Of a DNA stretch of 64,000 nucleotides, positions 1 to 64,000 are shown piece by piece. Numbering within the stretch: the first letter of the stretch is position 1; each line of letters begins with the position of its first letter. Both the position numbers and the translations under genes were made by a program. The stretch is from Myxacorys californica WJT36-NPBG1 (GTDB taxonomy: Bacteria > Cyanobacteriota > Cyanobacteriia > Leptolyngbyales > Leptolyngbyaceae), in assembly GCA_019359315.1 (NCBI GenBank), contig JAHHHO010000001.1, positions 124,001 through 188,000 on the forward strand, given 5' to 3'. The notes beneath the pieces were generated by a model. The model ran no database searches. It was not told the DNA's origin and worked only from the letters and a program-made list of their open reading frames with translations.

Positions 1-199
1 ACTGACCCTAATGGCTTATCCATAATCTAATGTGTAGTTTGGAATGCGTAATTATGAGGTGTTGTTTAGAAGGTACGTGTTGATCTTAAAACATGTTGGG
101 TCAGATGTACTAAAAACGCCAATCTCAAATCGTTTCTGTTTTGCTTTCTACATTAAAAATTGTGCTATACGTGCCTTGTGAAAAATAAGCTGTCTGACA
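1..199. other. intergenic leader, no gene seen
   Basis: AT-rich sequence before the first gene. I see no coding frame, RNA gene or clear promoter in it, and no strong Shine-Dalgarno directly before the ATG at 200. Confidence 0.5.
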
Positions 200-1924
200 A
201 TGAATTCGTTCAACCCGTTCATAAACCTAACAACATTTTTAAGCCAGAGACTTCCCATCGAACAATCTTGGCTACTGTTTCTTCAGTTTGGTTTGGTTGG
301 AGCGATATTTACGGTTCTTCTTCTACCCATTAAAACTCGACTAAATCTTAAGTCTCGAAAAGTTCAGATTGGTTTCGTGATCGCTGCATTCGCTCCAATT
401 CTAAATTATTTGTGTTTCGTTATTACTTATCTTGCTTCTCCTACATTTGCTGATCCGGCTGAAGCGAATGTTGCATCTGTATCTTGGCTCTTTCAAACCG
501 GACATCCGCTCTATCCTGCCCTTGATGCCGCAGAGCGTTATATCAATAATTACGGTTCATCTTTATATATTATTCAAGGGCTATTTCTTAACGTACTTCA
601 ACCCAGCTTCTTTAGTGTAAAACTTGCAGGTTGTTTAGCAGGAATATTGAGCTTATTTGTTAGCTTTCTACTGTTTAAACAACGCCTAAACTTTAGTTTG
701 GCAATTTTAGGATGTGGATTGACTAGCTTATGGTTTCTCGCTCTAACCTCGGCAACAGGACTTGTAACATCCTCATTTTGGGTGAGACCTGATTCGCTGC
801 TGCTGCTTTGCACAACGGTGGGACTATTTTTAGCGGCTTATGGAAACAAATGGGGCGCTCTTATAGGAAGCGCGATCGCACTCGGCATCAGCACTAATCT
901 CAAAATTACAGCGCTGCTTCATTTCTTACCGATTTACGTGTTGCTACTCCAACGCTTCGGACTTGGTTATACCTTTGTTTCGTTCATCGGATCTGGAGCC
1001 GTGGCGCTTGCTCCCTTTATGCTCTGCTCAAATGTCTCACTCACTAATTATTTAATCTGGCTGCGTCAAGTCGGACACAAAGGGATCAACCCCGAACAGG
1101 TGACGAAGAACTTATTGTGGATGGGATATATCAGTGTACCAACTGCGATCGCGGCGTTGCAACTGCTCTGCACAAATGCACAATACTTCCAACAATGGCT
1201 CTGGCAGCACGGAGCATATTTGCTTGTTCTTATTCCTTGTATTGGAGTGACTGCGATCGCGGGTGCAACGCGTGGAGCATTGGAAAATAATATGCTTCCG
1301 TTTGTTCCACTATTCATTTATTTATTAAGCGATTTGATTGAGAAGAGTTCGCAGCCCCATGAGCGCAGCCATAAGCAATGGGTTAAATTTGTGACTTTCC
1401 TTAGTATCAGTGCTGCATTGGCATTTATAGTATCAATTTCTCTCACTGTATATTCAACTGAAGTGCCGTTATTGCGATTGGTGAATGGAACGAGTAATCC
1501 TTTGGAGCTTGGCAAAGCCAATCGCGTTGTGCAAGACCTTAAGCGGGTTATGCAAGTCTATGGAAAAAGTGAGGCTAATGATAATGGAATTGCGATGGGG
1601 TATGGATCAAGTTACCCTCTAGCGGCTTACCGACCTATGTTAGTGTTTGCAAACAATCCTTATTTGTTAGATTCTGCATCACTAATGGAAATGCAAGCAT
1701 CAGGACTCAACAATACACCTGAGAATACGCTGAACGCTATTAGAACATGCCGAATTCAAAGCTGGTTAATTCCTAAAAATGAAAAACCCTTCGAGGTTTA
1801 CAGCTACTATCCCCCGCTTCAAAAGCTATTTAGCGATCAATTTAAACAAGAATTCAGACAACAATATGAACGGCGAGAGCAAACCGAATTCTATGATGTT
1901 TGGGTTTGCAAAAATCAATCGTAG
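200..1924 (+). CDS. polytopic membrane protein, possible GT-C glycosyltransferase
   Basis: 574 residues with roughly eleven hydrophobic segments spread over residues 20-420, followed by a soluble tail of about 150 residues. After the first membrane segments there is an acidic loop (DPAEANVASVSWLF, near residue 87) and a following HPLYP motif. This recalls the Asp/Glu-containing first periplasmic loop of GT-C (PMT/ArnT-like) enzymes, which move sugars from lipid carriers. That assignment is inference; a general hypothetical membrane protein is equally possible. The ATG at 200 starts just before a short amphipathic stretch and lacks a strong ribosome site. No operon partner is visible: the next gene lies on the other strand 53 bases downstream. 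Residues 433-446 (around NPLELGKANR) share 21 identical bases with a dispersed repeat that interrupts murG. Confidence 0.75.
   Translation: MNSFNPFINLTTFLSQRLPIEQSWLLFLQFGLVGAIFTVLLLPIKTRLNLKSRKVQIGFVIAAFAPILNYLCFVITYLASPTFADPAEANVASVSWLFQTGHPLYPALDAAERYINNYGSSLYIIQGLFLNVLQPSFFSVKLAGCLAGILSLFVSFLLFKQRLNFSLAILGCGLTSLWFLALTSATGLVTSSFWVRPDSLLLLCTTVGLFLAAYGNKWGALIGSAIALGISTNLKITALLHFLPIYVLLLQRFGLGYTFVSFIGSGAVALAPFMLCSNVSLTNYLIWLRQVGHKGINPEQVTKNLLWMGYISVPTAIAALQLLCTNAQYFQQWLWQHGAYLLVLIPCIGVTAIAGATRGALENNMLPFVPLFIYLLSDLIEKSSQPHERSHKQWVKFVTFLSISAALAFIVSISLTVYSTEVPLLRLVNGTSNPLELGKANRVVQDLKRVMQVYGKSEANDNGIAMGYGSSYPLAAYRPMLVFANNPYLLDSASLMEMQASGLNNTPENTLNAIRTCRIQSWLIPKNEKPFEVYSYYPPLQKLFSDQFKQEFRQQYERREQTEFYDVWVCKNQS
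1505..1525 (+). repeat. 21-bp match to the murG repeat element
   Basis: These 21 bases, containing TTGGCAAAGCCAA, are identical to the reverse complement of 39204-39224 in murG. The block lies inside the 574-aa membrane protein gene and encodes ELGKANR, the same peptide as in MurG. It may be a deleted or partial copy of the same palindromic element. Confidence 0.55.
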
Positions 1925-1977
1925 AAACGTTACTTGGAATGCTTCTACGATTGATAAAAATTGTTTGTCGTTATTGT

Positions 1978-2778
1978 TTAGTCAATATTGATTGACGTTG
2001 GAGCAGAGCCACTAGAACTCGAATAACCTGTATTAGCAAACGTCTTACGGAAGTCAGTGTAAAGCTTATCGCGCCATGTGAAGAATGGCTCAAACGTTCC
2101 CACATCAGCAATTCCAGGAACACCTTGATCTTTTAGCCCCTGGGGAATATCTAGATAAGGACCCTTCGGGAATTTGATGTACATCGTCAAACCCGCCACC
2201 GCAAAATCTGCCAATGTCGGCTCGTCGCCCACGAGATAAGGCTGTTCCTGCAAAATAAAACACAGCGCCGTTAGACTATGTTTCAGTTCGGCCTCAGCCT
2301 GTTTGACCGCATCGGGTCCCATTCCGACGCCAAGACCGAGAACACTAAAAAAGTCGCTTGGAATGGAGCCAACCACGGTCTTAAGAATATCCGGGGTGGA
2401 ATTGGGAAGAACGGCAGTGCGGAAATTTTGATTTTTGCCAATCGCACCAATCAGGGCCTTACGAGCATTTAGCCCGATCGATTCGTCTGCCCACTGCTCC
2501 ATCTGTAAACACAAGCCCCTTTGCTTAAGATCAGAGGGAATAAGGGGCTTCTCAGGATATTTCCGATCGAGGTATTCTGCGATCGCAGTTGAATCTGCAA
2601 TGATTTCGCTACCATCTTTTAGCACCGGAACCTGACGCTGACCTGACATCTGAAATAACTCAATCTGCCCAATACCAGGAGTGACATTAATCTTTCGATA
2701 TTCCAACCCTTTGTAATCCAGAATCAGCCGGATCTTTTCGACATAGTGCGATAGTTCAAACTGATATAACTCAATCAT
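1978..2778 (-). CDS. glutathione S-transferase family protein
   Basis: 266 residues. The N-terminal 80 residues form a thioredoxin-like GST domain: MIELYQFELSHYVEKIR with a Ser at the usual catalytic Ser/Cys/Tyr position, then the cis-Pro region QVPVLKDGSEIIADST, in which the Glu/Asp-Ser pair contacts glutathione in this fold. The rest is the all-helical C-terminal domain, with LADFAVAG near residue 190. The protein is some 40 residues longer than minimal bacterial GSTs. It probably acts in the cytosol on electrophiles or peroxides; the substrate cannot be deduced. GGAGG complementary to CCTCC at 2785-2789 lies 6 bases before the ATG and fixes the start. It is convergent with the preceding gene. 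Confidence 0.9.
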   Translation of the reverse strand: MIELYQFELSHYVEKIRLILDYKGLEYRKINVTPGIGQIELFQMSGQRQVPVLKDGSEIIADSTAIAEYLDRKYPEKPLIPSDLKQRGLCLQMEQWADESIGLNARKALIGAIGKNQNFRTAVLPNSTPDILKTVVGSIPSDFFSVLGLGVGMGPDAVKQAEAELKHSLTALCFILQEQPYLVGDEPTLADFAVAGLTMYIKFPKGPYLDIPQGLKDQGVPGIADVGTFEPFFTWRDKLYTDFRKTFANTGYSSSSGSAPTSINID

Positions 2779-3002
2779 TATGAGCCTCCAAGTACAGATT
2801 GCAAGAGAGTAACTAGCTTTCAGCCTAAGTCTAGATTAACCAAATAACATCAAGCTAGAGTTAAATTTTAGAACCTGTTAAGCGCAATCCAACTGAAGAG
2901 AGAGAGCAATTGATTCCAAAGACAGAGAATCTTCCTACTTGTAGCTCTTACTCTTAAACAGTAACAAAAATTACATTTCACTTATTACATACCAAGAATT
3001 TT

Positions 3003-3006
3003 GGAG
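3003..3006 (+). promoter_or_regulatory. Shine-Dalgarno setting the start at 3013
   Basis: GGAG lies 6 bases before ATG 3013. An in-frame TTG at 3001 overlaps this site, so the ATG is the better start. Confidence 0.7.
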
Positions 3007-3012
3007 CGTCCG

Positions 3013-3951
3013 ATGAATTCATTTAATCTGAAACAAGCTATTGCTCTGTTAGGAGCAGCAAGTGCTTCTGCATTATTAGGTCTGCCTGTTTTAGCACAGT
3101 CCTCAGGAAGCCCCACTCTCAGTCCTAATCAGTCTGTTCCTAACGAAGCCCCTTCTAATCGCACTCCCGCGAATGGAACGTCGGATCGGTGTGCAGGTTA
3201 TGTCAATGGCGGGATTGGCGGACCTGTGAGCGGCTCCTCAACGACTGGAGATAATTCTTCTACACCGCAATCGACTCAAGCTAATAGCACTGGTGCGGCT
3301 GTTGGCGATGGTCCGAAAGGGACGACAGGACGCCAAGTAACGACGTCTATTGATGCTCAAACTTCTTCAAGTCAGCAGTCTAACAATACGTCGAATAACA
3401 CGTCGAATTCTATGGCTTCCGGCTCGACGGATGGTTCAACAAGAGGCGAGTACAGACAGTTTTCGGGTGACAATCCCAGTGCGGCTGTTGCGTATCGGGC
3501 AAATGGTGTTGCTGGAACCTCAGGGCGCGAAATAAGCGCCAATATTGACGCCAACCTAAGGCGCGATCGCAACTCAGGTTCGATGAGTAACTCAATGAGA
3601 AGTACTTCAATGAGCAACTCAATGATGGGCAACTCAATGAGAAGTGCTTCGGCAGGCAACTCGATGCAAGGTGAGTATAGACAGTTCTCTGGAGATAATC
3701 CTAGTGCAGCTGTTGCGTATCGGGCGAACGGTCCTGCTGGAACCTCAGGGCGTGAAGCATCGCTGAACATTGATGCGAATCTGCGACGCAATCAGAACTC
3801 AGGTTCGATGAACACTTCGATGAACAACTCAATGAACAACAGTTCTATGATGAACAATAGTTCTACGATGAACAACAGTTCTATGTCTAATAATTCGACG
3901 ACCTCTAATCAGGCTGCTGCACCGATCCCAACGGAATGCTTGCCCCGGTAG
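3013..3951 (+). CDS. secreted Ser/Asn-rich protein with 41-aa repeats
   Basis: 312 residues from ATG 3013. A signal peptide is clear: positively charged start, hydrophobic stretch QAIALLGAASASALLGLP, and cleavage expected after VLAQ. The mature part is low-complexity and rich in Ser, Asn, Thr and Gly. It holds two near-identical units of 41 residues (3445-3567 and 3670-3792), each starting GEYRQFSGDNPSAAVAYRAN and ending NIDANLRR. A degenerate third unit precedes them (GPKGTTGRQVTTSIDAQ, about 3313-3363). The spacers are Met/Asn/Ser-rich. No enzyme motif is present. It is probably exported to the periplasm or outside; function unknown. A strong hairpin follows the stop codon. The repeats differ at silent sites, so the duplication is not very recent. 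Confidence 0.8.
   Translation: MNSFNLKQAIALLGAASASALLGLPVLAQSSGSPTLSPNQSVPNEAPSNRTPANGTSDRCAGYVNGGIGGPVSGSSTTGDNSSTPQSTQANSTGAAVGDGPKGTTGRQVTTSIDAQTSSSQQSNNTSNNTSNSMASGSTDGSTRGEYRQFSGDNPSAAVAYRANGVAGTSGREISANIDANLRRDRNSGSMSNSMRSTSMSNSMMGNSMRSASAGNSMQGEYRQFSGDNPSAAVAYRANGPAGTSGREASLNIDANLRRNQNSGSMNTSMNNSMNNSSMMNNSSTMNNSSMSNNSTTSNQAAAPIPTECLPR
3445..3792 (+). repeat. duplicated 123-bp coding unit
   Basis: Copies at 3445-3567 and 3670-3792 encode nearly the same 41 residues, separated by about 100 bases of Met/Ser/Asn-rich spacer. They lie within the secreted protein gene. Confidence 0.85.
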
Positions 3952-3981
3952 TACCTTAGAGAAATAAGACCCTGACAGCGA

Positions 3982-4020
3982 GCGGGGAGATGAATCGTTT
4001 TGGTTCATCTCCCCGCATTT
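3982..4020 (+). terminator. hairpin terminator after the secreted protein gene
   Basis: A perfect 13-bp stem pairs 3982-3994 (GCGGGGAGATGAA) with 4004-4016, loop of 9. The following run is only ATTTAA, so termination may be incomplete. It lies between two convergent genes. Confidence 0.7.
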
Positions 4021-4039
4021 AATGGGTAGCAGATAATTA

Positions 4040-5065
4040 TTAGTAGCGGATTCGTGGATCAATGTAAGCGTTGATGATGTCGATCGCGATACTTGCGATC
4101 GCAACGATCGCTGCAAAGAAAACAACAATTCCTTGAACGGTTGGATAATCCCGTTGAGCAATGGCGCGGTAGAGCCGATTAGCAAGTCCGGGCCAAGAAA
4201 ATGTCACTTCTGTAAGAATGGCGCCGCCCAACATTGCAGCAAGCGTTAATCCTAAAATCGTAATGACCGGAATCAATGCGTTCTTTAACGCATGATTGAT
4301 CAATATTTTTGATTCAGGAATTCCTCTCGCTCTCGCCGCTTCAACATATTCTGCTTGCAGAGTCTGTCTCAAATTAACCCGAACAATTCGCTCAAAAATT
4401 CCACTAATCAGAACGCCTAATGTAATGGCTGGAAGCGCCAAATAGTACAGTGCAGTAAAAAATCCAGCAATGTTTCCACTCAGCAAGCTATCGATCGTAT
4501 ACAGTCCTGTCAGTCCTTCAGGTGCAGAAACGGTCACCGGAAACCTAGTCCCTAAAGGGAACCAACCCAACTGCACTGAGAAAACTAACTGTAGCAGCAT
4601 TCCAAACCAAAACATCGGAATAGAATAGGTCACGATTCCGAATAGCCGTCCCCCTGCATCGAGCCGCGTATTAGGGCGCGAGGCAGAAATAGCGCCAACG
4701 GTAATTCCCACAATCAGCGCGATCGCCATACTGACGATCGCGAGTTCAACCGTCGCTGGAAAGAACTTGGTAATAATTTCCCAAACGCTCTGCCCTTGCG
4801 TTGTCAGCGATTTACCCAAGTCGAAACGCAGCAGCGATCCCATGTAGTCGAAATACTGAAATAGCAGTGATTTATTTAATCCCAACTGCTCGCGCAAGGC
4901 ATCTTTTGCCGCTTGAGGGGCGCGAGGACCTAAGAGAGCGTCGATCGGGTCTCCAGGTGTCGCTCTGAGCAACAAGAACACCAGTGTGGTGATCAGCCAC
5001 AGCATCAGCGGAGCCAGCATCAGGCGCGTCAAAATATAGTAACGGAGGGAGCTTGAACGAGACAT
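4040..5065 (-). CDS. ABC transporter permease, DppB/OppB type
   Basis: 341 residues with the layout of peptide/nickel ABC importer permeases: an N-terminal membrane helix followed by RATPGDP, a long periplasmic loop, five further helices, and the cytoplasmic coupling loop EAARARGIPESKILINHALK, which is the EAA-like motif contacting the ATPase. It ends with the typical DPRIRY. The partner permease (DppC), ATPases and binding protein are absent on both sides, so this subunit must work with components encoded elsewhere, as is common in cyanobacteria. The substrate (peptide, glutathione, nickel) cannot be told. The start at 5065 (MSRSSSLRYYILTRL) fits family N-termini although the ribosome site is weak. 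Confidence 0.92.
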   Translation of the reverse strand: MSRSSSLRYYILTRLMLAPLMLWLITTLVFLLLRATPGDPIDALLGPRAPQAAKDALREQLGLNKSLLFQYFDYMGSLLRFDLGKSLTTQGQSVWEIITKFFPATVELAIVSMAIALIVGITVGAISASRPNTRLDAGGRLFGIVTYSIPMFWFGMLLQLVFSVQLGWFPLGTRFPVTVSAPEGLTGLYTIDSLLSGNIAGFFTALYYLALPAITLGVLISGIFERIVRVNLRQTLQAEYVEAARARGIPESKILINHALKNALIPVITILGLTLAAMLGGAILTEVTFSWPGLANRLYRAIAQRDYPTVQGIVVFFAAIVAIASIAIDIINAYIDPRIRY

Positions 5066-5359
5066 AAGCGCACGAGAAGTTTTTTAGAAATCGGTTAGAC
5101 GGCTGAAGAAGGGTACGGTTCCCCATCCTTTTAAGGTTGATCTAGATTGAAACCTACATCTTTTCATAAAATCTCAGCTTTTTTGATTTGGCTGTAAGTG
5201 ATGCGATCGCGACCTCTGTGGGCATTACTGAAGGGTAGGAGACAAGATCCGCGTAGGCGTAAAGTCAGAGCAGTCCGATGGGCAATACTCCAGGTTAGTT
5301 TTGCTCATCTTACAGGACAAAACGGTCGGCACACCTCATAAACTGATGCTGAGATAGAC

Positions 5360-6829
5360 ATGAGTACAACGTCAGACAATCAGAGCAACTATCCGGCTGA
5401 CGCAAGGGGCATGCAGTCGCTACCAAAGGAGGCTAAACCGCCTGAGCATGGGGCACAGAGCAATTCTGTCGAAACTGAATTGGAAAACAGTTCTATTTCG
5501 CAACGCTCTGACCTTGAACAAAAGGCTCAACCCTCGCAAGAAATTCTCTATCAATTCTTACTAGAGATTGTTAAAAAATGGCCTCCTGAAGAAGTTTTAT
5601 TAGAGTTTAAGCGGCTCTTTTTCTGTCAGGTTGGCTCGACAAGTTCACACACAGTTCAGGCAGTATACGAGCTTGTTCTTAAGAACGACGAAACGGAGTT
5701 TAGAAATACGCTAAAGCGCTGTTGTTACATTCTAGTAAACAACTGGGATGCAGCACGCCATTACAAGTCAATTCAAGACTTGGTTCAACTTTTCACGGCT
5801 TCTACGCTTCAACAGCAAACGATTTCTCCAACCTTAAGACGGTTAAAGGCCTGGGTTACCAATTTTAGTCAAAGTAAAGATTACGAGGATTTAAAGTTAT
5901 TTGCTTCAAGATATGATGAGCAGCAAAATACTCAGAAACGTTGGACAAATCGATATGTATCATATCTATTAGTTCCTCAATTTGTTGATCCACAGAATCC
6001 AGTTGAGCAACGAGAAGCAGCAAGAGCATTAGCAAAACGTCTAAAAGAGCGATTTAAGTTTGATTTAGCAATGTATATTGTTAAGTCTCAAACGGCAAGA
6101 AGTCCTGAAAAAGTTCCTAAAAATCCTACCGAATTAGGTGAAAATGCTCTGCTCTTAATAAAAACAATTGTTGCCAAGCGAGGACGATTTAGCTATGCTA
6201 ATTTGGCAAATATTTTTCTTAAACAAACTCAGTACTTAAGCTATCAAGAGTTTAAAAAAAGCCTACAGAAGTACCTAATTTTTTCAACCGAAAAAAGCGC
6301 ATTTGCAGAAGCATTACAAAGTAGATTGGCAGAGAAACTCAGTGCACTTTATTCAGACTATGATGAAGAATTAATTAATGACGCGTTAATTCTTAGAACG
6401 TGCAATCGAATTATTGAATACCTTACCACTGAAAATAAGCAAGACCCATCTTCACTCTTTATTCTTTTGCTTTCTCCAGGCAATCCGATGACCTTGGTGA
6501 TTTTGCTTCTCAAGCTTATTCTAATTTGTAGAAATTCTCGAAATCACCTTGAAGCAAGGGTTGCGGAACTAATTCGATACTACGAAGACTATCCAGAAGA
6601 GGAGTGTCGATGGATTGTCAATTTTCTAGAGATCTTCAATGTGACGTTCACCATCTATGCAGAAAACGTTCATTACAATTTGGTTAAGATGGATGAGTCA
6701 GATCCATCAGTTCAGACAGATCTAGCGTTAGATGATTACCGAATTTTTGCACAAACGAAGTCAATTCCTGTTCTAGAAAGTTCTGTTCTAGAAAGTTCTG
6801 TTCTAGAAAGTAATAACGAGTGCGAATAA
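5360..6829 (+). CDS. unrecognised 489-aa soluble protein
   Basis: I do not recognise this protein. It has no signal peptide or membrane segment. The first 60 residues are polar and probably disordered (QSNYPADARGMQSLPKEAKP). From residue 65 on the sequence looks alpha-helical, with many Leu and charged residues (FLLEIVKKWPPEEVLLEFKRLF; spaced helices to residue 450), suggesting an all-helical scaffold or interaction protein. The C-terminus carries VLESS three times, encoded by a 15-bp tandem repeat at 6767-6811. The gene is more AT-rich than its neighbours (runs of TTAATTAATG and AATATTTTTC), which could mean a different origin. Flanking genes face away, so it is probably transcribed alone. 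Confidence 0.7.
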   Translation: MSTTSDNQSNYPADARGMQSLPKEAKPPEHGAQSNSVETELENSSISQRSDLEQKAQPSQEILYQFLLEIVKKWPPEEVLLEFKRLFFCQVGSTSSHTVQAVYELVLKNDETEFRNTLKRCCYILVNNWDAARHYKSIQDLVQLFTASTLQQQTISPTLRRLKAWVTNFSQSKDYEDLKLFASRYDEQQNTQKRWTNRYVSYLLVPQFVDPQNPVEQREAARALAKRLKERFKFDLAMYIVKSQTARSPEKVPKNPTELGENALLLIKTIVAKRGRFSYANLANIFLKQTQYLSYQEFKKSLQKYLIFSTEKSAFAEALQSRLAEKLSALYSDYDEELINDALILRTCNRIIEYLTTENKQDPSSLFILLLSPGNPMTLVILLLKLILICRNSRNHLEARVAELIRYYEDYPEEECRWIVNFLEIFNVTFTIYAENVHYNLVKMDESDPSVQTDLALDDYRIFAQTKSIPVLESSVLESSVLESNNECE

Positions 6830-6889
6830 ATCGTAAGTTCTTCTAAGGCAGTTATTATTGATGAACTTTATTATTATTGATGAACTTTA
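6767..6889 (+). repeat. 15-bp and 19-bp tandem duplications
   Basis: The 3' end of the 489-aa gene holds GTTCTAGAAAGTTCT three times in tandem. Just after the stop, TTATTATTGATGAACTTTA occurs twice in exact tandem (6852-6870 and 6871-6889). Confidence 0.9.
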
Positions 6890-6949
6890 AGAGAAACCTA
6901 AAACAATCAGTAGCTCAAACGATTCTATTCTGAACTCAACGTAAGAATG

Positions 6950-7888
6950 CTAAAGTTGCCGTCTTTCGTCGATGATCACGAGTCCTGCTCCAAGGGTTTC
7001 GGCTAATGTATTAACTAAACGGTAAAGGGCAACTGTGCTTAGAACTTGGGCAGGTGGGAAATGTTGTCCTAAGATTGCGATCGCAGTTACTTCAAAAATT
7101 CCAACTCCTCCAGGCAAACCCGGAATGATGAACCCCATCAGCCACGCCCAGGTAAACGAGCCAACGAGAAGCGGAAACTGGTCTACTCTAGCAGGCGCGA
7201 TCGCGAGGAACGTAGCGATAAATCCGAGCGATCGTAGGAGCAGAAATCCGACTTCTCCTAATAATGGCAATATAGGGTAGCGTCGAATCCGAGTTGGAGC
7301 AGAATTGAGCGAGGTTTTTTTAAGCTTTGCCACTTGTTGGAGCAAGACGTTTAGAACCCGTGGATGCACCACGCTCAGAGTTCCGATCAAAAGGACAACT
7401 TGCACAAGGGGCGCAAATCTATGAATATCGAGTTGCGAGAAACTAACCAGCCCCACAGTAGAAGCGGCAGCAACCATCAGCAGAGGCTCTAGCAAGACAC
7501 TCAACGTCGCAACTTCTACCGCGATGCCCGTTTTCTTAGCCGCCGAAACTCGTCCATAGAAATGCCAGACATTTCCAGGCAAATATTTAGCAAGATTCGT
7601 TTTGAGATAAACCTGTACTCCCCACGCACCGCTCACAGGTTGCCTCAGTTCCTGCAAAATCCACGTCCAGACATAGCCAGTGAACATGTGAGCAAATAGT
7701 GTAATCCCGGTTGCGATCGCTAAACTCGCCCAGCCAGCTCTTTCAATCCGAATTTGAGCAACTTCTTGCCAATGATTGTGTAATGTTCTTGTTAAGAAAT
7801 ACAACACTGCGCCAATAATTAGCCAGCGTATTCCGGTCTTGAATCGAGGTTGACTGACCCAAGCGAGCCGCGATCGCAGATCTTTCAT
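6950..7888 (-). CDS. YbhN/UPF0104-like membrane protein
   Basis: 312 residues with about seven hydrophobic segments. The order and motifs fit the lysylphosphatidylglycerol synthetase transmembrane/YbhN family: KTNLAKYLPGNVWHFYGRV near residue 90 and GFIIPGLPGGVGIFEVTAIA near residue 255 (the conserved PGGxGxxE motif). The family sits in the inner membrane and is thought to move or modify lipids. In several bacteria it is found with glycosyltransferases and hopanoid or lipid genes, but no such partner lies here. The start MKDLRSRLAWVSQP at 7888 has a weak GGGA upstream. It is probably monocistronic. Confidence 0.85.
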   Translation of the reverse strand: MKDLRSRLAWVSQPRFKTGIRWLIIGAVLYFLTRTLHNHWQEVAQIRIERAGWASLAIATGITLFAHMFTGYVWTWILQELRQPVSGAWGVQVYLKTNLAKYLPGNVWHFYGRVSAAKKTGIAVEVATLSVLLEPLLMVAAASTVGLVSFSQLDIHRFAPLVQVVLLIGTLSVVHPRVLNVLLQQVAKLKKTSLNSAPTRIRRYPILPLLGEVGFLLLRSLGFIATFLAIAPARVDQFPLLVGSFTWAWLMGFIIPGLPGGVGIFEVTAIAILGQHFPPAQVLSTVALYRLVNTLAETLGAGLVIIDERRQL

Positions 7889-8283
7889 AGCGTCCCATCA
7901 GGTTTGCTCCGATCTAACCTTAAGTCACAAAGGCAACCTTTTACAGCAGGCTATGCCCTCCTCGGGACTCCGCAAACCGAACTTCTCTAAAGCTTGGAAA
8001 ACCGGTTGCCGCCGTTTCGATGTCGTTAAACTCTGTCCGAAGTTAGAATCTCTCTACCCACCATCCTTCAGAGAATGGAACCTACGTTAGAGGCGTACCT
8101 TGTCTCTGGCTTTGTACTGTTGATACGCGAATGACAACTGACGCAAATCAGGTTTCGGCTTCTAGGCTGTTTGAGCCTACTAAGTTGGAGCCAAATTTTC
8201 CTTGAAAGGGGAATTTGACCCGTCACTGTCTATGTGGAAGTTTTAAGCCCAATTACTAAGGCTTAAATTAGCAGGAGTAGCGT
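7889..8283. other. divergent intergenic region with leader hairpins
   Basis: 395 bases between divergent genes, with no open frame worth reporting. The right third holds three hairpins just before the lipoprotein gene at 8284 (see the separate entry). The left part shows nothing distinct. Confidence 0.6.
8163..8276 (+). promoter_or_regulatory. structured 5' leader with three hairpins
   Basis: Three stems follow each other before ATG 8284: TAGGCT/AGCCTA (8163-8168 with 8174-8179), an 11-bp stem of CAAATTTTCCT with AGGGGAATTTG (8192-8202 with 8207-8217, two G-U pairs, loop TGAA), and TTTAAGCC/GGCTTAAA (8242-8249 with 8260-8267). AGGAG at 8272-8276 follows directly. This suggests a leader RNA controlling translation; the ligand or factor is unknown. 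Confidence 0.45.
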
Positions 8284-8823
8284 ATGCAAAGACTAGCAGA
8301 ATTCTTGAAAAAACTAAGAGTAGGACAGTTCTTAGTAACTGTTTTCGCAGGATTTATCTTGCTATTAAACACGGCTTGTAGCAATGAAACTGCTCAGGGC
8401 GCACGTCCAAACAATCTGCCTGTTCAGATGGGGGGCAACAACAACCCTCACACCAAGAATGGGGACGGATATACAAATTACAAAATGTCTACTGATCCTA
8501 AAGTAAACGGTAAGCCTCAATCGAACTTGCTTTCCGATCGCGTGATTGCAAGTACCTCGATTAAGAGTAACTCTTCAGATTTACTTTATCCGGGAGATCG
8601 AACCTCTGAAGCTAGCAATCCAGATATTGGCTACAGAACCCCGAAAAACTTGTCAGATTTGCCAAACGACAAGCAACCTATGCTTGAGCGCAGCAATCCT
8701 GATGCAAAAATTTTAGAGCGAGTTAATGAAGCCTTCAAAGATGCCTCTACATTTTTGGAGAAGACGGCAGAGGAAGGTTCCGCTCGTCCTGAAGCAAAGG
8801 CAAATCCAGCAATCGGTCAGTAA
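8284..8823 (+). CDS. small predicted lipoprotein, paralogue A
   Basis: 179 residues. The N-terminus (FLKKLRVGQFLVTVFAGF, then LLLNTACSN) is a lipoprotein-type signal with the acylated Cys near residue 32, although Asn instead of Leu at -3 makes the lipobox imperfect. The mature part is polar and disordered-looking, with no recognised domain, and ends in a predicted helix (ERVNEAFKDASTFLEKTAEE). The next gene begins with the same kind of signal, so the two are paralogues probably made from one transcript; the gap is 33 bases. I believe small proteins of this layout are widespread in cyanobacteria without known function. AGGAG at 8272-8276 supports the start. Confidence 0.8.
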   Translation: MQRLAEFLKKLRVGQFLVTVFAGFILLLNTACSNETAQGARPNNLPVQMGGNNNPHTKNGDGYTNYKMSTDPKVNGKPQSNLLSDRVIASTSIKSNSSDLLYPGDRTSEASNPDIGYRTPKNLSDLPNDKQPMLERSNPDAKILERVNEAFKDASTFLEKTAEEGSARPEAKANPAIGQ

Positions 8824-8856
8824 ACCGCTATCACTTGAAATTACACGGAGAATCTT

Positions 8857-9450
8857 ATGAGCAAAATCATGTCTTTCATCAAATCCATTCGTCTGACACA
8901 AGTTCTAACCGCCTTTCTGATGGGCGCGGTGTTACTCTTCAACACAGCTTGTAGCGGTCCAGCACAGGCAAAAATGTCTAATTCGGTCAAAACACCTTCT
9001 GGCGATGGTGGCCCTAATCCTGCTGGGCAAAACCAGCCCTACGAAGGCGGCATGAACAACTTCACCGATGCAGCCCCTTCGGGAAAAGCGGTTGAGGGCA
9101 CCGAGGGCCGGGTACAGCAGCTGATTGACAACGCTGATGCTATGAAGGCAAAGAGCCCGAAAGACTACGCGGAGAAGGTTTGGGACAATGGCCGTGGCCC
9201 AGAACGGGCGCAAGAGGTGGGAGACAAGCTGAAAGGACGCTTTCTTGATGATGGTAAGGATGAACTCAAAGCCACTGGCGATCGCGTTGTCGGAAGCGGT
9301 GAGCGTGCGGTTGAGAAAGCACAGGAATTGGGCGATCGCATCAGCAAGGGTGCTAGCGATGTGAAAGACAATGTAGTGGGCGCAGGAGACACGGTTTCTA
9401 CTAGCTCAAGACGCACTGGCGAAGGCATTAAGGGCAAGGCAGCAGACTAA
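8857..9450 (+). CDS. small predicted lipoprotein, paralogue B
   Basis: 197 residues. The signal IRLTQVLTAFLMGAVLLFNTACSG matches that of the upstream gene, with Cys near residue 31 as the predicted lipid anchor. The mature part starts Pro/Gly-rich. From residue 110 it becomes an amphipathic, charged helix-like region with repeats of the form GDRV-GSGERAVEKAQELGDRI, similar in composition to LEA-like or CsbD-like stress proteins; that likeness is compositional only. GGAG lies 7 bases before ATG 8857, and the 13-mer GGAGAATCTTATG recurs at 10273-10285. An in-frame ATG at 8869 is a weaker choice. A strong terminator lies 147 bases after the stop. Confidence 0.8.
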   Translation: MSKIMSFIKSIRLTQVLTAFLMGAVLLFNTACSGPAQAKMSNSVKTPSGDGGPNPAGQNQPYEGGMNNFTDAAPSGKAVEGTEGRVQQLIDNADAMKAKSPKDYAEKVWDNGRGPERAQEVGDKLKGRFLDDGKDELKATGDRVVGSGERAVEKAQELGDRISKGASDVKDNVVGAGDTVSTSSRRTGEGIKGKAAD

Positions 9451-9597
9451 TTAGTAGGCAGTCTACAGTCCAGTAGGTAGTAATCTACAGTTGACCATTC
9501 GTCTGATAGCAAGACATGCTAAGAGACTTGGCAAGGCGATTTCTGTTAGGCAACATGGATTAATGCACAGTCTGTAGAAGTGAATATCCAGGTAGTT

Positions 9598-9624
9598 AAG
9601 CCAGATGTGATATCTGGCTTTTTT
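9598..9624 (+). terminator. intrinsic terminator of the lipoprotein pair
   Basis: Perfect 9-bp stem AAGCCAGAT/ATCTGGCTT (9598-9606 with 9612-9620), 5-base loop, followed by TTTT. Confidence 0.9.
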
Positions 9625-9849
9625 CGTGAGCAATTTTAGCGCAGCAACCGACCGTTCGCTTTGGTTAATGATGCTGCACAAATTTTATGTATCTTTTGGG
9701 GTAATTGACACACCATTAAAATAGGATTATATTTACAATTAATCCGCCAATAAAGCTGATTTTTCATCCAAGGTTTATATCATCATGATGCAACATCCAC
9801 AGCATTGAAAGGGTGCAGACGATGTGAGGAACGGTTAGAAAAACTGAAT

Positions 9850-9941
9850 GCAAGCTCGATTTATATTGAGTCTATTTCAGAGCGCTCTTATGCTTGCTAA
9901 CGATTAGTTCATCGTGAAACCTAACTAAATCTTCACGGAGG
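9850..9941 (+). promoter_or_regulatory. possible folded leader before 9947
   Basis: GCAAGC (9850-9855) can pair with GCTTGC (9892-9897), and CGTGAA (9913-9918) with TTCACG (9932-9937). The second stem abuts and overlaps by one base the Shine-Dalgarno GGAGG (9937-9941), so its formation could hide the ribosome site. The stems are short. Confidence 0.3.
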
Positions 9942-9946
9942 AACGA

Positions 9947-10264
9947 ATGAAAGCTCCCAATTTCCTAAATTTGTTCAAGCGTTTTCGCTCAAAGCAACCT
10001 CAGAATTCTCTAGAATTTGCAACTCTATCCGTAGCAGTATCGCAATACCGCCTGCGGGACGATATCGGCACCGTGTCAAAGACGATTCACCCTCAGCAGC
10101 CGGGTCGCGTGGAGTACCGAGCTACCTGGTGGGATGCCGTCTGCCCCCATGACATCGTATTGCCCGCCGGAACCCAAGTGCGAGTCATCGAAACGATCAA
10201 CATCACTTTGGTAGTTGAGCCAGTTTCGCTTAATGGTTTGACGAATGCTTCAGACGTAGCCTAA
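9947..10264 (+). CDS. NfeD-type OB-fold protein
   Basis: 105 residues without signal peptide or membrane helix. Residues 30-97 (DDIGTVSKTIHPQQPGRVEY, WWDAV, LPAGTQVRVIETINITLVVEP) follow the pattern of the NfeD C-terminal OB domain: G-x-V near the start, P-x-G-R-V, W-x-A, then a G-T-x-V-R-V-x-x strand and L-V-V-E-P. Full NfeD proteins anchor this domain in the membrane next to SPFH/stomatin partners. Here only the soluble domain is present and no SPFH gene lies nearby. The role is therefore open. GGAGG at 9937-9941 fixes the start. Confidence 0.75.
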   Translation: MKAPNFLNLFKRFRSKQPQNSLEFATLSVAVSQYRLRDDIGTVSKTIHPQQPGRVEYRATWWDAVCPHDIVLPAGTQVRVIETINITLVVEPVSLNGLTNASDVA

Positions 10265-10282
10265 TTGTTGTAGGAGAATCTT

Positions 10283-10570
10283 ATGGAAAACCGCAGGTTC
10301 ACTAGGGGTTCAAATCGAAGGTCTGATTCTACAGGTTGCTTCTGCTCGCAGTGGGTAAAGTCTCGGTGGGCAACGCCTTGCTCTAAGCCGCATCCGCGCG
10401 ATCGCATTTCCATCCAACACTTGCTGCGCCGTCAGCCTAAGATGACTCGTCAGCAGATCGCACGCTCCTTCGGCGCCTCGTCTATCCTCTTCGTTCAGCT
10501 TGCCCAAACCAGCAAAGACGGAGAAGAGGTTCCCAACTCAGATTTTTGTAGTAGGATGATCGAGCCTTAA
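10283..10570 (+). CDS. doubtful 95-aa ORF, possibly decayed
   Basis: GGAG (10273-10276) stands 6 bases before ATG 10283, so initiation is plausible, and a hairpin follows the stop. The protein (MENRRFTRGSNRRSDSTGC) is rich in Arg, Ser, Trp and Cys and unlike a normal soluble protein in its first half. The second half (RQQIARSFGASSILFVQL) looks more natural. The other forward frame reads AGSLGVQIEGLILQVASARS before a stop, which has normal composition. A frameshifted or decayed gene fits both facts. No family recognised. Confidence 0.35.
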   Translation: MENRRFTRGSNRRSDSTGCFCSQWVKSRWATPCSKPHPRDRISIQHLLRRQPKMTRQQIARSFGASSILFVQLAQTSKDGEEVPNSDFCSRMIEP

Positions 10571-10953
10571 ATCCCCTTTTGCCTGCACTAAGCTAGATTG
10601 CCAGCTTGGTGCAGGCTTCATTGTTCTATCGTACTGCTGGAAACAGGGTTCTATCTAAGTTCTAACCCACAAACAAGACTAAGCAAGAGATATAATAATT
10701 ATGTAGATTCTGTGTAGTTCTGTCTACTAACAGATACAAATTTTGAACTTCAAAGTAGAGTTGTATGGAAGATCAAGGACAGGCATTACACCTAGCAGAA
10801 TAATTGCTCAATAATGCTCGAATTGATTCTTGTCAGAGTTTGTGCCAAACGCCAGTCGTAGTCAGATCCCCCCTACTGCCCTGGTTTCATGCCTCAAATT
10901 CAATGAATCGGGAAATGCCTGGGAACGCATAGTCGAGACGAAAAAGGATAGTT
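10571..10953. other. intergenic region, terminator hairpin plus leader
   Basis: 383 bases. The start holds a hairpin (10581-10616). Otherwise there is no coding frame. Near the end CAGGCATT (10780-10787) can pair with AATGCCTG (10914-10921), enclosing a GTTTG-TGC-CAAAC hairpin (10838-10850), a possible leader for the gene at 10954. Confidence 0.45.
10581..10622 (+). terminator. hairpin, probable weak terminator
   Basis: 14-bp stem with one G-T pair between 10581-10594 (GCCTGCACTAAGCT) and 10603-10616, loop of 8. The trailing TTCATT is a poor T-run. Confidence 0.55.
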
Positions 10954-11220
10954 ATGGCGGATAACAAAAACGCTTCTGTGGCAAACCATAAAACTAAGCC
11001 GCATGTTGCATCCAAGGTCAGAAAGCGTCTAAATCTTGACCTCTCTGAAGAAGCATATACGTTACTTCAAGAACTGGCGGAAGCTGAGGATAAGAACATG
11101 GCGGAGGTGCTGCGAACTGGTCTAGCTCTTTACGGCATTGCCCACGAAGAGAAGCTAAAAGGTCGGAGCCTTGGGGTTGTGCAAGACGATCGCGTGATCA
11201 AAGAGATCGTCATTACTTAA
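10954..11220 (+). CDS. ribbon-helix-helix (CopG/Arc-type) protein
   Basis: 88 residues. Residues 25-60 fit the ribbon-helix-helix fold: strand KRLNLDLSEEAYTLL, where alternating residues of the beta-ribbon would enter the DNA major groove, then helix EEAYTLLQELAEAE and helix MAEVLRTGLALYGIAHEE. Such proteins dimerise and often act as antitoxins or autoregulated repressors. No toxin gene follows: the next gene, 240 bases on, encodes a membrane protein. The basic N-terminal 20 residues are polar. The target is unknown. GGATAG lies just before the ATG, a fair ribosome site. Confidence 0.85.
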   Translation: MADNKNASVANHKTKPHVASKVRKRLNLDLSEEAYTLLQELAEAEDKNMAEVLRTGLALYGIAHEEKLKGRSLGVVQDDRVIKEIVIT

Positions 11221-11335
11221 TTTTCAGTACTTACATTTTCAGTATGTTAGACACCTTGTTAGACAATTTCTCAATCTCGTTCAGGCTCATCTTTCTAACT
11301 TCAGCTTTCCAGATCCAACCTTTCTAAATCCACTT

Positions 11336-11451
11336 GTAATTTCAGGACGGTGATTAACTTCAGCGAACCTATCGAGATGGTTAGAGCAATCTAACCCACG
11401 GAGTTGATCCTGTGGAATGAGGAGTCACTTTCCTGAAATTACGGATAGGTT
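11336..11451 (+). promoter_or_regulatory. pseudoknotted leader RNA candidate before 11460
   Basis: Seen directly: P1 is 12 perfect pairs, 11336-11347 with 11431-11442. Inside it is P2, GGTTAGA/TCTAACC (11379-11385 with 11390-11396), closed by a GCAA tetraloop. P3 is CACGGA (11397-11402) with 11408-11414, one bulged T at 11411. A second strand in the P1 loop, AACCTATC (11366-11373), pairs perfectly with GATAGGTT (11444-11451), which lies just 3' of P1 and touches the Shine-Dalgarno GAGG (11452-11455). P1 and the 8-bp helix together form a pseudoknot. This architecture resembles translational riboswitches in which a pseudoknot sets access to the ribosome site. I cannot match it to a known class. 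Confidence 0.6.
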
Positions 11452-11459
11452 GAGGTGTT

Positions 11460-11909
11460 ATGGCTTTGTCCACTGGAGAGTATCTTAATCGGCACAACAT
11501 TGATGAGATGGCAATTCAAATTGCGCCAATGGCGTCAGCTGAGGCTGATCACCATGCCCATTTAGCCCAGTCCTCGGTTCAATCGACTGAGAACTACCTA
11601 AATCGGCGCGGAATTGGAAGAGCGGATTTTGTAGCCGATGAAGCGCGGAGTCGGCTCAGATATGCGTTGAACGATCGCGTGATCGCGCTCTGGTCGTTGA
11701 TTGTAGCGATGGCGATTAGCGCAAAGCGCAACTCCGCAAGAACCGCGCCGTTTTGGCTGATGGCGTTAGTGTCGTTGCCCGCCTTTGGTATCCGAGAAGC
11801 CTATTCAGAACCGATGGAGAATGCGCTTCTGGTGGCGCTAGTGTCTGGTTGTGCAGGACTCTGTTACGTCATCACTCGTAACTTGCTTCCACCCAGCAAA
11901 GGAGACTAG
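11460..11909 (+). CDS. small membrane protein with duplicated N-terminal motif
   Basis: 149 residues, not recognised. The N-terminus carries an 11-residue motif twice: STGEYLNRHNI (4-14) and STENYLNRRGI (42-52), linked by a His-rich polar stretch (EADHHAHLAQ). Three hydrophobic segments follow, around residues 78-92, 100-116 and 122-142 (ALLVALVSGCAGLCYVITRN). The layout suggests a cytoplasmic N-terminal module on a small membrane anchor. GAGG at 11452-11455 lies 4 bases from the ATG, and the leader just before it can form a pseudoknot. The next gene is on the opposite strand. Confidence 0.7.
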   Translation: MALSTGEYLNRHNIDEMAIQIAPMASAEADHHAHLAQSSVQSTENYLNRRGIGRADFVADEARSRLRYALNDRVIALWSLIVAMAISAKRNSARTAPFWLMALVSLPAFGIREAYSEPMENALLVALVSGCAGLCYVITRNLLPPSKGD

Positions 11910-12025
11910 CGCCATTTCAAACATACTCGCTACAGACCCACGGGCACGGCACTGCCATGTCCCGACGCGAACCTATCGCATCCACAGGAATAAAATAGGC
12001 TGGCAATCTAAAGATCATTTCAGCC

Positions 12026-13951
12026 TCATTCCTCGTCTTCATCCTCTGGCTCGTCTTCATCACAGGAATCGGTTGGGTCAATCACAATTAGGTCAATCAC
12101 GATGTCGTTGTGATTGATTTCAATTTGGTGGGCCCATAACCGCTCAAACAACTCTGCGTATTGATTCAACTGAGTGATGCTTTGGTGAATTCTAAAAAGT
12201 AAGTTTCTCACGATGTCTGGCTGAAGGCTTTCCTCATTTAATGCCTCGATGCACTGTTGGTAATCTCTAATTTCGTTCACGGCGCGATCGTAATTTTCGT
12301 CAAAGTTCACAATTCGCGTCCTAATGGCGCGAATCAGATCTGGTTGTGTCTGGCTATCTAGTTTCTCGGCAGTACGCTCTAACCGCCTGAGCAGATACTT
12401 CGATCGTTCTAGTAAATCTTCAAGGCACGACAAGCGATCGTCGAGATCAATTCTTGCTTCTTCGATGGCAACACTGGCTTCGGCCAGTTGACGCAGGGCA
12501 CCTTGAGCGAAGAGAGATTGCTCTTGCGATCGCGCATAGCCTCGATCATCGCCAATCTGAGCATTTGTCCAATCCGTTTCGCTCGTCCAGAGTGCCCCTA
12601 GCAAATTTGCTGATTCTAAATTCGCGTCCTTGAGTCGGGTTCCAGTTAAGTTCGCTGATCGCAGATTCGCCCCTGCTAAGGTAGCTCCACTGAAGTTGCT
12701 GTAAATCAGGTAGGCTCGATTTAAATTTGCGCTCGTTAAATTTGCCGATTCTAGGTTGGCATAGAGCAAGTTTGCTCCTCCTAAACGAGCATGGCTTAAA
12801 TCAGCGCGATGAAGTTGTGCTCCGCTCAGAAAAGCACGGCTGAGATCCGCCTCTTGCAGATTTGCTTCGCTTAGATCAGCGTCATTCAAATTGGTTCGTC
12901 GCAGTAGCGCTTGACTCAAATCGGTATAGGTTAGATTCGCTCCTGCTAGTTTTGCTCCGCCAAAATGCACTTCTCTTAAGGTGGCGCGATACAAATTTGC
13001 CTCGCTTAAATTGGCACTGTTGAGTCTGGCTTTGGTGAGGTTGGCTCGGCTCAAGTTTACGGCGGTTAAATTTGCTCGACTAAGAGATGCATTGGGCAGA
13101 TCAGCACCCCTAAGGTCAGCCCCTGCTAAATCAGCGCCCTCTAGTTTAGCTTGGCTCAAATTGGCTTTATGCAATCTGGCAAAGCTGAGATGTGCGCCGT
13201 GTAGTTCAGCTTGACTGAGGGTTGCAAAACTCAGATCCGAACTTCTGAGCTTGGCGCGACGTAACCCTGCGTTGCTCAAGTCTGCCCTTCTCAGGTTGGC
13301 GCGGCTAAGATACGCACCGTGTAAGGTTGCATTTTGCAAATTCGCATTTTCTAAACAGGCAGATTCTAAGTTCGCCCCCATTAGCAGCGTATTAAATAGA
13401 TCTGCGTCATTCAGGTGCGATCGATTGAGATTTGCTTCGGTTAGACTCGCTCTTTGTAAAACTGCCTTCTTGAGACTCGCCTCTCTCAGAAAGGCGTTTG
13501 CCATCATCGCTAGGCTTAAATCTGCTTCCTCAAGCACAGCGTGGTTTAAACTTGTGAGCCGCATTGAAGCTTCACAAAGCGTCGCCTGACGAAGACTCGC
13601 GTGGTCGAGTTTGACATGATTGAGACTCGCTCTTTGAAGTGAGGCGCGATCGAGGACAGCGTAGTCCATCACCGCATGGTCGAGTTTGGCTTGGTCTAAG
13701 TTGGCGTCGCTCAAATCGGCGTGAGAAAGGCAAGAGCGTTGAAGAGAGGCTTCCTGGAGATTCGCTCGGAGCAATTTTGCATTGGTAAGAGTTGCTCCTT
13801 TGAGATTTGCCCGTTCTAAATTGGCATCGCTCAGATTTGCGTCCTGAAGATCAGTGCCGCTTAAGTCAGCATCAGTGAGATCGACTCCCTGTAAGTTTTG
13901 GCCTCGTAAGGTTTGTCTAGAGTAGTTGCCGCCCGGTTGGAAGTTGCACAT
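12026..13951 (-). CDS. pentapeptide-repeat protein with helical acidic tail
   Basis: 641 residues. From about residue 13 to 455 the sequence is almost unbroken A(D/N)Lxx pentapeptides (for example NLQGVDLTDADLSGTDLQDA), some 85-90 repeats, which fold as a right-handed quadrilateral beta-helix. A few coils deviate, with Val, Met or His at centre positions (residues 95-135). Residues 465-600 change to a charged helical region, probably coiled coil (SCLEDLLERSKYLLRRLERT). The end is strongly acidic (DSCDEDEPEDEDEE). No signal peptide is present, so it is probably cytoplasmic. Pentapeptide-repeat proteins are abundant in cyanobacteria and mostly of unknown role; DNA mimicry as in MfpA/Qnr is a known possibility but those are much shorter. 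Confidence 0.9.
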   Translation of the reverse strand: MCNFQPGGNYSRQTLRGQNLQGVDLTDADLSGTDLQDANLSDANLERANLKGATLTNAKLLRANLQEASLQRSCLSHADLSDANLDQAKLDHAVMDYAVLDRASLQRASLNHVKLDHASLRQATLCEASMRLTSLNHAVLEEADLSLAMMANAFLREASLKKAVLQRASLTEANLNRSHLNDADLFNTLLMGANLESACLENANLQNATLHGAYLSRANLRRADLSNAGLRRAKLRSSDLSFATLSQAELHGAHLSFARLHKANLSQAKLEGADLAGADLRGADLPNASLSRANLTAVNLSRANLTKARLNSANLSEANLYRATLREVHFGGAKLAGANLTYTDLSQALLRRTNLNDADLSEANLQEADLSRAFLSGAQLHRADLSHARLGGANLLYANLESANLTSANLNRAYLIYSNFSGATLAGANLRSANLTGTRLKDANLESANLLGALWTSETDWTNAQIGDDRGYARSQEQSLFAQGALRQLAEASVAIEEARIDLDDRLSCLEDLLERSKYLLRRLERTAEKLDSQTQPDLIRAIRTRIVNFDENYDRAVNEIRDYQQCIEALNEESLQPDIVRNLLFRIHQSITQLNQYAELFERLWAHQIEINHNDIVIDLIVIDPTDSCDEDEPEDEDEE

Positions 13952-14258
13952 GTTCTTCTACGTTGCCACACGGTTGAGTCGGAGAAAAGCGCCCTCACAG
14001 GATTTGGCAAAGTGGAGCGATCATCACTCATCATCGGATTATCTCTTATTGGGGTGAAGTAGCCGTATTTTGAAGTATCACTGCGATCGGCCAGTAAACC
14101 CACGGAAAGAATTCTTAAGAATCGGTTTTGTTGACGAAAAAAGTGCGTAGATTTAACAGGGCGTGCCACTCTGAAGTAGATTTGAGAGCGGCAAAGTTCT
14201 GCAAAATAACTTAGTAACCGTGTAACGATGAGCCTTATTTGCTTGATGTTCTAAACAT
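13952..14258. other. intergenic region, nothing distinct
   Basis: 307 bases between two minus-strand genes. I see no gene, terminator or repeat. It should hold the promoter of the pentapeptide-repeat gene, but no clear element stands out. Confidence 0.4.
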
Positions 14259-15578
14259 TTACTGAGGCTGCTGACCATACCAGTTCTGCAACGCCAAGCG
14301 ATGCACTTCTCGCCACGCTAACCCGTGCTGACGGGCGATCGCAGCACAGTCTTCATATTCCGGTTGAACATTGATGATTGCACCTTCTCTTGACGCCACT
14401 TTGATCTTCACTTGTCCATACTCAGTTTCCACAAGCTGAAACGCTCGATCCAGCATCGATCTCACCTGGGTAGAATGCCGAATTCCTAGAGTGCTTGTTT
14501 CTCGGAACAAAACTGTTTCGCACGCCCGAACCGTTTCTGGTGGACAAAGAACGGTCAGTAGAATTCCGGGACGGGACTTTTTCATACCGATCGCTTGTGT
14601 AAAGACATCGACGGCTCCTGCCTGGAAGAGGACATCGAACAAGTAACCGATCGCCTGAGGGTTGAGATCGTCGATTTGAGTTTCGAGAGCGGTGATCAGA
14701 GGAAGGGATGAGGGATGAGGGGGGTCTTCGACCCGCTTCGCGAGGAGGGATGAGGGGGAGAATCGAGCAATGGGCGTTTGGGTTTCTGAGGGAGAGGACT
14801 CTCCGATCCAGAGGCGGAGGATGTTTGGTAGGGGAAGATCGAGAGAGCCTGCACCGAGACCGACTTTCTGTAAGGTCATGTTGGGAGGTGCGCCGAATTG
14901 TGTGGCGAGCGTGGTTGCGATCGCGGCTCCGGTTGGAGTCACGAGTTCTCGCTCAATGCCGTTGCTGTAAACAGGCACTTGGCGCAGTTCCCACAGCTTC
15001 AGCACGGCTGGAACGGGAACGGGTAAACGCCCGTGAGCCGCGCGAATTGTGCCGCCTCCCGTGGGCAAGGCCGAACAGTAGAAGGTTTCAAGGTCGAGCC
15101 AATCCAACCCCAAACAGGTGCCGACTACATCCACGATCGCATCTACTGCTCCCACTTCATGAAAATGCACTTGCTTGGGTGCAATCCCATGCACGGCTCC
15201 TTCCGCTGCGGCGAGTTGGCGAAAAATCGCTAGACTCCACTTCTCCGCTCTCGTAGGTAACTGGGCTGCGCGAATCATCTGTTCAATGTCGGGCAAGTGT
15301 CGCTGCTTAGAATGAGAATGATGCGGGGCGTTTGATAGGTGAGCGCTCTGTGAGGCAGAATGGTGAGGGGAATCGTCACTCAAGTCCACATGTAGCTTGG
15401 TTGCCCGTTGTCCATTGCGCTGCACGCTTTCTGTCCACAGCTTGTATTCACCCGCAATGCCCAAAGGATCAAGGTGCTGAGTCAGGTAGTCTAATGGAAC
15501 GCCAACATCAATTAATGCACCCAGGCACATATCGCCTGCAATTCCCGTCGGACACTCAAGGTAAGCGACTTTACTCAT
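14259..15578 (-). CDS. larC: LarC, nickel insertion protein
   Basis: 439 residues from ATG 15578 ([26 protein letters not shown], the usual LarC N-terminus); an upstream in-frame ATG at 15614 is less likely. Further motifs are [25 protein letters not shown], and [17 protein letters not shown] in the C-terminal half. LarC inserts nickel into the pyridinium bis-thioacid precursor of the nickel-pincer nucleotide used by LarA-type racemases. larB, larE and larA are not in this window. A His-rich stretch near residue 90 ([20 protein letters not shown]) is typical of the family and could bind metal. The linker before [10 protein letters not shown] contains an extra peptide ([19 protein letters not shown]) encoded by a short palindromic insertion. 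Confidence 0.9.
14710..14757 (+). repeat. palindromic insert flanked by 13-bp direct repeats
   Basis: GAGGGATGAGGGG occurs at 14710-14722 and again at 14745-14757. Between them lie 22 bases with TTCGACCCGCTTCGCGAG. With the adjacent G they contain a GGGTC-TTC-GACCC hairpin and the palindrome TCGCGA. The unit lies within larC. It could be a mobile palindrome with target duplication, or a tandem duplication with period 35. Confidence 0.6.
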
Positions 15579-15692
15579 CGTTGTGACACCATTACAAGCT
15601 AGAAGAACTGGCACAGGCTAGAAAAACTGACACAGGCTAGAAAAATTGGAGCCCTTCCGGTTTCACCCTATATCCTATTTCAACAATCAGCT

Positions 15693-16358
15693 ATGGCGAC
15701 TACCTACAAGATTCATCCTGACACTCCACAAGCTCGTAGCGTTGATCAAATTGTCGATGCCTTGCGGAGTGGAGCGACCGTACTTTATCCGACCGATACG
15801 GTCTATGCGATCGGCTGCGATCTCAACTCAAAGTCTGGCGTGGAGCGGGTGCGAAAGCTCAAACAGATGTCTAATGACAAGCCCCTAACGTTCCTCTGTC
15901 CCTCACTTTCAGACATCGCTCAGTATGCCGTGGTGACTGATCAGGCCTATCGTATAATGCGGAGCTTGATTCCGGGTCCCTATACTTTTTTGCTGCCAGC
16001 AACGAAATTAGTTCCGAAGCTGGTCATGAATCCGAAGCGCAAGACGACTGGTATTCGCGTTCCCGATAGTGCTGTGTGTCAGGCCTTGCTATCGGCAATG
16101 GGAAATCCTTTGATTTCAACGTCTGCCCACGTTCCAGTAGACGATGAGACCATTCCAGTGAAAGTACGCGATCCAGAAAACCTGTCGTTAGCCGAATTAT
16201 TTGACAGTATGAATCGCTTGGTAGACGTTATTGTAGATACCGGAGAAGAACCGTCCTATACAGTATCCACAATTCTTGATCTGACGGGCGACGAGCCAGC
16301 GATGGTGCGGAAAGGTCTAGGATGGCAAGCAGCTTCCGAGTGGGCAAGCGTTGCCTGA
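15693..16358 (+). CDS. Sua5/YciO/YrdC-type protein
   Basis: 221 residues forming the YrdC domain: SGATVLYPTDTVYAIGCDL near residue 27, then VRKLKQMSNDKPLTFLC, PGPYTFLLPAT, and NPLISTSAHV near residue 148. YrdC/TsaC enzymes make threonylcarbamoyl-AMP from Thr, bicarbonate and ATP for t6A modification of tRNAs reading ANN codons. The KLKQMSNDKP and PGPYTFLL forms are closer to the YciO branch, whose exact role is less sure, so I do not give it the tsaC symbol. It lacks the extra C-terminal Sua5 domain. The ATG at 15693 is poorly supported by a ribosome site but matches family N-termini. Confidence 0.85.
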   Translation: MATTYKIHPDTPQARSVDQIVDALRSGATVLYPTDTVYAIGCDLNSKSGVERVRKLKQMSNDKPLTFLCPSLSDIAQYAVVTDQAYRIMRSLIPGPYTFLLPATKLVPKLVMNPKRKTTGIRVPDSAVCQALLSAMGNPLISTSAHVPVDDETIPVKVRDPENLSLAELFDSMNRLVDVIVDTGEEPSYTVSTILDLTGDEPAMVRKGLGWQAASEWASVA

Positions 16359-16475
16359 ACACCTTGAGCTGCCACCTGAATAACTGTCCACTTAATGAAA
16401 TGTAATTGAAGGTATTATTTATTACTTAGTTAGGCGATCGCTAGGTCTACATTCCTTACCCTAGCTAACGACAAA

Positions 16476-16536
16476 ACGGTTTTAACCGTCTGCCCTCAGT
16501 TGAAACGATCTCCTTCGGTTGGGAACTTTTCCAACC
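16476..16536 (+). promoter_or_regulatory. two inverted repeats upstream of hetZ
   Basis: ACGGTTTTAACCGT (16476-16489) is a perfect palindrome with 6-bp arms. GGTTGG (16517-16522) pairs with CCAACC (16531-16536). They lie 100-160 bases before the HetZ start in a 275-base gap and may be operators or part of a folded leader; neither is followed by a T-run. Confidence 0.4.
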
Positions 16537-16633
16537 ACCTCAAAAACTGACATATGCCCAGCTAACCTTTCCCGAAGCTATACGGCAATGACATGTAGAC
16601 ACTCATGTGCACTACCAAGTCCAGGTCGAACCT

Positions 16634-17866
16634 ATGAACGCGAAATCTATTAAAGATTCTAAGCGGCTAACCGTTACTCCCTTAGAAAATGATAATTGGG
16701 ATCCTAGTCACGTTGGTGTAACGGCCCACTCTGTAGAACTCAATTCTACTGAGCGCTTGGTCAACCTGCTAGCAGCCGAACTGGAATCTGAACTGACCGT
16801 GGCGGGCAAGGCAGTGCATGCCGTTGCCGACCGGATTGCAACAGAAGTAGAGCGAATTTGTGCAAAGAGCGATCGCATTCAGCATTCGGGCGAGGTTGGA
16901 TCGTGGCGGTTAACGCTAGCGCGGTATCGGCTGCAAAAGTGCGTTCACTACTATCGATTAGGGTCGCGTCAGGGTCGGGTTGAGCTTCACAGCAGTCTCA
17001 GTACGATGGTGTACCGGCCGATCGCGCCCGCTCACTTGCAACTGAGCTTTCAAGCGCGGTACAGCTTGATCGAAGACTTCCTCCAAGGCTTTTACACCGA
17101 ATCGCTGCGAGCGTTTCGCCGGGAAAATCAGTTAGCCGAAACCTATCAGCCTCGGACTCGGCTAGAACTGGCAGAATATATGGCCTTCACTGAGCAATAC
17201 GGCAAGCGTCGCATTACCCTGCCCACTCAGCACAGCCAACAGCTTGTGATTCTACGGGCGCAGCGCTTTGCTAGTCGTCAGCCTCAAGAAATTGCAGTCG
17301 ATATTGAAACGGCAATGGAAACCGCCAAAGGTGACGAAGCTGATACCTATGGACGGTCTCCAGTGCTGCAAATGATTCGAGAGCAGATGGTCGCCGATAA
17401 AGATGATTCGTCGGAATCGGGATTGCGCGATCGCGTCATTGCCGAACTAATGCAATATCTCGGATCTCAAGGGCAGCAAGACTGTGTAGACTATCTCACG
17501 CTCAAGCTCAAAGATCTGTCTGTGCCGGAGATCGATGACATCCTAAATTTGACACCCCGGCAACGCGATTATCTGCAACAGCGTTTTAAATATCACGTTG
17601 AAAAGTTCACGACCTCTGGCAATTGGAAAGTCGTTCACGAATGGCTTGGAGCTGATTTAGACCAAAACTTTGGACTCTCCACTCAGCAGTGGGACCTCTT
17701 CTTAGGAACTCTTTCGGTCGATCAGCAACAGCTTCTGCAACTCAAGCAAGCCAAAGCCGATGATCAAGAGATCATGCAAACACTAAGGCTGACGGCAAAG
17801 CAACTTCAGAAACGCTGGTCAGCCCTGTTGGATATAGCGCGGCAGGTTCGGAACCAAGCTAAATAG
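16634..17866 (+). CDS. hetZ: HetZ-family DNA-binding regulator
   Basis: 410 residues from ATG 16634; a GTG at 16607 would add 9 residues. The central block FLQGFYTESLRAFRRENQLAETYQPRTRLELAEYMAFTEQYGKRRITLP and the C-terminal block LTPRQRDYLQQRFKYHVEKF match what I know of HetZ of heterocystous cyanobacteria. HetZ is a DNA-binding regulator that acts with HetR and HetP early in heterocyst differentiation. Members also occur in filamentous strains that do not make heterocysts. The C-terminal part (DDQEIMQTLRLTAKQLQKRWSALL) resembles a sigma-region-4 helix-turn-helix. It stands alone with no hetP or patS beside it. The assignment to HetZ rather than a HetZ-related paralogue is likely but not certain. 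Confidence 0.82.
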   Translation: MNAKSIKDSKRLTVTPLENDNWDPSHVGVTAHSVELNSTERLVNLLAAELESELTVAGKAVHAVADRIATEVERICAKSDRIQHSGEVGSWRLTLARYRLQKCVHYYRLGSRQGRVELHSSLSTMVYRPIAPAHLQLSFQARYSLIEDFLQGFYTESLRAFRRENQLAETYQPRTRLELAEYMAFTEQYGKRRITLPTQHSQQLVILRAQRFASRQPQEIAVDIETAMETAKGDEADTYGRSPVLQMIREQMVADKDDSSESGLRDRVIAELMQYLGSQGQQDCVDYLTLKLKDLSVPEIDDILNLTPRQRDYLQQRFKYHVEKFTTSGNWKVVHEWLGADLDQNFGLSTQQWDLFLGTLSVDQQQLLQLKQAKADDQEIMQTLRLTAKQLQKRWSALLDIARQVRNQAK

Positions 17867-18061
17867 CAACAATAGGGAAGGGATACTTTTGAGCCGCTTT
17901 AAGTGCTTAGAGCAAATTGTCCTAGCGATTTAAGCGATGTACCGCCGCATGTACGACGAACTGTCTTTTGACGGCAGAATCCTTTTGCACAAATGATATT
18001 CGTGTCACCAAGATTGCCTAACCCTTGACCTGGCAGGCAATTCTAAATTGAAGTAGACACT

Positions 18062-20311
18062 GTGCTGAAACAAAATCTTAATCTCAAACTAACGTTAGGG
18101 GCCGCAAGTACTGCGTTCCTGGGCATTAATCCAGTATTCGCTGAAGTTCTTTCTGTTAAAGCAACTGAAGTAGAAGATGTCGCCGTTACTGTTAACGATT
18201 GGAGCAATGCTAAGCGCAACACTTTAGAACTTAGAAAAGCGAATCGTAGCTTAAATTCTATTATTAATGCCCTACCCAATGAGTTCAGCATTGAGCAGAA
18301 CTCAACACCAGTACTGCGAATCCGCAATCTTGAGCCAAAAACTGAGGCTAAATTACTGATTGAAACGGGGGTTAACGTATCTCAAGCGAAGTTAGCTCAG
18401 GTTTCAACTCCTTCAATCGTGACTCAAGCAATTTCTGATGAATCACTGCCTGAAGAAGAATCAGCACCTGAAGAAGAGGTTGTCGTTGAAGGAAAACGTC
18501 AAAAGCCAACGTCTAGCCCAGTGTATAGAATCCAGTCAGATGAGATTCGCAAGCAGGGAGCAGACAGCGCCGCAGAAATTTTACGCGGTCTACCAGGATT
18601 TGCGATCAATGATGTCGGCTATGGCGCAGATATTCATACTGGAACGTTCTACCGGGGCGCATCGATCAATCAGTCCGTGTTCTTGCTCAATGGCAGACCG
18701 ATCGGGACGAACGTCAATACCTATCACGGTGCAACCGATCTAAACGGCATTCCTGCAGGTGCGATCGAGCAAGTCGAACTGTCGAGCGGAACCAGCGCCA
18801 CGCTCTACGGTTCAGAAGCGGTAGGCGGTGTGGTCAACATTATCACCAAAAAAGGGAGCGGCACGCCGAAATTGAATGGACTTGCACAATTCGGCTCCTA
18901 TGGCTTATCCAACTATCGAGGCAATTTTACAGGCTCGTCAGGCAAGGTAAACTACATTCTTAGCTACGAACGATTTCAGGCAGACAACGACTATCGAGTG
19001 CCTGTTGGGGCAGCCAATCGCGGGGCAGATGGACGGCTGTTTAACGGCGACACAAAGCTTGAGAATTACTATGGCAGCTTTGGCTTAGACCTCAACTCGC
19101 GTAACACGTTGAGCTTGGATGTTTCGGCAATTACCAGTCGAAGAGGACTGCTTTATTTTGGATTTCCGCTTCAGCGCGATCGCTTGAATCACGACAAGCT
19201 AAATGCTGGCTTAACCTGGCGATCTCAGCTAGGGAGCAGCAACGATTCAACCTTAACGACAACGTTATCGTTTAATCAAGACAAATTTAATACGTCAGGT
19301 CCTGCCCAAGGACGATTCTTTCGCACTGGAGACCTCGATTCTCGTGCCTTGAACGCCAGAGTTGAACATAATTGGCAAACCAGTAGAACCAACAATCTTC
19401 GGTGGGGGATTGATCTACAGAATGCGTTTCTCACAGGAGAACTGTCTAGTACTGTGCCTCAATTTTCGAGATTGAATGGTGAGATTGAGCGCGATCGCTT
19501 CCAAGCGTCTCTATTTGCGCTCAATACTTGGCAAATCACCAACAATTTACAGGCTGAAGTTGGACTGCGGCAAAACTTCACCAGTGATTTCGGAAGTTAT
19601 CTTAACCCCAGTGTGGGCGCACGATGGGCGATTTCTCCGAATGTTGCGGTGCGTGGCAGTGTCGTATCGGTGCATCGCAATCCAGGGCTCGATCAACTTT
19701 ACCTGTTTGACACCGTGCATAATTGGTTGCCCAATCCAGACTTAGACCCTGAAACGGGTGCATCTTGGTCAGCCGGAGTCGATGTTCAACTTTCCTCGCG
19801 GTTAACCGGGCAATTAACCTATTTTGGCAGTCGATTAAGCGATCGCTTAGGCATCCAATCGGGACGTTGGGCGAATATTGGACTCGTGAATACAAACGGA
19901 TTGGAAGCGGCCGTACGCTGGCAAGTCTCGCCGCAGTGGTCAACGTTTGTGAACTACACCTACACCGATGCCAAGATTGGAAGTGGTGCTGAAAAAGGAT
20001 TGCAGTTAAGCTCAATCCCTTACTCTGGTGCCCAGCTAGGCGTTGGCTATGCCTCGAATGGATGGGAAGTGAATTTATATGCCAGCTACTTTAGCGGGGC
20101 ACGGCGAGCAATTTTTCTAAACCCAGGAGACGATAGTCGCGAGTTCTCTCCGGGCTGGATTAACTTAGATTTTGGAGTCCGGATTCCGATTACAAACCAG
20201 TTAGGATTCACGCTGCTGCTTGAGAACCTTGCCGATCGCACGTATGAAAAATCAAATCGAATCTATCAACCTGGACTGACTTACCGCCTTGGAGTACAGT
20301 CGAGTTTTTGA
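18062..20311 (+). CDS. TonB-dependent outer-membrane receptor
   Basis: 749 residues from a GTG start with a signal peptide (LTLGAASTAFLGINPVFAEV). Residues 30-125 form an extra periplasmic domain with AMIN-like spacing, often found before the plug in cyanobacterial receptors. The acidic EEEVVVEGKR segment may serve as TonB box. The plug follows (DSAAEILRGLPGFAI, FLLNGRPI, GAIEQVELSSGTSATLYGSEAVGGVVNII), then a 22-strand barrel ending in an aromatic residue (YRLGVQSSF), as required for outer-membrane insertion. The sequence is nearer to BtuB/CirA-like receptors; the ligand may be cobalamin, a siderophore or another metal complex. No ABC importer, TonB or biosynthesis genes lie next to it, and no cobalamin riboswitch was seen upstream. 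Confidence 0.9.
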   Translation: MLKQNLNLKLTLGAASTAFLGINPVFAEVLSVKATEVEDVAVTVNDWSNAKRNTLELRKANRSLNSIINALPNEFSIEQNSTPVLRIRNLEPKTEAKLLIETGVNVSQAKLAQVSTPSIVTQAISDESLPEEESAPEEEVVVEGKRQKPTSSPVYRIQSDEIRKQGADSAAEILRGLPGFAINDVGYGADIHTGTFYRGASINQSVFLLNGRPIGTNVNTYHGATDLNGIPAGAIEQVELSSGTSATLYGSEAVGGVVNIITKKGSGTPKLNGLAQFGSYGLSNYRGNFTGSSGKVNYILSYERFQADNDYRVPVGAANRGADGRLFNGDTKLENYYGSFGLDLNSRNTLSLDVSAITSRRGLLYFGFPLQRDRLNHDKLNAGLTWRSQLGSSNDSTLTTTLSFNQDKFNTSGPAQGRFFRTGDLDSRALNARVEHNWQTSRTNNLRWGIDLQNAFLTGELSSTVPQFSRLNGEIERDRFQASLFALNTWQITNNLQAEVGLRQNFTSDFGSYLNPSVGARWAISPNVAVRGSVVSVHRNPGLDQLYLFDTVHNWLPNPDLDPETGASWSAGVDVQLSSRLTGQLTYFGSRLSDRLGIQSGRWANIGLVNTNGLEAAVRWQVSPQWSTFVNYTYTDAKIGSGAEKGLQLSSIPYSGAQLGVGYASNGWEVNLYASYFSGARRAIFLNPGDDSREFSPGWINLDFGVRIPITNQLGFTLLLENLADRTYEKSNRIYQPGLTYRLGVQSSF

Positions 20312-20388
20312 AGCTCCAGAAGTGGAGAAGCCAGAGTAAAGGAAAAGAGCAGGCGATAGTGCTCAAGTTGCGATCCCTCAGTTGGCGC

Positions 20389-20415
20389 TCAATGATATTA
20401 ATTTAATGTCATTGA
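20389..20415. repeat. 27-bp near-perfect palindrome
   Basis: TCAATGATATTAA (20389-20401) pairs with TTAATGTCATTGA (20403-20415): 12 Watson-Crick pairs plus one T-G around a single central base. It lies between the receptor gene and the aminotransferase gene. The symmetry suits a dimeric repressor, and no T-run follows it. Confidence 0.55.
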
Positions 20416-20545
20416 ATTAATGTCAACGAAGAACAGGGCGATTTTAAGTGCGTCTGTCAACGCGCCTTAGAAATCATGCAAATCTGAATTGATACCCCTT
20501 CTGTGGGTACTCTAACCCTGACTAGCTTCCTTACTGGCATGACTT

Positions 20546-21733
20546 ATGCAGAGCATTCCTACCGCCATTCCATTTGTCGATTTGACGCCGCAACACCAAC
20601 CCATTCAAGCGCAGATCGATCGCGCTATTCGCACGGTCATGGAGCGAGGCGATTATGTTTTAGGACAAGCGGTTGTGGAATTTGAGCAGGCCTTCGCCGC
20701 CGCCTGCGGAGCCTCATTTGGAGTAGGAGTCGCTTGTGGAACGGATGCGATCGCGCTCGGTTTGCAAGCTTGCGGAATTGGCAATGGTGATGAAGTTATT
20801 CTACCGGCGAATACATTTGTTGCCACTTTAATTGGCGTTTTAAGAACAGGCGCAATTCCTATATTAGTCGATTGCGATCCGAAGACCGCATTGCTCGATT
20901 TAGTGGCGGCAGAAAACGTAATCACACCCAGAACTCGCGCAATCGTGCCTGTGCATCTCTACGGTCAAATGGTATCGCCGACCTTGTTACGAGATTTAGC
21001 AAATACGTACGGTTTGCTAATTTTTGAAGATGCAGCGCAGGCACATTTAGCTCAGCGAGAAGGATACAAAGCAGGTTCAGTCGGCATGGCCGCCGCCTTT
21101 AGTTTTTATCCGAGTAAGAATTTGGGGGCGTTGGGTGATGGTGGCATGGTCGTCACTCAAGACGAGGCGATCGCCACAAAACTCCGGTCTCTGCGAAATT
21201 ATGGCGCACCCCGCAAATATTTTCACACCGATTACGGCACAAACAGTCGATTGGATTCGATGCAAGCGGCTGTTCTGGGTGTCAAACTGCCGTACCTAAA
21301 TGAGTGGAACCGCGATCGCCGCCAAATCGCCGAGCAATACAACGCACTTCTGAAACCGCTCCACTCCAAAGGATTGTTGCCGATTCAAAACCAGAGCGGC
21401 AAAGGTCATGTCTATCATCTCTATGTGCTTCGAGCGTTTCAGAATACACTGCTGGGTGAGACCCCCTGCCAGATTAATCGAGACGCGCTGCAAGCTCATC
21501 TAGACACCCAAGGAATTCAAACCGGAATTCACTATCCGTTGCCCTGCCATCTCCAGCCTGCCTTTAAGAACTTGGGCTACCGCGTCGGAGACTTCCCGAT
21601 CGCAGAAGCCCTTTGTCAAGAAATTATTTCTTTACCCATGTATCCGGGTCTTACTGAGGAACATGTGATACAAGTGATGGGCGCGATTGAGGAAGCTCTC
21701 GCCACACCATCTGCAATCCAACTCTCGGCCTAA
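20546..21733 (+). CDS. DegT/DnrJ/EryC1/StrS sugar aminotransferase
   Basis: 395 residues of the PLP-dependent DegT family, which transfers amino groups to keto sugars for surface polysaccharides. Visible motifs: GVGVACGTDAIALGL (phosphate-binding), LIFEDAAQAH (Asp contacting the PLP nitrogen), SFYPSKNLGALGDGG with the Schiff-base Lys at residue 191, and NSRLDSMQAAVL. It starts the plus-strand run that leads into the exosortase and exopolysaccharide genes; the exosortase ATG lies 4 bases after this stop codon. That placement argues that it makes an amino sugar for the exported polymer or its anchor. A second ATG at 20539 is in another frame. Confidence 0.93.
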   Translation: MQSIPTAIPFVDLTPQHQPIQAQIDRAIRTVMERGDYVLGQAVVEFEQAFAAACGASFGVGVACGTDAIALGLQACGIGNGDEVILPANTFVATLIGVLRTGAIPILVDCDPKTALLDLVAAENVITPRTRAIVPVHLYGQMVSPTLLRDLANTYGLLIFEDAAQAHLAQREGYKAGSVGMAAAFSFYPSKNLGALGDGGMVVTQDEAIATKLRSLRNYGAPRKYFHTDYGTNSRLDSMQAAVLGVKLPYLNEWNRDRRQIAEQYNALLKPLHSKGLLPIQNQSGKGHVYHLYVLRAFQNTLLGETPCQINRDALQAHLDTQGIQTGIHYPLPCHLQPAFKNLGYRVGDFPIAEALCQEIISLPMYPGLTEEHVIQVMGAIEEALATPSAIQLSA

Positions 21734-21737
21734 CGCC

Positions 21738-22673
21738 ATGCGAACTGCCCGGCTCTCTCTTATCGAACGCTATTGGAGTGATGTTGCTCTACTCGGCTTG
21801 CTAACGCTAATGTATGCTCCCCTACTGGTTCACTGGTATGACGGTTGGCTGCGAAAATCTATCAGCATTGAACACGAGTACTTTAGCCATGGGTTGATTG
21901 GGCTGCCGTTTGCTGCATACATCGCCTGGACACACCGCCGACGATGGCAACGGCTCGATTCGCCTCAAGACGTTCTACATCGAATGACAGCCCGCCCAAA
22001 GCAGCGCCAAGAATTTGCAGGGGCAACCCTGTCAGGCGCAGTATTTCTACTGATGGCTGGAGTTTTATATCTCAGTGGATTACCTGATCCGGTCAATATC
22101 TCATTTCCTGTGCTGCTTACTGGACTGTGCTTATGGCTCAAAGGCATACCCGGTCTGAAGCTGCAATCGTTTCCACTGCTACTCGTCTTTTTGGCAACAC
22201 CAAACGAAATTCCTTATCTGATTACACCTTATACCCTGCCGCTACAAGCCTTCATTGCGGGAAGCGCAGGATTCGTTCTGGCTCAACTGGGAATGGATGT
22301 GACCGTGCAAAACATCTATCTATTAGTTGGAGGCAAGCTCGTAGAGGTAGCGCCTTATTGTGCTGGACTGAAGATGCTGTTTACCAGTTTATATGTGGCG
22401 TTGATGTTGTTGTATTGGACAGATAACTTGCGGGTGCGCCCCATTGTTATTTCTTTTTTGACCGCCACGATCGCAATTAGCATTCTCGCAAATATCGTCC
22501 GAAATACCCTGCTAGCGTACTTTCATGGCACGAGCCAAGCCGCTGCTTTTCATTGGTTACACGATGGCTGGGGCGGCGATGGCTACTCGGCGATCATGCT
22601 GGGTTTACTAGTGGTGGTGATTCGTCACCTCGAAGCGTTCTTCGCGCCAGCCGTAACTCAAGACTTGCCTTAA
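21738..22673 (+). CDS. cyanoexosortase (type B-like)
   Basis: 311 residues from ATG 21738, 4 bases after the aminotransferase stop. About eight membrane helices. Catalytic residues of the exosortase/archaeosortase family are visible: Cys in EVAPYCAGLKML, Arg in NIVRNTLLAYFHG, and His in LHDGWGGDGYSA. Exosortases are membrane transpeptidases that cut proteins at a C-terminal PEP-CTERM tripartite signal after export, in strains that make exopolysaccharide. The APYCAGLKMLFTSLY form fits my memory of the cyanobacterial B subtype. An earlier in-frame start (21687) would overlap the upstream gene by 47 bases and is rejected. No substrate with a PEP-CTERM tail was seen in this window. Confidence 0.88.
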   Translation: MRTARLSLIERYWSDVALLGLLTLMYAPLLVHWYDGWLRKSISIEHEYFSHGLIGLPFAAYIAWTHRRRWQRLDSPQDVLHRMTARPKQRQEFAGATLSGAVFLLMAGVLYLSGLPDPVNISFPVLLTGLCLWLKGIPGLKLQSFPLLLVFLATPNEIPYLITPYTLPLQAFIAGSAGFVLAQLGMDVTVQNIYLLVGGKLVEVAPYCAGLKMLFTSLYVALMLLYWTDNLRVRPIVISFLTATIAISILANIVRNTLLAYFHGTSQAAAFHWLHDGWGGDGYSAIMLGLLVVVIRHLEAFFAPAVTQDLP

Positions 22674-22699
22674 ATTTTGCCCCTATCTGAGTTTGCCTC

Positions 22700-23458
22700 A
22701 TGCACCTGTCTTTGCCCAAGCTCAAGCAGCTTTCCCTCACCAAGTTAAGTCTTCTCCTGTTGCTGGTTGTCCTCGTCTGCTGGGGGGCAATTCCAGGCTA
22801 CTTATCGGGCGGCAACTGGCGTTGGACATCGCCGCCAAGAGTCACAGTTCTCAAGCAACTCAAGCAGCTTAGACAAGATGGGCTGACGTTGACGGAGTGG
22901 CAAACTGATGATCAGCGCGTTGCAATTATTGGGGAGCATCGCTGGCTGCAACAAACGATTAGCGAGAAGCGCAACCCAGACAGAGCGATTGATAGCTCTC
23001 AAACAAACAGTTCTCCAACAAATAGCTCTCCAACAAAAGCAACCATATTTCTGTTTCCGCAGAATGGGCCGTTAGATCAGCCTGCCGTAGAATGGACTGA
23101 TCTCGATGGCGTCCAAGGCTGGAAAACTGATTCTACCCGAACCGCAGAATTTATCACCTCCAAATCGCCTGCTCAAGTCACCGCCCGCTTTTTTCGAGCG
23201 TGGACTGACAGACAAACCTATGCAGTGCTGCAATGGTATGCCTGGTCAGGGGGAGGGCATCCCATGCCGAGCCATTGGTTTGTGGCGGATCGTATGGCGC
23301 AATGGAGCGATCGTCGCGTGCCTTGGGTGGCGGTGAGCCTGTTAATGCCCATCGAACCCTTAGACGACATTGAGAAATCTTGGTCGAAACTGGAGTCATT
23401 AGCTCAGACTGTGCAAATTACCTTGATGGAAGGTGCTTTAAAAGAGAACGCTGGGTGA
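22700..23458 (+). CDS. cyanoexosortase-associated protein (EpsI-like)
   Basis: 252 residues with an N-terminal membrane anchor (LSLLLLLVVLVCWGAIPGYL) followed by GNWRW and a periplasmic domain. Position and architecture match the EpsI-like partner that commonly follows a cyanoexosortase gene: WTDLDGVQGW, ARFFRAWTDRQTYAVLQWY, and HPMPSHWFVADRMAQW. The spacing to the exosortase is 26 bases, so they are cotranscribed. A Ser/Thr/Pro/Asn insert near residues 94-108 (TNSSPTNSSPT) comes from a 15-bp tandem duplication. The biochemical role is unknown; a scaffold or second step in sorting is assumed. Confidence 0.8.
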   Translation: MHLSLPKLKQLSLTKLSLLLLLVVLVCWGAIPGYLSGGNWRWTSPPRVTVLKQLKQLRQDGLTLTEWQTDDQRVAIIGEHRWLQQTISEKRNPDRAIDSSQTNSSPTNSSPTKATIFLFPQNGPLDQPAVEWTDLDGVQGWKTDSTRTAEFITSKSPAQVTARFFRAWTDRQTYAVLQWYAWSGGGHPMPSHWFVADRMAQWSDRRVPWVAVSLLMPIEPLDDIEKSWSKLESLAQTVQITLMEGALKENAG

Positions 23459-23631
23459 GCGAATTTGTGATCCACCCGTAGAATGAAGGGCAGACTTCAT
23501 CAAAAACAACACAAATTTTGATACTGAGATCCCTGAAACCAATGGGGTCAGTGTGAATAATCTTGCTTAAATGGGTATTTACTGAGTATCGGTGAGATCC
23601 ATCGTGATATTAGCCCGCCCGTCTTCTCGTT

Positions 23632-25041
23632 ATGTCTTTAGCTTCTCGACTGACTGCTTTCTGTTTAATCGGTACTCATTCTGTCGCAGCGACGTTGCCA
23701 CTTGGGATGCTGGCTTGGCTTACCAACTCAGCATGGGCTGATTCTGCATCCAGTCAAACTTTAATGAGTCAGACTCCGATGCCTCCTGTGCTCAACCCGG
23801 CGGATCCAATTGTGCCAGAGCGCAACACCGACCCAACCGTGCTTCCTCAGCGTCCGACGTCTTTAGATCTCGTTGAGCAAGCCCGGCAACGACTCCGGGA
23901 GCGGGGTGAACTTCCAGCGCCGATGCCAACTCCAAGCACACCAAGCCGTGTAGTTGTGCCGCCTACACCGTCTGTACCTGTACCGCCTGTCCCTGTTGTA
24001 CCTGCACCGACTGTACCTGTACCGACCATGCCTGCTGTCGTTACGCCTGTTCCACCCACCAATGCGCTCCCGACTCAAGCCTTTGAGCCATACCGCTTGG
24101 GCGGAGGTGACACCATTTCAGTCGTGGTTCAACGATTCTCCGATTTGAATTTCCAAGCCACGATCGATCAGGAAGGAAATATCACCGCTCCGCTGCTCGG
24201 GCGTCTGTCGCTGCAGGGATTGACGATCGAACAAGCCCAGGAGAGAGTCCGGCAAGGACTCGATCGCTATGTGATCGATCCGATCGTGTATCTGGCGCTG
24301 AGTAATCCTCGCCCGGTCTTAGTCACCCTGACTGGCGAAGTCACTCGTCCGGGGCTATACCCGCTTCAACTGCCGCGCATCAGTTCGGCATTGTTGCTTG
24401 CAGGAGGTGCAACCTCAACCGCCGACTTGCGAGCCGTTCGAGTCAAACGCAGTTTGCAGGATGGTTCGACCCTGGAAGAAAAACTTGATTTGATCACCCC
24501 CTTGAAAGATGGGTCTGCGTTGCCCGATTTGCGGCTGCAAGATGGGGATGTTGTCGTGATTCCAAAGATTGAGCAGAGTGCGGCTCAGGAGTACGATCGC
24601 GACTTGGTCGCTCGCTCGACCTTAGTAAAACCTCAAATTACAGTCAGGGTTCTGAGTTATGCCAGTAGCGGTTTAGGAAATGTGACGCTTCCCAATGGCA
24701 GCACGTTTCTAGACGCGCTATCTGCGGCGCGCCCCAACCCCGATCGCATCGATTTTCGCAGAGTTGCCCTGATCCGCTTTGATCCGGTGAAGAAAAAGGC
24801 TGTGTCTCGTGACATTAATGCAAAAAATGTTCTTATGGGCGACCTGACGCAGAATGTTGTCTTAGAAGATAATGATGTGATTGTGATTGGTCGCAACTTG
24901 GTCGGCAAGATCACATACGCGCTCAATACCTTCACTCAACCCTTTCGAGACGTGCTGGGATTCCTGCTGTTCTTCCGGGAATTGCGAAGCGGTGCGGCGA
25001 ATCTGTTTGGTCCGAATAACAGTGATAACGATAACGATTGA
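23632..25041 (+). CDS. Wza-like polysaccharide export protein
   Basis: 469 residues. The signal peptide spans the first 36 residues. A Pro/Val/Thr-rich linker (residues 80-150, repeats of PVPP and VPAPTVPVPT) precedes the polysaccharide export domain (YRLGGGDTISVVVQRFSDLNFQATIDQEGNI, then PLLGRLSLQGLTIEQAQERV). SLBB-like ligand domains follow (VTLTGEVTRPGLYPL; ITVRVLSYASSGLGNVTLPNG). The C-terminal segment (RDVLGFLLFFRELRSGAANLF) may be an amphipathic membrane helix. In Wza such proteins form the outer-membrane channel for exopolysaccharide; cyanobacterial members work with Wzc-like partners, here the next gene 31 bases away. No lipobox Cys is visible. Confidence 0.9.
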   Translation: MSLASRLTAFCLIGTHSVAATLPLGMLAWLTNSAWADSASSQTLMSQTPMPPVLNPADPIVPERNTDPTVLPQRPTSLDLVEQARQRLRERGELPAPMPTPSTPSRVVVPPTPSVPVPPVPVVPAPTVPVPTMPAVVTPVPPTNALPTQAFEPYRLGGGDTISVVVQRFSDLNFQATIDQEGNITAPLLGRLSLQGLTIEQAQERVRQGLDRYVIDPIVYLALSNPRPVLVTLTGEVTRPGLYPLQLPRISSALLLAGGATSTADLRAVRVKRSLQDGSTLEEKLDLITPLKDGSALPDLRLQDGDVVVIPKIEQSAAQEYDRDLVARSTLVKPQITVRVLSYASSGLGNVTLPNGSTFLDALSAARPNPDRIDFRRVALIRFDPVKKKAVSRDINAKNVLMGDLTQNVVLEDNDVIVIGRNLVGKITYALNTFTQPFRDVLGFLLFFRELRSGAANLFGPNNSDNDND

Positions 25042-25072
25042 TAGTCTTCTCTAACTCGACGGGCTTCTACCT

Positions 25073-27256
25073 ATGTCTCCTCCCATCATCAAGCGCTACT
25101 TTCTCGCTGTTAACCGTTATAAATGGGTCATTCCTGCCGGGGTTGCAGTGGGACTGGGGGCAGCCGGGGTAATCGCCATTCAGCCTGAAGCGCCGCCTAG
25201 CTATCTTGCCGAAGCCTCGCTTGTCTCCAATGCGCCGCCGATCGCGTTTTCGACCATTGGTACAGAAGTGCGGCAACCTGTCGAGACGTTTACAGCAGAA
25301 ACGCTGTTGCCGAGAGAGTTGATCGAAGCGATCGCAAAAGAGGTCGGACTTCAGCCCAAAGAACTGAACAGCAATATTGCGGTCAAAATTGGCGCAGGCG
25401 GTGACAAAGCAAAGGACGGCGGTGGGAAGGCACAGATCGATGTGACGTACAAAGACAGAGATCAGCAACGCGCCGTTAGCGTCATTGGGCAAGTGACGCA
25501 GCGAATTGTCGAGCAGAGTCGGTCGAATAATTCGGCGCGATTGCGATCGGTGATTGACTCGATCCAGCAACGGTTGCCAACGGTGAAAAGCGAGCTGACG
25601 ACAACTGAGAACGCTTTGGAGAATTTTGATCGATCGCAAGGACCTCAAATTCTGGCCGCGCAGGATGGCAGCATCATCAAATCCATCACAGGGAGCCAGC
25701 AGCAGGCGAGAGATTTGCAACTCCAGTTAGACGGCGTGAATACGCAGATTCGCAGCTTACAGACCAAACTGGGACTCGACCCCAACCAAGCGTACGTCTC
25801 GTCTGCCTTAAGTGCCGACCCGATCATTGCGGCTCTGCGTGCCCAAATTCAGCAAGTTGAGTCGCAAATGGCGGTTTTAGGCAAGGATTTGCGCTCTGAG
25901 CATCCTCAAATGGTGACGCTGCGAAAACAGCAAGAAGCGTTTAACGAAGAACTGAGGAGACGAGCTGCTGAAGTGATAGGGGGTAACGGTTCTGCCGCGC
26001 CACTGATCGGCAATGTGCGTCAAGATAGTAGCCTTGATCCAGCTAGACAGCAGTTAGCTAACACGCTAGTTAACCTCAAAACTCAACAAGAAACGCTTCA
26101 GCAACAGCTAATTTCAACGGCGCGATCGCAGCAAGAGCTTCGACAGGAATTCTCTAGCATTCCTAACAAGCAGATGGAGCGGGTTCGCCTTGAAGATCAG
26201 GTGAGGCTCAAAAAGAGCTTGTATGATCAGATGCAGCAAAAGCTTGTCGATGCCAGAGCGGCAGAGGCCGAGACCGTCAGTAGCTTGAGCTTAGCGAAAA
26301 ATCCATCCGTAGCTCCTGCCAGTCTCAAGGCTCCAAAAAGTATCCCCATCACGCTGGGCATCGGCGGTGTTGTCGGGTTGGTTGTTGGGGCGGGTCTTGT
26401 CTTCTTACTCGATACTCTAGAAGGCACGTTCTACACGGAAGAAGACTTGCGCGAGGCCATTCGACAGCAAGATGTGCCCATTTTGGGCGTTCTGCCCCGC
26501 GTGAAATCATTTATTCCCGGCAGTTCCCCAGTCTTGGCTCAGCCCAATTCGCCGTACTTTGAATACTATGAGCGGTTTCGGAGTAATCTGCGGTTGAGCG
26601 ATGTGAAAGCGCCGCGAGTCGTGATGGTTATCAGTACGGTCGATGGAGAAGGGAAGACCGTCACGGCGTATAATCTGGCGATCGCATCTGCTCGCGCGGG
26701 TAAACGCACCTTACTGGTTGAAGCCGACCTGCGATCGGGGTCAGCATCTCACTACGTCCATCTATCGCCTGATCCCGATAGTCAAGTTGAGCCGCTTCGA
26801 TTCTTAGGACAAATTAGCAACTGTATTCGTCTTGCGCCCGATGTGGAGAACCTTTATGTTGTGCCGAGTCCAGGTCCGCAGCAGCAATCTGCGTCGATTG
26901 TAGAATCGAGCGAAATGCGACGATTACTTGAAGACGCACGGGGACGCTTCGACCTGGTGATTCTCGATTCTCCAGCGCTCAGTAAGTGCAATGACGCGCT
27001 CCTGCTCGAACCCTTGACAGACGGCATGATTCTCGTGACCCGTCCGGGCGTGACGCAGCAAAGCTTGCTCGAAACGGCAATCGATCAACTGAATGAATCG
27101 GATAATTTACGGCTGCTTGGAGCTGTCACAAATGGAGCCGACATTCAGTTGCCGCGATCGGTCGAGGATGCGATGCTGGCTGAAGCACAGGAAATGCTTT
27201 CAACCGAGGGTGTTGCTTCAAGTCACCAAGGCGTTCCAACACCCCATTTAAACTAA
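25073..27256 (+). CDS. Wzc-like polysaccharide co-polymerase / BY-kinase-type ATPase
   Basis: 727 residues. Wzz-type domain between two membrane helices (about 18-36 and 422-442), with a long coiled-coil periplasmic region in between (residues 155-400, including DLRSEHPQMVTLRKQ). The cytoplasmic part is a P-loop ATPase: Walker A STVDGEGKTVTAYNLA (Lys 528), Walker A' TLLVEADLRSG, Walker B DLVILDSPAL. Such proteins control chain length and drive export, and many autophosphorylate a C-terminal Tyr cluster. The tail here (TEGVASSHQGVPTPHLN) has no Tyr, so kinase autoregulation through a Tyr cluster is not expected. It directly follows the Wza-like gene and forms the export pair with it. Confidence 0.9.
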   Translation: MSPPIIKRYFLAVNRYKWVIPAGVAVGLGAAGVIAIQPEAPPSYLAEASLVSNAPPIAFSTIGTEVRQPVETFTAETLLPRELIEAIAKEVGLQPKELNSNIAVKIGAGGDKAKDGGGKAQIDVTYKDRDQQRAVSVIGQVTQRIVEQSRSNNSARLRSVIDSIQQRLPTVKSELTTTENALENFDRSQGPQILAAQDGSIIKSITGSQQQARDLQLQLDGVNTQIRSLQTKLGLDPNQAYVSSALSADPIIAALRAQIQQVESQMAVLGKDLRSEHPQMVTLRKQQEAFNEELRRRAAEVIGGNGSAAPLIGNVRQDSSLDPARQQLANTLVNLKTQQETLQQQLISTARSQQELRQEFSSIPNKQMERVRLEDQVRLKKSLYDQMQQKLVDARAAEAETVSSLSLAKNPSVAPASLKAPKSIPITLGIGGVVGLVVGAGLVFLLDTLEGTFYTEEDLREAIRQQDVPILGVLPRVKSFIPGSSPVLAQPNSPYFEYYERFRSNLRLSDVKAPRVVMVISTVDGEGKTVTAYNLAIASARAGKRTLLVEADLRSGSASHYVHLSPDPDSQVEPLRFLGQISNCIRLAPDVENLYVVPSPGPQQQSASIVESSEMRRLLEDARGRFDLVILDSPALSKCNDALLLEPLTDGMILVTRPGVTQQSLLETAIDQLNESDNLRLLGAVTNGADIQLPRSVEDAMLAEAQEMLSTEGVASSHQGVPTPHLN

Positions 27257-27473
27257 AGCACCATCAACTGCTAGTAATTTATTCTAAAATTAGCTTCCCT
27301 CTTAAGATAGAGCCTTGCTACCCTTCGATTGGCGTAGTCTACTGAGGTCTGATTGGAAGCTGATCGGCGGAATCGAGTTTCTATTTTTGAAAAAGAGGAT
27401 ATTCTGTCGTCTCCCATCCATCCCAGTTCTCGCTACTGCTTGTATGGTTAATTTGCCTTTCCGCGATCGCGTG

Positions 27474-30200
27474 ATGTCTCTTAACCCAAACCGCAGCCTC
27501 AAAGCTCGCTTGGGAGTAGCAACGGGTGGCATTGTGATTTTGCTGTGTTTGCTGCTAAGTTGGAGCGTGGGCAACACAACTCAAGAGCGGCTCCAAGCCA
27601 CACAGGGAGAAGCTTTGGCAGAACTCGCCTCTCAGATGGCAGACAAGCTTGATCGGGGCATGTTTGAGCGGTATCGCGAAATTCAAATTCTCGCTGCCTT
27701 GCCGTCGATTCGGAACCCTAACGCTCTAGTTGCAGAACAGCGATCGCTGCTGAATCAGACCCAGCAGACCTATCCAGACTATGCTTGGATCGGCATCACA
27801 AACAAGCGAGGAATCGTTACTGCCAGTACGCAGGGCATTTTAGAGGGGGTTGATGCATCGTCTAAAGACTGGTTTCGCAAAGCACAAGTCCGTCCGTTTG
27901 TGGGAGATGTGCATCGCGCCAAGTTGCTAGAGCCAATCTTACAGCGTCCGAATCAAGAACCACTTCGATTTTTAGATTTAGCGGCTCCTCTTAAGGATGA
28001 ACAAGGGAACTTGCAAGGGGTCATTGCCGCCCACCTCAACTGGGAGTGGGCAGAAGAGATTCAGAAGTCCCTGCTCGAACCTATAGGACACAAGCGACAA
28101 GTTGAAATCTTGATTCTCGATCCTCAAGGTACTGTGCTGCTAGGAGATCCTTCTCAACAAGGGAAGAGACTAACGTTGCCCAGTGTACAAACGGCACAGC
28201 ACAATCAGAATTATGCGATCGAAGCGTGGCCAGATGGAGAATTTATTACCGGAGTGGCAGAAAGCCGAGGCTATCGCAGCTATCCGGGCTTAGGTTGGCG
28301 CGTGCTAGTGCGTCAAGATGCAGATGTTGCGCTTGCCCCCGCGCGATCGCTACAACGCCAAATTCTTGGCTTAGGAAGTTTATTTGGGATTGGATTTGCG
28401 CTTTTAAGCTGGCTTAGCGCCAGCCAAATTGTGAATCCTTTGCTCAAGATTACCGCGATCGCCGATCAGCGTCGGCAAGGATCGCATGTCGAAATTCCCA
28501 TCGTCAAAGGTCAGGATGAATTAGCTAAACTATCCCAGTCGTTGCGCTACCTTGTGACCAGTTTAGAAGAGCAGCAAGCGGCGCTGAGTGAGAGCGAAAT
28601 GCGCTTTCGCCAAATGGCAGAGACAATTCACAGCGTCTTTTGGCTGTTTGATCCGCACGCTCACCAGTTGCTTTACGTGAGTCCTGCCTACGAAAAGGTT
28701 TGGGGGCGCTCTAGGGCGAGTGTACTGAGCGACTTTAGCTCCTGGATTGAGACCATTTATCCCGATGATCGCGATCGCGTCAAGACGGCTCCCACAAGAT
28801 GCCTCGCTAGGGGCAGTATGGATGAAGAATACCGCGTGATTCGTCCTGACGGATCGATTCGATGGGTGCGCGATCGCGGCTTTGTGGTGCGCGGTGAAAA
28901 CGGACAACCCGATCGACTAGCAGGAGTTGCGGAAGACATTACCGTTGCAAAGCAGCGTGAAGTAGAACGCAAACTGGCAGAACAAGAACGCGAACAGTTA
29001 TTAGAGCGAGAACAATCGGCACGAGCCGACGCAGAAACTGCCAACCGCATCAAAGATGAATTCTTGGCAATTCTATCGCACGAACTCCGCACACCGCTCA
29101 ATCCAATTCTAGGCTGGTCAAAACTGTTGCAAAGCGGTAGGCTCAACTTGGACAAAACTCAAGAAGCCCTCAAGACGATCGAGCGCAACGCCACGCTTCA
29201 AGTGCAGCTCATCGACGATTTGCTTGACGTGTCCCGAATTCTTAGAGGCAAGTTAAGCCTGGACATCAAGGCGGTTGATCTTCGCACCGTCATTACAGCC
29301 GCGATCGACACCAGCAAACTAGCAGCAGAAGCCAAAGCGATCGCTGTTGAAACCAACCTGCCAACAGAGACAATAACGGTAATGGGCGATTCGAGCCGAT
29401 TGCAGCAAATTGTCTGGAATTTGTTGTCCAACGCGGTGAAGTTTACGCCGAGCGGTGGGCAGGTAACAATTGATTTAGACAAAGTAGGAACTCACGCCCA
29501 GATTCAAGTAACCGACACGGGTAAAGGCATCAGTGCTGATTTTTTGCCCTATGTGTTTGAGCGATTCCAGCAAGAAGATGGCACTACGACTCGAAAATTT
29601 GGTGGACTGGGATTGGGACTGGCAATCGCGCGTCAACTCGTTGAACTCCACGGCGGCGCGATCGCGGTCAGTAGTCCGGGCGAAGATCAGGGCGCAACCT
29701 TTACCGTCAAGATTCCACTAGGGGTCAATGCCATTCCCGCTGATGTCTCGAAAGAAACGGTTTCCGCGAATTTGACAGGCACTCGCGTTCTCGTCGTGGA
29801 TGATGATTCCGACTCTCGTGAATTGGTGCAATTTGCCTTGATGCAAGAAGGCGCAACGGTAATCGCCGTTACATCAGGAGCCGCCGCAATTCGCACCTTT
29901 CACTCAGAAGAACCCGCAACTGGTTCTCAGCCTGTTCCCGATATCCTTCTAAGTGACATCGGTATGCCAGACATGGACGGGTATACCCTGATTCGTCAGA
30001 TTCGCAGCCTGCCCCCCAATCATGGCGGAACCATTCCGGCGATCGCCCTCACCGCCTATGCTGGGGAACTCGATCAGCAACGCGCGATCGCGGCGGGCTT
30101 TCAGCGCCATATCGCAAAGCCAATCGATCCCGATACACTGATAGAAGCGATCGCGCTTTTAATGAAGCCAATAGGCTCAGTTAGTAACAGGATCAGTTAA
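27474..30200 (+). CDS. hybrid sensor histidine kinase (dCACHE-HAMP-PAS-HK-REC)
   Basis: 908 residues from ATG 27474 (MSLNPNRSLKARLGV, then a membrane helix); in-frame ATG 27444 and TTG 27315 are alternatives. Order: helix (15-33), periplasmic dCACHE sensor (35-285; YPDYAWIGITNKRGIV), second helix (295-315), HAMP, PAS with PAC (385-490), HisKA with His 536 in LSHELRTPLN, HATPase with N box WNLLSNAVKF and G box GLGLGLAIARQ, and a C-terminal receiver with Asp 828 (LSDIGMPDMDG). It senses an unknown extracellular small molecule. Its catalytic core is closely related to the C-terminal half of the next kinase, so the two arose by duplication. It lies 217 bases after the Wzc-like gene. Confidence 0.9.
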   Translation: MSLNPNRSLKARLGVATGGIVILLCLLLSWSVGNTTQERLQATQGEALAELASQMADKLDRGMFERYREIQILAALPSIRNPNALVAEQRSLLNQTQQTYPDYAWIGITNKRGIVTASTQGILEGVDASSKDWFRKAQVRPFVGDVHRAKLLEPILQRPNQEPLRFLDLAAPLKDEQGNLQGVIAAHLNWEWAEEIQKSLLEPIGHKRQVEILILDPQGTVLLGDPSQQGKRLTLPSVQTAQHNQNYAIEAWPDGEFITGVAESRGYRSYPGLGWRVLVRQDADVALAPARSLQRQILGLGSLFGIGFALLSWLSASQIVNPLLKITAIADQRRQGSHVEIPIVKGQDELAKLSQSLRYLVTSLEEQQAALSESEMRFRQMAETIHSVFWLFDPHAHQLLYVSPAYEKVWGRSRASVLSDFSSWIETIYPDDRDRVKTAPTRCLARGSMDEEYRVIRPDGSIRWVRDRGFVVRGENGQPDRLAGVAEDITVAKQREVERKLAEQEREQLLEREQSARADAETANRIKDEFLAILSHELRTPLNPILGWSKLLQSGRLNLDKTQEALKTIERNATLQVQLIDDLLDVSRILRGKLSLDIKAVDLRTVITAAIDTSKLAAEAKAIAVETNLPTETITVMGDSSRLQQIVWNLLSNAVKFTPSGGQVTIDLDKVGTHAQIQVTDTGKGISADFLPYVFERFQQEDGTTTRKFGGLGLGLAIARQLVELHGGAIAVSSPGEDQGATFTVKIPLGVNAIPADVSKETVSANLTGTRVLVVDDDSDSRELVQFALMQEGATVIAVTSGAAAIRTFHSEEPATGSQPVPDILLSDIGMPDMDGYTLIRQIRSLPPNHGGTIPAIALTAYAGELDQQRAIAAGFQRHIAKPIDPDTLIEAIALLMKPIGSVSNRIS

Positions 30201-30267
30201 TAATTGGCTGGCTTATCCAACTGACTCGACCCAAAACCGCCCTGAAACAGCAGGTTTGCTTTGAGCT

Positions 30268-33200
30268 ATGACACGACAAGATACAACAGCAGAGCAAGAT
30301 TTACCCAGTAATCAACCTCCTCTGAGTGTAGAGGAGCCGCTCAACGCTGAGTATTACAAACGCCAACTCGAAGCGGTTTGTAACAATGCTACCCTTGCTC
30401 TCTTTATCATGGATGAGCAGCAGCAGTGCATTTACATGAATGCGGCGGCAGAGCAACTGACGGGGTTTCGGCTGGCTGAAGTAAAGGGGCAGGCGCTCCA
30501 CAATGTCATTCATCATACTCATCCAGATGGGCGTCCCTATGCGTTAGAAGACTGTCCAATTGATCAAGCATTTCCGCAGAACAATCAGGAGCAAGGAGAA
30601 GAAGTTTTCGTTCACAAAGATGGAAGCTTTTATCCGGTTGCTTACACAGCTAGTCCGATTCGAGAAGGCAATGGTGTTGTTGGCACCATTATTGAAGTTC
30701 GCGACATCACTCAAGACAAGTTAAATGAGCAGGCGCGAGCAGAGCTTGATCGGGCGAAGACCACTTTTTTCAGCAACATTAGCCATGAGCTTCGCACGCC
30801 TCTAACCTTGGTGCTGGGTGAAGCAGAGGAAGCGTTAGCAGATGCTGAGGAACCGCTTTCTCCCCGGCAGCGCGATCGCCTTGAAGTGATGCAGCGCAAT
30901 GGTCAACGGTTGCTCAAGCTTGTCAATACGCTGCTTGATGTCTCTCGCCTCGAATCAGGACGCACGCAAGCGACCTATGAACCAACGGATCTGGCGATGT
31001 ATACAACTGAGCTTGCCAGTGTATTTCGCTCTACGATCGAGCGTGCCGGATTGCAGCTTGTAGTCGATTGCCCTCCCTTACCTGAAGCGATTTACGTCGA
31101 TCGCGAGATGTGGGAGAAAATCATCTTCAATCTATTGTCTAATGCGTTTAAGTTTACGTTTCATGGCTGGATTACTGTTCGATTGAGATGGCTAGACGAT
31201 CGGGTTGAACTAGCTGTTGCCGATACGGGTATTGGCATTCCTAGCGAAGAATTACCGCATCTATTTGAGCGCTTTCACCGTGTTAGAGGTGCAGAAGGAC
31301 GCAGTTTTGAAGGCTCTGGGATTGGCTTATCGCTGGTGCAAGAACTCGTGCAACTCCATGCTGGCACAATCGACGTGACTAGCGTTCTCGGTCAAGGCAG
31401 TTGCTTTACCGTTTCGATTCCGACTGGAACGACGCATGTACCGATTCATCAACGAGAAATCGGTCATAACGTCGCGATTAGCGCAGAGCGCAACACAGAC
31501 GGAACTGTGAGAACGAGTCCCTTCTTGGCAGAAGCGCTAAGCTGGCTGCTGACTGACCATGAAGCCGAGGAGATCCAGGAGGTCAAGGCGGCTGAGCCTG
31601 GGGCTCGGATTCTGCTCGCAGATGACAATGCTGATATGCGCGAGTATATCAAGCGGCTATTGGGCCGGAAGTATGACGTTCAAACCGTGGCAGATGGCAC
31701 TTCAGCGCTCAATGCGGTGCGATCGCTAGGAGAATCGCATCTTCCTGATCTCGTCCTAACCGATGTGATGATGCCCGGACTCGACGGGTTTGAACTCCTG
31801 CGATCGCTCAGATCTGATCCGAAAACGCAAAATATTCCGATCATCTTGCTCTCAGCACGAGCCGGAGAAGAATCGCGCCTCGAAGGACTTGCAGCGGGAG
31901 CCGATGATTATCTGATCAAGCCCTTTTCAGGCAGAGAACTGGTTGCCCGGGTAGAATCGAGTCTCAAACTTGCTCAACAACGGCAACGCTCTCGCTCGCG
32001 AGAGCACGCCCTGCGAACGGAAGCCAAAACCGCAGAAGCAAATCTGCAAGAGGTGTTGTCTACGCTACGCGACGGTTTTTTTGTGTTGGATCATAACTGG
32101 CGCTATCTTTACGTTAATGATCGTCAACTCGAAATTATTGGAATGCAGCGCGAAGCGGTCATTGGCAAAAACATTTGGGATTTCTTTCCCGATTTCGTTG
32201 GCACTGAGTTCTACGATCACCTGCATCACGTGATGCGCGAACAAACGCCCGTACAGTTCGAGTATCACTACATGGCTTGGAATCGCTGGTTTGAAAATCG
32301 TGTCTATCCAACGCCAAATGGAATTTCAATTTTATGTGCTGAGATTAGCGATCGCAAGCAAGCCGAAGCGGCATTGCGCGAGAGCGAAGAGCGTTACCGA
32401 ATTTTAGCTGAATCGATTCCGCAACTTGTTTGGATCACAAATGTTGAAGGACAGAATGAGTATGTAAATCAGCAATTTTGCAACTATACAGGGCTGAATA
32501 TGGAACAAATGCTGGGCTTAGATTGGCTCGACATTATTCATCCCGATGATGCAGAACGAACTCGTGAGCGGTGGCTAAAATCAGTCAACGAAGGCGCATT
32601 CTACGAAATTGAGTATCGGTTTCGACGAGCAGACGGTGTCTACCGTTGGTTTTTAGGGCAAGGAACTCCTTTAAAGAATGAACAGGGTCAAATCACGCGA
32701 TGGTTTGGAACCTGTACTGACATTGAGCAACAAAAGCAGGTGGAACAAGAGCGATCGCTGGTGCTGCAACAGGAACAAGCCGCCCGCGAAGCTGCTGAGC
32801 AAGCCAATCGAATTAAAGATGAATTCCTCGCTGTGGTGTCTCACGAACTCCGGACGCCGATGAATCCGATTCTCGGTTGGTCGCGATTGCTGCAACAGGG
32901 CAAACTGAAAGGCGAACGAGCGATGGACGCGATCGCCACGATCGAACGCAACGCCAAACTTCAGGTGCAGCTGATTGATGATCTGCTCGACATTTCTCGA
33001 ATTTTACGCGGCAAAATGAGCCTTGAGATCGCGCCTGTTGATCTAGGTATGGTCATTTCTAGCGCGATCGAAACGGTTCGATTAGCTGCTGAAGCGAAGT
33101 CTTTACTGATTCAAACAACGGGTGCTAAGCAGGGCGTGATGGTGAATGGAGATGCAGGACGCTTACAGCAAGTCGTGTGGAACCTCCTTTCCAATGCCGT

Positions 33201-33918
33201 CAAATTCACGCCCCAAGGCGGGCAGATTACCATTGACCTTTCTTCTGGCAAATCTCACGCTCAAATTCAAGTAACCGACACCGGAAAAGGGATCAGTCAC
33301 CAGTTTTTGCCCCACGTGTTTGAGCATTTTCGCCAAGAAGATGGGGCAACGACTCGCAAGTTTGGCGGTTTAGGGTTGGGACTTGCGATCGTCCGACAAA
33401 TTACTGAACTGCACGGTGGCGTGGTAGGAGTAGACAGCCTCGGTGAAGGACAGGGAGCCACCTTTACCGTCAAAGTTCCGCTGGCTACACATCAAGTTGA
33501 AGTGGCTCCCGCATCTGCATCTGAACCGAGCGCTAACTTAAGGGACGTTCAAATTTTAGTGGTAGAAGATGAAGCGGATTCGCGAGACATCCTCACGTTT
33601 ATGTTGGAGCAAGAGCAAGCGATCGTCACGGCTGTATCTTCTGCCGCCGAAGCGCTCTACACGATTGAGCAATCAACTCCCGATCTCATTATTAGCGATA
33701 TTGGAATGCCGGAGATGAATGGCTACCGACTGATGCAACTGCTGCGAGCAATGCCACGAGGAAAGACCATTCCCGCGATCGCACTAACAGCGTATGCAGC
33801 AGAGTACGACCAGCAGCAAGCCCTCAAGGCAGGCTTTCAGCAACACCTTGCCAAACCCATTGATCCCAATCAATTAGTGCAGGCCATTTTTCAAGAGCTT
33901 GGCAAATCTCACTCCTAG
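30268..33918 (+). CDS. double hybrid histidine kinase (PAS-HK-REC-PAS-PAS-HK-REC)
   Basis: 1216 residues, no membrane segment. PAS (about 28-145), first HisKA with His 173 (SHELRTPLTLVLGE), HATPase (245-385), receiver with Asp 499 (LTDVMMPGLDG), a PAS-like domain (590-700), a PAS/PAC domain (705-825), second HisKA with His 859 (SHELRTPMNPILGW), HATPase (900-1025), and a final receiver with Asp 1144 (ISDIGMPEMNG). Two complete kinase-receiver modules in one chain suggest an internal phosphorelay or integration of two inputs. The second module strongly resembles the kinase encoded upstream (VQLIDDLLDISRILRG in both). No output regulator is adjacent. It ends next to a short tandem duplication at 33916-33945. 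Confidence 0.92.
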   Translation: MTRQDTTAEQDLPSNQPPLSVEEPLNAEYYKRQLEAVCNNATLALFIMDEQQQCIYMNAAAEQLTGFRLAEVKGQALHNVIHHTHPDGRPYALEDCPIDQAFPQNNQEQGEEVFVHKDGSFYPVAYTASPIREGNGVVGTIIEVRDITQDKLNEQARAELDRAKTTFFSNISHELRTPLTLVLGEAEEALADAEEPLSPRQRDRLEVMQRNGQRLLKLVNTLLDVSRLESGRTQATYEPTDLAMYTTELASVFRSTIERAGLQLVVDCPPLPEAIYVDREMWEKIIFNLLSNAFKFTFHGWITVRLRWLDDRVELAVADTGIGIPSEELPHLFERFHRVRGAEGRSFEGSGIGLSLVQELVQLHAGTIDVTSVLGQGSCFTVSIPTGTTHVPIHQREIGHNVAISAERNTDGTVRTSPFLAEALSWLLTDHEAEEIQEVKAAEPGARILLADDNADMREYIKRLLGRKYDVQTVADGTSALNAVRSLGESHLPDLVLTDVMMPGLDGFELLRSLRSDPKTQNIPIILLSARAGEESRLEGLAAGADDYLIKPFSGRELVARVESSLKLAQQRQRSRSREHALRTEAKTAEANLQEVLSTLRDGFFVLDHNWRYLYVNDRQLEIIGMQREAVIGKNIWDFFPDFVGTEFYDHLHHVMREQTPVQFEYHYMAWNRWFENRVYPTPNGISILCAEISDRKQAEAALRESEERYRILAESIPQLVWITNVEGQNEYVNQQFCNYTGLNMEQMLGLDWLDIIHPDDAERTRERWLKSVNEGAFYEIEYRFRRADGVYRWFLGQGTPLKNEQGQITRWFGTCTDIEQQKQVEQERSLVLQQEQAAREAAEQANRIKDEFLAVVSHELRTPMNPILGWSRLLQQGKLKGERAMDAIATIERNAKLQVQLIDDLLDISRILRGKMSLEIAPVDLGMVISSAIETVRLAAEAKSLLIQTTGAKQGVMVNGDAGRLQQVVWNLLSNAVKFTPQGGQITIDLSSGKSHAQIQVTDTGKGISHQFLPHVFEHFRQEDGATTRKFGGLGLGLAIVRQITELHGGVVGVDSLGEGQGATFTVKVPLATHQVEVAPASASEPSANLRDVQILVVEDEADSRDILTFMLEQEQAIVTAVSSAAEALYTIEQSTPDLIISDIGMPEMNGYRLMQLLRAMPRGKTIPAIALTAYAAEYDQQQALKAGFQQHLAKPIDPNQLVQAIFQELGKSHS

Positions 33919-33945
33919 CGAAAAAGGGCTCTTAGCGAAAAAGGG
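33916..33945. repeat. tandem duplication at the convergent gene ends
   Basis: TAGCGAAAAAGGG occurs at 33916-33928 and 33933-33945 (period 17). The first copy contains the stop codon of the plus-strand kinase; the second contains part of the stop codon of the minus-strand gene. The duplication thus spans both gene ends. Confidence 0.8.
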
Positions 33946-34387
33946 TTTGCCCAAATGGTGAAGCAAGGATATCGCTCTGGAGTGTTCCTAACGTTACAAG
34001 TTCGTAAACTCGTGAACCGTGATAGCCAAGCAACATCAGCAACAGAAAAACTTGAATTTTAGATTGAGCTAGAAGCTTTACATAAAACATCTGAACCGGC
34101 TGATTTAGAATTAGTTCTAACAACAGATGAATTGTTGCAATTAGAAATGCTATAAATAACACTGGTGAAAATAAATGATAAGCGGTAGCTTGATTAAAAT
34201 GTCCGTGCCCGATCGCGATAAATCCTCTGGTTAATCCCCAAGCGGGGCAAGGAATGCCAACCCAGTATTTTAGTGGACAGCTTAGAAATGAAATTCCCGG
34301 TTGCAATGTAAAACTACCAATAATTGGGGTGAGTGCGATCGCGCAATAGAAATATCGTTTCATCCGAGCCTGTTGAGATAACGGCAT
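33932..34387 (-). CDS. DUF2752 membrane protein
   Basis: About 151 residues from ATG 34387 (MPLSQQARMKRYFYC); an in-frame start at 34495 would add a polar N-terminus of uncertain reality. Three to four membrane helices. The signature of the DUF2752 family is visible: CPLKYWVGIPCPAWGLTRGFIAIGHGHFNQA, in which the second Cys of the usual CPxCG motif is replaced by Trp (CPAWG). Family function unknown. It is followed upstream by two other small membrane protein genes on the same strand, a common association. The missing Cys is notable if the motif binds metal. Confidence 0.8.
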   Translation of the reverse strand: MPLSQQARMKRYFYCAIALTPIIGSFTLQPGISFLSCPLKYWVGIPCPAWGLTRGFIAIGHGHFNQATAYHLFSPVLFIAFLIATIHLLLELILNQPVQMFYVKLLAQSKIQVFLLLMLLGYHGSRVYELVTLGTLQSDILASPFGQTLFR

Positions 34388-34582
34388 ACTGCTAATTCGC
34401 CGATCATTCACCATTAAAACGTGAACACAGAAACCACCTATGGGATCTCCGATTTCTTCAAGGAAGCGGAGATTTTGCATAACGGGGAAATTCATCCTGA
34501 ATCAAATTCCGCAGAAATGCAATCCATACCTTTCTGCGGAATTGTGTGATCACGTAGGATGCACAAACTTAGCGGCTTTAAC

Positions 34583-34795
34583 TCAGTGAGATTCCTTTCG
34601 TGAGCCAGACGATCGCAGTAAATCTGGCGCAAAACAAACCAAATAAATGATGCCGGCTCCAATCTGCTGAATCACTAATAGCTCAACGGTTTTGAACAGG
34701 AAATTTGCGTCAGATGCAGAATAAGTTGCCAACGAGCCGCCTGCAAACAGGGCAAGCAGCAACGAGAAGATGACTTTTCTAGATTTAAGTTTCAT
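34583..34795 (-). CDS. small two-helix membrane protein
   Basis: 70 residues from ATG 34795 (MKLKSRKVIFSLLLALFAGG). Two hydrophobic segments, near residues 8-22 and 38-55 (VIQQIGAGIIYLVCFAPDLL), and a polar C-terminus. It begins 7 bases after the stop codon of the upstream minus-strand gene, so it is probably translated together with it. No family recognised. An in-frame ATG at 34843 would overlap the upstream gene and is less likely. Confidence 0.65.
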   Translation of the reverse strand: MKLKSRKVIFSLLLALFAGGSLATYSASDANFLFKTVELLVIQQIGAGIIYLVCFAPDLLRSSGSRKESH

Positions 34796-34802
34796 CACGG
34801 CA

Positions 34803-35243
34803 TTAGGCAAACGCAGCATAGCCAAACACGAAAAATGCACCAATTCCAGTCAAGCAGAGCAATAGCAGCCAAGGAGATTTGTCTAGCTTTTGAAACACCT
34901 TGACCCATGCCACGATCGACATCACAGCAGACACGATTCCTACGCAGGGAATAATGCTGAGAACCGTCCACAAAACGGCTCTTTCATCTCCCACTGTTTT
35001 AAATAGGACGTAGGTACTTAAAACCGGAATCCAGGCATACCAAGCATTCTCAGTCCCGCATTTCTGGAAGATTTTCCAGGTGCAAAATGAGAAAAAGACA
35101 TATACGAACGCATAAAACACGAGCGTTCCGGCGGAGACACCTGCGCTAGCAGCGGAATCAGCAGAATCGCTCAATTGAGCTAATAGGGTTGGCATCAGAC
35201 CCATGACCGGGTGAATGAGTGAAAGTTGCATAAGATTGGGCAT
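34803..35243 (-). CDS. DUF5684-like membrane protein
   Basis: 146 residues with four hydrophobic segments. The pattern KCGTENAWYAWIPVLSTYVLFKTVGDERAVLWTVLSIIPCVGIVSAVMSIVAWVKVF, with AWIP, lFK-x-G and IPxxxIV blocks, matches my recollection of DUF5684, a family of small bacterial membrane proteins sometimes annotated near signal peptidase genes. Function unknown. It is the first gene of a minus-strand group with the 70-aa protein and possibly the DUF2752 protein. Confidence 0.7.
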   Translation of the reverse strand: MPNLMQLSLIHPVMGLMPTLLAQLSDSADSAASAGVSAGTLVFYAFVYVFFSFCTWKIFQKCGTENAWYAWIPVLSTYVLFKTVGDERAVLWTVLSIIPCVGIVSAVMSIVAWVKVFQKLDKSPWLLLLCLTGIGAFFVFGYAAFA

Positions 35244-35683
35244 CGTAGTTTTCTATATTTAGTAGCGATTTCTTCTACTAAATTGCTCGATCGTCAAATA
35301 ACAGGATCAATGTAGGCGAATGCACCCTAGATGCATCAAGAACTTACAAATCTTAATTTGTGCGAAGTAGCGTTAGGATAAAAACCGAGCTTTAAGTACG
35401 AGTTTTCTCATTAAAAAGGTATATCCATCCATCTAATAGTCTTCATCTTGCAAAAAGTATTTAGATTGCGATCGCTTCTTTGATTCTATAGAGATTATTT
35501 TTCACATATTGGCAATGTAATTTCTATCACTTAAAGAGTTGATAATTGAATGCATTTGAATCTTGCTAAAGAGCAATGTAATCAACCATTTACCGCTTTA
35601 AGTTGGATGTAGCTCTTGAAATATTTAAGTGCCATACCTGAGAGACCTGAGGGTATTAAATTCGCAGTTTTTGGAGTAGAACG
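35244..35683. other. divergent intergenic region, AT-rich
   Basis: 440 bases between divergent genes. No coding frame or terminator seen. It must hold promoters for both sides. ATACC (35632-35636) may pair with GGTAT just before the gene at 35684, too weak to call. Confidence 0.4.
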
Positions 35684-35866
35684 ATGTCTAACGAGCACCC
35701 TAACCAGCACGATGATGAGTCCTTAGGAGTCGAACAGCTTCCTCAAGACGAATTGGATACCTCTCCTGGTGATGAGGATGTTCAAGCGACTCACCTTGAC
35801 GTTAACGTTGCGGGAGTTGCTACAACACCTGCTGATTCAAGCAAGCAGCAGGACTCTAAGAGCTAA
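35684..35866 (+). CDS. small acidic protein of 60 residues
   Basis: MSNEHPNQHDDESLGVEQLP and onward: highly acidic, Asp/Glu/Ser/Thr-rich, probably disordered, without membrane segment. GGAG at 35673-35676 lies 7 bases before the ATG, which supports translation. No family recognised. Small acidic proteins of this kind occur beside stress genes in cyanobacteria, but nothing here shows a function. Confidence 0.55.
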   Translation: MSNEHPNQHDDESLGVEQLPQDELDTSPGDEDVQATHLDVNVAGVATTPADSSKQQDSKS

Positions 35867-36145
35867 CACTCCCAAGCCGACGAGTAGAACAACAAAAGTT
35901 AAGCCTTACTCGCACAGTCTTCAAGGCTCGCAAATTCAACTAGTGCGATCAAAGCGTAAAGGTAGCAAAGATGCACTTCGCTATCCTCACCCCTAGCAAG
36001 GTAGAGTCTGTACTTTTTGTCCTATTGTCCTATAATGAGACCTTCTCGTTCTGCCGAGTGGCTTTTTGATTAAGCGCAAAACGCTGCAAATACCACAAAC
36101 CTTGAATCGAATTTTTATCATTAGAGGCATAGGAATTTAGCCTGT

Positions 36146-37270
36146 ATGAATCAGTGCTTTGCAACAGTTGCGCGGGGACTAGAAGCGCTGGCAACTCAAG
36201 AACTAGAGCAGCTGGGCGCAAATTCCGTCGAGTCAGGTTTCTGTGGAGTTGCCTTTGAGGGCGATCGCGCCCTGCTCTACCGCGTTAACCTTTGGGCAAG
36301 ACTGCCGTTCCGCATCTTAGTGAAGCTGCACGAATTTCCTTGCCATGATGCAGAAGATCTCTATCGCGGCATTCAAACAATCGATTGGTCGCAGTATCTC
36401 ACGCCTGACCAAACGCTGGCAGTGAATGTCACTGGAAAACATGAACAGCTCAACCACACCCACTTCACTGCGCTTCAGGTCAAGAATGCGATCGTTGACC
36501 AGCAGCAAGAAGCGTTTGGAGATCGCTCGAACGTAGAAACGCAAGCGCCAGATGTGCGAATCAACGTTCATGTTGATCGGGATCATTGCACGGTTAGCCT
36601 CGACAGTTCTGGAGACAGCTTGCACCGCCGAGGCTACCGTCCTGCTGTGGGATCTGCGCCTTTAAAGGAATCTCTGGCGGCAGCGCTGATTCAGCTATCG
36701 GGCTGGCAACCAGAGCAAATGTTTTATGACCCGCTCTGTGGTTCTGGCACACTGCCCTTAGAAGCCAGCCTTAAGGCACTCAACATTGCGCCCGGACTGT
36801 TCCGCGATCGCTTTGGGTTTGAAACTTGGCTCGACTTTGACTCAGCTCTTCTAGAGCAGTTGATTCAAGAAGCAGAAGCCAGTAAGCGAGATCTTCTGCC
36901 AGCACCGATTTGGGGCAGCGATCGCAGCGAGGAAGTGATCCAGCAAGCGATCGCCAATGCCCAACGCTGCGGTGTACTAGATCACATCTGGTTTTCCTCG
37001 ATGGATCTCTCTGATGTAGTAGCACCCGCAGACAGCGGCGTTCTGTTTTGCAATCCGCCCTACGGTGAGCGGCTGGGGCGAGACAGCGACCTAGGAGCAT
37101 TTTACAAACTGCTGGGCGACATTCTGAAGCAGCGCTTCAAAGGCTGGACAGCTTTTGTGCTGAGTGGCAATAAGGAACTCTCGCAGTCGATCAGGCTAAA
37201 ATCATCCCAGCGAATTGCGGTCTACAATGGAACGCTACCCTGTCAGTTAATGAAATATGAGCTGTACTAG
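36146..37270 (+). CDS. THUMP-domain RNA guanine-N2 methyltransferase
   Basis: 374 residues. The N-terminal THUMP RNA-binding region (MNQCFATVARGLEALATQELEQLGA to about residue 165, with HRRGYRPAVGSAPLKESLAAAL) is followed by a Rossmann methyltransferase domain: DPLCGSGTLPLEA for AdoMet binding, and the catalytic NPPYGERLG. This matches the RlmL N-terminal half / YpsC-type 23S rRNA m2G methyltransferases, which act on rRNA in the cytosol. It lacks the second methyltransferase domain (RlmK) of E. coli RlmL. The gene is monocistronic; a dispersed repeat follows it. Confidence 0.9.
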   Translation: MNQCFATVARGLEALATQELEQLGANSVESGFCGVAFEGDRALLYRVNLWARLPFRILVKLHEFPCHDAEDLYRGIQTIDWSQYLTPDQTLAVNVTGKHEQLNHTHFTALQVKNAIVDQQQEAFGDRSNVETQAPDVRINVHVDRDHCTVSLDSSGDSLHRRGYRPAVGSAPLKESLAAALIQLSGWQPEQMFYDPLCGSGTLPLEASLKALNIAPGLFRDRFGFETWLDFDSALLEQLIQEAEASKRDLLPAPIWGSDRSEEVIQQAIANAQRCGVLDHIWFSSMDLSDVVAPADSGVLFCNPPYGERLGRDSDLGAFYKLLGDILKQRFKGWTAFVLSGNKELSQSIRLKSSQRIAVYNGTLPCQLMKYELY

Positions 37271-37385
37271 AATAGGGACGCTGCTTTCATTGCTCGAAGA
37301 GCATTGAGAAGATTAGGTCATCAGGTTTCTCCACTCCACCCGAAACTATTCCTTCTTGCAAAAAATACAAGATGCTTCAGACTAC

Positions 37386-37412
37386 GTTAGCCCTCTGCGG
37401 CTTCTGGGCTAA
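37386..37412. repeat. inverted repeat GTTAGCCC/GGGCTAAC
   Basis: GTTAGCCC (37386-37393) and GGGCTAAC (37405-37412) pair perfectly around an 11-base loop. No T-run follows. It lies directly before the dispersed repeat at 37438. Confidence 0.55.
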
Positions 37413-37437
37413 CTAGCTTAGTTGCTCATGATCGCGG

Positions 37438-37497
37438 CGATCGCTAAGCCAAGCTCTGTAGGGGTTTACAAAGCAAAGTCCAAAGGGTCGCGCTAAG
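37438..37497 (+). repeat. copy of the murG-type dispersed repeat, noncoding
   Basis: Shares GCCAAGCTCTGTAGGGGTT (37448-37466) exactly with 39216-39234 in murG and then remains similar (AAAGTCC, CGCGCT). It lies between the methyltransferase and STAS genes and runs into the STAS Shine-Dalgarno region. Confidence 0.75.
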
Positions 37498-37506
37498 GAA
37501 AAATTA

Positions 37507-37896
37507 ATGGTTTACATGGAACAGAGGGCACTTCAGATGGAGCAGAGAACGCACACAACTCACGATGGCACGACCGTTGTCATTCTTCAGCCATCGGGTC
37601 GCTTAGACATCACGACAGCGTGGCAATTTCGCCTCAAGCTACAAGATTGTATTGCCAAAGAGAGTAATCATATTGTCGTGAACTTGGGGCAGGTCAATTT
37701 TATTGATAGCTCTGGACTCACTTCTTTAGTTGCAGGAATGCGCGATGCAGATAAATTTAGAGGCAGTTTTCGCATTTGCGATGTGCATCCTGAAGCAAAG
37801 CTAGTGTTTGAAGTAACGATGATGGATTCGGTATTTGAAGTTTTTGAGACGGAAGAAGAAGCCTTAGAAGGCATATCGAGAAGTCTAGCAAGTTAG
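37507..37896 (+). CDS. STAS-domain anti-sigma-factor antagonist
   Basis: 129 residues, one STAS domain (about 18-125): VVILQPSGRLDITTAW, HIVVNLGQVNFIDSSGLTSLVAGM, and FRICDVHPEAKLVFEVTMMD. The Ser in IDSSGL is the residue phosphorylated by anti-sigma kinases in SpoIIAA/RsbV-type proteins, which switches binding. The start may be the first ATG or the Met at residue 4 or 11. No anti-sigma kinase or PP2C gene lies next to it, so partners are elsewhere. A strong terminator follows. AAGG at 37495-37498 is the ribosome site and lies at the edge of the dispersed repeat. Confidence 0.92.
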   Translation: MVYMEQRALQMEQRTHTTHDGTTVVILQPSGRLDITTAWQFRLKLQDCIAKESNHIVVNLGQVNFIDSSGLTSLVAGMRDADKFRGSFRICDVHPEAKLVFEVTMMDSVFEVFETEEEALEGISRSLAS

Positions 37897-37919
37897 GTTT
37901 ATTGAGAAGCAGTATTTTA

Positions 37920-37976
37920 GGCAGACGAGAGATTCTTCACGGCGTTATGGAATAGAATCTCTCGTCTGCCGTTTTT
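37920..37976 (+). terminator. strong intrinsic terminator after the STAS gene
   Basis: Perfect 17-bp stem between 37920-37936 (GGCAGACGAGAGATTCT) and 37954-37970, 17-base loop, followed by GTTTTTG. The T-run is on the plus strand only. Confidence 0.93.
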
Positions 37977-37988
37977 GTGGTGGGGGTT

Positions 37989-38552
37989 CTAAAGTTGGAT
38001 TTGCTTGGTATACGTATAAGCTCCCATTAATGCTCCCCAGAGAGATTTTTCGGTGTCTGGCTCAATGCCTTTGTCATAACTCAGAAATTGATCTGAACGC
38101 GCTTCAAATCCTAGAGAAACTTGAATTGTTTTGCCTTGGTAGGCGAAACAGCATCGGGCATCGGTTGGAGGGGAACCAACGAAGCAATTATCGTGGTGCG
38201 TTACGTGAAGAACGCATCCAGGCAGAAGTTCAATTTGTTCTTCGGTGAGGCTTTGCAGCAATTCAGGATGCTGCCCTCCTGTTTTAACTGTGGAGGGATC
38301 TTTAAAGGCATAGTATTGAACCTTGAGATCAGAACCGTGAGCCTGCAACCGCATTAAACGCTGGCGATAAGGATTGTTGAGGTTAATCACATTGGCTTGT
38401 TCGGCAAATAGAGTAATACTGTCTTGGCTAAACAGAGAGACAGGACGATGCCACAGGCGGAGATGGACAAACCAAGCCGGATCAGCGATCGCTTGATCTC
38501 GATTCTCAAATTCACCGGCTAAATATTGAGCCAGAAGATTTAACGAAGACAT
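37989..38552 (-). CDS. CpcT/CpeT-type phycobiliprotein lyase
   Basis: 187 residues. The pattern LAQYLAGEFENRDQAIADPAWFVHLRLWHRPVSLF at the N-terminus, with YRQRLMRL and HVTHHDNCFVGSPPTDARCCFAYQGKTIQVSL further on, is that of the CpcT/CpeT family (10-stranded lipocalin-like barrel). These lyases attach phycocyanobilin or phycoerythrobilin to Cys residues of phycobiliprotein beta subunits (Cys155 type) or serve as chaperones. No phycobilisome structural genes lie nearby, as usual for this family. The start MSSLNLLAQ is the first Met. It supports a phycobilisome-bearing host. Confidence 0.9.
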   Translation of the reverse strand: MSSLNLLAQYLAGEFENRDQAIADPAWFVHLRLWHRPVSLFSQDSITLFAEQANVINLNNPYRQRLMRLQAHGSDLKVQYYAFKDPSTVKTGGQHPELLQSLTEEQIELLPGCVLHVTHHDNCFVGSPPTDARCCFAYQGKTIQVSLGFEARSDQFLSYDKGIEPDTEKSLWGALMGAYTYTKQIQL

Positions 38553-38615
38553 AGGTTTAGACCGTGATTAAGCTAACGTTGAAACGGCTTACAATAAGCG
38601 CAGTATTGCTGAGCT

Positions 38616-39122
38616 ATGCCGTACCACATTCCACCGCCGCCGATCGATCATCCTGAGTATCTCAAGCATCGGGACTGGATGCAACGCGCCTTAGAACTAG
38701 CAGAACGGGCAGGAGAACAAGGAGATGTGCCAGTCGGCGCGATCGTGGTGGATGCCCAAGGAACGTTAATTGCCGAGGCGCAAAATCGTCGAGAGCGAGA
38801 TCGCGACCCCACGGCTCACGCTGAAATTTTAGCGCTCAGAGCTGCCGGACAAGTTCTTCAAAGCTGGCATCTGAACGACTGTACGCTTTACGTCACGTTG
38901 GAACCGTGCCCGATGTGCGCCGGTGCGGTTGTTCTATCGCGGCTGGGGCGCTTAGTCTACGGAGCCGACGACCTAAAGGCGGGAGCCATTCGGACAGTGC
39001 TAAATCTGCCGGATTGCCCCGCGTCAAATCATCGCGTTCCGGTGCTGAGTGGAATTTTAGAATCGGCTTGTCGCGAACAGCTTCAAACGTGGTTTGCTCG
39101 TCGCCGCTCATCGTCTCGCTAG
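38616..39122 (+). CDS. tadA: tRNA-specific adenosine deaminase TadA
   Basis: 168 residues of the cytidine/adenosine deaminase fold. Zinc and catalytic motif HAEILALR with the proton-shuttling Glu, and the second zinc motif PCPMCAGAVVLSRL. TadA converts A34 to inosine in tRNA-Arg(ACG), an essential step. The N-terminus (HPEYLKHRDWMQRALELAERAGEQGDVPVGAIVV) is typical. Its last 15 bases overlap the end of the convergent murG gene, so the two share coding DNA at their 3' ends. Confidence 0.95.
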   Translation: MPYHIPPPPIDHPEYLKHRDWMQRALELAERAGEQGDVPVGAIVVDAQGTLIAEAQNRRERDRDPTAHAEILALRAAGQVLQSWHLNDCTLYVTLEPCPMCAGAVVLSRLGRLVYGADDLKAGAIRTVLNLPDCPASNHRVPVLSGILESACREQLQTWFARRRSSSR

Positions 39123-40235
39123 GCAGTCTCGCACGAGTTGTGCCGTTCGCTCAGCGCTGTCAACCACAGCAAGCGAGGCGGCGCGATCTGCCATTTGCTC
39201 TAAGCGATTGGCTTTGCCAAGCTCTGTAGGGGTTCGCTGCGCGAAGTCCGTTGGATTGCGCTCTTTCAGAAGCGTCAAAACGGAGTTCTGAAGCATTTCT
39301 GGCGTTAGTTCCGATTGACGAAACAAAATAGCTGCTCCTGCGTTCGCAAAAACAGTGGCATTGTAGGTCTGGTGATCTTCTGCGGCGAACGGAAACGGAA
39401 TCAGAATCGAAGGGGTGTGCGTCACGGCTAGCTCAGTTAGCGTTCCTGCTCCTGCTCGACTGATCGCTAGGTTTGCCCGATGAAACAGCGCTGCCATGTT
39501 GTTATAGAACGGCAGGGCTAGATACTGTGAATGGTGCAGCGTGTCTAGGTCTGGATCATTGTCGCCCGTGATATGGACTACCCACGCTCCCGCCTCAAAC
39601 CAAGCTGGAGCAGACTGGCGCACAAGCTTGTTGAGTGCAACGGCTCCCTGACTGCCGCCAACTACTACAATGAGCGGAACCTGATCTGGAATTGATAGAT
39701 CAAGCGAAGCAGATTCGAGGGCTGAGCGAAACTGCGATCGCACAGGCGTTCCAACACAAATCGTCTTTGCGTTCTTCAAATACTTTGCTGCCGCTTCAAA
39801 ACCGAGGGCAACAGCCGTACACCACGGGGCGAATAGGCGAGTTACCTTTCCTGGAAGTGCGTTGGACTCGTGCAGAATGACAGGCAACCCCAGCGATCGT
39901 GCGGCAAATAGGGCAGGTCCAGAAATGTAACCTCCGGTTGTAAAGACGCCACTGAAGTGACCGTCCCGCAGTAACTTTCTCACCTTGAACACAGACCCCA
40001 GCAAGCCGAATAAGACTTTTAGCGTCCCCAGTCCCAGCTTTTGCTGAAAGCCTGCCACTTTGATTGTGTGCAACGGGTAGCGATCGCCTACCAGTTTTGT
40101 CTCTAAGCGATCTGGCACGCCGAGCCATTCGATTTGGTAATCGGAAAGCTGCTCAGCAGTTGAGATCGCAGGAAATAAATGCCCCCCCGTGCCACTTGCA
40201 GCAATTAGCAAACGAGGCGGAGGGGTAGGACGCAT
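39108..40235 (-). CDS. murG: MurG with an in-frame repeat-encoded insertion
   Basis: 375 residues from ATG 40235 (MRPTPPPRLLIAASGTGGHLFPA); an ATG at 40265 would add 10. MurG is the membrane-associated GT28 enzyme that adds GlcNAc to lipid I to make lipid II for peptidoglycan. Motifs: GTGGHLFPA near the start, VVVGGSQGAVALN, and SRAGAGTLTELAV with the UDP-GlcNAc-binding Gly/Glu. Near the C-terminus the peptide NPTDFAQRTPTELGKANRLE sits between LLKER and QMADRAA, where normal MurG has only a short loop. It is encoded by a palindromic dispersed repeat (39202-39263). The protein is about 20 residues longer than usual for this reason. The gene must work, as murG is essential. Confidence 0.95.
   Translation of the reverse strand: MRPTPPPRLLIAASGTGGHLFPAISTAEQLSDYQIEWLGVPDRLETKLVGDRYPLHTIKVAGFQQKLGLGTLKVLFGLLGSVFKVRKLLRDGHFSGVFTTGGYISGPALFAARSLGLPVILHESNALPGKVTRLFAPWCTAVALGFEAAAKYLKNAKTICVGTPVRSQFRSALESASLDLSIPDQVPLIVVVGGSQGAVALNKLVRQSAPAWFEAGAWVVHITGDNDPDLDTLHHSQYLALPFYNNMAALFHRANLAISRAGAGTLTELAVTHTPSILIPFPFAAEDHQTYNATVFANAGAAILFRQSELTPEMLQNSVLTLLKERNPTDFAQRTPTELGKANRLEQMADRAASLAVVDSAERTAQLVRDCLARR
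39202..39263 (+). repeat. palindromic dispersed repeat inserted in murG
   Basis: Contains two short hairpins, TTGGC-TTT-GCCAA (39208-39220) and TTCGC-TGC-GCGAA (39233-39245), joined by GCTCTGTAGGGG. 39216-39234 is identical to 37448-37466, and 39204-39224 matches 1505-1525 on the other strand. Read on the minus strand it is open and adds about 20 residues to MurG. Confidence 0.8.
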
Positions 40236-40384
40236 AGGGAATGGCTCAACAGTTGAAGATTGCACAGCTAAAACAAAAATCGAGCGTCAAAAATGATAGA
40301 GCAATCATACACTCTCCATAGGTTTTTCACGGATGCTAAGACTCAAATAGAACGGGTTTCTATCGGCTCAGCGCTCTTACCCCT

Positions 40385-40408
40385 CTCAAATACCGTTTCA
40401 AATACCGT
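40385..40408 (+). repeat. 12-bp exact tandem duplication
   Basis: TCAAATACCGTT occurs twice in exact tandem (40385-40396 and 40397-40408), in the gap between the divergent murG and SnoaL-like genes. Confidence 0.85.
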
Positions 40409-40526
40409 TGGTTGCGTCTATAGCATCATTGTGGTGGTGTCATCGCTTCTGCTCAAAAAATCCGGTTCCTCCGCGCCATTCAGTGTATAGTTGACTGGAA
40501 GTCTACCTGTTTCAGACAGTTGCCCT

Positions 40527-41369
40527 ATGCGCCACTTGACTTTGCCAGCCGCCCCCATTCGCTTAATGCTCGTTGCAAAGTCAGGATTAACGTCCTGGAA
40601 AGCTCTGTTTTTCCTGACGCTTGGAGTTGCGATCGCCCTGAACCAGTTGTCCCCCAGTCGAGCGACTGCCGCAACTCCACAAACTGCCCCCGCTCCTCTC
40701 AAACAAGTGCTGGCCCAAATCGATGCCGCCGCCACTAACAAGAATTTACAAGGTGTTCTTCAGTTTTACAGCCCTGCCTTTACCCACTCTGACGGGCTGA
40801 CTCGTCAAACCCTAGAGCAATCCTTGACGGCATTGTGGAAGCAGTATCCTCAACTGACCTATCGAACAGAATTAAAATCTTGGCAACCGATCGCGTCTGG
40901 TGTCCAAGCAGAAACAGTGACCTATATTACCGGAAGCCAGATGGTGAACGGTCAGCAAATGAAGCTGAATGCGGCACTCGAAGCGCGTCATAAGATTGAG
41001 AATAATCAGATTGTCAGACAGGATGTGTTGGCAGAGAATAACCAAATTACATCCGGCGAGAATCCACCCTCAGTCAAAATCAATCTGCCCAATCAAGTCA
41101 AGCCCGGACAAGAATTTAGTTTTGACGCGATCGTGCAGGAGCCGCTAGAAAATGATTTGCTCTTGGGATCTGTGCTTGAGGAACCTGTGACGGCAAAAAG
41201 CTATGTCAAACCTTCAACGGTTGACCTAGAGCTACTGTCCTCTGGAGGCGTCTTCAAAGTAGGTCGTGCGCCAAATACACCCAGTTCTCAATGGATTTCG
41301 GCAGTTCTTGTGCGCCATGGTGGAATGACGATGGTGACTCAACGCCTGCGAGTTGTCGGTGCAAAGTAG
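40527..41369 (+). CDS. exported protein with SnoaL/NTF2-like domain
   Basis: 280 residues from ATG 40527 (MRHLTLPAAPIRLMLV); a TTG at 40491 would lengthen it. An N-terminal hydrophobic helix (ALFFLTLGVAIAL) ending near ATAATP acts as signal or anchor. Residues 50-155 look like a SnoaL/NTF2 fold (LKQVLAQIDAAATNKNLQGVLQFYSPAFTHSDGLT; YRTELKSWQPI). The rest is beta-rich (NLPNQVKPGQEFSFDAIVQEP) and may be an Ig-like domain. No catalytic residues can be assigned. It is probably periplasmic or lumenal; function unknown. A terminator follows. Confidence 0.72.
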   Translation: MRHLTLPAAPIRLMLVAKSGLTSWKALFFLTLGVAIALNQLSPSRATAATPQTAPAPLKQVLAQIDAAATNKNLQGVLQFYSPAFTHSDGLTRQTLEQSLTALWKQYPQLTYRTELKSWQPIASGVQAETVTYITGSQMVNGQQMKLNAALEARHKIENNQIVRQDVLAENNQITSGENPPSVKINLPNQVKPGQEFSFDAIVQEPLENDLLLGSVLEEPVTAKSYVKPSTVDLELLSSGGVFKVGRAPNTPSSQWISAVLVRHGGMTMVTQRLRVVGAK

Positions 41370-41424
41370 TCAGCAGGCAAAGGACTTTTGCAAGTAGCCT
41401 AGAATTCTGTGAAGTTTAGAGAGA

Positions 41425-41460
41425 GGGTGATCGCCTTTTTGAAGGGCAATCACCCTTTTT
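41425..41460 (+). terminator. intrinsic terminator after the SnoaL-like gene
   Basis: GGGTGATCGCC (41425-41435) pairs with GGCAATCACCC (41445-41455) with one mismatch, followed by TTTTT (41456-41460). Confidence 0.85.
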
Positions 41461-41463
41461 AGG

Positions 41464-42744
41464 CTAAGCGCTAATCGTTGCCTTGTATATTGAATCCCGC
41501 GCGCTCACCATAGCGTTAACTAATTTATCCATCTCCTCGCGCGTGTGCAGCGCGTTGACGGTCATTCGGATTCTAGGTTTTGCAATGAACCAGATGGGAG
41601 AGACCCAGAGTCCATACGCTGTCAGTAGTTCCTGGGCAAATTCTTTCGGATTAAGTTCGGTTGGCAAAATCACGGGAACGACGTTAGTTTCGCCAATGGC
41701 CTCAAACCCTTGAGCCACGAGACGCGATCGCAGGTACTTTGTGTTCTCCTGCAAGCGGGTCACGAGTTCAGGATGCTCTTGCACCATCCGAATACTTTGC
41801 AGGGCAGCCGCCGCCAGAGGAGGAGCCAGAGAACATGTTCCAATCGACGTGGGAGAGCAGTTTAATAGCGGCTTCAATTCTGCCACTGGAGAACTGATGG
41901 CGGCCCCCACAGACGCGCCAAATTTAGAAAAAGTCGTCATAATGAGGGGCACTACGCCTTTGTCGATCGCATCTTGAGGCGTCAACCCGTAATGCTCATA
42001 GATGCCCCGCCCTGATGCCCCGATCGCGCCGCTGGCGTGAGCTTCATCCATCAGCAGAACGCTGTCGGGATAGTGCGACATCACATCGATCATCTCCGGT
42101 AGGGGCGCAAGATCGCCGTCCATTGAGAAGACCGCATCAGAGACGACCATAATTCGGTCACCCTCTTTGACGTAGCGCTTTAGCTTTCGCGCCAAATCTT
42201 CGACATCACAGTGACGGTAGGCTTTCACCCGGACTCGAGGGCTGTAACCAAACAGCTTGCCCGATCGCGTTCCGGCATTTGCCAGGGCCGACACAATACA
42301 GCCGTGATTGAGCACATCGGTCATGATCAGCGTTTCGCGGGTATGTTCAAACCCCGGAACTGGAATCGCAAGATGGCAAAACGCATCCATGAGTGCTTGC
42401 ATTGCCATCCACGCATTGAGAAAAAGCTGAGTGTGGGGCAAATGCTTGAACCGCGATACTTCTTCTTCCAATTGACGGTGTAGGTCAACTCGACCGCTTA
42501 ACACCGAGGTTGAACTGGTTGAAGTGCCGTATTGCAAGATAGCGTCGATCGCCGCTTGCTTGACCGATTCGTTTTGCGTTAGCCCCAACACATCATTGGT
42601 GCAAAAGGTGAGAACGGTGTGCCGTTTTCCCGTTTCTGCGTCTTCGATCTCGACAATATTTCCTTGACGGGCATGGCAAATATATTCATCAGGCTCTAGC
42701 CCGCTATCATACCAACGCCGCACGTACTCCTTAACAACTTGCAC
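41464..42744 (-). CDS. alpha-oxoamine synthase (BioF/KBL-like)
   Basis: 426 residues of the PLP-dependent alpha-oxoamine synthase family, which condenses an amino acid with an acyl-CoA or acyl-ACP and releases CO2. Motifs: NDVLGLTQNESVKQAAIDAILQYGTSTSSTSVLSG near the start, DVLNHGCIV, DAVFSMDGDLAPL, LLMDEAHASGAIG (Asp binding the pyridine nitrogen), and the Schiff-base Lys 274 in TTFSKFGAS. The long insert after LFLNAW and the CSLAPPLAAAAL block set it apart from ordinary BioF. No biotin genes flank it. It may make a different amino ketone, for example in sphingoid-like or specialised lipid synthesis; that is inference. Confidence 0.88.
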   Translation of the reverse strand: MQVVKEYVRRWYDSGLEPDEYICHARQGNIVEIEDAETGKRHTVLTFCTNDVLGLTQNESVKQAAIDAILQYGTSTSSTSVLSGRVDLHRQLEEEVSRFKHLPHTQLFLNAWMAMQALMDAFCHLAIPVPGFEHTRETLIMTDVLNHGCIVSALANAGTRSGKLFGYSPRVRVKAYRHCDVEDLARKLKRYVKEGDRIMVVSDAVFSMDGDLAPLPEMIDVMSHYPDSVLLMDEAHASGAIGASGRGIYEHYGLTPQDAIDKGVVPLIMTTFSKFGASVGAAISSPVAELKPLLNCSPTSIGTCSLAPPLAAAALQSIRMVQEHPELVTRLQENTKYLRSRLVAQGFEAIGETNVVPVILPTELNPKEFAQELLTAYGLWVSPIWFIAKPRIRMTVNALHTREEMDKLVNAMVSARDSIYKATISA

Positions 42745-43023
42745 AGTTTGTTCCTCTCACCTGTTTGACGATCGCAATTCCGTAGGAAGCTGCGCTTTAC
42801 GCATCTGAGTCACCAGTATATTTGGCTAATACAAAATTTCGCCATGTTGCATAAAGACGCTGATTCATAGTGGATAGGGATAAATGGTTTGGGATGAATA
42901 ACAGCTTATCAGGGGGATGGCAGATGGGGGATAGCGAATAGGCAATTTTAAAGTGCAAAAGCGACAGGCTGACCAAATTCAGTCTTGCCTATCGCTGATC
43001 GTAAACTTTAATCGGTCATTCGT

Positions 43024-43911
43024 TTAAAGTTCGGCAACGGCTCGTTCTATGAGACGCCGCGCTAGAGTTTGCGTTCCCGTATGGGTATAGTATTTCACGG
43101 AAACGTCGAGGAATGCACCTACATAGTCCAGTTTGTCGGCAGAAACCTGAATGACTTGGCTGAGATGACTGAGAACGCTCTGCTGAGTGAGGTTACGAGA
43201 GCTAACAAAGTCGCCCATCCAGCCTTTTACGGAGTCGAAGCTTTGGGTAATAAAGCCCAACTGTCCGGCAGGATTGCCGCCCGGAATCAGATCGCTGACG
43301 CCTTTAAAGGTCTGATTTTTTTGGAGTTCATCCGGTGAGGTCTGAGTGATGCTCGCCATGCCTTTTTCGATAAAGCCGCCGCCGAGTGGAATCAGCCCGT
43401 CATAGCAGACGAGGGCTGCCATTCGCATCAGCGATTCGCCACCGTAGTCGCCCAGTGCGGCTAGAAAGTCACCGATGCTGTCTCCAGGAATGCCGTTAAT
43501 TTGGCAGAAGGCGACAAGTTCGACCACGAGTTTAACGGCGAGGTCGAGACTTTGCGCTTTTTCTGGCTTGGGAGTGAGATTGCCCAAAAAGCCTAGAAAT
43601 GAGATGTCTTGCCCAATTTTGTTTGCCAATGCCGCCGCACCGAGCGCTCCTGCCGCCGAGTCAACGGTGTTGTAGAGCCACATCGCTCGCTGATAGCCTT
43701 GAGAACTGTCGTTGTAGAGGTAAACGGCACGCTCCCCGATCGCTTGAATCATCGCGTCGTCGGTTTCACCTGTGACGGCACTAATTGTGTTTGTAAAGCC
43801 CGTCAAGTTTTGCCATTGTCCTGGCACGACGAAATCGAGGGCGTTGAGGGCTTTGACCGTCATCCCGTCTGTGGGAAGTTCGTCCACCAATTCGTAAATA
43901 GTTTTGCTCAT
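43024..43911 (-). CDS. unrecognised 295-aa protein
   Basis: I do not recognise this family. The protein starts MSKTIYELVDELPTDGMTVK and has no signal peptide. Several Gly/Ala-rich hydrophobic helices (AAGALGAAALANKIGQDISFLGFLGNL, LIPLGGGFIEKGMASI) suggest membrane association or a helical bundle. The C-terminus is helical (LIERAVAEL). The gene follows, on the same strand, a small lipoprotein gene with an 84-base gap, so the two may be one unit. Codon use looks like that of the neighbours. Confidence 0.7.
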   Translation of the reverse strand: MSKTIYELVDELPTDGMTVKALNALDFVVPGQWQNLTGFTNTISAVTGETDDAMIQAIGERAVYLYNDSSQGYQRAMWLYNTVDSAAGALGAAALANKIGQDISFLGFLGNLTPKPEKAQSLDLAVKLVVELVAFCQINGIPGDSIGDFLAALGDYGGESLMRMAALVCYDGLIPLGGGFIEKGMASITQTSPDELQKNQTFKGVSDLIPGGNPAGQLGFITQSFDSVKGWMGDFVSSRNLTQQSVLSHLSQVIQVSADKLDYVGAFLDVSVKYYTHTGTQTLARRLIERAVAEL

Positions 43912-43995
43912 GAAAAGCTCCTGTGCATGGTTTCACGACAGATCGTGAGGAAAGTTGATCCGTTGACGTATCAATCAGACTGCTTGAAATCCGGT

Positions 43996-44505
43996 TTAGG
44001 TTTTCAGTTTGGATAATCCTTTGAGGTCAAATTTAGAAATCCATTGCTCACGCTCGGCTTGACTGAAGTTAGGATCGCGCGCGAGGACTTTTACTTGATA
44101 TTTGCCAACCAGCACACTCGTTTGGGTTTTGCCCATTGTGATGGCTGGGTAGCCTGCGATCGTTTGGGTGCTGTTTTCATACTTAGCGGCGGCAGCAGGC
44201 AGGCTGCTGGTGTCAGAGATCGACAGTTTTGCTACCTCTTTGCCATCTTTTTTAAGAGCCGCTTCACTAAAGCCTTTTTTCTCTTGGGTGTAAACTCGCT
44301 CGTAGCCTGCTCCTGGTTTCGGGAAGTACTTGTTGAATTGACTGCCTTGAGTGGCATCTTTAGCAACGGCAGTGACGCCGGGCTTGCTGCTGTCCTGTTG
44401 AGCCTGAGCAAAGCGATCGGGAGCTTGTGCCTGCTGACAGCCTGTAATCAGGAGAACAACGGTCAATAAAAGCCCAAGGAGACTGCGCTGCCAGTGTTTA
44501 AACAT
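43996..44505 (-). CDS. predicted lipoprotein of 169 residues
   Basis: From ATG 44505 (MFKHWQRSLLGLLLTVVLLITGCQQ), with an ideal lipobox LITGC at residues 19-23; an in-frame ATG at 44523 adds 6 residues. The mature protein has about 145 residues. After a Gln/Ser-rich linker comes a compact domain (NKYFPKPGAGYERVYTQEKKGFSEAALKK, KYQVKVLARDPNFSQAEREQWISKFDLKGL). This pattern occurs in cyanobacterial lipoproteins of unknown function. It is anchored either in the plasma or the outer membrane. The gene for the 295-aa protein lies just downstream. Confidence 0.8.
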   Translation of the reverse strand: MFKHWQRSLLGLLLTVVLLITGCQQAQAPDRFAQAQQDSSKPGVTAVAKDATQGSQFNKYFPKPGAGYERVYTQEKKGFSEAALKKDGKEVAKLSISDTSSLPAAAAKYENSTQTIAGYPAITMGKTQTSVLVGKYQVKVLARDPNFSQAEREQWISKFDLKGLSKLKT

Positions 44506-44730
44506 CGGTACTGAGTTTCTCATAGCGTTTACTTGGGAGAACGGTTGATTGAATATAGACGACTATCTGGTGTACATCAAATTTTCTTACCACAGCCACT
44601 GGCTAAGGAATGATTTTCACAAGAATATCTTCTGTACTGTAATGCGCTTCGTGCTTCGCGCAACTCCAAATAAACTGCGTCTTAGAAGAAATACAGTTTG
44701 TAAAAAAGAATTCGTACTCTCTAGTCCAGT

Positions 44731-45816
44731 CTACTGTCGAGTTGCTTCCTGAAGCGGCTTTACGCTCTCGCTTTGCTGTCGAAGGTATTGTTCATACTGA
44801 CGCACAATCAAGCGCTGTACCGCTATGATCGCAGGATTCACTTCTACGTACCGTCGTTCAGGGTTTTTGAGATAGTGTTTCTGTTCGCTCTCAATCATCT
44901 CAATATCTTGATTTAAGAACCTCATAAATAATAGATGGAGAATTGCAGGCTGTAACAGAGGGCGTAATGAATTGAGCAACCATTTTGGAACGCGAACTTT
45001 TAGAAAAAACAATGCAAAGGAGCGGCTTTTTGTTTTACCAATGGGTAGGCGCATTAAATATAGCGATGAGACACCTTCGAGGGCGCTGGCGTAGTTGGGA
45101 TAACGATAACTAATAGAAATGGTTTTAGTAGTCAGGCCGCCATCTTCGCTCAAGCCCAAAAACTTGGTGATCGCTCCTTTATAAGAGACGTTGTAGGCAG
45201 CCGTGACAGAATTCTCGGTTTCTTGAAGCTTTAGCAAGACCGGATCAAACCAGCCTTGGAGGTTTTGATGCAAATAGCCGTGAAACACGTCCATTGTGTT
45301 TTCGTTGCAGATGGAGAAATGCGCCTCGAACCTAGCCGTGATCGGAACCATGAGCCAATCGGGATTATCGTATTCAGGCATTTCAGGAATGGATTCACGT
45401 TCTGCTAAGGCTGGATCGCCTGGAAAAATCCACAGAATGCCGTATTTCTCTTGCACCGGATAGCTTCTCATCCGAGCGCAAGGTAGCTTTTGGTCTGAAT
45501 TCCAGTAGGGGATGCTGATGCACTCGCCGTTGCCGTTGAACTCCCAGCCGTGGTAGCCACATGCGATCGCGTCTCCCTGCACTTTGCCTTTATCCATCGC
45601 GACGCCTTTGTGGGGGCAAACATTCTCAACGGCTTGCACTTGGTTTTTGCTATCTCGAAAGAGCGCGATCGGTTGCTCCCAGATCGTGATCGGCAAAATC
45701 TCTTGGGGCTTGAGGTCTTTTGCCCAAGCTACGGCATACCAGTAGTTTGGGTTAATTCCCACTTCTCGCACGGCATTGCGGACAGTCTGACCGATTAGCG
45801 TCGTCGCTAGTTCCAT
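44731..45816 (-). CDS. Rieske-type aromatic-ring oxygenase, group 1
   Basis: 361 residues. Rieske [2Fe-2S] motif C-P-H-K-G ... C-G-Y-H-G-W (residues about 66-87), with the usual preceding NYWYAVAWAKDLKP. The mononuclear iron site is N-E-N-T-M-D-V-F-H-G-Y-L-H (about residue 175), with two His and a later Asp as ligands. The family takes O2 and electrons from a ferredoxin to oxidise aromatic or tetrapyrrole substrates. Vanillate demethylase, PaO and CAO are relatives. The substrate is unknown. The C-terminal part contains a helix often used for membrane contact. It stands alone. Confidence 0.9.
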   Translation of the reverse strand: MELATTLIGQTVRNAVREVGINPNYWYAVAWAKDLKPQEILPITIWEQPIALFRDSKNQVQAVENVCPHKGVAMDKGKVQGDAIACGYHGWEFNGNGECISIPYWNSDQKLPCARMRSYPVQEKYGILWIFPGDPALAERESIPEMPEYDNPDWLMVPITARFEAHFSICNENTMDVFHGYLHQNLQGWFDPVLLKLQETENSVTAAYNVSYKGAITKFLGLSEDGGLTTKTISISYRYPNYASALEGVSSLYLMRLPIGKTKSRSFALFFLKVRVPKWLLNSLRPLLQPAILHLLFMRFLNQDIEMIESEQKHYLKNPERRYVEVNPAIIAVQRLIVRQYEQYLRQQSESVKPLQEATRQ

Positions 45817-45887
45817 GTTCTTCTCCTTGGCTTGGTCTGAATCATAGCAAAGAGCGCTCGGGATAGGGAGAGAACGAGAAGCATTTT

Positions 45888-46040
45888 TTGATTCAAGCTG
45901 GCGCTATTTGATTCAGGTTTCCGGTATTTGATTGAAGGTAGGCGTTGTTTGATTCGAGGTAGGCGTTATTTAATTTCAGATACGCGTTTCTCGATTTGGC
46001 GTAGGCATTTCTCGATTCAGGCTTCCGTTATTCGATTTGT
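45888..46040. repeat. tandem array, period 20-21 bp, about 8 units
   Basis: Starts of the unit TTGATTC or its variants lie at 45888, 45908, 45928, 45949, 45970, 45991, 46012 and 46032. The spacing is 20 or 21 bases and the right half reads like AGGTAGGCGTTA. Read on the minus strand, the 21-base units give a heptad such as NAYLESN. The 20-base units break that frame, so it is not one coding sequence today. It directly adjoins the truncated transposase. Confidence 0.8.
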
Positions 46041-46310
46041 AGCGTTTGCTCGCGTGGAACATGGCGCTTGATCCATTGCTTGGCGATTGGAAACCACACC
46101 GCTTCGGGGGCCAGTTGTCGCAGGCTTAGGAACCGTTGTAGATTCCGTTTGCGACTCTCAAATAGAATCGGTTGAGGAAACCAGTGTTGCTAAGCGTTCA
46201 ATTGTGACTCGCCGCTCTTTCTGCACCAGTTCGACCAAGATTTCCAGCATCACAAATTCAGTCTCGGACAGTTGAGATCGCAAACAGGTTTGATAGAATG
46301 ACGGCAACAA
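46028..46310 (-). pseudogene. IS4-like transposase remnant, frameshifted and truncated
   Basis: Read on the minus strand from TTG 46310, the frame gives LLPSFYQTCLRSQLSETEFV, then MLEILVELVQKERRVTIERL and ATLVSSTDSI before a stop at 46158-46160. Another frame takes over in the same place: ILFESRKRNLQRFLSLRQ, LAPEAVWFPIAKQWIKRHVP, REQTLQIE, stop at 46028-46030. Joined, the two fit the N-terminal 90 or so residues of cyanobacterial IS4-like DDE transposases as I remember them (L-P-x-F-Y-Q, FESRxxxLQRFL, WFPxxKxW). The catalytic domain is gone. It is dead by one frameshift and 3' loss. Confidence 0.72.
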
Positions 46311-46323
46311 TTTCAATATCAGT

Positions 46324-46353
46324 GGAGTGAATCGTTTAGTTTCACTCCTTTTT
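46324..46353 (+). terminator. hairpin with T-run upstream of the transposase remnant
   Basis: GGAGTGAA (46324-46331) pairs with TTCACTCC (46341-46348), followed by TTTTT. It reads on the plus strand, although no plus-strand gene ends nearby. It may belong to the former insertion sequence end. Confidence 0.65.
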
Positions 46354-46648
46354 GTCTGCTCTCGTCGCTGCGATGACCATCTGCTCGAGCAATTTATTTG
46401 CCGGTTAGAGTTGAACCCAACTTTGATTAAATCCCATGCTAACTATGAAAACCTGCGCTCCTACGGCGTCATAGCCGCTTAACGCTGTTCGGACTATTGA
46501 TAGAAGAGGATTAAGCAGACCTCGCGAAGCTGTGAATAGTTGAAGCCTTCACTGCTGCCATGAAAGCTTAGCCATTAGAGATGTAATTGTTAACGATGGA
46601 CAGATTGAGTTAAGCCCTTTAAGGTGAAATACAAGTTTAGTCGCCCTA

Positions 46649-47221
46649 GTGTCGAAATGTGCTATGACATTTAATTCCAAAACCTCAGATGTGAAAGTCC
46701 ACTGTACGTTCTCAGGAGACTCTATTCACCCTTGGGAAACTGGCACAAGAGTATCGGAACTGCAAGTGTTGCTAAACGCTTGTGGATACTCTTTACGGGT
46801 TGACGGAGATTTTGGAAGTCTGACAGAAACTGCCATTAGAACATTTCAGCAACAACACGAGTTAAAAGTCGATGGAGTTGTTGGCACAATAACGTGGACA
46901 GCTTTAGAAGCAAACATCCGACCGGGAGCGCGAATGCTGAAACTCGGACACACCGGAGCAGATGTACGTGGGCTTCAAGAACTTCTGCACAATCACGGTT
47001 ATTCTGTTCAAAAAGACGGCTGCTTTGATGCCACTACCGAACGTGCTGTCATGAGCTTTCAGCAAAAGTGCCAGTTAAAGAATGATGGTATTGTCAATGT
47101 TGCCACCTGGAATCAGTTACAGGAGTGCCCAACCTCTAATAGCTCAAAGTCTGGCAGATCAAAGTCTGCGACGCCTTTCCCAAATCTAAAAAAGCGGATT
47201 GACTCAGGCAAGTGGTGGTAG
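46649..47221 (+). CDS. protein with two peptidoglycan-binding domains
   Basis: 190 residues from GTG 46649; ATG 46664 is an alternative. Two PG_binding_1 domains in tandem: residues 31-90 (RVSELQVLLNACGYSLRVDGDFGSLTETAIRTFQQQH, then DGVVGTITWTAL) and 96-160 (DVRGLQELLHNHGYSVQKDGCFDATTERAVMSFQQKC). The C-terminal 30 residues are Ser/Lys-rich. No catalytic domain and no signal peptide are seen, so export is unexplained unless the start lies upstream. Such domains bind cell-wall glycan or peptide. It is convergent with the following gene. Confidence 0.88.
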   Translation: MSKCAMTFNSKTSDVKVHCTFSGDSIHPWETGTRVSELQVLLNACGYSLRVDGDFGSLTETAIRTFQQQHELKVDGVVGTITWTALEANIRPGARMLKLGHTGADVRGLQELLHNHGYSVQKDGCFDATTERAVMSFQQKCQLKNDGIVNVATWNQLQECPTSNSSKSGRSKSATPFPNLKKRIDSGKWW

Positions 47222-47283
47222 AAGATGCCGCTTGTCTAAGTCTAGGGTGTAATGACGTGTTGCCTTCGGAGTTGCGCTCTGCG

Positions 47284-47694
47284 TTAATCACTAGACTTAT
47301 AAGCAATCCACCCACCAAAGTCAGACACATCAAGCCAGTTATATTTCTCCACGAGTTCACGCGGGTAAAGAAACGCAGTTGCAACGTCTCCATTTTCTAG
47401 AACAACATCAGCAGGATACATATGAGGCGGCTCATTTGCAGCAAGATGCTCAAACTGCTCGTGAGTGAGTTCATACACTTCTCCCGGAATCGAGATACCG
47501 CCTTCATCGACTTGGTAAATTGCTGGATGCCAACCGTTCTCAGCAGCATGGAGGCGATACAAAGGTTTTGTTTGAGTCGCTTCAATAAACGTAGCGTTGC
47601 CTAAGTTGCCGTGGTCTGGTTGACCGCGCAACGCTGATCCACAGATGAAAATGCGTTTAGCTGCTCTTGTCTGAGTCATACGGTTCTCCATCAA
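47284..47694 (-). CDS. gamma-glutamylcyclotransferase-fold protein
   Basis: 136 residues. IFICGSALRGQPDHGNLGNATFIEATQTKPLYRLHA resembles the fold found in GGCT/AIG2 proteins and in the C-terminal domain of allophanate hydrolase (F-x-Y/C-G-S near the start; GGISIPGEVYEL; a conserved Glu in ANEPPHMYP). It may cyclise gamma-glutamyl compounds or bind small amides, but the substrate is not known. Alternative starts exist at 47691 and 47679. TATTGA-TTTG-TCAATA (47696-47711) lies directly upstream and could be an operator. Confidence 0.75.
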   Translation of the reverse strand: MMENRMTQTRAAKRIFICGSALRGQPDHGNLGNATFIEATQTKPLYRLHAAENGWHPAIYQVDEGGISIPGEVYELTHEQFEHLAANEPPHMYPADVVLENGDVATAFLYPRELVEKYNWLDVSDFGGWIAYKSSD

Positions 47695-48135
47695 TTATTG
47701 ATTTGTCAATATTTAATTTAGTATCCAAACCGCCCTCACTCTAACCCTCTTCTACAGGAGAGGAAATAAAAGTTTGGCTCCCTTCTCTCGTGGGAGAAGG
47801 AGTAAGGGATAAGGGTAGCAGCAATCCCAATGATTTTTGCCGAGTTAATAATTAATGCGCTTGGACAGAACCCTAATCAGTTGTCTCGCTTCTAACGGCA
47901 TAATTGGCGCAAAGCAAACGTCAATTACTGGGGTAGACAAGATTTGTAACTGGCGGTTCATCCTTGCATGACACAAACCGCTTTGGGTATTGCTCTAAAT
48001 TTGACCTTGAATCTGATCATTCCTTTTCTGTCTCAGCTTCTATTGCTTCGAGCCGAACGGCATTTCGCTAGAGGCTGCCGTCACCAGCGGCGAAGCGAAA
48101 CGATAAACCGCAAACTTTAGAAAGTGGAGAACCTA
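47695..48135. other. divergent intergenic region with inverted repeats
   Basis: 441 bases. It holds TATTGA/TCAATA (47696-47711) in the probable minus-strand promoter. At about 47732-47818 there is a CCCTCACTCTAACCCTC-type dispersed sequence with an imperfect CCTTCTC/GAGAAGG hairpin, a kind of short repeat common in bacterial genomes. No coding frame is convincing. Confidence 0.5.
48126..48129 (+). promoter_or_regulatory. Shine-Dalgarno setting the start at 48136
   Basis: GGAG 6 bases before ATG 48136. An in-frame GTG at 48124 overlaps it, so ATG 48136 is preferred. Confidence 0.7.
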
Positions 48136-49434
48136 ATGGCTCGTTTTCTGATTGGCACTATCCCGGTTATTGGACATGTTAGCCCTGCCGTACCGATCGT
48201 TCGTGAGCTAGTCAAGCGCGGACATGAGGTGTGTTGGTACACCGGGCAAGCGTTTCAATCAACTGTTGAGAAGATTGGAGCGCGGTTTGCCCCGATTCTC
48301 AGTTGGCTCGACTACTCGGATGTAAAGAACGTTCCTTCGTCCTTGATGGATCAGCGTGAAGCGGCTGAGGGAGTGCAACGGCTAAAATTTGATCTGAAGA
48401 ATTTTTTTATCGATCCTGCATTAGGGCAAACCAAAGATCTTTCAGAGATTCTGGATCAGTTTCCAGCCGACGTCCTGATTGCCGATTCTATGTTTCTGGG
48501 AATCTCCTGGATAGCAGAACAAAAAGGGCTACCCTGGGCAGAGTTTGGTTCATCTGCTTTAGCCCTGAACAGCCGAAACACGGCTCCCTTTGGGCTGGGT
48601 CTTCCGCCCAGCAATAATCCATTCAGACGATTGCGGAATCAGGGGCTAAAGTGGTTCTTTGGACAAAAGGTGCTGCGGCATTTAAGAGCCTACACCAACG
48701 ACTTGCGATCGCAACTCAACCTGCCCGCCTGCCCTGTCCATTACTTTGAAAAAATTTCCCCCTTCTTGTATCTGTCCCCCAGTGTTCCAGGCTTTGAGTA
48801 TCCGCGCCGCGACTTACCTTCTCAAGTTCACTTTACTGGAGCGCTGCTGTCTCCGCTTCCGGCTGAGTTTACGCCTCCTGTCTGGTGGGGTGAACTTGCA
48901 GGCGACACACCCATCATTCATGTCACACAGGGCACGGTGACCACAAATGCAGCAGAGTTGCTAGTGCCAACGTTGCAGGCACTGGAACACGAAAATGTTT
49001 TAGTCGTGGCAACGACAGGCGGAGCGCCCGTTGACACCCTCAAACTGACTCACATTCCAGCGAACGCCAGAATTGAGCCATTCATTCCCCACGCTCATTT
49101 GCTGCCCCATGTAGATGTGATGGTCACGAATGGAGGGTACAACGGGGTGCAAATGGCTCTGGCAAATGGAGTTCCCTTGGTGGTTGCAGGGCAAACGGAG
49201 GAGAAACCGGAGGTTGCTGCGCGGGTGGAGTGGGCAAAGGTGGGAATTAATTTGAGAACGCGCACACCCTCGCCCAAACAGATTAAAAATGCGGTCAAAA
49301 CGTTACTCGCCAATTCTAGCTATCGCACTCGCAGCGAGCAGTTTCAAACCGAAATGCAACAGTACAATGCACCTGCGATCGCGGCAACATTACTCGAACA
49401 ATTAGCTACCACCAAGCAACCTGTATTGAGGTAA
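48136..49434 (+). CDS. glycosyltransferase, MGT/UGT (GT1) type
   Basis: 432 residues from ATG 48136. GT-B fold: N-terminal domain starting RFLIGTIPVIGHVSPAVPIVRELVKRGHEVCWYTG. C-terminal nucleotide-sugar domain with IHVTQGTVTTNAAELLVPTLQAL, RIEPFIPHAHLLPHVDVMVTNGGYNGVQMALANGVPLVVAG, the usual PSPG-like block of macrolide/UGT enzymes, although the classical HGG is replaced by NGG. These enzymes glycosylate small lipophilic molecules, carotenoids or macrolides in the cytosol. The acceptor is unknown. It stands alone in an accessory stretch. Confidence 0.88.
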   Translation: MARFLIGTIPVIGHVSPAVPIVRELVKRGHEVCWYTGQAFQSTVEKIGARFAPILSWLDYSDVKNVPSSLMDQREAAEGVQRLKFDLKNFFIDPALGQTKDLSEILDQFPADVLIADSMFLGISWIAEQKGLPWAEFGSSALALNSRNTAPFGLGLPPSNNPFRRLRNQGLKWFFGQKVLRHLRAYTNDLRSQLNLPACPVHYFEKISPFLYLSPSVPGFEYPRRDLPSQVHFTGALLSPLPAEFTPPVWWGELAGDTPIIHVTQGTVTTNAAELLVPTLQALEHENVLVVATTGGAPVDTLKLTHIPANARIEPFIPHAHLLPHVDVMVTNGGYNGVQMALANGVPLVVAGQTEEKPEVAARVEWAKVGINLRTRTPSPKQIKNAVKTLLANSSYRTRSEQFQTEMQQYNAPAIAATLLEQLATTKQPVLR

Positions 49435-49928
49435 ACCAGCTTTAGTCAACAAGCCCAGAGCGTGCTTTGGACACAAATAATGCTGTTCAAACTATGACGC
49501 TTGCTTTCGCCAACGCCGCTTTTCTTAACTCATTTTCAACAACTTCACCTCAAAGCTCGGAGCTTCAAGTTCAAAGCTCGGAGCTTCAAGCAGAAAGCAC
49601 GGTAGCTCTGCTTCCCGTAGGGTTCGTCCAGGTTCAGAAGTTGGAGTTCCGAGCAAAAAGGTTGAAGTTCCGAGTTCAGAGGGCGAAGTGTCGAGCAAAA
49701 AGGCCGGAGTTCCAGGTTCAGAGGGCGGAGTTCCGAGTTCAGAGGCCGAAGTTCCGAGTTCAGAGGGTGAAGCTCCGAGTTCAGAGGCCGAAGCTCCGAG
49801 TTCAGAGGCCGGAGTCCCAAGCAAAAAGGTCGGAGTTCCGAGTTCAGAGGTCGGTAGCTGCGCTTCACAGGGTATCGCTCCATCAACTCTTCTAAGCGCG
49901 ATAATGAGAGCAAGTAGAGGACTTCACA
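49435..49928. other. intergenic region dominated by a 21-bp minisatellite
   Basis: 494 bases between two plus-strand genes. Most of it (49551-49853) is the tandem array described separately. Long frames are open in several phases on both strands because the unit length is a multiple of three; none is called as a gene. Confidence 0.7.
49551..49853. repeat. 21-bp minisatellite, two unit types
   Basis: Two first units have the form AAAGCTCGGAGCTTCAAG (49551-49592). After a gap, about 10.5 units of exactly 21 bases run from 49632 to 49853. One type begins AGTTCAGAGG and the other AGCAAAAAGG; each ends in GGAGTTCCG or a variant. The types are mixed in order. No spacers and no flanking cas genes are present, so it is not CRISPR. 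Confidence 0.9.
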
Positions 49929-50501
49929 ATGATTGCCACACCTCAACCTCAGAAGATGTCGATCGAGGAGTACCTGGACTGGGAACCTCGCCAAGAAACA
50001 CGTTATGAATATGTGTACGGCGAAGTCATTGCCATGACAGGTGGAACCATCCCTCACAATGACATTGCAATTAATCTCTTGACACTCGTGCGATCGCAGG
50101 TTCGGGCTAAAGGTTGTCGGATCAACATGGCAGATGTCAAAGTTCAAGTCAATGCATCCGGTCTTTATTACTATCCAGATCTGGTTGTAAGTTGTGATCC
50201 TCGTGACCTCAACGCCTGCAAATCGATCCAGTACCCTAAGCTTATTGTCGAAGTTCTTTCCCCTGGCACAGAAGGCTACGATCGAGGCGATAAGTTCAAG
50301 TCTTATCGCAGTATGCCGACGTTGCAGGAATATGTGCTTGTAGACTCCGAAAAAGTCAGCGTCGAATGTTATCGTCGCGGTGAAGGTCGGATGTGGCTCT
50401 ACACACCTTATTCGACGGATGACATCCTGACGCTAGAGAGCATTGCCTGGGAAGGCGCGATCAACTTACTTTATGAGGACGTACAGTTCTTTTCAGATTG
50501 A
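49929..50501 (+). CDS. Uma2-family (DUF820) restriction-like nuclease
   Basis: 190 residues. Typical start MIATPQPQKMSIEEYLDWEPRQETRYEYVYGEVIAMTGG, then the PD-(D/E)xK core: PDLVV with the metal-binding Asp and LIVEVLSPGTEGYDRGDKFKSYRSMPTLQEYVLVD with Glu and Lys. Uma2 proteins are present in dozens of copies in many cyanobacterial genomes; nuclease activity is predicted from the fold, the role is unknown, and some copies behave like selfish or immune elements. It starts 75 bases after the end of the minisatellite. Confidence 0.93.
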   Translation: MIATPQPQKMSIEEYLDWEPRQETRYEYVYGEVIAMTGGTIPHNDIAINLLTLVRSQVRAKGCRINMADVKVQVNASGLYYYPDLVVSCDPRDLNACKSIQYPKLIVEVLSPGTEGYDRGDKFKSYRSMPTLQEYVLVDSEKVSVECYRRGEGRMWLYTPYSTDDILTLESIAWEGAINLLYEDVQFFSD

Positions 50502-50534
50502 GCGGTGAGTTAGATCGTTTATCTTCATTGCGAT

Positions 50535-50562
50535 TCAAAGTGAAAAACTCAAAGTGAAAAAC
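50535..50562 (+). repeat. 14-bp exact tandem duplication
   Basis: TCAAAGTGAAAAAC occurs at 50535-50548 and again at 50549-50562, downstream of the Uma2 gene. Confidence 0.85.
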
Positions 50563-50605
50563 TTCAAATTTAAAGGTCAGTCTGCTTCACGTTACAGGCA
50601 AGAGT

Positions 50606-50624
50606 GGCGAGAGGTCGCCTTCTT
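50606..50624 (+). terminator. weak terminator after the Uma2 gene
   Basis: GGCGA-GAGG-TCGCC (50606-50619) followed by TTCTTT. The stem is only 5 bp. Confidence 0.35.
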
Positions 50625-50693
50625 TGTATCCAGTGTGCAGTAAATGCCACTAAATGTTTAGTAGCATTGCATTCACTTGCATAGGACAGCCTC

Positions 50694-51938
50694 ATGCTCA
50701 CGCTCCCAAAACTAGAAATTGATCGCGATCGCCTCACTGCGAATATTGAGCGGCTCGCAAAAATTGGTCAGCAGCCGTCAGGAAGTATTTGTCGCCTTGC
50801 GTTTACGCCAGAAACCCTGCACGCTCGGGCTTTAATTCAGAGATGGATGGCTGAACTCGATATGCATGTGCGAATTGATGCGGCGGGAAACTTAATTGGA
50901 ACGTATGCCGGAAAACATCCTGCACCATCGATAGCAACGGGTTCTCACATTGATACCGTCCCATCTGGTGGCAAGTACGATGGAACGTTAGGCGTTTTAG
51001 CAGGGCTTGAAGTCGTTCGGACACTGCACAAAAATAATGTGCGCTTGAATCATCCGCTCGAAGTGATTGTGTTTACCGATGAAGAAAGCACAATGATTGG
51101 CTCTCAAGCGATCGCTGGAACAGTTCTCTACGACGACATAGAACGCTACCATCTGTCGACGGGACAGACGATTCAAGCCGCCTTAGAGAGCCTCGGTGGA
51201 GATTGGGATCTGTTAGCAACGGCACGGCGCGATCGCACCACGCTCTGTGCCTTTGTCGAACTCCACGTCGAACAGGGGATTATTTTAGAACGCACGGGAC
51301 ATCAAATCGGGGTTGTTCAAGGTGTAGTTGGCATGGAGCGTCACAAGCTTAGGATCACGGGACAGGCAAACCACGCGGGTACAACCCCAATGGATATGCG
51401 TCAAGATGCCTTGATTGCCGCATCCAAACTTGTGCTGGCAGTGCAAACGATCGCTTTGGCGCTGCCCAGTCAGCCAGTCGCAACGGTGGGCTATCTTACC
51501 GTTTCGCCCAATGCCGTTAATATCGTTCCCGGAACGGTAGAACTCAACGTCGATATGCGCGATTTGTCGAAAGAGGTGCTCGATCGCATGATTGAGCAAT
51601 TAGAAACTGAAGTTGCGACGATCGCAGCGGAGACAAACACTGAAATTGAGATGATGCCGCTGCTGTGTGTTGAGCCGACCCCGGCGGCTGAATTGGTACA
51701 GAGCGCGATCGCATCTGTTAGTCACCAGCTAGGACTAACCCATTGCTCGCTTCCAAGCCGCGCCGGGCACGATTCTCTAGAGGTTGGACGCATTACCGAC
51801 ATGGGCATGATCTTTGTGCCGAGTCAATCGGGGCTGAGCCACTCTGAAGCTGAATATACCTCACCCGAACAATGTGCCCAAGGTGCAAATGTGCTGCTTC
51901 ACACCCTATTAGAGCTAGACGCAATCTATAGGCTCTAA
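50694..51938 (+). CDS. M20 amidohydrolase (carbamoyl amino acid / allantoate type)
   Basis: 414 residues. Metal-dependent peptidase M20 fold of the hydantoinase/carbamoylase branch: GSHIDTVPSGGKYDGTLGVLAGLE (metal-binding His and Asp), FTDEEST with the catalytic Glu pair, ELHVEQG (third ligand), GQANHAGTTPMDMRQDAL, and SRAGHDSLEVG at the C-terminal metal site. These enzymes hydrolyse N-carbamoyl-amino acids, allantoate or ureidoglycine and release ammonia and CO2. Which substrate applies cannot be told; no hydantoinase or purine-degradation genes are nearby. The start (MLTLPKLEIDRDRL) is usual for cyanobacterial members. Confidence 0.9.
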   Translation: MLTLPKLEIDRDRLTANIERLAKIGQQPSGSICRLAFTPETLHARALIQRWMAELDMHVRIDAAGNLIGTYAGKHPAPSIATGSHIDTVPSGGKYDGTLGVLAGLEVVRTLHKNNVRLNHPLEVIVFTDEESTMIGSQAIAGTVLYDDIERYHLSTGQTIQAALESLGGDWDLLATARRDRTTLCAFVELHVEQGIILERTGHQIGVVQGVVGMERHKLRITGQANHAGTTPMDMRQDALIAASKLVLAVQTIALALPSQPVATVGYLTVSPNAVNIVPGTVELNVDMRDLSKEVLDRMIEQLETEVATIAAETNTEIEMMPLLCVEPTPAAELVQSAIASVSHQLGLTHCSLPSRAGHDSLEVGRITDMGMIFVPSQSGLSHSEAEYTSPEQCAQGANVLLHTLLELDAIYRL

Positions 51939-51971
51939 TTACAGCTCTAATCACAATTGCTTTTAGAAATC

Positions 51972-52019
51972 TTCTAAAAATAAAGTCCCTGTACTCTTGG
52001 CTAAGAGAATACAGAGACT
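51972..52019 (-). terminator. terminator of the Mn-catalase gene
   Basis: On the minus strand an imperfect 14-bp stem between 52019-52003 and 51998-51984 (one mismatch, one bulge) is followed by TTATTTTTAG. A small TTTTAGAA/TTCTAAAA hairpin (51961-51979) lies next to it. Confidence 0.65.
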
Positions 52020-52141
52020 ATCGATCCCTTGTGCGAAAATCTATTTTTTGAATGAATTCCTGATAGCTTTAGCCTTGCATTCTGCTATTTATGCAAAAAG
52101 TCTTATGGGTTGTATCAGGTGCGTTGTATCAAGTGCTAGGC

Positions 52142-52828
52142 TTACTTCTGATTGACCGGATCAGCAATGTAACGGAATGTTGGCTCTGAATTCCAAGCCC
52201 CACGCTCATCTTTCTCACCATTAGAAGACAAATTGTAGTAAAGGTCTACGGTGTCATCAGGCTGAATATTGCCAAACATCGGATCAGTCAGTTTGCCCAT
52301 TGAGTCCAAGGCTTTCATGAACATTTGAGTGTGGGAAATCTCGCGCGTCAGAAGATGAACAAGCGTTTTTTTCGTGCCTTCATCGGTTGCCAACTTAATG
52401 AGCGATTCATAGGTTTGGCGCGCTCCTGCTTCTGCTGCGATATTTGCTCTCAGGTCGCGCACAACATCGCCTCCCTCGTTCAGATAGGTTGCTGTCCAGG
52501 CAGTGCCTTGACTATCGAGAAAGTGAGGACCCATGCCCCGAACAGCAAACAAGCTGCTTTTGTAAGCCTCGGTTTGATCCACATTTTTGGTGTGAGATTC
52601 AATCAGTTTGCCGACCATTTCTAAATGTCCAAATTCCTCGATCGCAATGTCTTGGAGCATATCTCGAATGCCCGCATTCTCAACATGGAAAGACTGCACC
52701 CAATATTGTAGAGCAGCAGATAGCTCTCCTGTTGCTCCACCAAACTGCTCTAGAAGTAGCTGAGCAAAACGCGGATCTGGCTCACCAACATTGACGGCAT
52801 GAATAGTTTCTTTTTTGTGAAAGAACAT
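52142..52828 (-). CDS. manganese catalase
   Basis: 228 residues. Non-haem dimanganese catalase of the four-helix ferritin-like fold: GGATGELSAALQYWVQSF (first Glu ligand), DIAIEEFGHLEMVGKLI (Glu-Glu-x-x-His), EAGARQTYESLI and LLTREISHTQMFMKALDSMG (further Glu and His). It destroys H2O2 in the cytosol. The length equals that of short cyanobacterial Mn-catalases rather than the longer lactic acid bacterial ones. GGAAGG 6-8 bases upstream of ATG 52828 is a good ribosome site. It is monocistronic, with its own terminator. Confidence 0.93.
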   Translation of the reverse strand: MFFHKKETIHAVNVGEPDPRFAQLLLEQFGGATGELSAALQYWVQSFHVENAGIRDMLQDIAIEEFGHLEMVGKLIESHTKNVDQTEAYKSSLFAVRGMGPHFLDSQGTAWTATYLNEGGDVVRDLRANIAAEAGARQTYESLIKLATDEGTKKTLVHLLTREISHTQMFMKALDSMGKLTDPMFGNIQPDDTVDLYYNLSSNGEKDERGAWNSEPTFRYIADPVNQK

Positions 52829-53151
52829 TGAAACCTTCCTTAACTAAATTTTTAGATCTTCTTGTCGTAACATTTTGCTGTAGCATTCGATGCCCTACAA
52901 ACCTAGAGCGAAGACCTCTGAATTACATCAACTTAAGAGGGATCAACTAAGCTACCGGCCTCTATCTTTGGAATTAGAGCGCCAAAAGTTACAGGGTCAG
53001 CAAAACAGGGTCAATAAAACTCACGCTGAATCCTGTAGGTGAGGATATCCGAACCGCTCTATCGGTGAACCCTACTGATTACAATGGGAACGCAAGCCCT
53101 AACCTTCGTGCAAAATAGTGCTGAGGTTATTTGAGAACTGTGGATAAGCCG
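52829..53151. other. divergent intergenic region before htpG
   Basis: 323 bases between the divergent Mn-catalase and htpG genes. Promoters for both must lie here. I see no CIRCE-like inverted repeat or other clear heat-shock element. Confidence 0.4.
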
Positions 53152-55164
53152 ATGACGACCATTCTGGAACAAGGCAACATCTCGATTCATACTGAGAATA
53201 TCTTTCCGATTATCAAAAAGTGGCTCTACTCAGACCACGAAATCTTTTTGCGTGAGCTAGTCTCAAATGCAGTCGATGCCATCCAGAAAATGAAGATGGT
53301 GGCGCGTTCTGGAGACTTCTCAGGCGAAATGGGTGAGCCCGAGATTGTGATTACGATCGACAAACCGAAACAAACGCTCTCCTTCTCAGACACCGGCATC
53401 GGCATGACCGCAGATGAGGTGAAGCAATACATTAACCAAGTTGCATTCTCTAGCGCTGAGGAGTTTGTTCAGAAATACCAAGCCAGTGGCGATCAGCAAA
53501 TTATTGGTCACTTTGGGCTTGGCTTCTACTCGTCGTTTATGGTGGCAAAACACGTCGAGATTGATACGTTATCGTATAAAGAAGGCGCGCAACCTGTTAA
53601 TTGGACATGTGATGGATCAACGGAGTTTCAGCTAACGGAATCGTCGCGTACAACGCAAGGTACAACAGTTAAACTAACTCTACAAGACGAAGAATTAGAA
53701 TATCTTGAGCCGTACCGTATTCGGCAGTTAGTGAAAACATACTGCGATTTCATGCCGTTTCCGATCAAGCTTCAAGTCATTGAAAAAGAAGATGAAGCCG
53801 CGTCAGAGCCGGAACAAATTAACCGTCAGATTGCGCCGTGGAAGGAGTCGCCAAACAATCTCAGTCGAGAAGATTACCTTGAGTTTTATCGGTATCTGTA
53901 TCCGTTCCAAGAAGAACCGTTGCTGTGGGTGCATCTCAACACGGATTATCCATTTGTGGTAAACGGCATTCTCTATTTTCCGAAACTTAAGCCTGATGTT
54001 GATGTGTCGAAAGGACAGATCAAACTGTTCTGCAACCAGGTGTTTGTCAGCGATAACTGTGAGGAAGTAATCCCGCAGTTCTTACTGCCGTTGCGGGGCG
54101 TGATTGATAGTTTAGATATTCCACTCAACGTCTCGCGGAGCTTCTTGCAGAACGATCGCACGGTTCGCAGAATTGCCGACTACATTGCGAAAAAGGTGGG
54201 CGATCGCTTAAAAGAACTCTATCGGGATAACCGGGAAGAATACATTCGTTGCTGGCAAGATCTAGGAACCTTTGTCAAATTTGGGTCGCTCAACGATGAT
54301 AAATTCAAGAAACAAGTTGAAGAGATCATCATTTATCGTACAACCGCAAATCTGGCTGACAACGCTCCTAAAGTGGAAGTTCAAACGCAGGAAGGAGATG
54401 TTTGGCAGGACTCATCAGAAGGTCAGAGCAACACTGTCGATGGCAAATCTTACACCACTTTACAAGACTATCTTGAACGCAACAAAGAACGCCACGAGAA
54501 TCGCGTGTTCTACTGCAACGATGAAGTCTCTCAAGCAACGTATGTTCAACTTCACACCAGTCAAGGCTTAGAAGTCCTATTTCTGGACTCCTTTATCGAC
54601 AGCCATTTCGCCAGTTTCTTAGAGCGCGAGTACTCTCACGTCAAATTCTCCCGCGTAGATTCTGAGCTAGATGACACGCTGATTGACAAAGACAAAACTG
54701 AGGAAATCGTCGACCCAACTACGAATCAAACTCGTAGTGAGCAGATTAAAACGCTGTTTCAAAAAGCACTCAACAAGCCGAAACTGACGATTCGGACGGA
54801 GGCACTCAAGGGAGAAGACGCTGCCGCAACGCCGCCTGCTATGGTGCTGCTGCCCGAACAATTGCGCCGAATGCAAGAAATGACGGCCTTGATGCAACAG
54901 CAGGCCGTGCAATTTCCAGAGGAACACATTCTGTTGGTCAACACCTCGCATCCGATGATTCAAAACTTGATTAATCTAAGTCATGGAGCGATCGCAACAC
55001 CGGATGGTCAGTCTCCCTCGGCGGAACTTGCAAACCTAATTTGTCACCATGTTTACGATCTGGCATTGATGGCACAAAAGGGATTTGACGCGGATGGCAT
55101 GAAGTCGTTTGTTGAGCGATCGAATCAGGTCTTAACGAAGCTAACGGACAAAGCAGCAAGTTAA
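53152..55164 (+). CDS. htpG: chaperone HtpG (Hsp90)
   Basis: 670 residues from ATG 53152 (MTTILEQGNISIHTENIFPIIKKWLYSDHEIFLRELVSNA); upstream in-frame TTG 53131 and GTG 53140 are less likely. GHKL ATPase domain: ELVSNAVDAIQK, DTGIGMT, GHFGLGFYSSFMV. The middle domain includes GVIDSLDIPLNVSRSFLQND, where the Arg contacts the gamma-phosphate. The C-terminal dimerisation domain is complete. HtpG folds client proteins under heat, oxidative and light stress; in cyanobacteria it also binds phycobilisome linkers. The gene ends in a terminator and is alone. Confidence 0.97.
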   Translation: MTTILEQGNISIHTENIFPIIKKWLYSDHEIFLRELVSNAVDAIQKMKMVARSGDFSGEMGEPEIVITIDKPKQTLSFSDTGIGMTADEVKQYINQVAFSSAEEFVQKYQASGDQQIIGHFGLGFYSSFMVAKHVEIDTLSYKEGAQPVNWTCDGSTEFQLTESSRTTQGTTVKLTLQDEELEYLEPYRIRQLVKTYCDFMPFPIKLQVIEKEDEAASEPEQINRQIAPWKESPNNLSREDYLEFYRYLYPFQEEPLLWVHLNTDYPFVVNGILYFPKLKPDVDVSKGQIKLFCNQVFVSDNCEEVIPQFLLPLRGVIDSLDIPLNVSRSFLQNDRTVRRIADYIAKKVGDRLKELYRDNREEYIRCWQDLGTFVKFGSLNDDKFKKQVEEIIIYRTTANLADNAPKVEVQTQEGDVWQDSSEGQSNTVDGKSYTTLQDYLERNKERHENRVFYCNDEVSQATYVQLHTSQGLEVLFLDSFIDSHFASFLEREYSHVKFSRVDSELDDTLIDKDKTEEIVDPTTNQTRSEQIKTLFQKALNKPKLTIRTEALKGEDAAATPPAMVLLPEQLRRMQEMTALMQQQAVQFPEEHILLVNTSHPMIQNLINLSHGAIATPDGQSPSAELANLICHHVYDLALMAQKGFDADGMKSFVERSNQVLTKLTDKAAS

Positions 55165-55186
55165 GCGTCACGATTGGATGCATTAG

Positions 55187-55212
55187 AAGGGGCGGGGCTT
55201 CTCGCCCTTTTT
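55187..55212 (+). terminator. intrinsic terminator of htpG
   Basis: AAGGGGCG (55187-55194) pairs with CGCCCTTT (55203-55210), one G-T pair, 8-base loop, and the right arm runs into TTTTT. Confidence 0.85.
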
Positions 55213-55234
55213 GAGTTGGTGCATATCAACCTGC

Positions 55235-56284
55235 TTAGCTGCGCCAGCGCAACACCTGTTCTCGTACCGGATTGTCAAACGAGCGACCTTCAGCGATCGC
55301 ACGTGTAAACTCCGCTTTCAGTTGGTAGTACCAACGAGCTTGAGTATCAGCGTCTTTAATCAGCATCAAACTGGGGTTATACTTCAGCCCGTCCTGCTGT
55401 TTGATCACCATCTGCCGATCTTGATCTAAAAACCGTCGCACGAGTGGACGAAGAACCGGCAGCAGAACCTTAAACCACGGTAGCGTCGTGTAGAAAAGCG
55501 TTGTAACTTCGGTTGAGGTTTCTGTAATTGGCGTGATCGTCGTTAAATTGCAGACCGTGTGACGATCGCTGGTGATTTGCTCGATCCGCACTCCGGGAAG
55601 TTGGAAGGAAATTTCGACCGCAGGTTTGCGACCAATCAAGCGGTACAGAACCGTCTCCCGCTCTAGCTGATGCTTTCGCATCGTGAATCCGTAGGGCGAT
55701 GGGTCAAAGGTTTTGACCTCTTCGGCTAAATTGGCATCGGCTCGCCACCACCACGATCGATGCACAAACGGCACATGCGCTGGATCCATTAGCCCCACGA
55801 TCGCGTGATCCACAAAACACGGAAAATTCATCACTTCAACGGATTGGTAAGTTTCATGCCCAAATCCGGGAATGCGAGGAACGTCTAGCGCAATGGCATC
55901 ACTATCACCCCGATGTGCAGAAGGCATGTAGATCCAGACATTGCCCTGCACTTCTTGCACGCTGTACGCACGCACTCCAAACTTATCTAAATTGAGGTGC
56001 TGATCCTCGGTCAAAGCTGGAATTAAGGTACAGCGCCCGGCCGCATCAAACCGCCAACCATGATAAGCGCACTCTACTTCATGCCCGTCAAATCGTCCGT
56101 AGCTGAGCGGAATAGCGCGATGCGGGCAGATATCGCGCAACGCAAATGCCTGACCCGCTAACGTGCGCCCAAACAGAATGGGTTCGCCCAGCAAAATCTT
56201 GGAGATGATTTTACCGGGTTTGAGTTGGTGCCCTGGCAACGCATAATACCAGATGTCTCGGAGGAAGGTGTTGGAATCAGCCAT
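55235..56284 (-). CDS. Rieske-type oxygenase, group 2
   Basis: 349 residues. Rieske centre ICPHRAIPLSYGRFDG ... CAYHGWRFDAAG (residues about 51-75). Mononuclear iron site D-H-A-I-V-G-L-M-D-P-A-H-V-P-F-V-H (about residue 155), typical of the vanillate demethylase/phenoxybenzoate type. The N-terminus LRDIWYYALPGHQLKPGKI is normal for the family. It differs clearly from the Rieske protein at 44731 in both motifs, so they are not recent duplicates. It needs ferredoxin and O2; substrate unknown. A 15-bp inverted repeat lies upstream at 56335-56405. Confidence 0.9.
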   Translation of the reverse strand: MADSNTFLRDIWYYALPGHQLKPGKIISKILLGEPILFGRTLAGQAFALRDICPHRAIPLSYGRFDGHEVECAYHGWRFDAAGRCTLIPALTEDQHLNLDKFGVRAYSVQEVQGNVWIYMPSAHRGDSDAIALDVPRIPGFGHETYQSVEVMNFPCFVDHAIVGLMDPAHVPFVHRSWWWRADANLAEEVKTFDPSPYGFTMRKHQLERETVLYRLIGRKPAVEISFQLPGVRIEQITSDRHTVCNLTTITPITETSTEVTTLFYTTLPWFKVLLPVLRPLVRRFLDQDRQMVIKQQDGLKYNPSLMLIKDADTQARWYYQLKAEFTRAIAEGRSFDNPVREQVLRWRS

Positions 56285-56334
56285 GCAGCAGTTGGTTCTT
56301 GCGGTGCGATTGACAAGGTGTAAGTAGTGCGGGC

Positions 56335-56405
56335 ATCTAGCCTGCGATCGTTAGACATGAGCAAGATTTTGACAAAACGATTTGGGGTGAGATCGCAGGC
56401 TAGAT
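56335..56405. repeat. 15-bp perfect inverted repeat, 41-base spacer
   Basis: ATCTAGCCTGCGATC (56335-56349) and GATCGCAGGCTAGAT (56391-56405) are exact reverse complements. They lie between the Rieske oxygenase and ppk genes, both on the minus strand, about 50 bases before the oxygenase start. Confidence 0.9.
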
Positions 56406-56465
56406 ACGCTCTAGCTTAAATCACTAACCCCACGTTCGCCTAATCTAGAAGATGACTGCACTCGT

Positions 56466-58628
56466 CTAATTGTTCGCTCGCGTCATCTCCATCAAAATTT
56501 TCTGAGCACTCTGTTCGGGCTGGTCGGTAGCGGGAGAACGCTGAACGTATCGTCCATCTGGTTGCAAGTCCCATGCTTGACGATTGTCTGCCAACAAAAT
56601 ACCCAGCATTTCTTGCAAATCCTGAGCGAGGATTGGATCTTCAACTGGAACAACCGCTTCGACCCGCCGATCGAGGTTGCGCGGCATCCAGTCGGCACTG
56701 CCGATCAACACAGCGGGATCAGCATCATTGTGGAAGTAAAATACACGAGAATGCTCTAGAAACCGTCCAACAATGCTCATGACGCGAATATTCTCACTCA
56801 CGTCCTTAACGCCCGGACGCAAGCAGCAGATACCGCGAATGATCAGATCGATTTGCACGCCGGCTTGAGACGCCTCGTACAGCGCCACAATAATCTGAGA
56901 GTCAACCAGGGCGTTCATTTTGGCAACGATTCGCCCCTCTCGACCCTGGCGCTGATGATCAGTTTCACGATGAATAAACTCAATCATGCGATCGCGCAAA
57001 TTCACTGGAGCCACCAACAGTTTCCGATAGGATTTCTGCCGCGAATATCCGGTCAAGAAGTTAAACAGATCCGTGGCATCCGCCCCTAGATCTTCTCGAC
57101 AGCTAAACAATCCCAAATCGGTATAAATCCTGGCCGTTTTAGGGTTGTAATTGCCCGTGCCGACGTGAACATATCGCCGAATTCGCCCCTCTTCCCGTCG
57201 AACCACTAGCGTTAGCTTGGTGTGGGTCTTGAGCCCTACCAAACCATACACAACATGGACTCCAGCACTTTCAAGTTTTTTTGCCCAAGTAATATTGTTC
57301 TCTTCGTCAAAGCGGGCTTTCAGTTCTACTAAGGCAGCAACTTGCTTTCCATTGGCTGCTGCCGCAATCAGGGCTTGCAAAATCGGAGAATCGCCCGATG
57401 TGCGATACAGCGTCATCTTGATGGCTAATACCTCCGGATCGTAGGCGGCTTCCTCGATAAAACGCTGTACACTTCGTGAAAATGAATGATAAGGGTGATG
57501 AACTAGAATATCTTGTTTGCGAATGGTTCCAAAGAAGTTGTCGTCGTTCTCAAACGCCGCCTTCTCAATGTCAATGTCATTGGCTCGCCGTAACACAGCA
57601 GGCTTGATCGCTGTCCAAGGTGAATCTTTTAGCTCAGGCAACGGTAAATCAAGAAGCGACATGAGATCTTTGAGACAGAGAATTCCCTCAACGTCATATA
57701 CATCAGTAGGAGCGAGGTCCATCTCTTGCATCAGCATCTCGCGGACGTGATCCGGCATCGAGGAATTAATTTCCATTCGCACGACAGACCCTCCGAAACG
57801 ACGTTTTCGGAGTTCCTGCTCGATCGCTAACATTAGATCCTCGGCTTCATCTTCCTCGACATCTAAATCCGCGTTGCGAGTTATGCGGAACGGATGATAT
57901 TCCTGGATATTCATGCCCGGAAAGAGTGGCTCCAAATTGTGAGCAATCACTTGCTCTAGTGGCACGCCTGCCCACACGGTCGCTCGACTTTTAGAGAGTG
58001 AGGTGGGTGTGACTTGAGTCTCGATCGGTAGTGAGATAAAGCGCGGCAGCATTCCAGGAACCTTAACTCTGGCAAAGAGTTCTTCCTCCGTCACACTGTC
58101 TTTAATAACAACCGCTAAGTTTAAACTGAGGTTTGAAATATAGGGAAACGGATGGCTCGGATCGATCGCTAGCGGCGTTAGCACCGGAAAAACTTGCTCT
58201 TGAAAATAGCTCTGTAAATATGTGCGCTGTTCTTGGCTGAGGTCGATGTAGTCCAGTAGAAAGACGCCTTGCGTGGCTAAGTGAGGACGCAAAGCTTGAT
58301 TAAAGTGATAATGCTGCTTCTGCACAAGGGGATGCAAACGCTCGTCGATCAGATCAAGCTGTTCTTGGGGGGTGCGGCCGTCTGGCGGCAACTTCGTTAC
58401 ATTCGCTTCGACCTGCTCTTTCAGCGCTGCTACCCGCACCATAAAATATTCGTCTAAGTTAGAGCTAAAAATCCCTAGAAATTTCAGCCGTTCTAACAGA
58501 GGGGTACGTGGATCAAACGCCTCGTGCAGAACGCGGCTATTGAATTCTAGCCAGCTTAACTCTCGATTGAAATAATACTGAGGATCGGTGAGATTAATGT
58601 CCACTGTGTTTTTTTTTCGCCGACGCAT
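56466..58628 (-). CDS. ppk1: polyphosphate kinase Ppk1
   Basis: 720 residues with all four Ppk1 domains: the N-terminal helical domain (LTDPQYYFNRELSWLEFNSRVL), head domain, and two PLD-like catalytic domains. Key signs: DILVHHPYHSFSRSVQRFIEEAAYDPEVLAIKMTLYRTSGDSPI, VALVELKARFDEENNI, HVGTGNYNPKTARIYTDLGLFSC with the autophosphorylated His, and the C-terminal IGSADWMPRNLDRRVE. It makes polyphosphate from ATP reversibly. The ATG overlaps the stop of the upstream 68-aa gene by one base (TAATG), so translation is coupled. Confidence 0.97.
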   Translation of the reverse strand: MRRRKKNTVDINLTDPQYYFNRELSWLEFNSRVLHEAFDPRTPLLERLKFLGIFSSNLDEYFMVRVAALKEQVEANVTKLPPDGRTPQEQLDLIDERLHPLVQKQHYHFNQALRPHLATQGVFLLDYIDLSQEQRTYLQSYFQEQVFPVLTPLAIDPSHPFPYISNLSLNLAVVIKDSVTEEELFARVKVPGMLPRFISLPIETQVTPTSLSKSRATVWAGVPLEQVIAHNLEPLFPGMNIQEYHPFRITRNADLDVEEDEAEDLMLAIEQELRKRRFGGSVVRMEINSSMPDHVREMLMQEMDLAPTDVYDVEGILCLKDLMSLLDLPLPELKDSPWTAIKPAVLRRANDIDIEKAAFENDDNFFGTIRKQDILVHHPYHSFSRSVQRFIEEAAYDPEVLAIKMTLYRTSGDSPILQALIAAAANGKQVAALVELKARFDEENNITWAKKLESAGVHVVYGLVGLKTHTKLTLVVRREEGRIRRYVHVGTGNYNPKTARIYTDLGLFSCREDLGADATDLFNFLTGYSRQKSYRKLLVAPVNLRDRMIEFIHRETDHQRQGREGRIVAKMNALVDSQIIVALYEASQAGVQIDLIIRGICCLRPGVKDVSENIRVMSIVGRFLEHSRVFYFHNDADPAVLIGSADWMPRNLDRRVEAVVPVEDPILAQDLQEMLGILLADNRQAWDLQPDGRYVQRSPATDQPEQSAQKILMEMTRANN

Positions 58629-58834
58629 TAGAATACCTCGTCTTCAATGCCAACCCACCATTCCCCTAGATTCATTAAGTCTTGGTGAATGTCAGCCAAC
58701 CGCGCTTCGTACTCAGCAGTAGATAACTCCGATCGCTGTTCGTTTAACTTGAGTAATCGAAGTTGAGCTAGTAACCACGGTTTGGTCATGCTGCCAGTCT
58801 GCTCTAGATAGCGGGCAAAGTCATAGCTGTTCAT
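58628..58834 (-). CDS. 68-aa protein translationally coupled to Ppk1
   Basis: MNSYDFARYLEQTGSMTKPW and onward: a helical, charged protein without signal or membrane segment, ending in LGEWWVGIEDEVF. Its stop codon overlaps the ppk start by one base. The strict coupling suggests a role linked to polyphosphate synthesis, such as a subunit or regulator of Ppk1, but I know no function for it. The Leu/Glu pattern (YEARLADIHQDLMNLGEW) could form a short helical hairpin. The start is the first Met; no better one exists. Confidence 0.7.
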   Translation of the reverse strand: MNSYDFARYLEQTGSMTKPWLLAQLRLLKLNEQRSELSTAEYEARLADIHQDLMNLGEWWVGIEDEVF

Positions 58835-58916
58835 GGGTGGAGAGCATGTGGGGAGGTCACCTTTATTTTCGCGTTAATGCACGAGTTTGAGAGGGGTGAG
58901 GGAAGGAATTTCGCAG

Positions 58917-58974
58917 AAAGATAGCCGCCATCACAAAGCCGAGGAGAACCAAGGGCGCGATCGCGGCTATCTTT
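58917..58974 (-). terminator. inverted repeat, probable sodB terminator
   Basis: AAAGATAGCCGC (58917-58928) and GCGGCTATCTTT (58963-58974) are exact reverse complements with a 34-base loop that contains a HIP1 octamer. On the minus strand the 3' arm ends TCTTTCTG, a modest T-run. Confidence 0.5.
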
Positions 58975-59010
58975 ACTATCTGTCAACTTGAACTCTAATC
59001 TCGATTGAAA

Positions 59011-59610
59011 CTAGGAAGCCAGATTTTGAGCAACAAAGTCCCAGTTCACCAAGTTGTCTAAGAAGTTCTTGATGAATGCAGGACGGGCGTTCTGATAATC
59101 AAGGTAGTAAGCGTGTTCCCACACGTCTAAGGTCAACAGAGGCTTTTGACCATGAACTAGGGGATTTTCAGCATTAGGAGTTTTGGTGATTTTCAGTGTG
59201 CCACCATCATCGACAAGCCATGCCCAGCCACTGCCAAACTGGGTTGCCGCCGCCGCGCTAAATTCTTCCTTGAACTTATCGAGGCTACCAAAGGCCGCGT
59301 CGATCTTAGCTGCGAGTTCGCCCGTTGGCGACCCTCCCCCGTTGGGGCTGAGGCAGTTCCAGAAGAACGTGTGGTTCCAAACTTGAGCCGCGTTATTAAA
59401 AATACCCGTTTTGGATGAATCACCGAATGACTTGTGAATGACTTCCTCTAGCGATGCATTCTCAAGCTCAGTGCCTTCGACCAGCTTATTGAGGTTAGTG
59501 TAATACCCTGCATGGTGCTTGCCGTAATGAAACTCCAGCGTTTCCTGTTTCATCCCGTGTGACTCAAGCGCATCTTTAGGAAACGGCAGGGGATCTTGTG
59601 TAAATGCCAT
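59011..59610 (-). CDS. sodB: iron superoxide dismutase SodB
   Basis: 199 residues. Ligands of the Fe/Mn-SOD family are in place: His in EFHYGKHHAGY, His in AAQVWNHTFFWN, and Asp plus His in LDVWEHAYYLDY. The Gln in AAQVWNHT is diagnostic for the iron form; the manganese form has Gly there and a Gln further on. No signal peptide, so it is the cytosolic enzyme that turns superoxide into H2O2, which the Mn-catalase encoded 6 kb away could remove. GAGAGGA lies before ATG 59610. Length is normal for cyanobacterial Fe-SOD. Confidence 0.96.
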   Translation of the reverse strand: MAFTQDPLPFPKDALESHGMKQETLEFHYGKHHAGYYTNLNKLVEGTELENASLEEVIHKSFGDSSKTGIFNNAAQVWNHTFFWNCLSPNGGGSPTGELAAKIDAAFGSLDKFKEEFSAAAATQFGSGWAWLVDDGGTLKITKTPNAENPLVHGQKPLLTLDVWEHAYYLDYQNARPAFIKNFLDNLVNWDFVAQNLAS

Positions 59611-60253
59611 GTGTTCTAGTCCTCTCGTTAGCGTTTAAGCAAAAATAACAGGTCTAAGTCGTAGTCAAACTCTGTCTTTAATCGAAGCGTTACGTACTGC
59701 GGAAAGATCGGCAGAAACATAACTTAATAGTGAGATCTTATCGCACAAAGAGTAAAGGCAAGCGCATCCTAGTGCTGAAGCGCAAGGGCAATTTACCTTT
59801 TTGGATCAGAAAGGCTCGATAGCTACAGAGTAGGGTCTAGAACGATAAAGTAAATATATCTAGGGTGAGATCTGTTGGAGGTAGCGTTTCTCTAGGTTCT
59901 GCTCTGCGAACCCTCTCGGGCTTGATTTGTAGGCTCTCAAATTTGCAGGCTCTCAGATGGCTCTCAGATTTAGATTGATGCGTTTAGAAGGAGACGCCCA
60001 CGGCAACGCTAACGCAAAGAGGATGAAGAAAGTACAGACATTCTTTCATCAACCCTAATTTTGACGGTACATCTACCCTTGCTCTTTTCTGCCGCTTAAA
60101 GCGCGTTCTGGAAGCTCAAGCGGGCATTCTTGAAGATTAGAATAAGTTTTGTTTAACCTGGGATAACGTTTAGTCATGGGAACCGTCTACCGCTTCAGTA
60201 TGTGCCAAGATCTCACCGAACGATATATCCGTATATGCGCTGATAGCGTTCCC

Positions 60254-60291
60254 ATAGATAAGCAATTCTTCTAAACAAATTGTTTATCTAT
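60254..60291. repeat. 14-bp hairpin in the sodB/CHAT gap
   Basis: ATAGATAAGCAATT (60254-60267) pairs with AATTGTTTATCTAT (60278-60291), one G-T pair, 10-base loop. No T-run on either side. Confidence 0.7.
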
Positions 60292-60502
60292 AAGAGAGAG
60301 GCGGCACAGGCATCTAGGTTAGATAGAGAGTTAAGTTAGGCGGACAGCTATTTAGTTAGAGCAGATATTTTAGAGCAGAGGGATGAGTCATTCCTAGTGC
60401 AATCACAAGCGCAATCACCGTGTCGTTGTCAAGTTTTTACCTGACTAGGCGCGATCGCAAGTGGTTATAAGAAGAGAGGGAGTCGGCAAGCAACAGGGTC
60501 TT

Positions 60503-60507
60503 GGAGG
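60503..60507 (+). promoter_or_regulatory. Shine-Dalgarno GGAGG setting the start at 60514
   Basis: GGAGG lies 6 bases before GTG 60514 but touches the earlier in-frame GTG at 60508, so 60514 is the more likely start. Confidence 0.65.
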
Positions 60508-60513
60508 GTGGTC

Positions 60514-63171
60514 GTGGATCAAGAATTTTTTCTATCAGTAACTCCGGTGCGAGCAACCGAATATCTTGTCCGTACAGAAGGCGTCTCTCCGGGAGTGCCG
60601 TTAGCCGAAGAGTTAGTGACTTGGCAGGTAGACGAGTGGCTAGAGCAAGCTCGTCAGTTGATGCACGACCCGTTATTGGGATTGCTCAGAGGCAATCTCT
60701 TTCGTCCCCGTACTGGACACTCACCCGAAGATGCCGCAGGTGTGCTTGTGCCAAACCTGGTTGAATTTGGACAGACTCTCTACAACGCGCTGTTTCAAGG
60801 GACGATTCGCGATAGTTGGATGACCGCTCAAGGCATCGCTCAAAATCGGCGGGAAGGATTGCGGCTGCGTTTAGGACTAAAAGGAGATTTGCTACCGCGC
60901 TTACCCTGGGAAGTCCTTCATGCGGGGGTGCGTCCGTTAGCGACTGGAACTGATGTCGTGTTCTCTCGCTATCAGGCCGCCTTTGCTCCGATGGCAACCG
61001 TGCTGACGCCGCACCGCTCGTCATTGGTCGAGCAGAGTCAGGCGCTCCGAATTCTGATGGTACTGGCGGCTCCGACCGATCAAGAAGTGTTAGAGCTAGA
61101 GCGCGAAGCGACGCATCTGCGTGAAGAACTGATGCGCGATCAGGGCAGTGCAGCGGGCGAAATTGAACTTACAATTCTAAACCAACCGGGGCGGGAAAGG
61201 CTGACTCAAGCTCTAGAGCAAGGGCGCTTCCACATCTTGCACTATGCCGGACACAGCAACTTGGGCATGTCGGGCGGAGATTTGTATTTGGTCAACGATC
61301 GCACTGGGTTAACAGAAGTGTTAAGCGGCGATGACCTAGCAGGCTTGTTGGTGAATAATGGCATTCGCATGGCAGTCTTTAACTCCTGCCGAGGAGTTTA
61401 CACCGCCACCGCCGACCCAACCAAGGCGACGGAATCAGGTAACCTTGCCGAAGCCTTACTGAAGCGGGGAGTTCCGGCAGTTTTGGCGATGGCAGAGCGG
61501 ATTCCCGATGACGTAGCGCTAACGCTCAGCCGCCTGTTCTATCGCAACTTGAAGCAACGCTATCCAATCGATTTGAGCTTGAGCCGTGCCCGTCAGGGGT
61601 TGCTCTCGTCTTATGGCTCAAACCAGTTGTATTGGTCACTGCCCATTCTGTATCTGCACCCCGACTTCGACGGCTATTTGCAACCGCCGCTTGTGGGCGA
61701 ACTGCCGACTCCAGAGCTTGTGACCCCGACGCGATCGGTTCCTGAAGCAGTGTCGACGGCAACCCCAGTCCCTTTTGTGATGCCAGACGATCTGTTGGAC
61801 GAGCTGGAGTTGGACAACCCCGACGATCGCGATCGCGAGGAAGTCCTGAATCTGCTACGGGAATTGCAAGAGGACTCTGACCATCCCTTTTATGAGGAGC
61901 CGCCCGACACTTTTTTTGAAAGTGAGGATTTTGAGAGTGAGGACAGGCTTCAGTCCTCCGATCGCCCTCGGACAGCAGCAGATTTTGTCGCTTCAGGAGA
62001 AGCCCTCTATGCGAACGGCGATGTAGCAGGCGCGATCGCGGCGTACAGTGAAGCGTTGCAGCTAGATAGCCGATATGCTGACGCCTACAGCAAAATGGGT
62101 ATTGCCTTAGAGGAGTATGACAGCCCTGCGGAAGCAATCATTGCGTACCAAATGGCACTGCAACTCAATCCCAATTTAGTCGAAGCGGAGCAAAATCTTC
62201 GCCGCCTCAAAATTGCGCATAACTTTGGAACAGATTCTACTGGCAGAGCCATTAGCCAGGAGCCGTCGGACTTAGCTCAATCTTCTGAATCGAGTGGCGC
62301 ATCGCTAGTCAAAACAGAAACTCCGCCTCACTCGCGGGTGTTTGCCAAAAACTTAAAGCATTCGACTCGCCGTCGTCCCTGGCTCACGTTTGGCATCGCC
62401 GGAACTGCTGTCGCGGCTGTTTTAGCCATTTGGGGAATTTCTACTTTGCGATCGTCTCTATCGCCTAGCAACGTCTTGCCTGATCCGGCTACTCTGCCTA
62501 CTAGCAATCCGCCAGCGAGTCAGACTGGTATGCTCACGGCTACAGCCACTCAGAGCTTTCGTCAGGGCGATCTGCGCAAAGGACAGGAAGCAACAGAGGC
62601 TCTGCTCGATCAAAACAATTTAGTGCAAGCGACAAGCGCGATCGAGGCCGTTCCTAACGACAAACAGACGAATCCAGCCATCAGCTTTTTGCGCGGTCGA
62701 GTCGCTTGGCAATCGCTTCAGCAAAGCGGCAATCGGACATTCAGTATTGGAGATGTGCGTCGTTACTGGAAAACGGCGGTGGACGGCAAACCAGAGCCGC
62801 TCTATTACAATGCCCTCGGATTTGCCTACTATGCGGAGGGAAACCTCAAGCGCGCTGGCGAGGCATGGAAGACCTCAGCTAGATTGGCTGCCGAGCAGCA
62901 GAAACTTGGCGCAACCGCAGCAACAGGCAAGGCAAATCCTGCTCTGCAAGATGAGATGACGGCCTATGCTGGCATTGCCCTCGCCTACATGAAGACTGCA
63001 AACCAGCAACCGCCCAAACGGCAAGCCAGTTTAAAGCGTCAAGCCATCATTCTGCGTAACCGAATTCTAAGGCAGACGCCAACTGAGTTTGAGCCAAATG
63101 CTTTAGCTAAAAATTGGCTGTGGACGGAAAGCGCGATCGCAGAGTGGAGAGCGTTGCTAGCGGCAAAATAA
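60514..63171 (+). CDS. CHAT protease-like protein with TPR and membrane helix
   Basis: 885 residues. Residues 1-120 resemble the N-terminal region often found before cyanobacterial CHAT domains. The CHAT domain (about 170-395) has the caspase-like dyad: His 247 in HYAGHSN and Cys 292 in FNSCRG. Then come an acidic disordered segment (415-475), two to three TPR repeats (485-565; YANGDVAGAIAAYSEALQLD), a membrane helix (about 625-645), and a second helical repeat region (690-870). CHAT proteases cleave partner proteins in CRISPR type III-E, gasdermin and other systems. The membrane tether and TPRs suggest a regulated protease or scaffold at the membrane. No gasdermin or obvious trigger gene is adjacent. 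Confidence 0.87.
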   Translation: MDQEFFLSVTPVRATEYLVRTEGVSPGVPLAEELVTWQVDEWLEQARQLMHDPLLGLLRGNLFRPRTGHSPEDAAGVLVPNLVEFGQTLYNALFQGTIRDSWMTAQGIAQNRREGLRLRLGLKGDLLPRLPWEVLHAGVRPLATGTDVVFSRYQAAFAPMATVLTPHRSSLVEQSQALRILMVLAAPTDQEVLELEREATHLREELMRDQGSAAGEIELTILNQPGRERLTQALEQGRFHILHYAGHSNLGMSGGDLYLVNDRTGLTEVLSGDDLAGLLVNNGIRMAVFNSCRGVYTATADPTKATESGNLAEALLKRGVPAVLAMAERIPDDVALTLSRLFYRNLKQRYPIDLSLSRARQGLLSSYGSNQLYWSLPILYLHPDFDGYLQPPLVGELPTPELVTPTRSVPEAVSTATPVPFVMPDDLLDELELDNPDDRDREEVLNLLRELQEDSDHPFYEEPPDTFFESEDFESEDRLQSSDRPRTAADFVASGEALYANGDVAGAIAAYSEALQLDSRYADAYSKMGIALEEYDSPAEAIIAYQMALQLNPNLVEAEQNLRRLKIAHNFGTDSTGRAISQEPSDLAQSSESSGASLVKTETPPHSRVFAKNLKHSTRRRPWLTFGIAGTAVAAVLAIWGISTLRSSLSPSNVLPDPATLPTSNPPASQTGMLTATATQSFRQGDLRKGQEATEALLDQNNLVQATSAIEAVPNDKQTNPAISFLRGRVAWQSLQQSGNRTFSIGDVRRYWKTAVDGKPEPLYYNALGFAYYAEGNLKRAGEAWKTSARLAAEQQKLGATAATGKANPALQDEMTAYAGIALAYMKTANQQPPKRQASLKRQAIILRNRILRQTPTEFEPNALAKNWLWTESAIAEWRALLAAK

Positions 63172-63185
63172 CCTTCAAAAGAACC

Positions 63186-63899
63186 TTAAAGAAACGATGA
63201 GATCGAATCGCGCTTCCGAATGTCCATCATTTCAGCTAAACCTGGCTCAGTCCAATCTAGAGGATGATCTTCGTACTGAGGCACCACCTTTACTCTAGGC
63301 TGTCTTGGTTCAGCTACAGCAGCGCTTCGAGCAGCAACGGGTCTAACAGGTCTAGGCTGTGCACTGCTTCTAGGAGCGTTTGGCGCAGGTCTTCTGGCAC
63401 TCTGTGGAGCAGTTCTTAGGGGTGAAGGAGCTGGAGGACGAGGGTGCAGGGCAGTGGGCATGGGTGCGGCATTCCGCTTAACTAGCGATCGCGAAGCAAG
63501 CTTCCCCTGGAACCGTGGTGTCGCTTTGACGGGGCGAAGCTGACGCGCCAATAGCATTGAGGCTCCGCCACAACATACCACGACAGCCGCCAACAAACCA
63601 AATGATGAAGCAGACTCTTGAGCTGAGTATTGCACTGGCGCTGGGGCTTGCACTACAACTTCGGATTGCGCTTGCTCTGTTTGAAGCGGCGAAACATCGA
63701 TTTGCAGAATCCCTTTTAGCGAAATCCCAGAAATTAGCATCAGCACCAGCCAGGAACCCGTCCAAAACAAGATGGGATGGCGTTGGGTTAGATATAGGAG
63801 AAGGCGACAGGTGAAGCGGGTGGTGACGATCGCTCGATTTAAAAATCGGGGCGTAGCCTTAGAAACCAAAGCCCGTGAATTGTCGTTTCGTTTTCCCAT
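63186..63899 (-). CDS. unrecognised membrane protein with proline-rich tail
   Basis: 237 residues, not recognised. The basic N-terminus (MGKRNDNSRALVSKATPRFL) precedes two hydrophobic segments (HPILFWTGSWLVLMLISGISL and SSFGLLAAVVVCCGGASMLL). A Pro/Ala/Arg-rich, basic region follows (residues 145-205), and a conserved-looking end (VKVVPQYEDHPLDWTEPGLAEMMDIRKRDSI). The soluble tail is long and unstructured, so it could bind acidic partners. Its 3' end lies 14 bases from that of the CHAT gene, in convergent orientation. Confidence 0.7.
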   Translation of the reverse strand: MGKRNDNSRALVSKATPRFLNRAIVTTRFTCRLLLYLTQRHPILFWTGSWLVLMLISGISLKGILQIDVSPLQTEQAQSEVVVQAPAPVQYSAQESASSFGLLAAVVVCCGGASMLLARQLRPVKATPRFQGKLASRSLVKRNAAPMPTALHPRPPAPSPLRTAPQSARRPAPNAPRSSAQPRPVRPVAARSAAVAEPRQPRVKVVPQYEDHPLDWTEPGLAEMMDIRKRDSISSFL

Positions 63900-63932
63900 G
63901 ACGGTGTTAAAGGGTGCAGCGTAATTGATGCG

Positions 63933-64000
63933 TCAGATTCTACATTGAATAATTCTTTTTTGACCAGTTTTGCTAGTTTTCAGTAGATTCTACGTTGAAT
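63933..64000. repeat. imperfect direct repeat at the window end
   Basis: AGATTCTACATTGAAT and AGATTCTACGTTGAAT lie about 50 bases apart near the right end, differing at one base. They are upstream of the minus-strand gene starting at 63899 and could be binding sites; the second copy is cut off by the window. Confidence 0.55.

Follow-up and report, generated by a model that had tools for sequence, protein, structure and literature searches.

A narrowly distributed candidate cis-regulatory RNA between a ribbon-helix-helix gene and a small membrane-protein gene in cyanobacteria

Translational riboswitches of the SAM-V, SAM/SAH and preQ1 classes are described, in the excerpts available of PMC6061858, PMC10516623 and PMC11625349, as carrying pseudoknots at the ribosome-binding site. 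As far as these excerpts go, the element described here, located in Myxacorys californica WJT36-NPBG1, resembles them in that a pseudoknot over the ribosome-binding site and translational control are proposed, but it differs in its long closing stem (83-92 nt inside), its intercistronic site and the lack of both a known ligand and an Rfam match. A second point of comparison is given by the cyanobacterial orphan cis-regulatory motifs psaA, psbNH, Downstream-peptide and glnA, whose four Rfam accessions stand in a table of PMC2864571 and which, according to the accessible part of that paper, likewise emerged from comparative work on cyanobacteria as candidate cis-acting RNAs. Unlike these motifs, the element has another gene context, and the Rfam library containing all four gave no match. 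For the small ribbon-helix-helix (RHH) protein encoded upstream, the nearest studied protein met was TrcR, which is also a small cyanobacterial RHH protein and which the portion available of PMC10272220 presents as a repressor acting on promoter DNA. The 8-bp TrcR site, i.e. TGTAGTAT or ATACTACA, is absent from the 64-kb window (the whole stretch of DNA analysed), and no title among the literature matches listed concerned the element.

The features of the locus in the window are as follows:

10954..11220, + strand: upstream gene, 88-aa ribbon-helix-helix (RHH, CopG-like) protein (Pfam RHH_1, E 0.0033, under the gathering score; PHROG repressor family, E 1.2e-4)
11336..11347, + strand: P1, 5' strand GUAAUUUCAGGA, pairing with 11431-11442 (12 bp, perfect)
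11344..11355, + strand: conserved core AGGACGGUGAUU, unchanged in six of seven loci, with a single C-to-U change in the seventh
11349..11355, + strand: lower part of P2, 5' strand GGUGAUU, partner 11423-11429; pairs partly kept in other loci
11357..11364, + strand: proposed anti-Shine-Dalgarno strand ACUUCAGC; in the nested fold, 11358-11362 pairs with 11418-11422
11366..11373, + strand: first-described pseudoknot strand AACCUAUC, perfect with 11444-11451 in the window, 4 bp in the sister locus G001
11379..11396, + strand: apical hairpin of 7 bp with a GCAA loop, not kept as such at other loci
11397..11414, + strand: apical bulged hairpin of 6 bp, absent from the G001 fold
11418..11422, + strand: upper part of P2, 3' strand UGAGG, five bases identical to 11451-11455 at the ribosome-binding site
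11423..11429, + strand: lower part of P2, 3' strand AGUCACU, from the minimum free energy fold; pairs partly kept elsewhere
11431..11442, + strand: P1, 3' strand UCCUGAAAUUAC, pairing with 11336-11347
11444..11451, + strand: partner of the first-described pseudoknot strand, GAUAGGUU, pairing with 11366-11373
11449..11456, + strand: ribosome-binding region GUUGAGGU, coverable by the anti-Shine-Dalgarno strand (stack energy -13.5 kcal/mol; 2-3% of shuffles as strong)
11460..11909, + strand: downstream gene, 149-aa small membrane protein, presumed target

The element lies inside the 239-nt gap between the two genes, with the Shine-Dalgarno GAGG starting at 11452 and the ATG of the membrane-protein gene at 11460. 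All parts reported in the initial annotation, i.e. the 12-bp helix, two hairpins, an 8-bp helix and the Shine-Dalgarno sequence, are present where it had placed them. The region 11320-11470 has a minimum free energy of -48.3 kcal/mol (z -3.28), which none of 200 dinucleotide shuffles equalled in stability, and its fold includes an additional helix that had escaped listing, namely 11349-11355/11423-11429 together with 11358-11362/11418-11422 (P2). That the arrangement is far beyond chance, as had been claimed, is correct for P1, as shuffling the intergenic region 1000 times gave a Watson-Crick helix with 12 or more bp only once, but not for the 8-bp pseudoknot, which is a roughly 1% event: a Watson-Crick match of 8 bp or longer between the P1 interior and the tail was seen in 8 of 1000 shuffles. 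Similarly, the apical hairpins exist in the window but are not conserved as such, since the folds of G001, a sister species that is placed in the same genus as the window and is, by its sequence, probably Myxacorys almedinensis A, and of the other genus with the element (g6) differ: the first hairpin could form with 5 bp and one compensatory change in G001, the minimum free energy fold of which does not use it, and the folds of g6 contain different apical hairpins. The earlier view that no class fits was borne out, as the Rfam 15 covariance models gave no match at or above gathering on the window, and lax filters on 11200-11560 returned just two sub-threshold matches, both on the opposite strand. 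BLAST found one copy of the element in its own genome.

Comparison of the window with G001 gave dN 0.06 and dS 0.81 for the RHH gene and dN 0.32 and dS 1.11 (over 135 codons) for the membrane-protein gene; judged by this dN/dS, the 149-aa frame looks protein-coding. Pfam and PHROG gave no match to the membrane protein and NCBIfam none above cut-off, and a search of the genome contigs collection with this protein found no relative. Using a query profile of five rows, one of which (G268) had itself been located via its RHH gene, homologues were detected in 9 of 388 genomes of the class, and each of the nine is closely preceded, on its own strand, by an RHH match. In the second genus, where the membrane proteins are shorter, only synteny led to them, the profile having missed them in G006, G029 and G033, and G041 is likewise outside the nine profile matches. 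Upstream of the RHH gene, the window also contains an open reading frame with an NfeD C-terminal domain (9947-10264), a tandem pair of DUF6658 genes (8284-9450) and, in the intergenic space directly ahead of it, a terminator-like hairpin of 14 pairs (10581-10616); in L008, an open reading frame that by eye resembles the NfeD one (295-663) likewise precedes the RHH gene. Behind a second RHH paralogue of the window's own genome (L074, contig C46) lies a small open frame in which a hydrophobic stretch is visible by eye.

Related elements were found in seven cyanobacterial genomes from two genera of one family, five of the seven sequences belonging to one genus. Among the 17 RHH loci listed, which come from 14 of the 42 genomes of the family, seven keep the core AGGAYGGUGAUU at the junction, i.e. 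the window, G001 and five loci of g6 (L014, L015, L016, L017 and L018), of which L015 agrees with the record of Leptolyngbya sp. Prado105 (L046) and L016 with that of Pseudanabaenaceae cyanobacterium LEGE 13415 (L044). The gene order at all seven is RHH stop, element and membrane-protein start. Between the window and G001, the leader is identical in 98 of 130 columns, which is above the identity at third codon positions of both the RHH gene (66%) and the membrane-protein gene (52%). A covariance model built from two sequences (R1) and run over the 42 family genomes recovered only its two source sequences; one more match, at the same position but on the reverse strand (E 4.3e-5), was attributed to the near-palindromic stem. 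The other five loci were reached by synteny through the RHH gene. A model from all seven loci (R2), run over the 388 class genomes with strict filters, which lose weak matches, returned the same seven at E 2.4e-26 or better, and 23 further matches (E 0.0056 to 0.29) were taken as noise. With the filters off, R2 gave 19 weak matches on 24 loci, the best of which (E 0.13) lay outside the gap. In the genome contigs collection, the core pattern occurred in 24 stretches, three of them cyanobacterial and at the expected junction; the remaining 21 were judged by eye to be chance. None of the eight stretches with the core pattern in viral contigs was judged to contain the element, no match was found in plasmids and phages, and the element was not seen by eye in the gaps of the homologous RHH/membrane pairs of G023, G268, G227 and G113.

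The distance from the RHH stop to P1 in the seven loci is 20, 20, 21, 25, 79, 115 and 141 nt, i.e. 20-25 nt in four of them, where space for a promoter of its own is scarce, and in a simple scan of 10570-12030 the stretch 11221-11336 showed nothing promoter-like. Both observations suggest an intercistronic element, which is probably part of a common RHH/membrane-protein transcript, co-transcription of the two genes being predicted. The location before a small membrane-protein gene agrees with what had been described as a leader, but the element follows closely behind the RHH gene and is probably not a stand-alone leader.

The structure was tested on 20 stem pairs with equal-length ungapped arms in a hand alignment of the seven sequences. 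In total, 84.3% of the stem cells pair, compared with 33.1-54.1% after shifting the partner by 1-3 columns and a mean of 80.2% in shuffles, none of 500 of which reached 84.3%. Four pairs are changed on both sides, including U-A vs C-G between the genera (reached by 44 of 500 shuffles), as are seven cells (4 of 500), and the covariation score of 0.236 was reached by 1 of 500 shuffles; thus, some of the compensatory changes expected of homologous elements in the initial annotation are present. The number of further pair types in the stem is not unusual (reached by 280 of 500 shuffles), and six stem pairs depart by pair loss alone. Within one sequence, P1 forms 10-12 of 12 pairs, and arms combined across genera form 8-10 (mean 9.0), which is a real but modest excess. 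Two stem pairs are G-U in five of the seven sequences and G-C in the other two; this retention of G-U pairs favours an RNA over a DNA palindrome.

As to the pairing with the tail, the first-described pseudoknot forms without mismatch over 8 bp in the window, where it is the strongest interior-to-tail helix (-14.3 kcal/mol), but it did not hold as a conserved pairing: four base pairs are left in G001, including one with changes on both sides, and no equivalent was found among the seven strongest interior-to-tail helices of each g6 locus. L014, L016 and L018 have a 4-bp helix nearby, to a different part of the tail. It was set aside as the conserved pseudoknot, the strand 11357-11364 having counterparts in all seven loci. 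In the window, the helix of this strand with 11449-11456 is nearly as strong (-13.5 kcal/mol), and its counterparts start 2-5 nt after the G of GAUU, with energies of -8.1 to -13.5 kcal/mol and with sequences such as UUACC/GGUAA in G001 and UCUCU, CCUCU or UCCUCU against GGAGG(A) in g6. Among the interior-to-tail helices it ranks first in three loci, second in three and fourth in one, and the register varies by locus. Shuffles were as strong in 2-3% of cases in the window and in 9-78% at the other six loci, and 13-base segments of the same loop in 8-44% (17% in the window). Individual significance of the Shine-Dalgarno pairing is confined to the window; what chiefly supports it is its constant position.

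With pseudoknots left out of the ensemble, a six-base stretch that overlaps the anti-Shine-Dalgarno strand (11354-11359 in the window) pairs inside the element and not with the tail, with a mean probability of 0.49-1.00 in all seven sequences, internal pairing being expected for most bases of any folded RNA. With both pseudoknot strands held free and the pseudoknot stack added, the pseudoknotted totals, which include no penalty for the pseudoknot itself, are lower than the nested fold by 2.2-7.8 kcal/mol. Such a penalty amounts to several kcal/mol, so that the two states would be of similar energy, which is consistent with a switch and no proof of one.

Taken together, the element is very probably a functional cis-acting RNA, and we consider it somewhat probable that it is an intercistronic cis-regulatory RNA acting as a translational switch by partner exchange of one strand. 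The RHH and membrane-protein genes would be co-transcribed, and the RNA between them would set translation of the membrane protein separately from that of the RHH protein. P1 (12 bp) and P2 would form one long stem, and the strand directly after the core (11357-11364) could choose between an internal strand and the ribosome-binding region as alternative partners. In the ON state, it would pair with its internal partner (11418-11422 in the window), leaving P2 closed and the ribosome-binding site free; in the OFF state, it would pair with 11449-11456, forming a pseudoknot with P1 and hiding the ribosome-binding site. A ligand, protein or condition favouring either partner would then switch translation. 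Of the earlier proposal of a translational riboswitch or other cis-acting RNA, the structured cis-acting RNA stands, with some compensatory changes and a pairing that could hide the ribosome-binding site, but the element is probably intercistronic rather than a stand-alone leader. The element is thus best described as a new, narrowly distributed candidate cis-regulatory RNA, for which 'riboswitch' is a possible label. It adds a structured cis-acting RNA that has no Rfam match, with a two-state model open to mutation tests, and brings into view a functionally unassigned gene pair, in which the gene of an RHH regulator precedes that of a small membrane protein.

The alternative that survives best, and which we regard as conceivable rather than probable, is a static intercistronic stem that would, without any switch, insulate the second gene, fix the protein ratio or guard the mRNA from decay. 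The nested stem is indeed the best-supported part of the structure, the Shine-Dalgarno pairing is not individually significant in six of the seven loci, and other, unrelated hairpins are found in the gaps after homologous RHH genes elsewhere. Against a static stem speak the strand able to pair with the ribosome-binding region, whose place is nearly constant across the seven loci, and the conservation of the 5' core beyond what pairing needs.

A sub-case of the strand-exchange switch is a new riboswitch class sensing a metabolite or an ion, in which the core would be the ligand pocket and the ligand would select P2 or the Shine-Dalgarno pseudoknot. We consider this reading doubtful, and a small-molecule ligand for the element is, taken by itself, rather unlikely. 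The core is unchanged in six of the seven loci, with one change in the seventh, whereas the apical part varies, and the two states of similar energy and the missing Rfam match would also fit; on the other hand, the target gene, having no Pfam, PHROG or NCBIfam match, gives no clue to a ligand, the distribution is very narrow, and conservation of the core within the genus with five loci may reflect plain relatedness. Only with reserve can one speculate on a lineage-restricted new riboswitch class in the RHH/membrane-protein operon, in which a pyrimidine-rich strand would pick either an internal copy of the ribosome-binding site or the real one; if true, a new riboswitch class would control an uncharacterised cyanobacterial membrane protein. 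If an effector exists, its identity would tell what the RHH/membrane-protein pair senses.

Transcriptional attenuation, in which P1 followed by U-rich sequence would stop transcription before the membrane-protein gene, is improbable. Although the 3' strand of P1 runs into U5 to U7 in L014, L015, L016 and L018, the U run is absent in the window, G001 and L017, the stem encloses 83-92 nt, and a scan of 11221-11460 found no terminator-like site. A DNA element, whether an operator bound by the RHH protein or a mobile inverted repeat, is very improbable: the inverted repeat does adjoin the gene of a DNA-binding (RHH) protein, but G-U pairs are retained in the stem, the arms are about 83 nt apart, the element is single-copy in its own genome, related copies were found at RHH/membrane junctions only, and plasmids and phages gave no match. 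Operator, mobile element and terminator were set aside after consideration.

Apart from the seven loci on which the candidate switch is based, a second RHH/membrane pair in G040 (L065, 1774-1902; L128, 1366-1494) is possibly a relative of the element with the same layout and was left out of all counts. Its gap has almost no sequence similarity to the element and contains a 14-bp perfect P1-like helix enclosing 62 nt (0 of 1000 shuffles), as well as two equally strong interior-to-tail helices, one of which (CUUUACU with AGUGAGG, -9.8 kcal/mol) covers the ribosome-binding site, the other being UAGCUU/AAGCUA. R2 matched this locus where the element would be expected, with 10.6 bits (E 0.48), and a search with its leader found itself alone at E 1.6e-54, others being at 0.0077 or worse. 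In G268, which belongs to another family, the gap of the homologous pair (L111, around 1808-1845) contains a 10-bp hairpin, UCUCCUCCUG/CAGGAGGAGA, the 5' arm of which could, by eye, also pair with a downstream CAGGAGA before the start codon, i.e. a similar logic in unrelated sequence.
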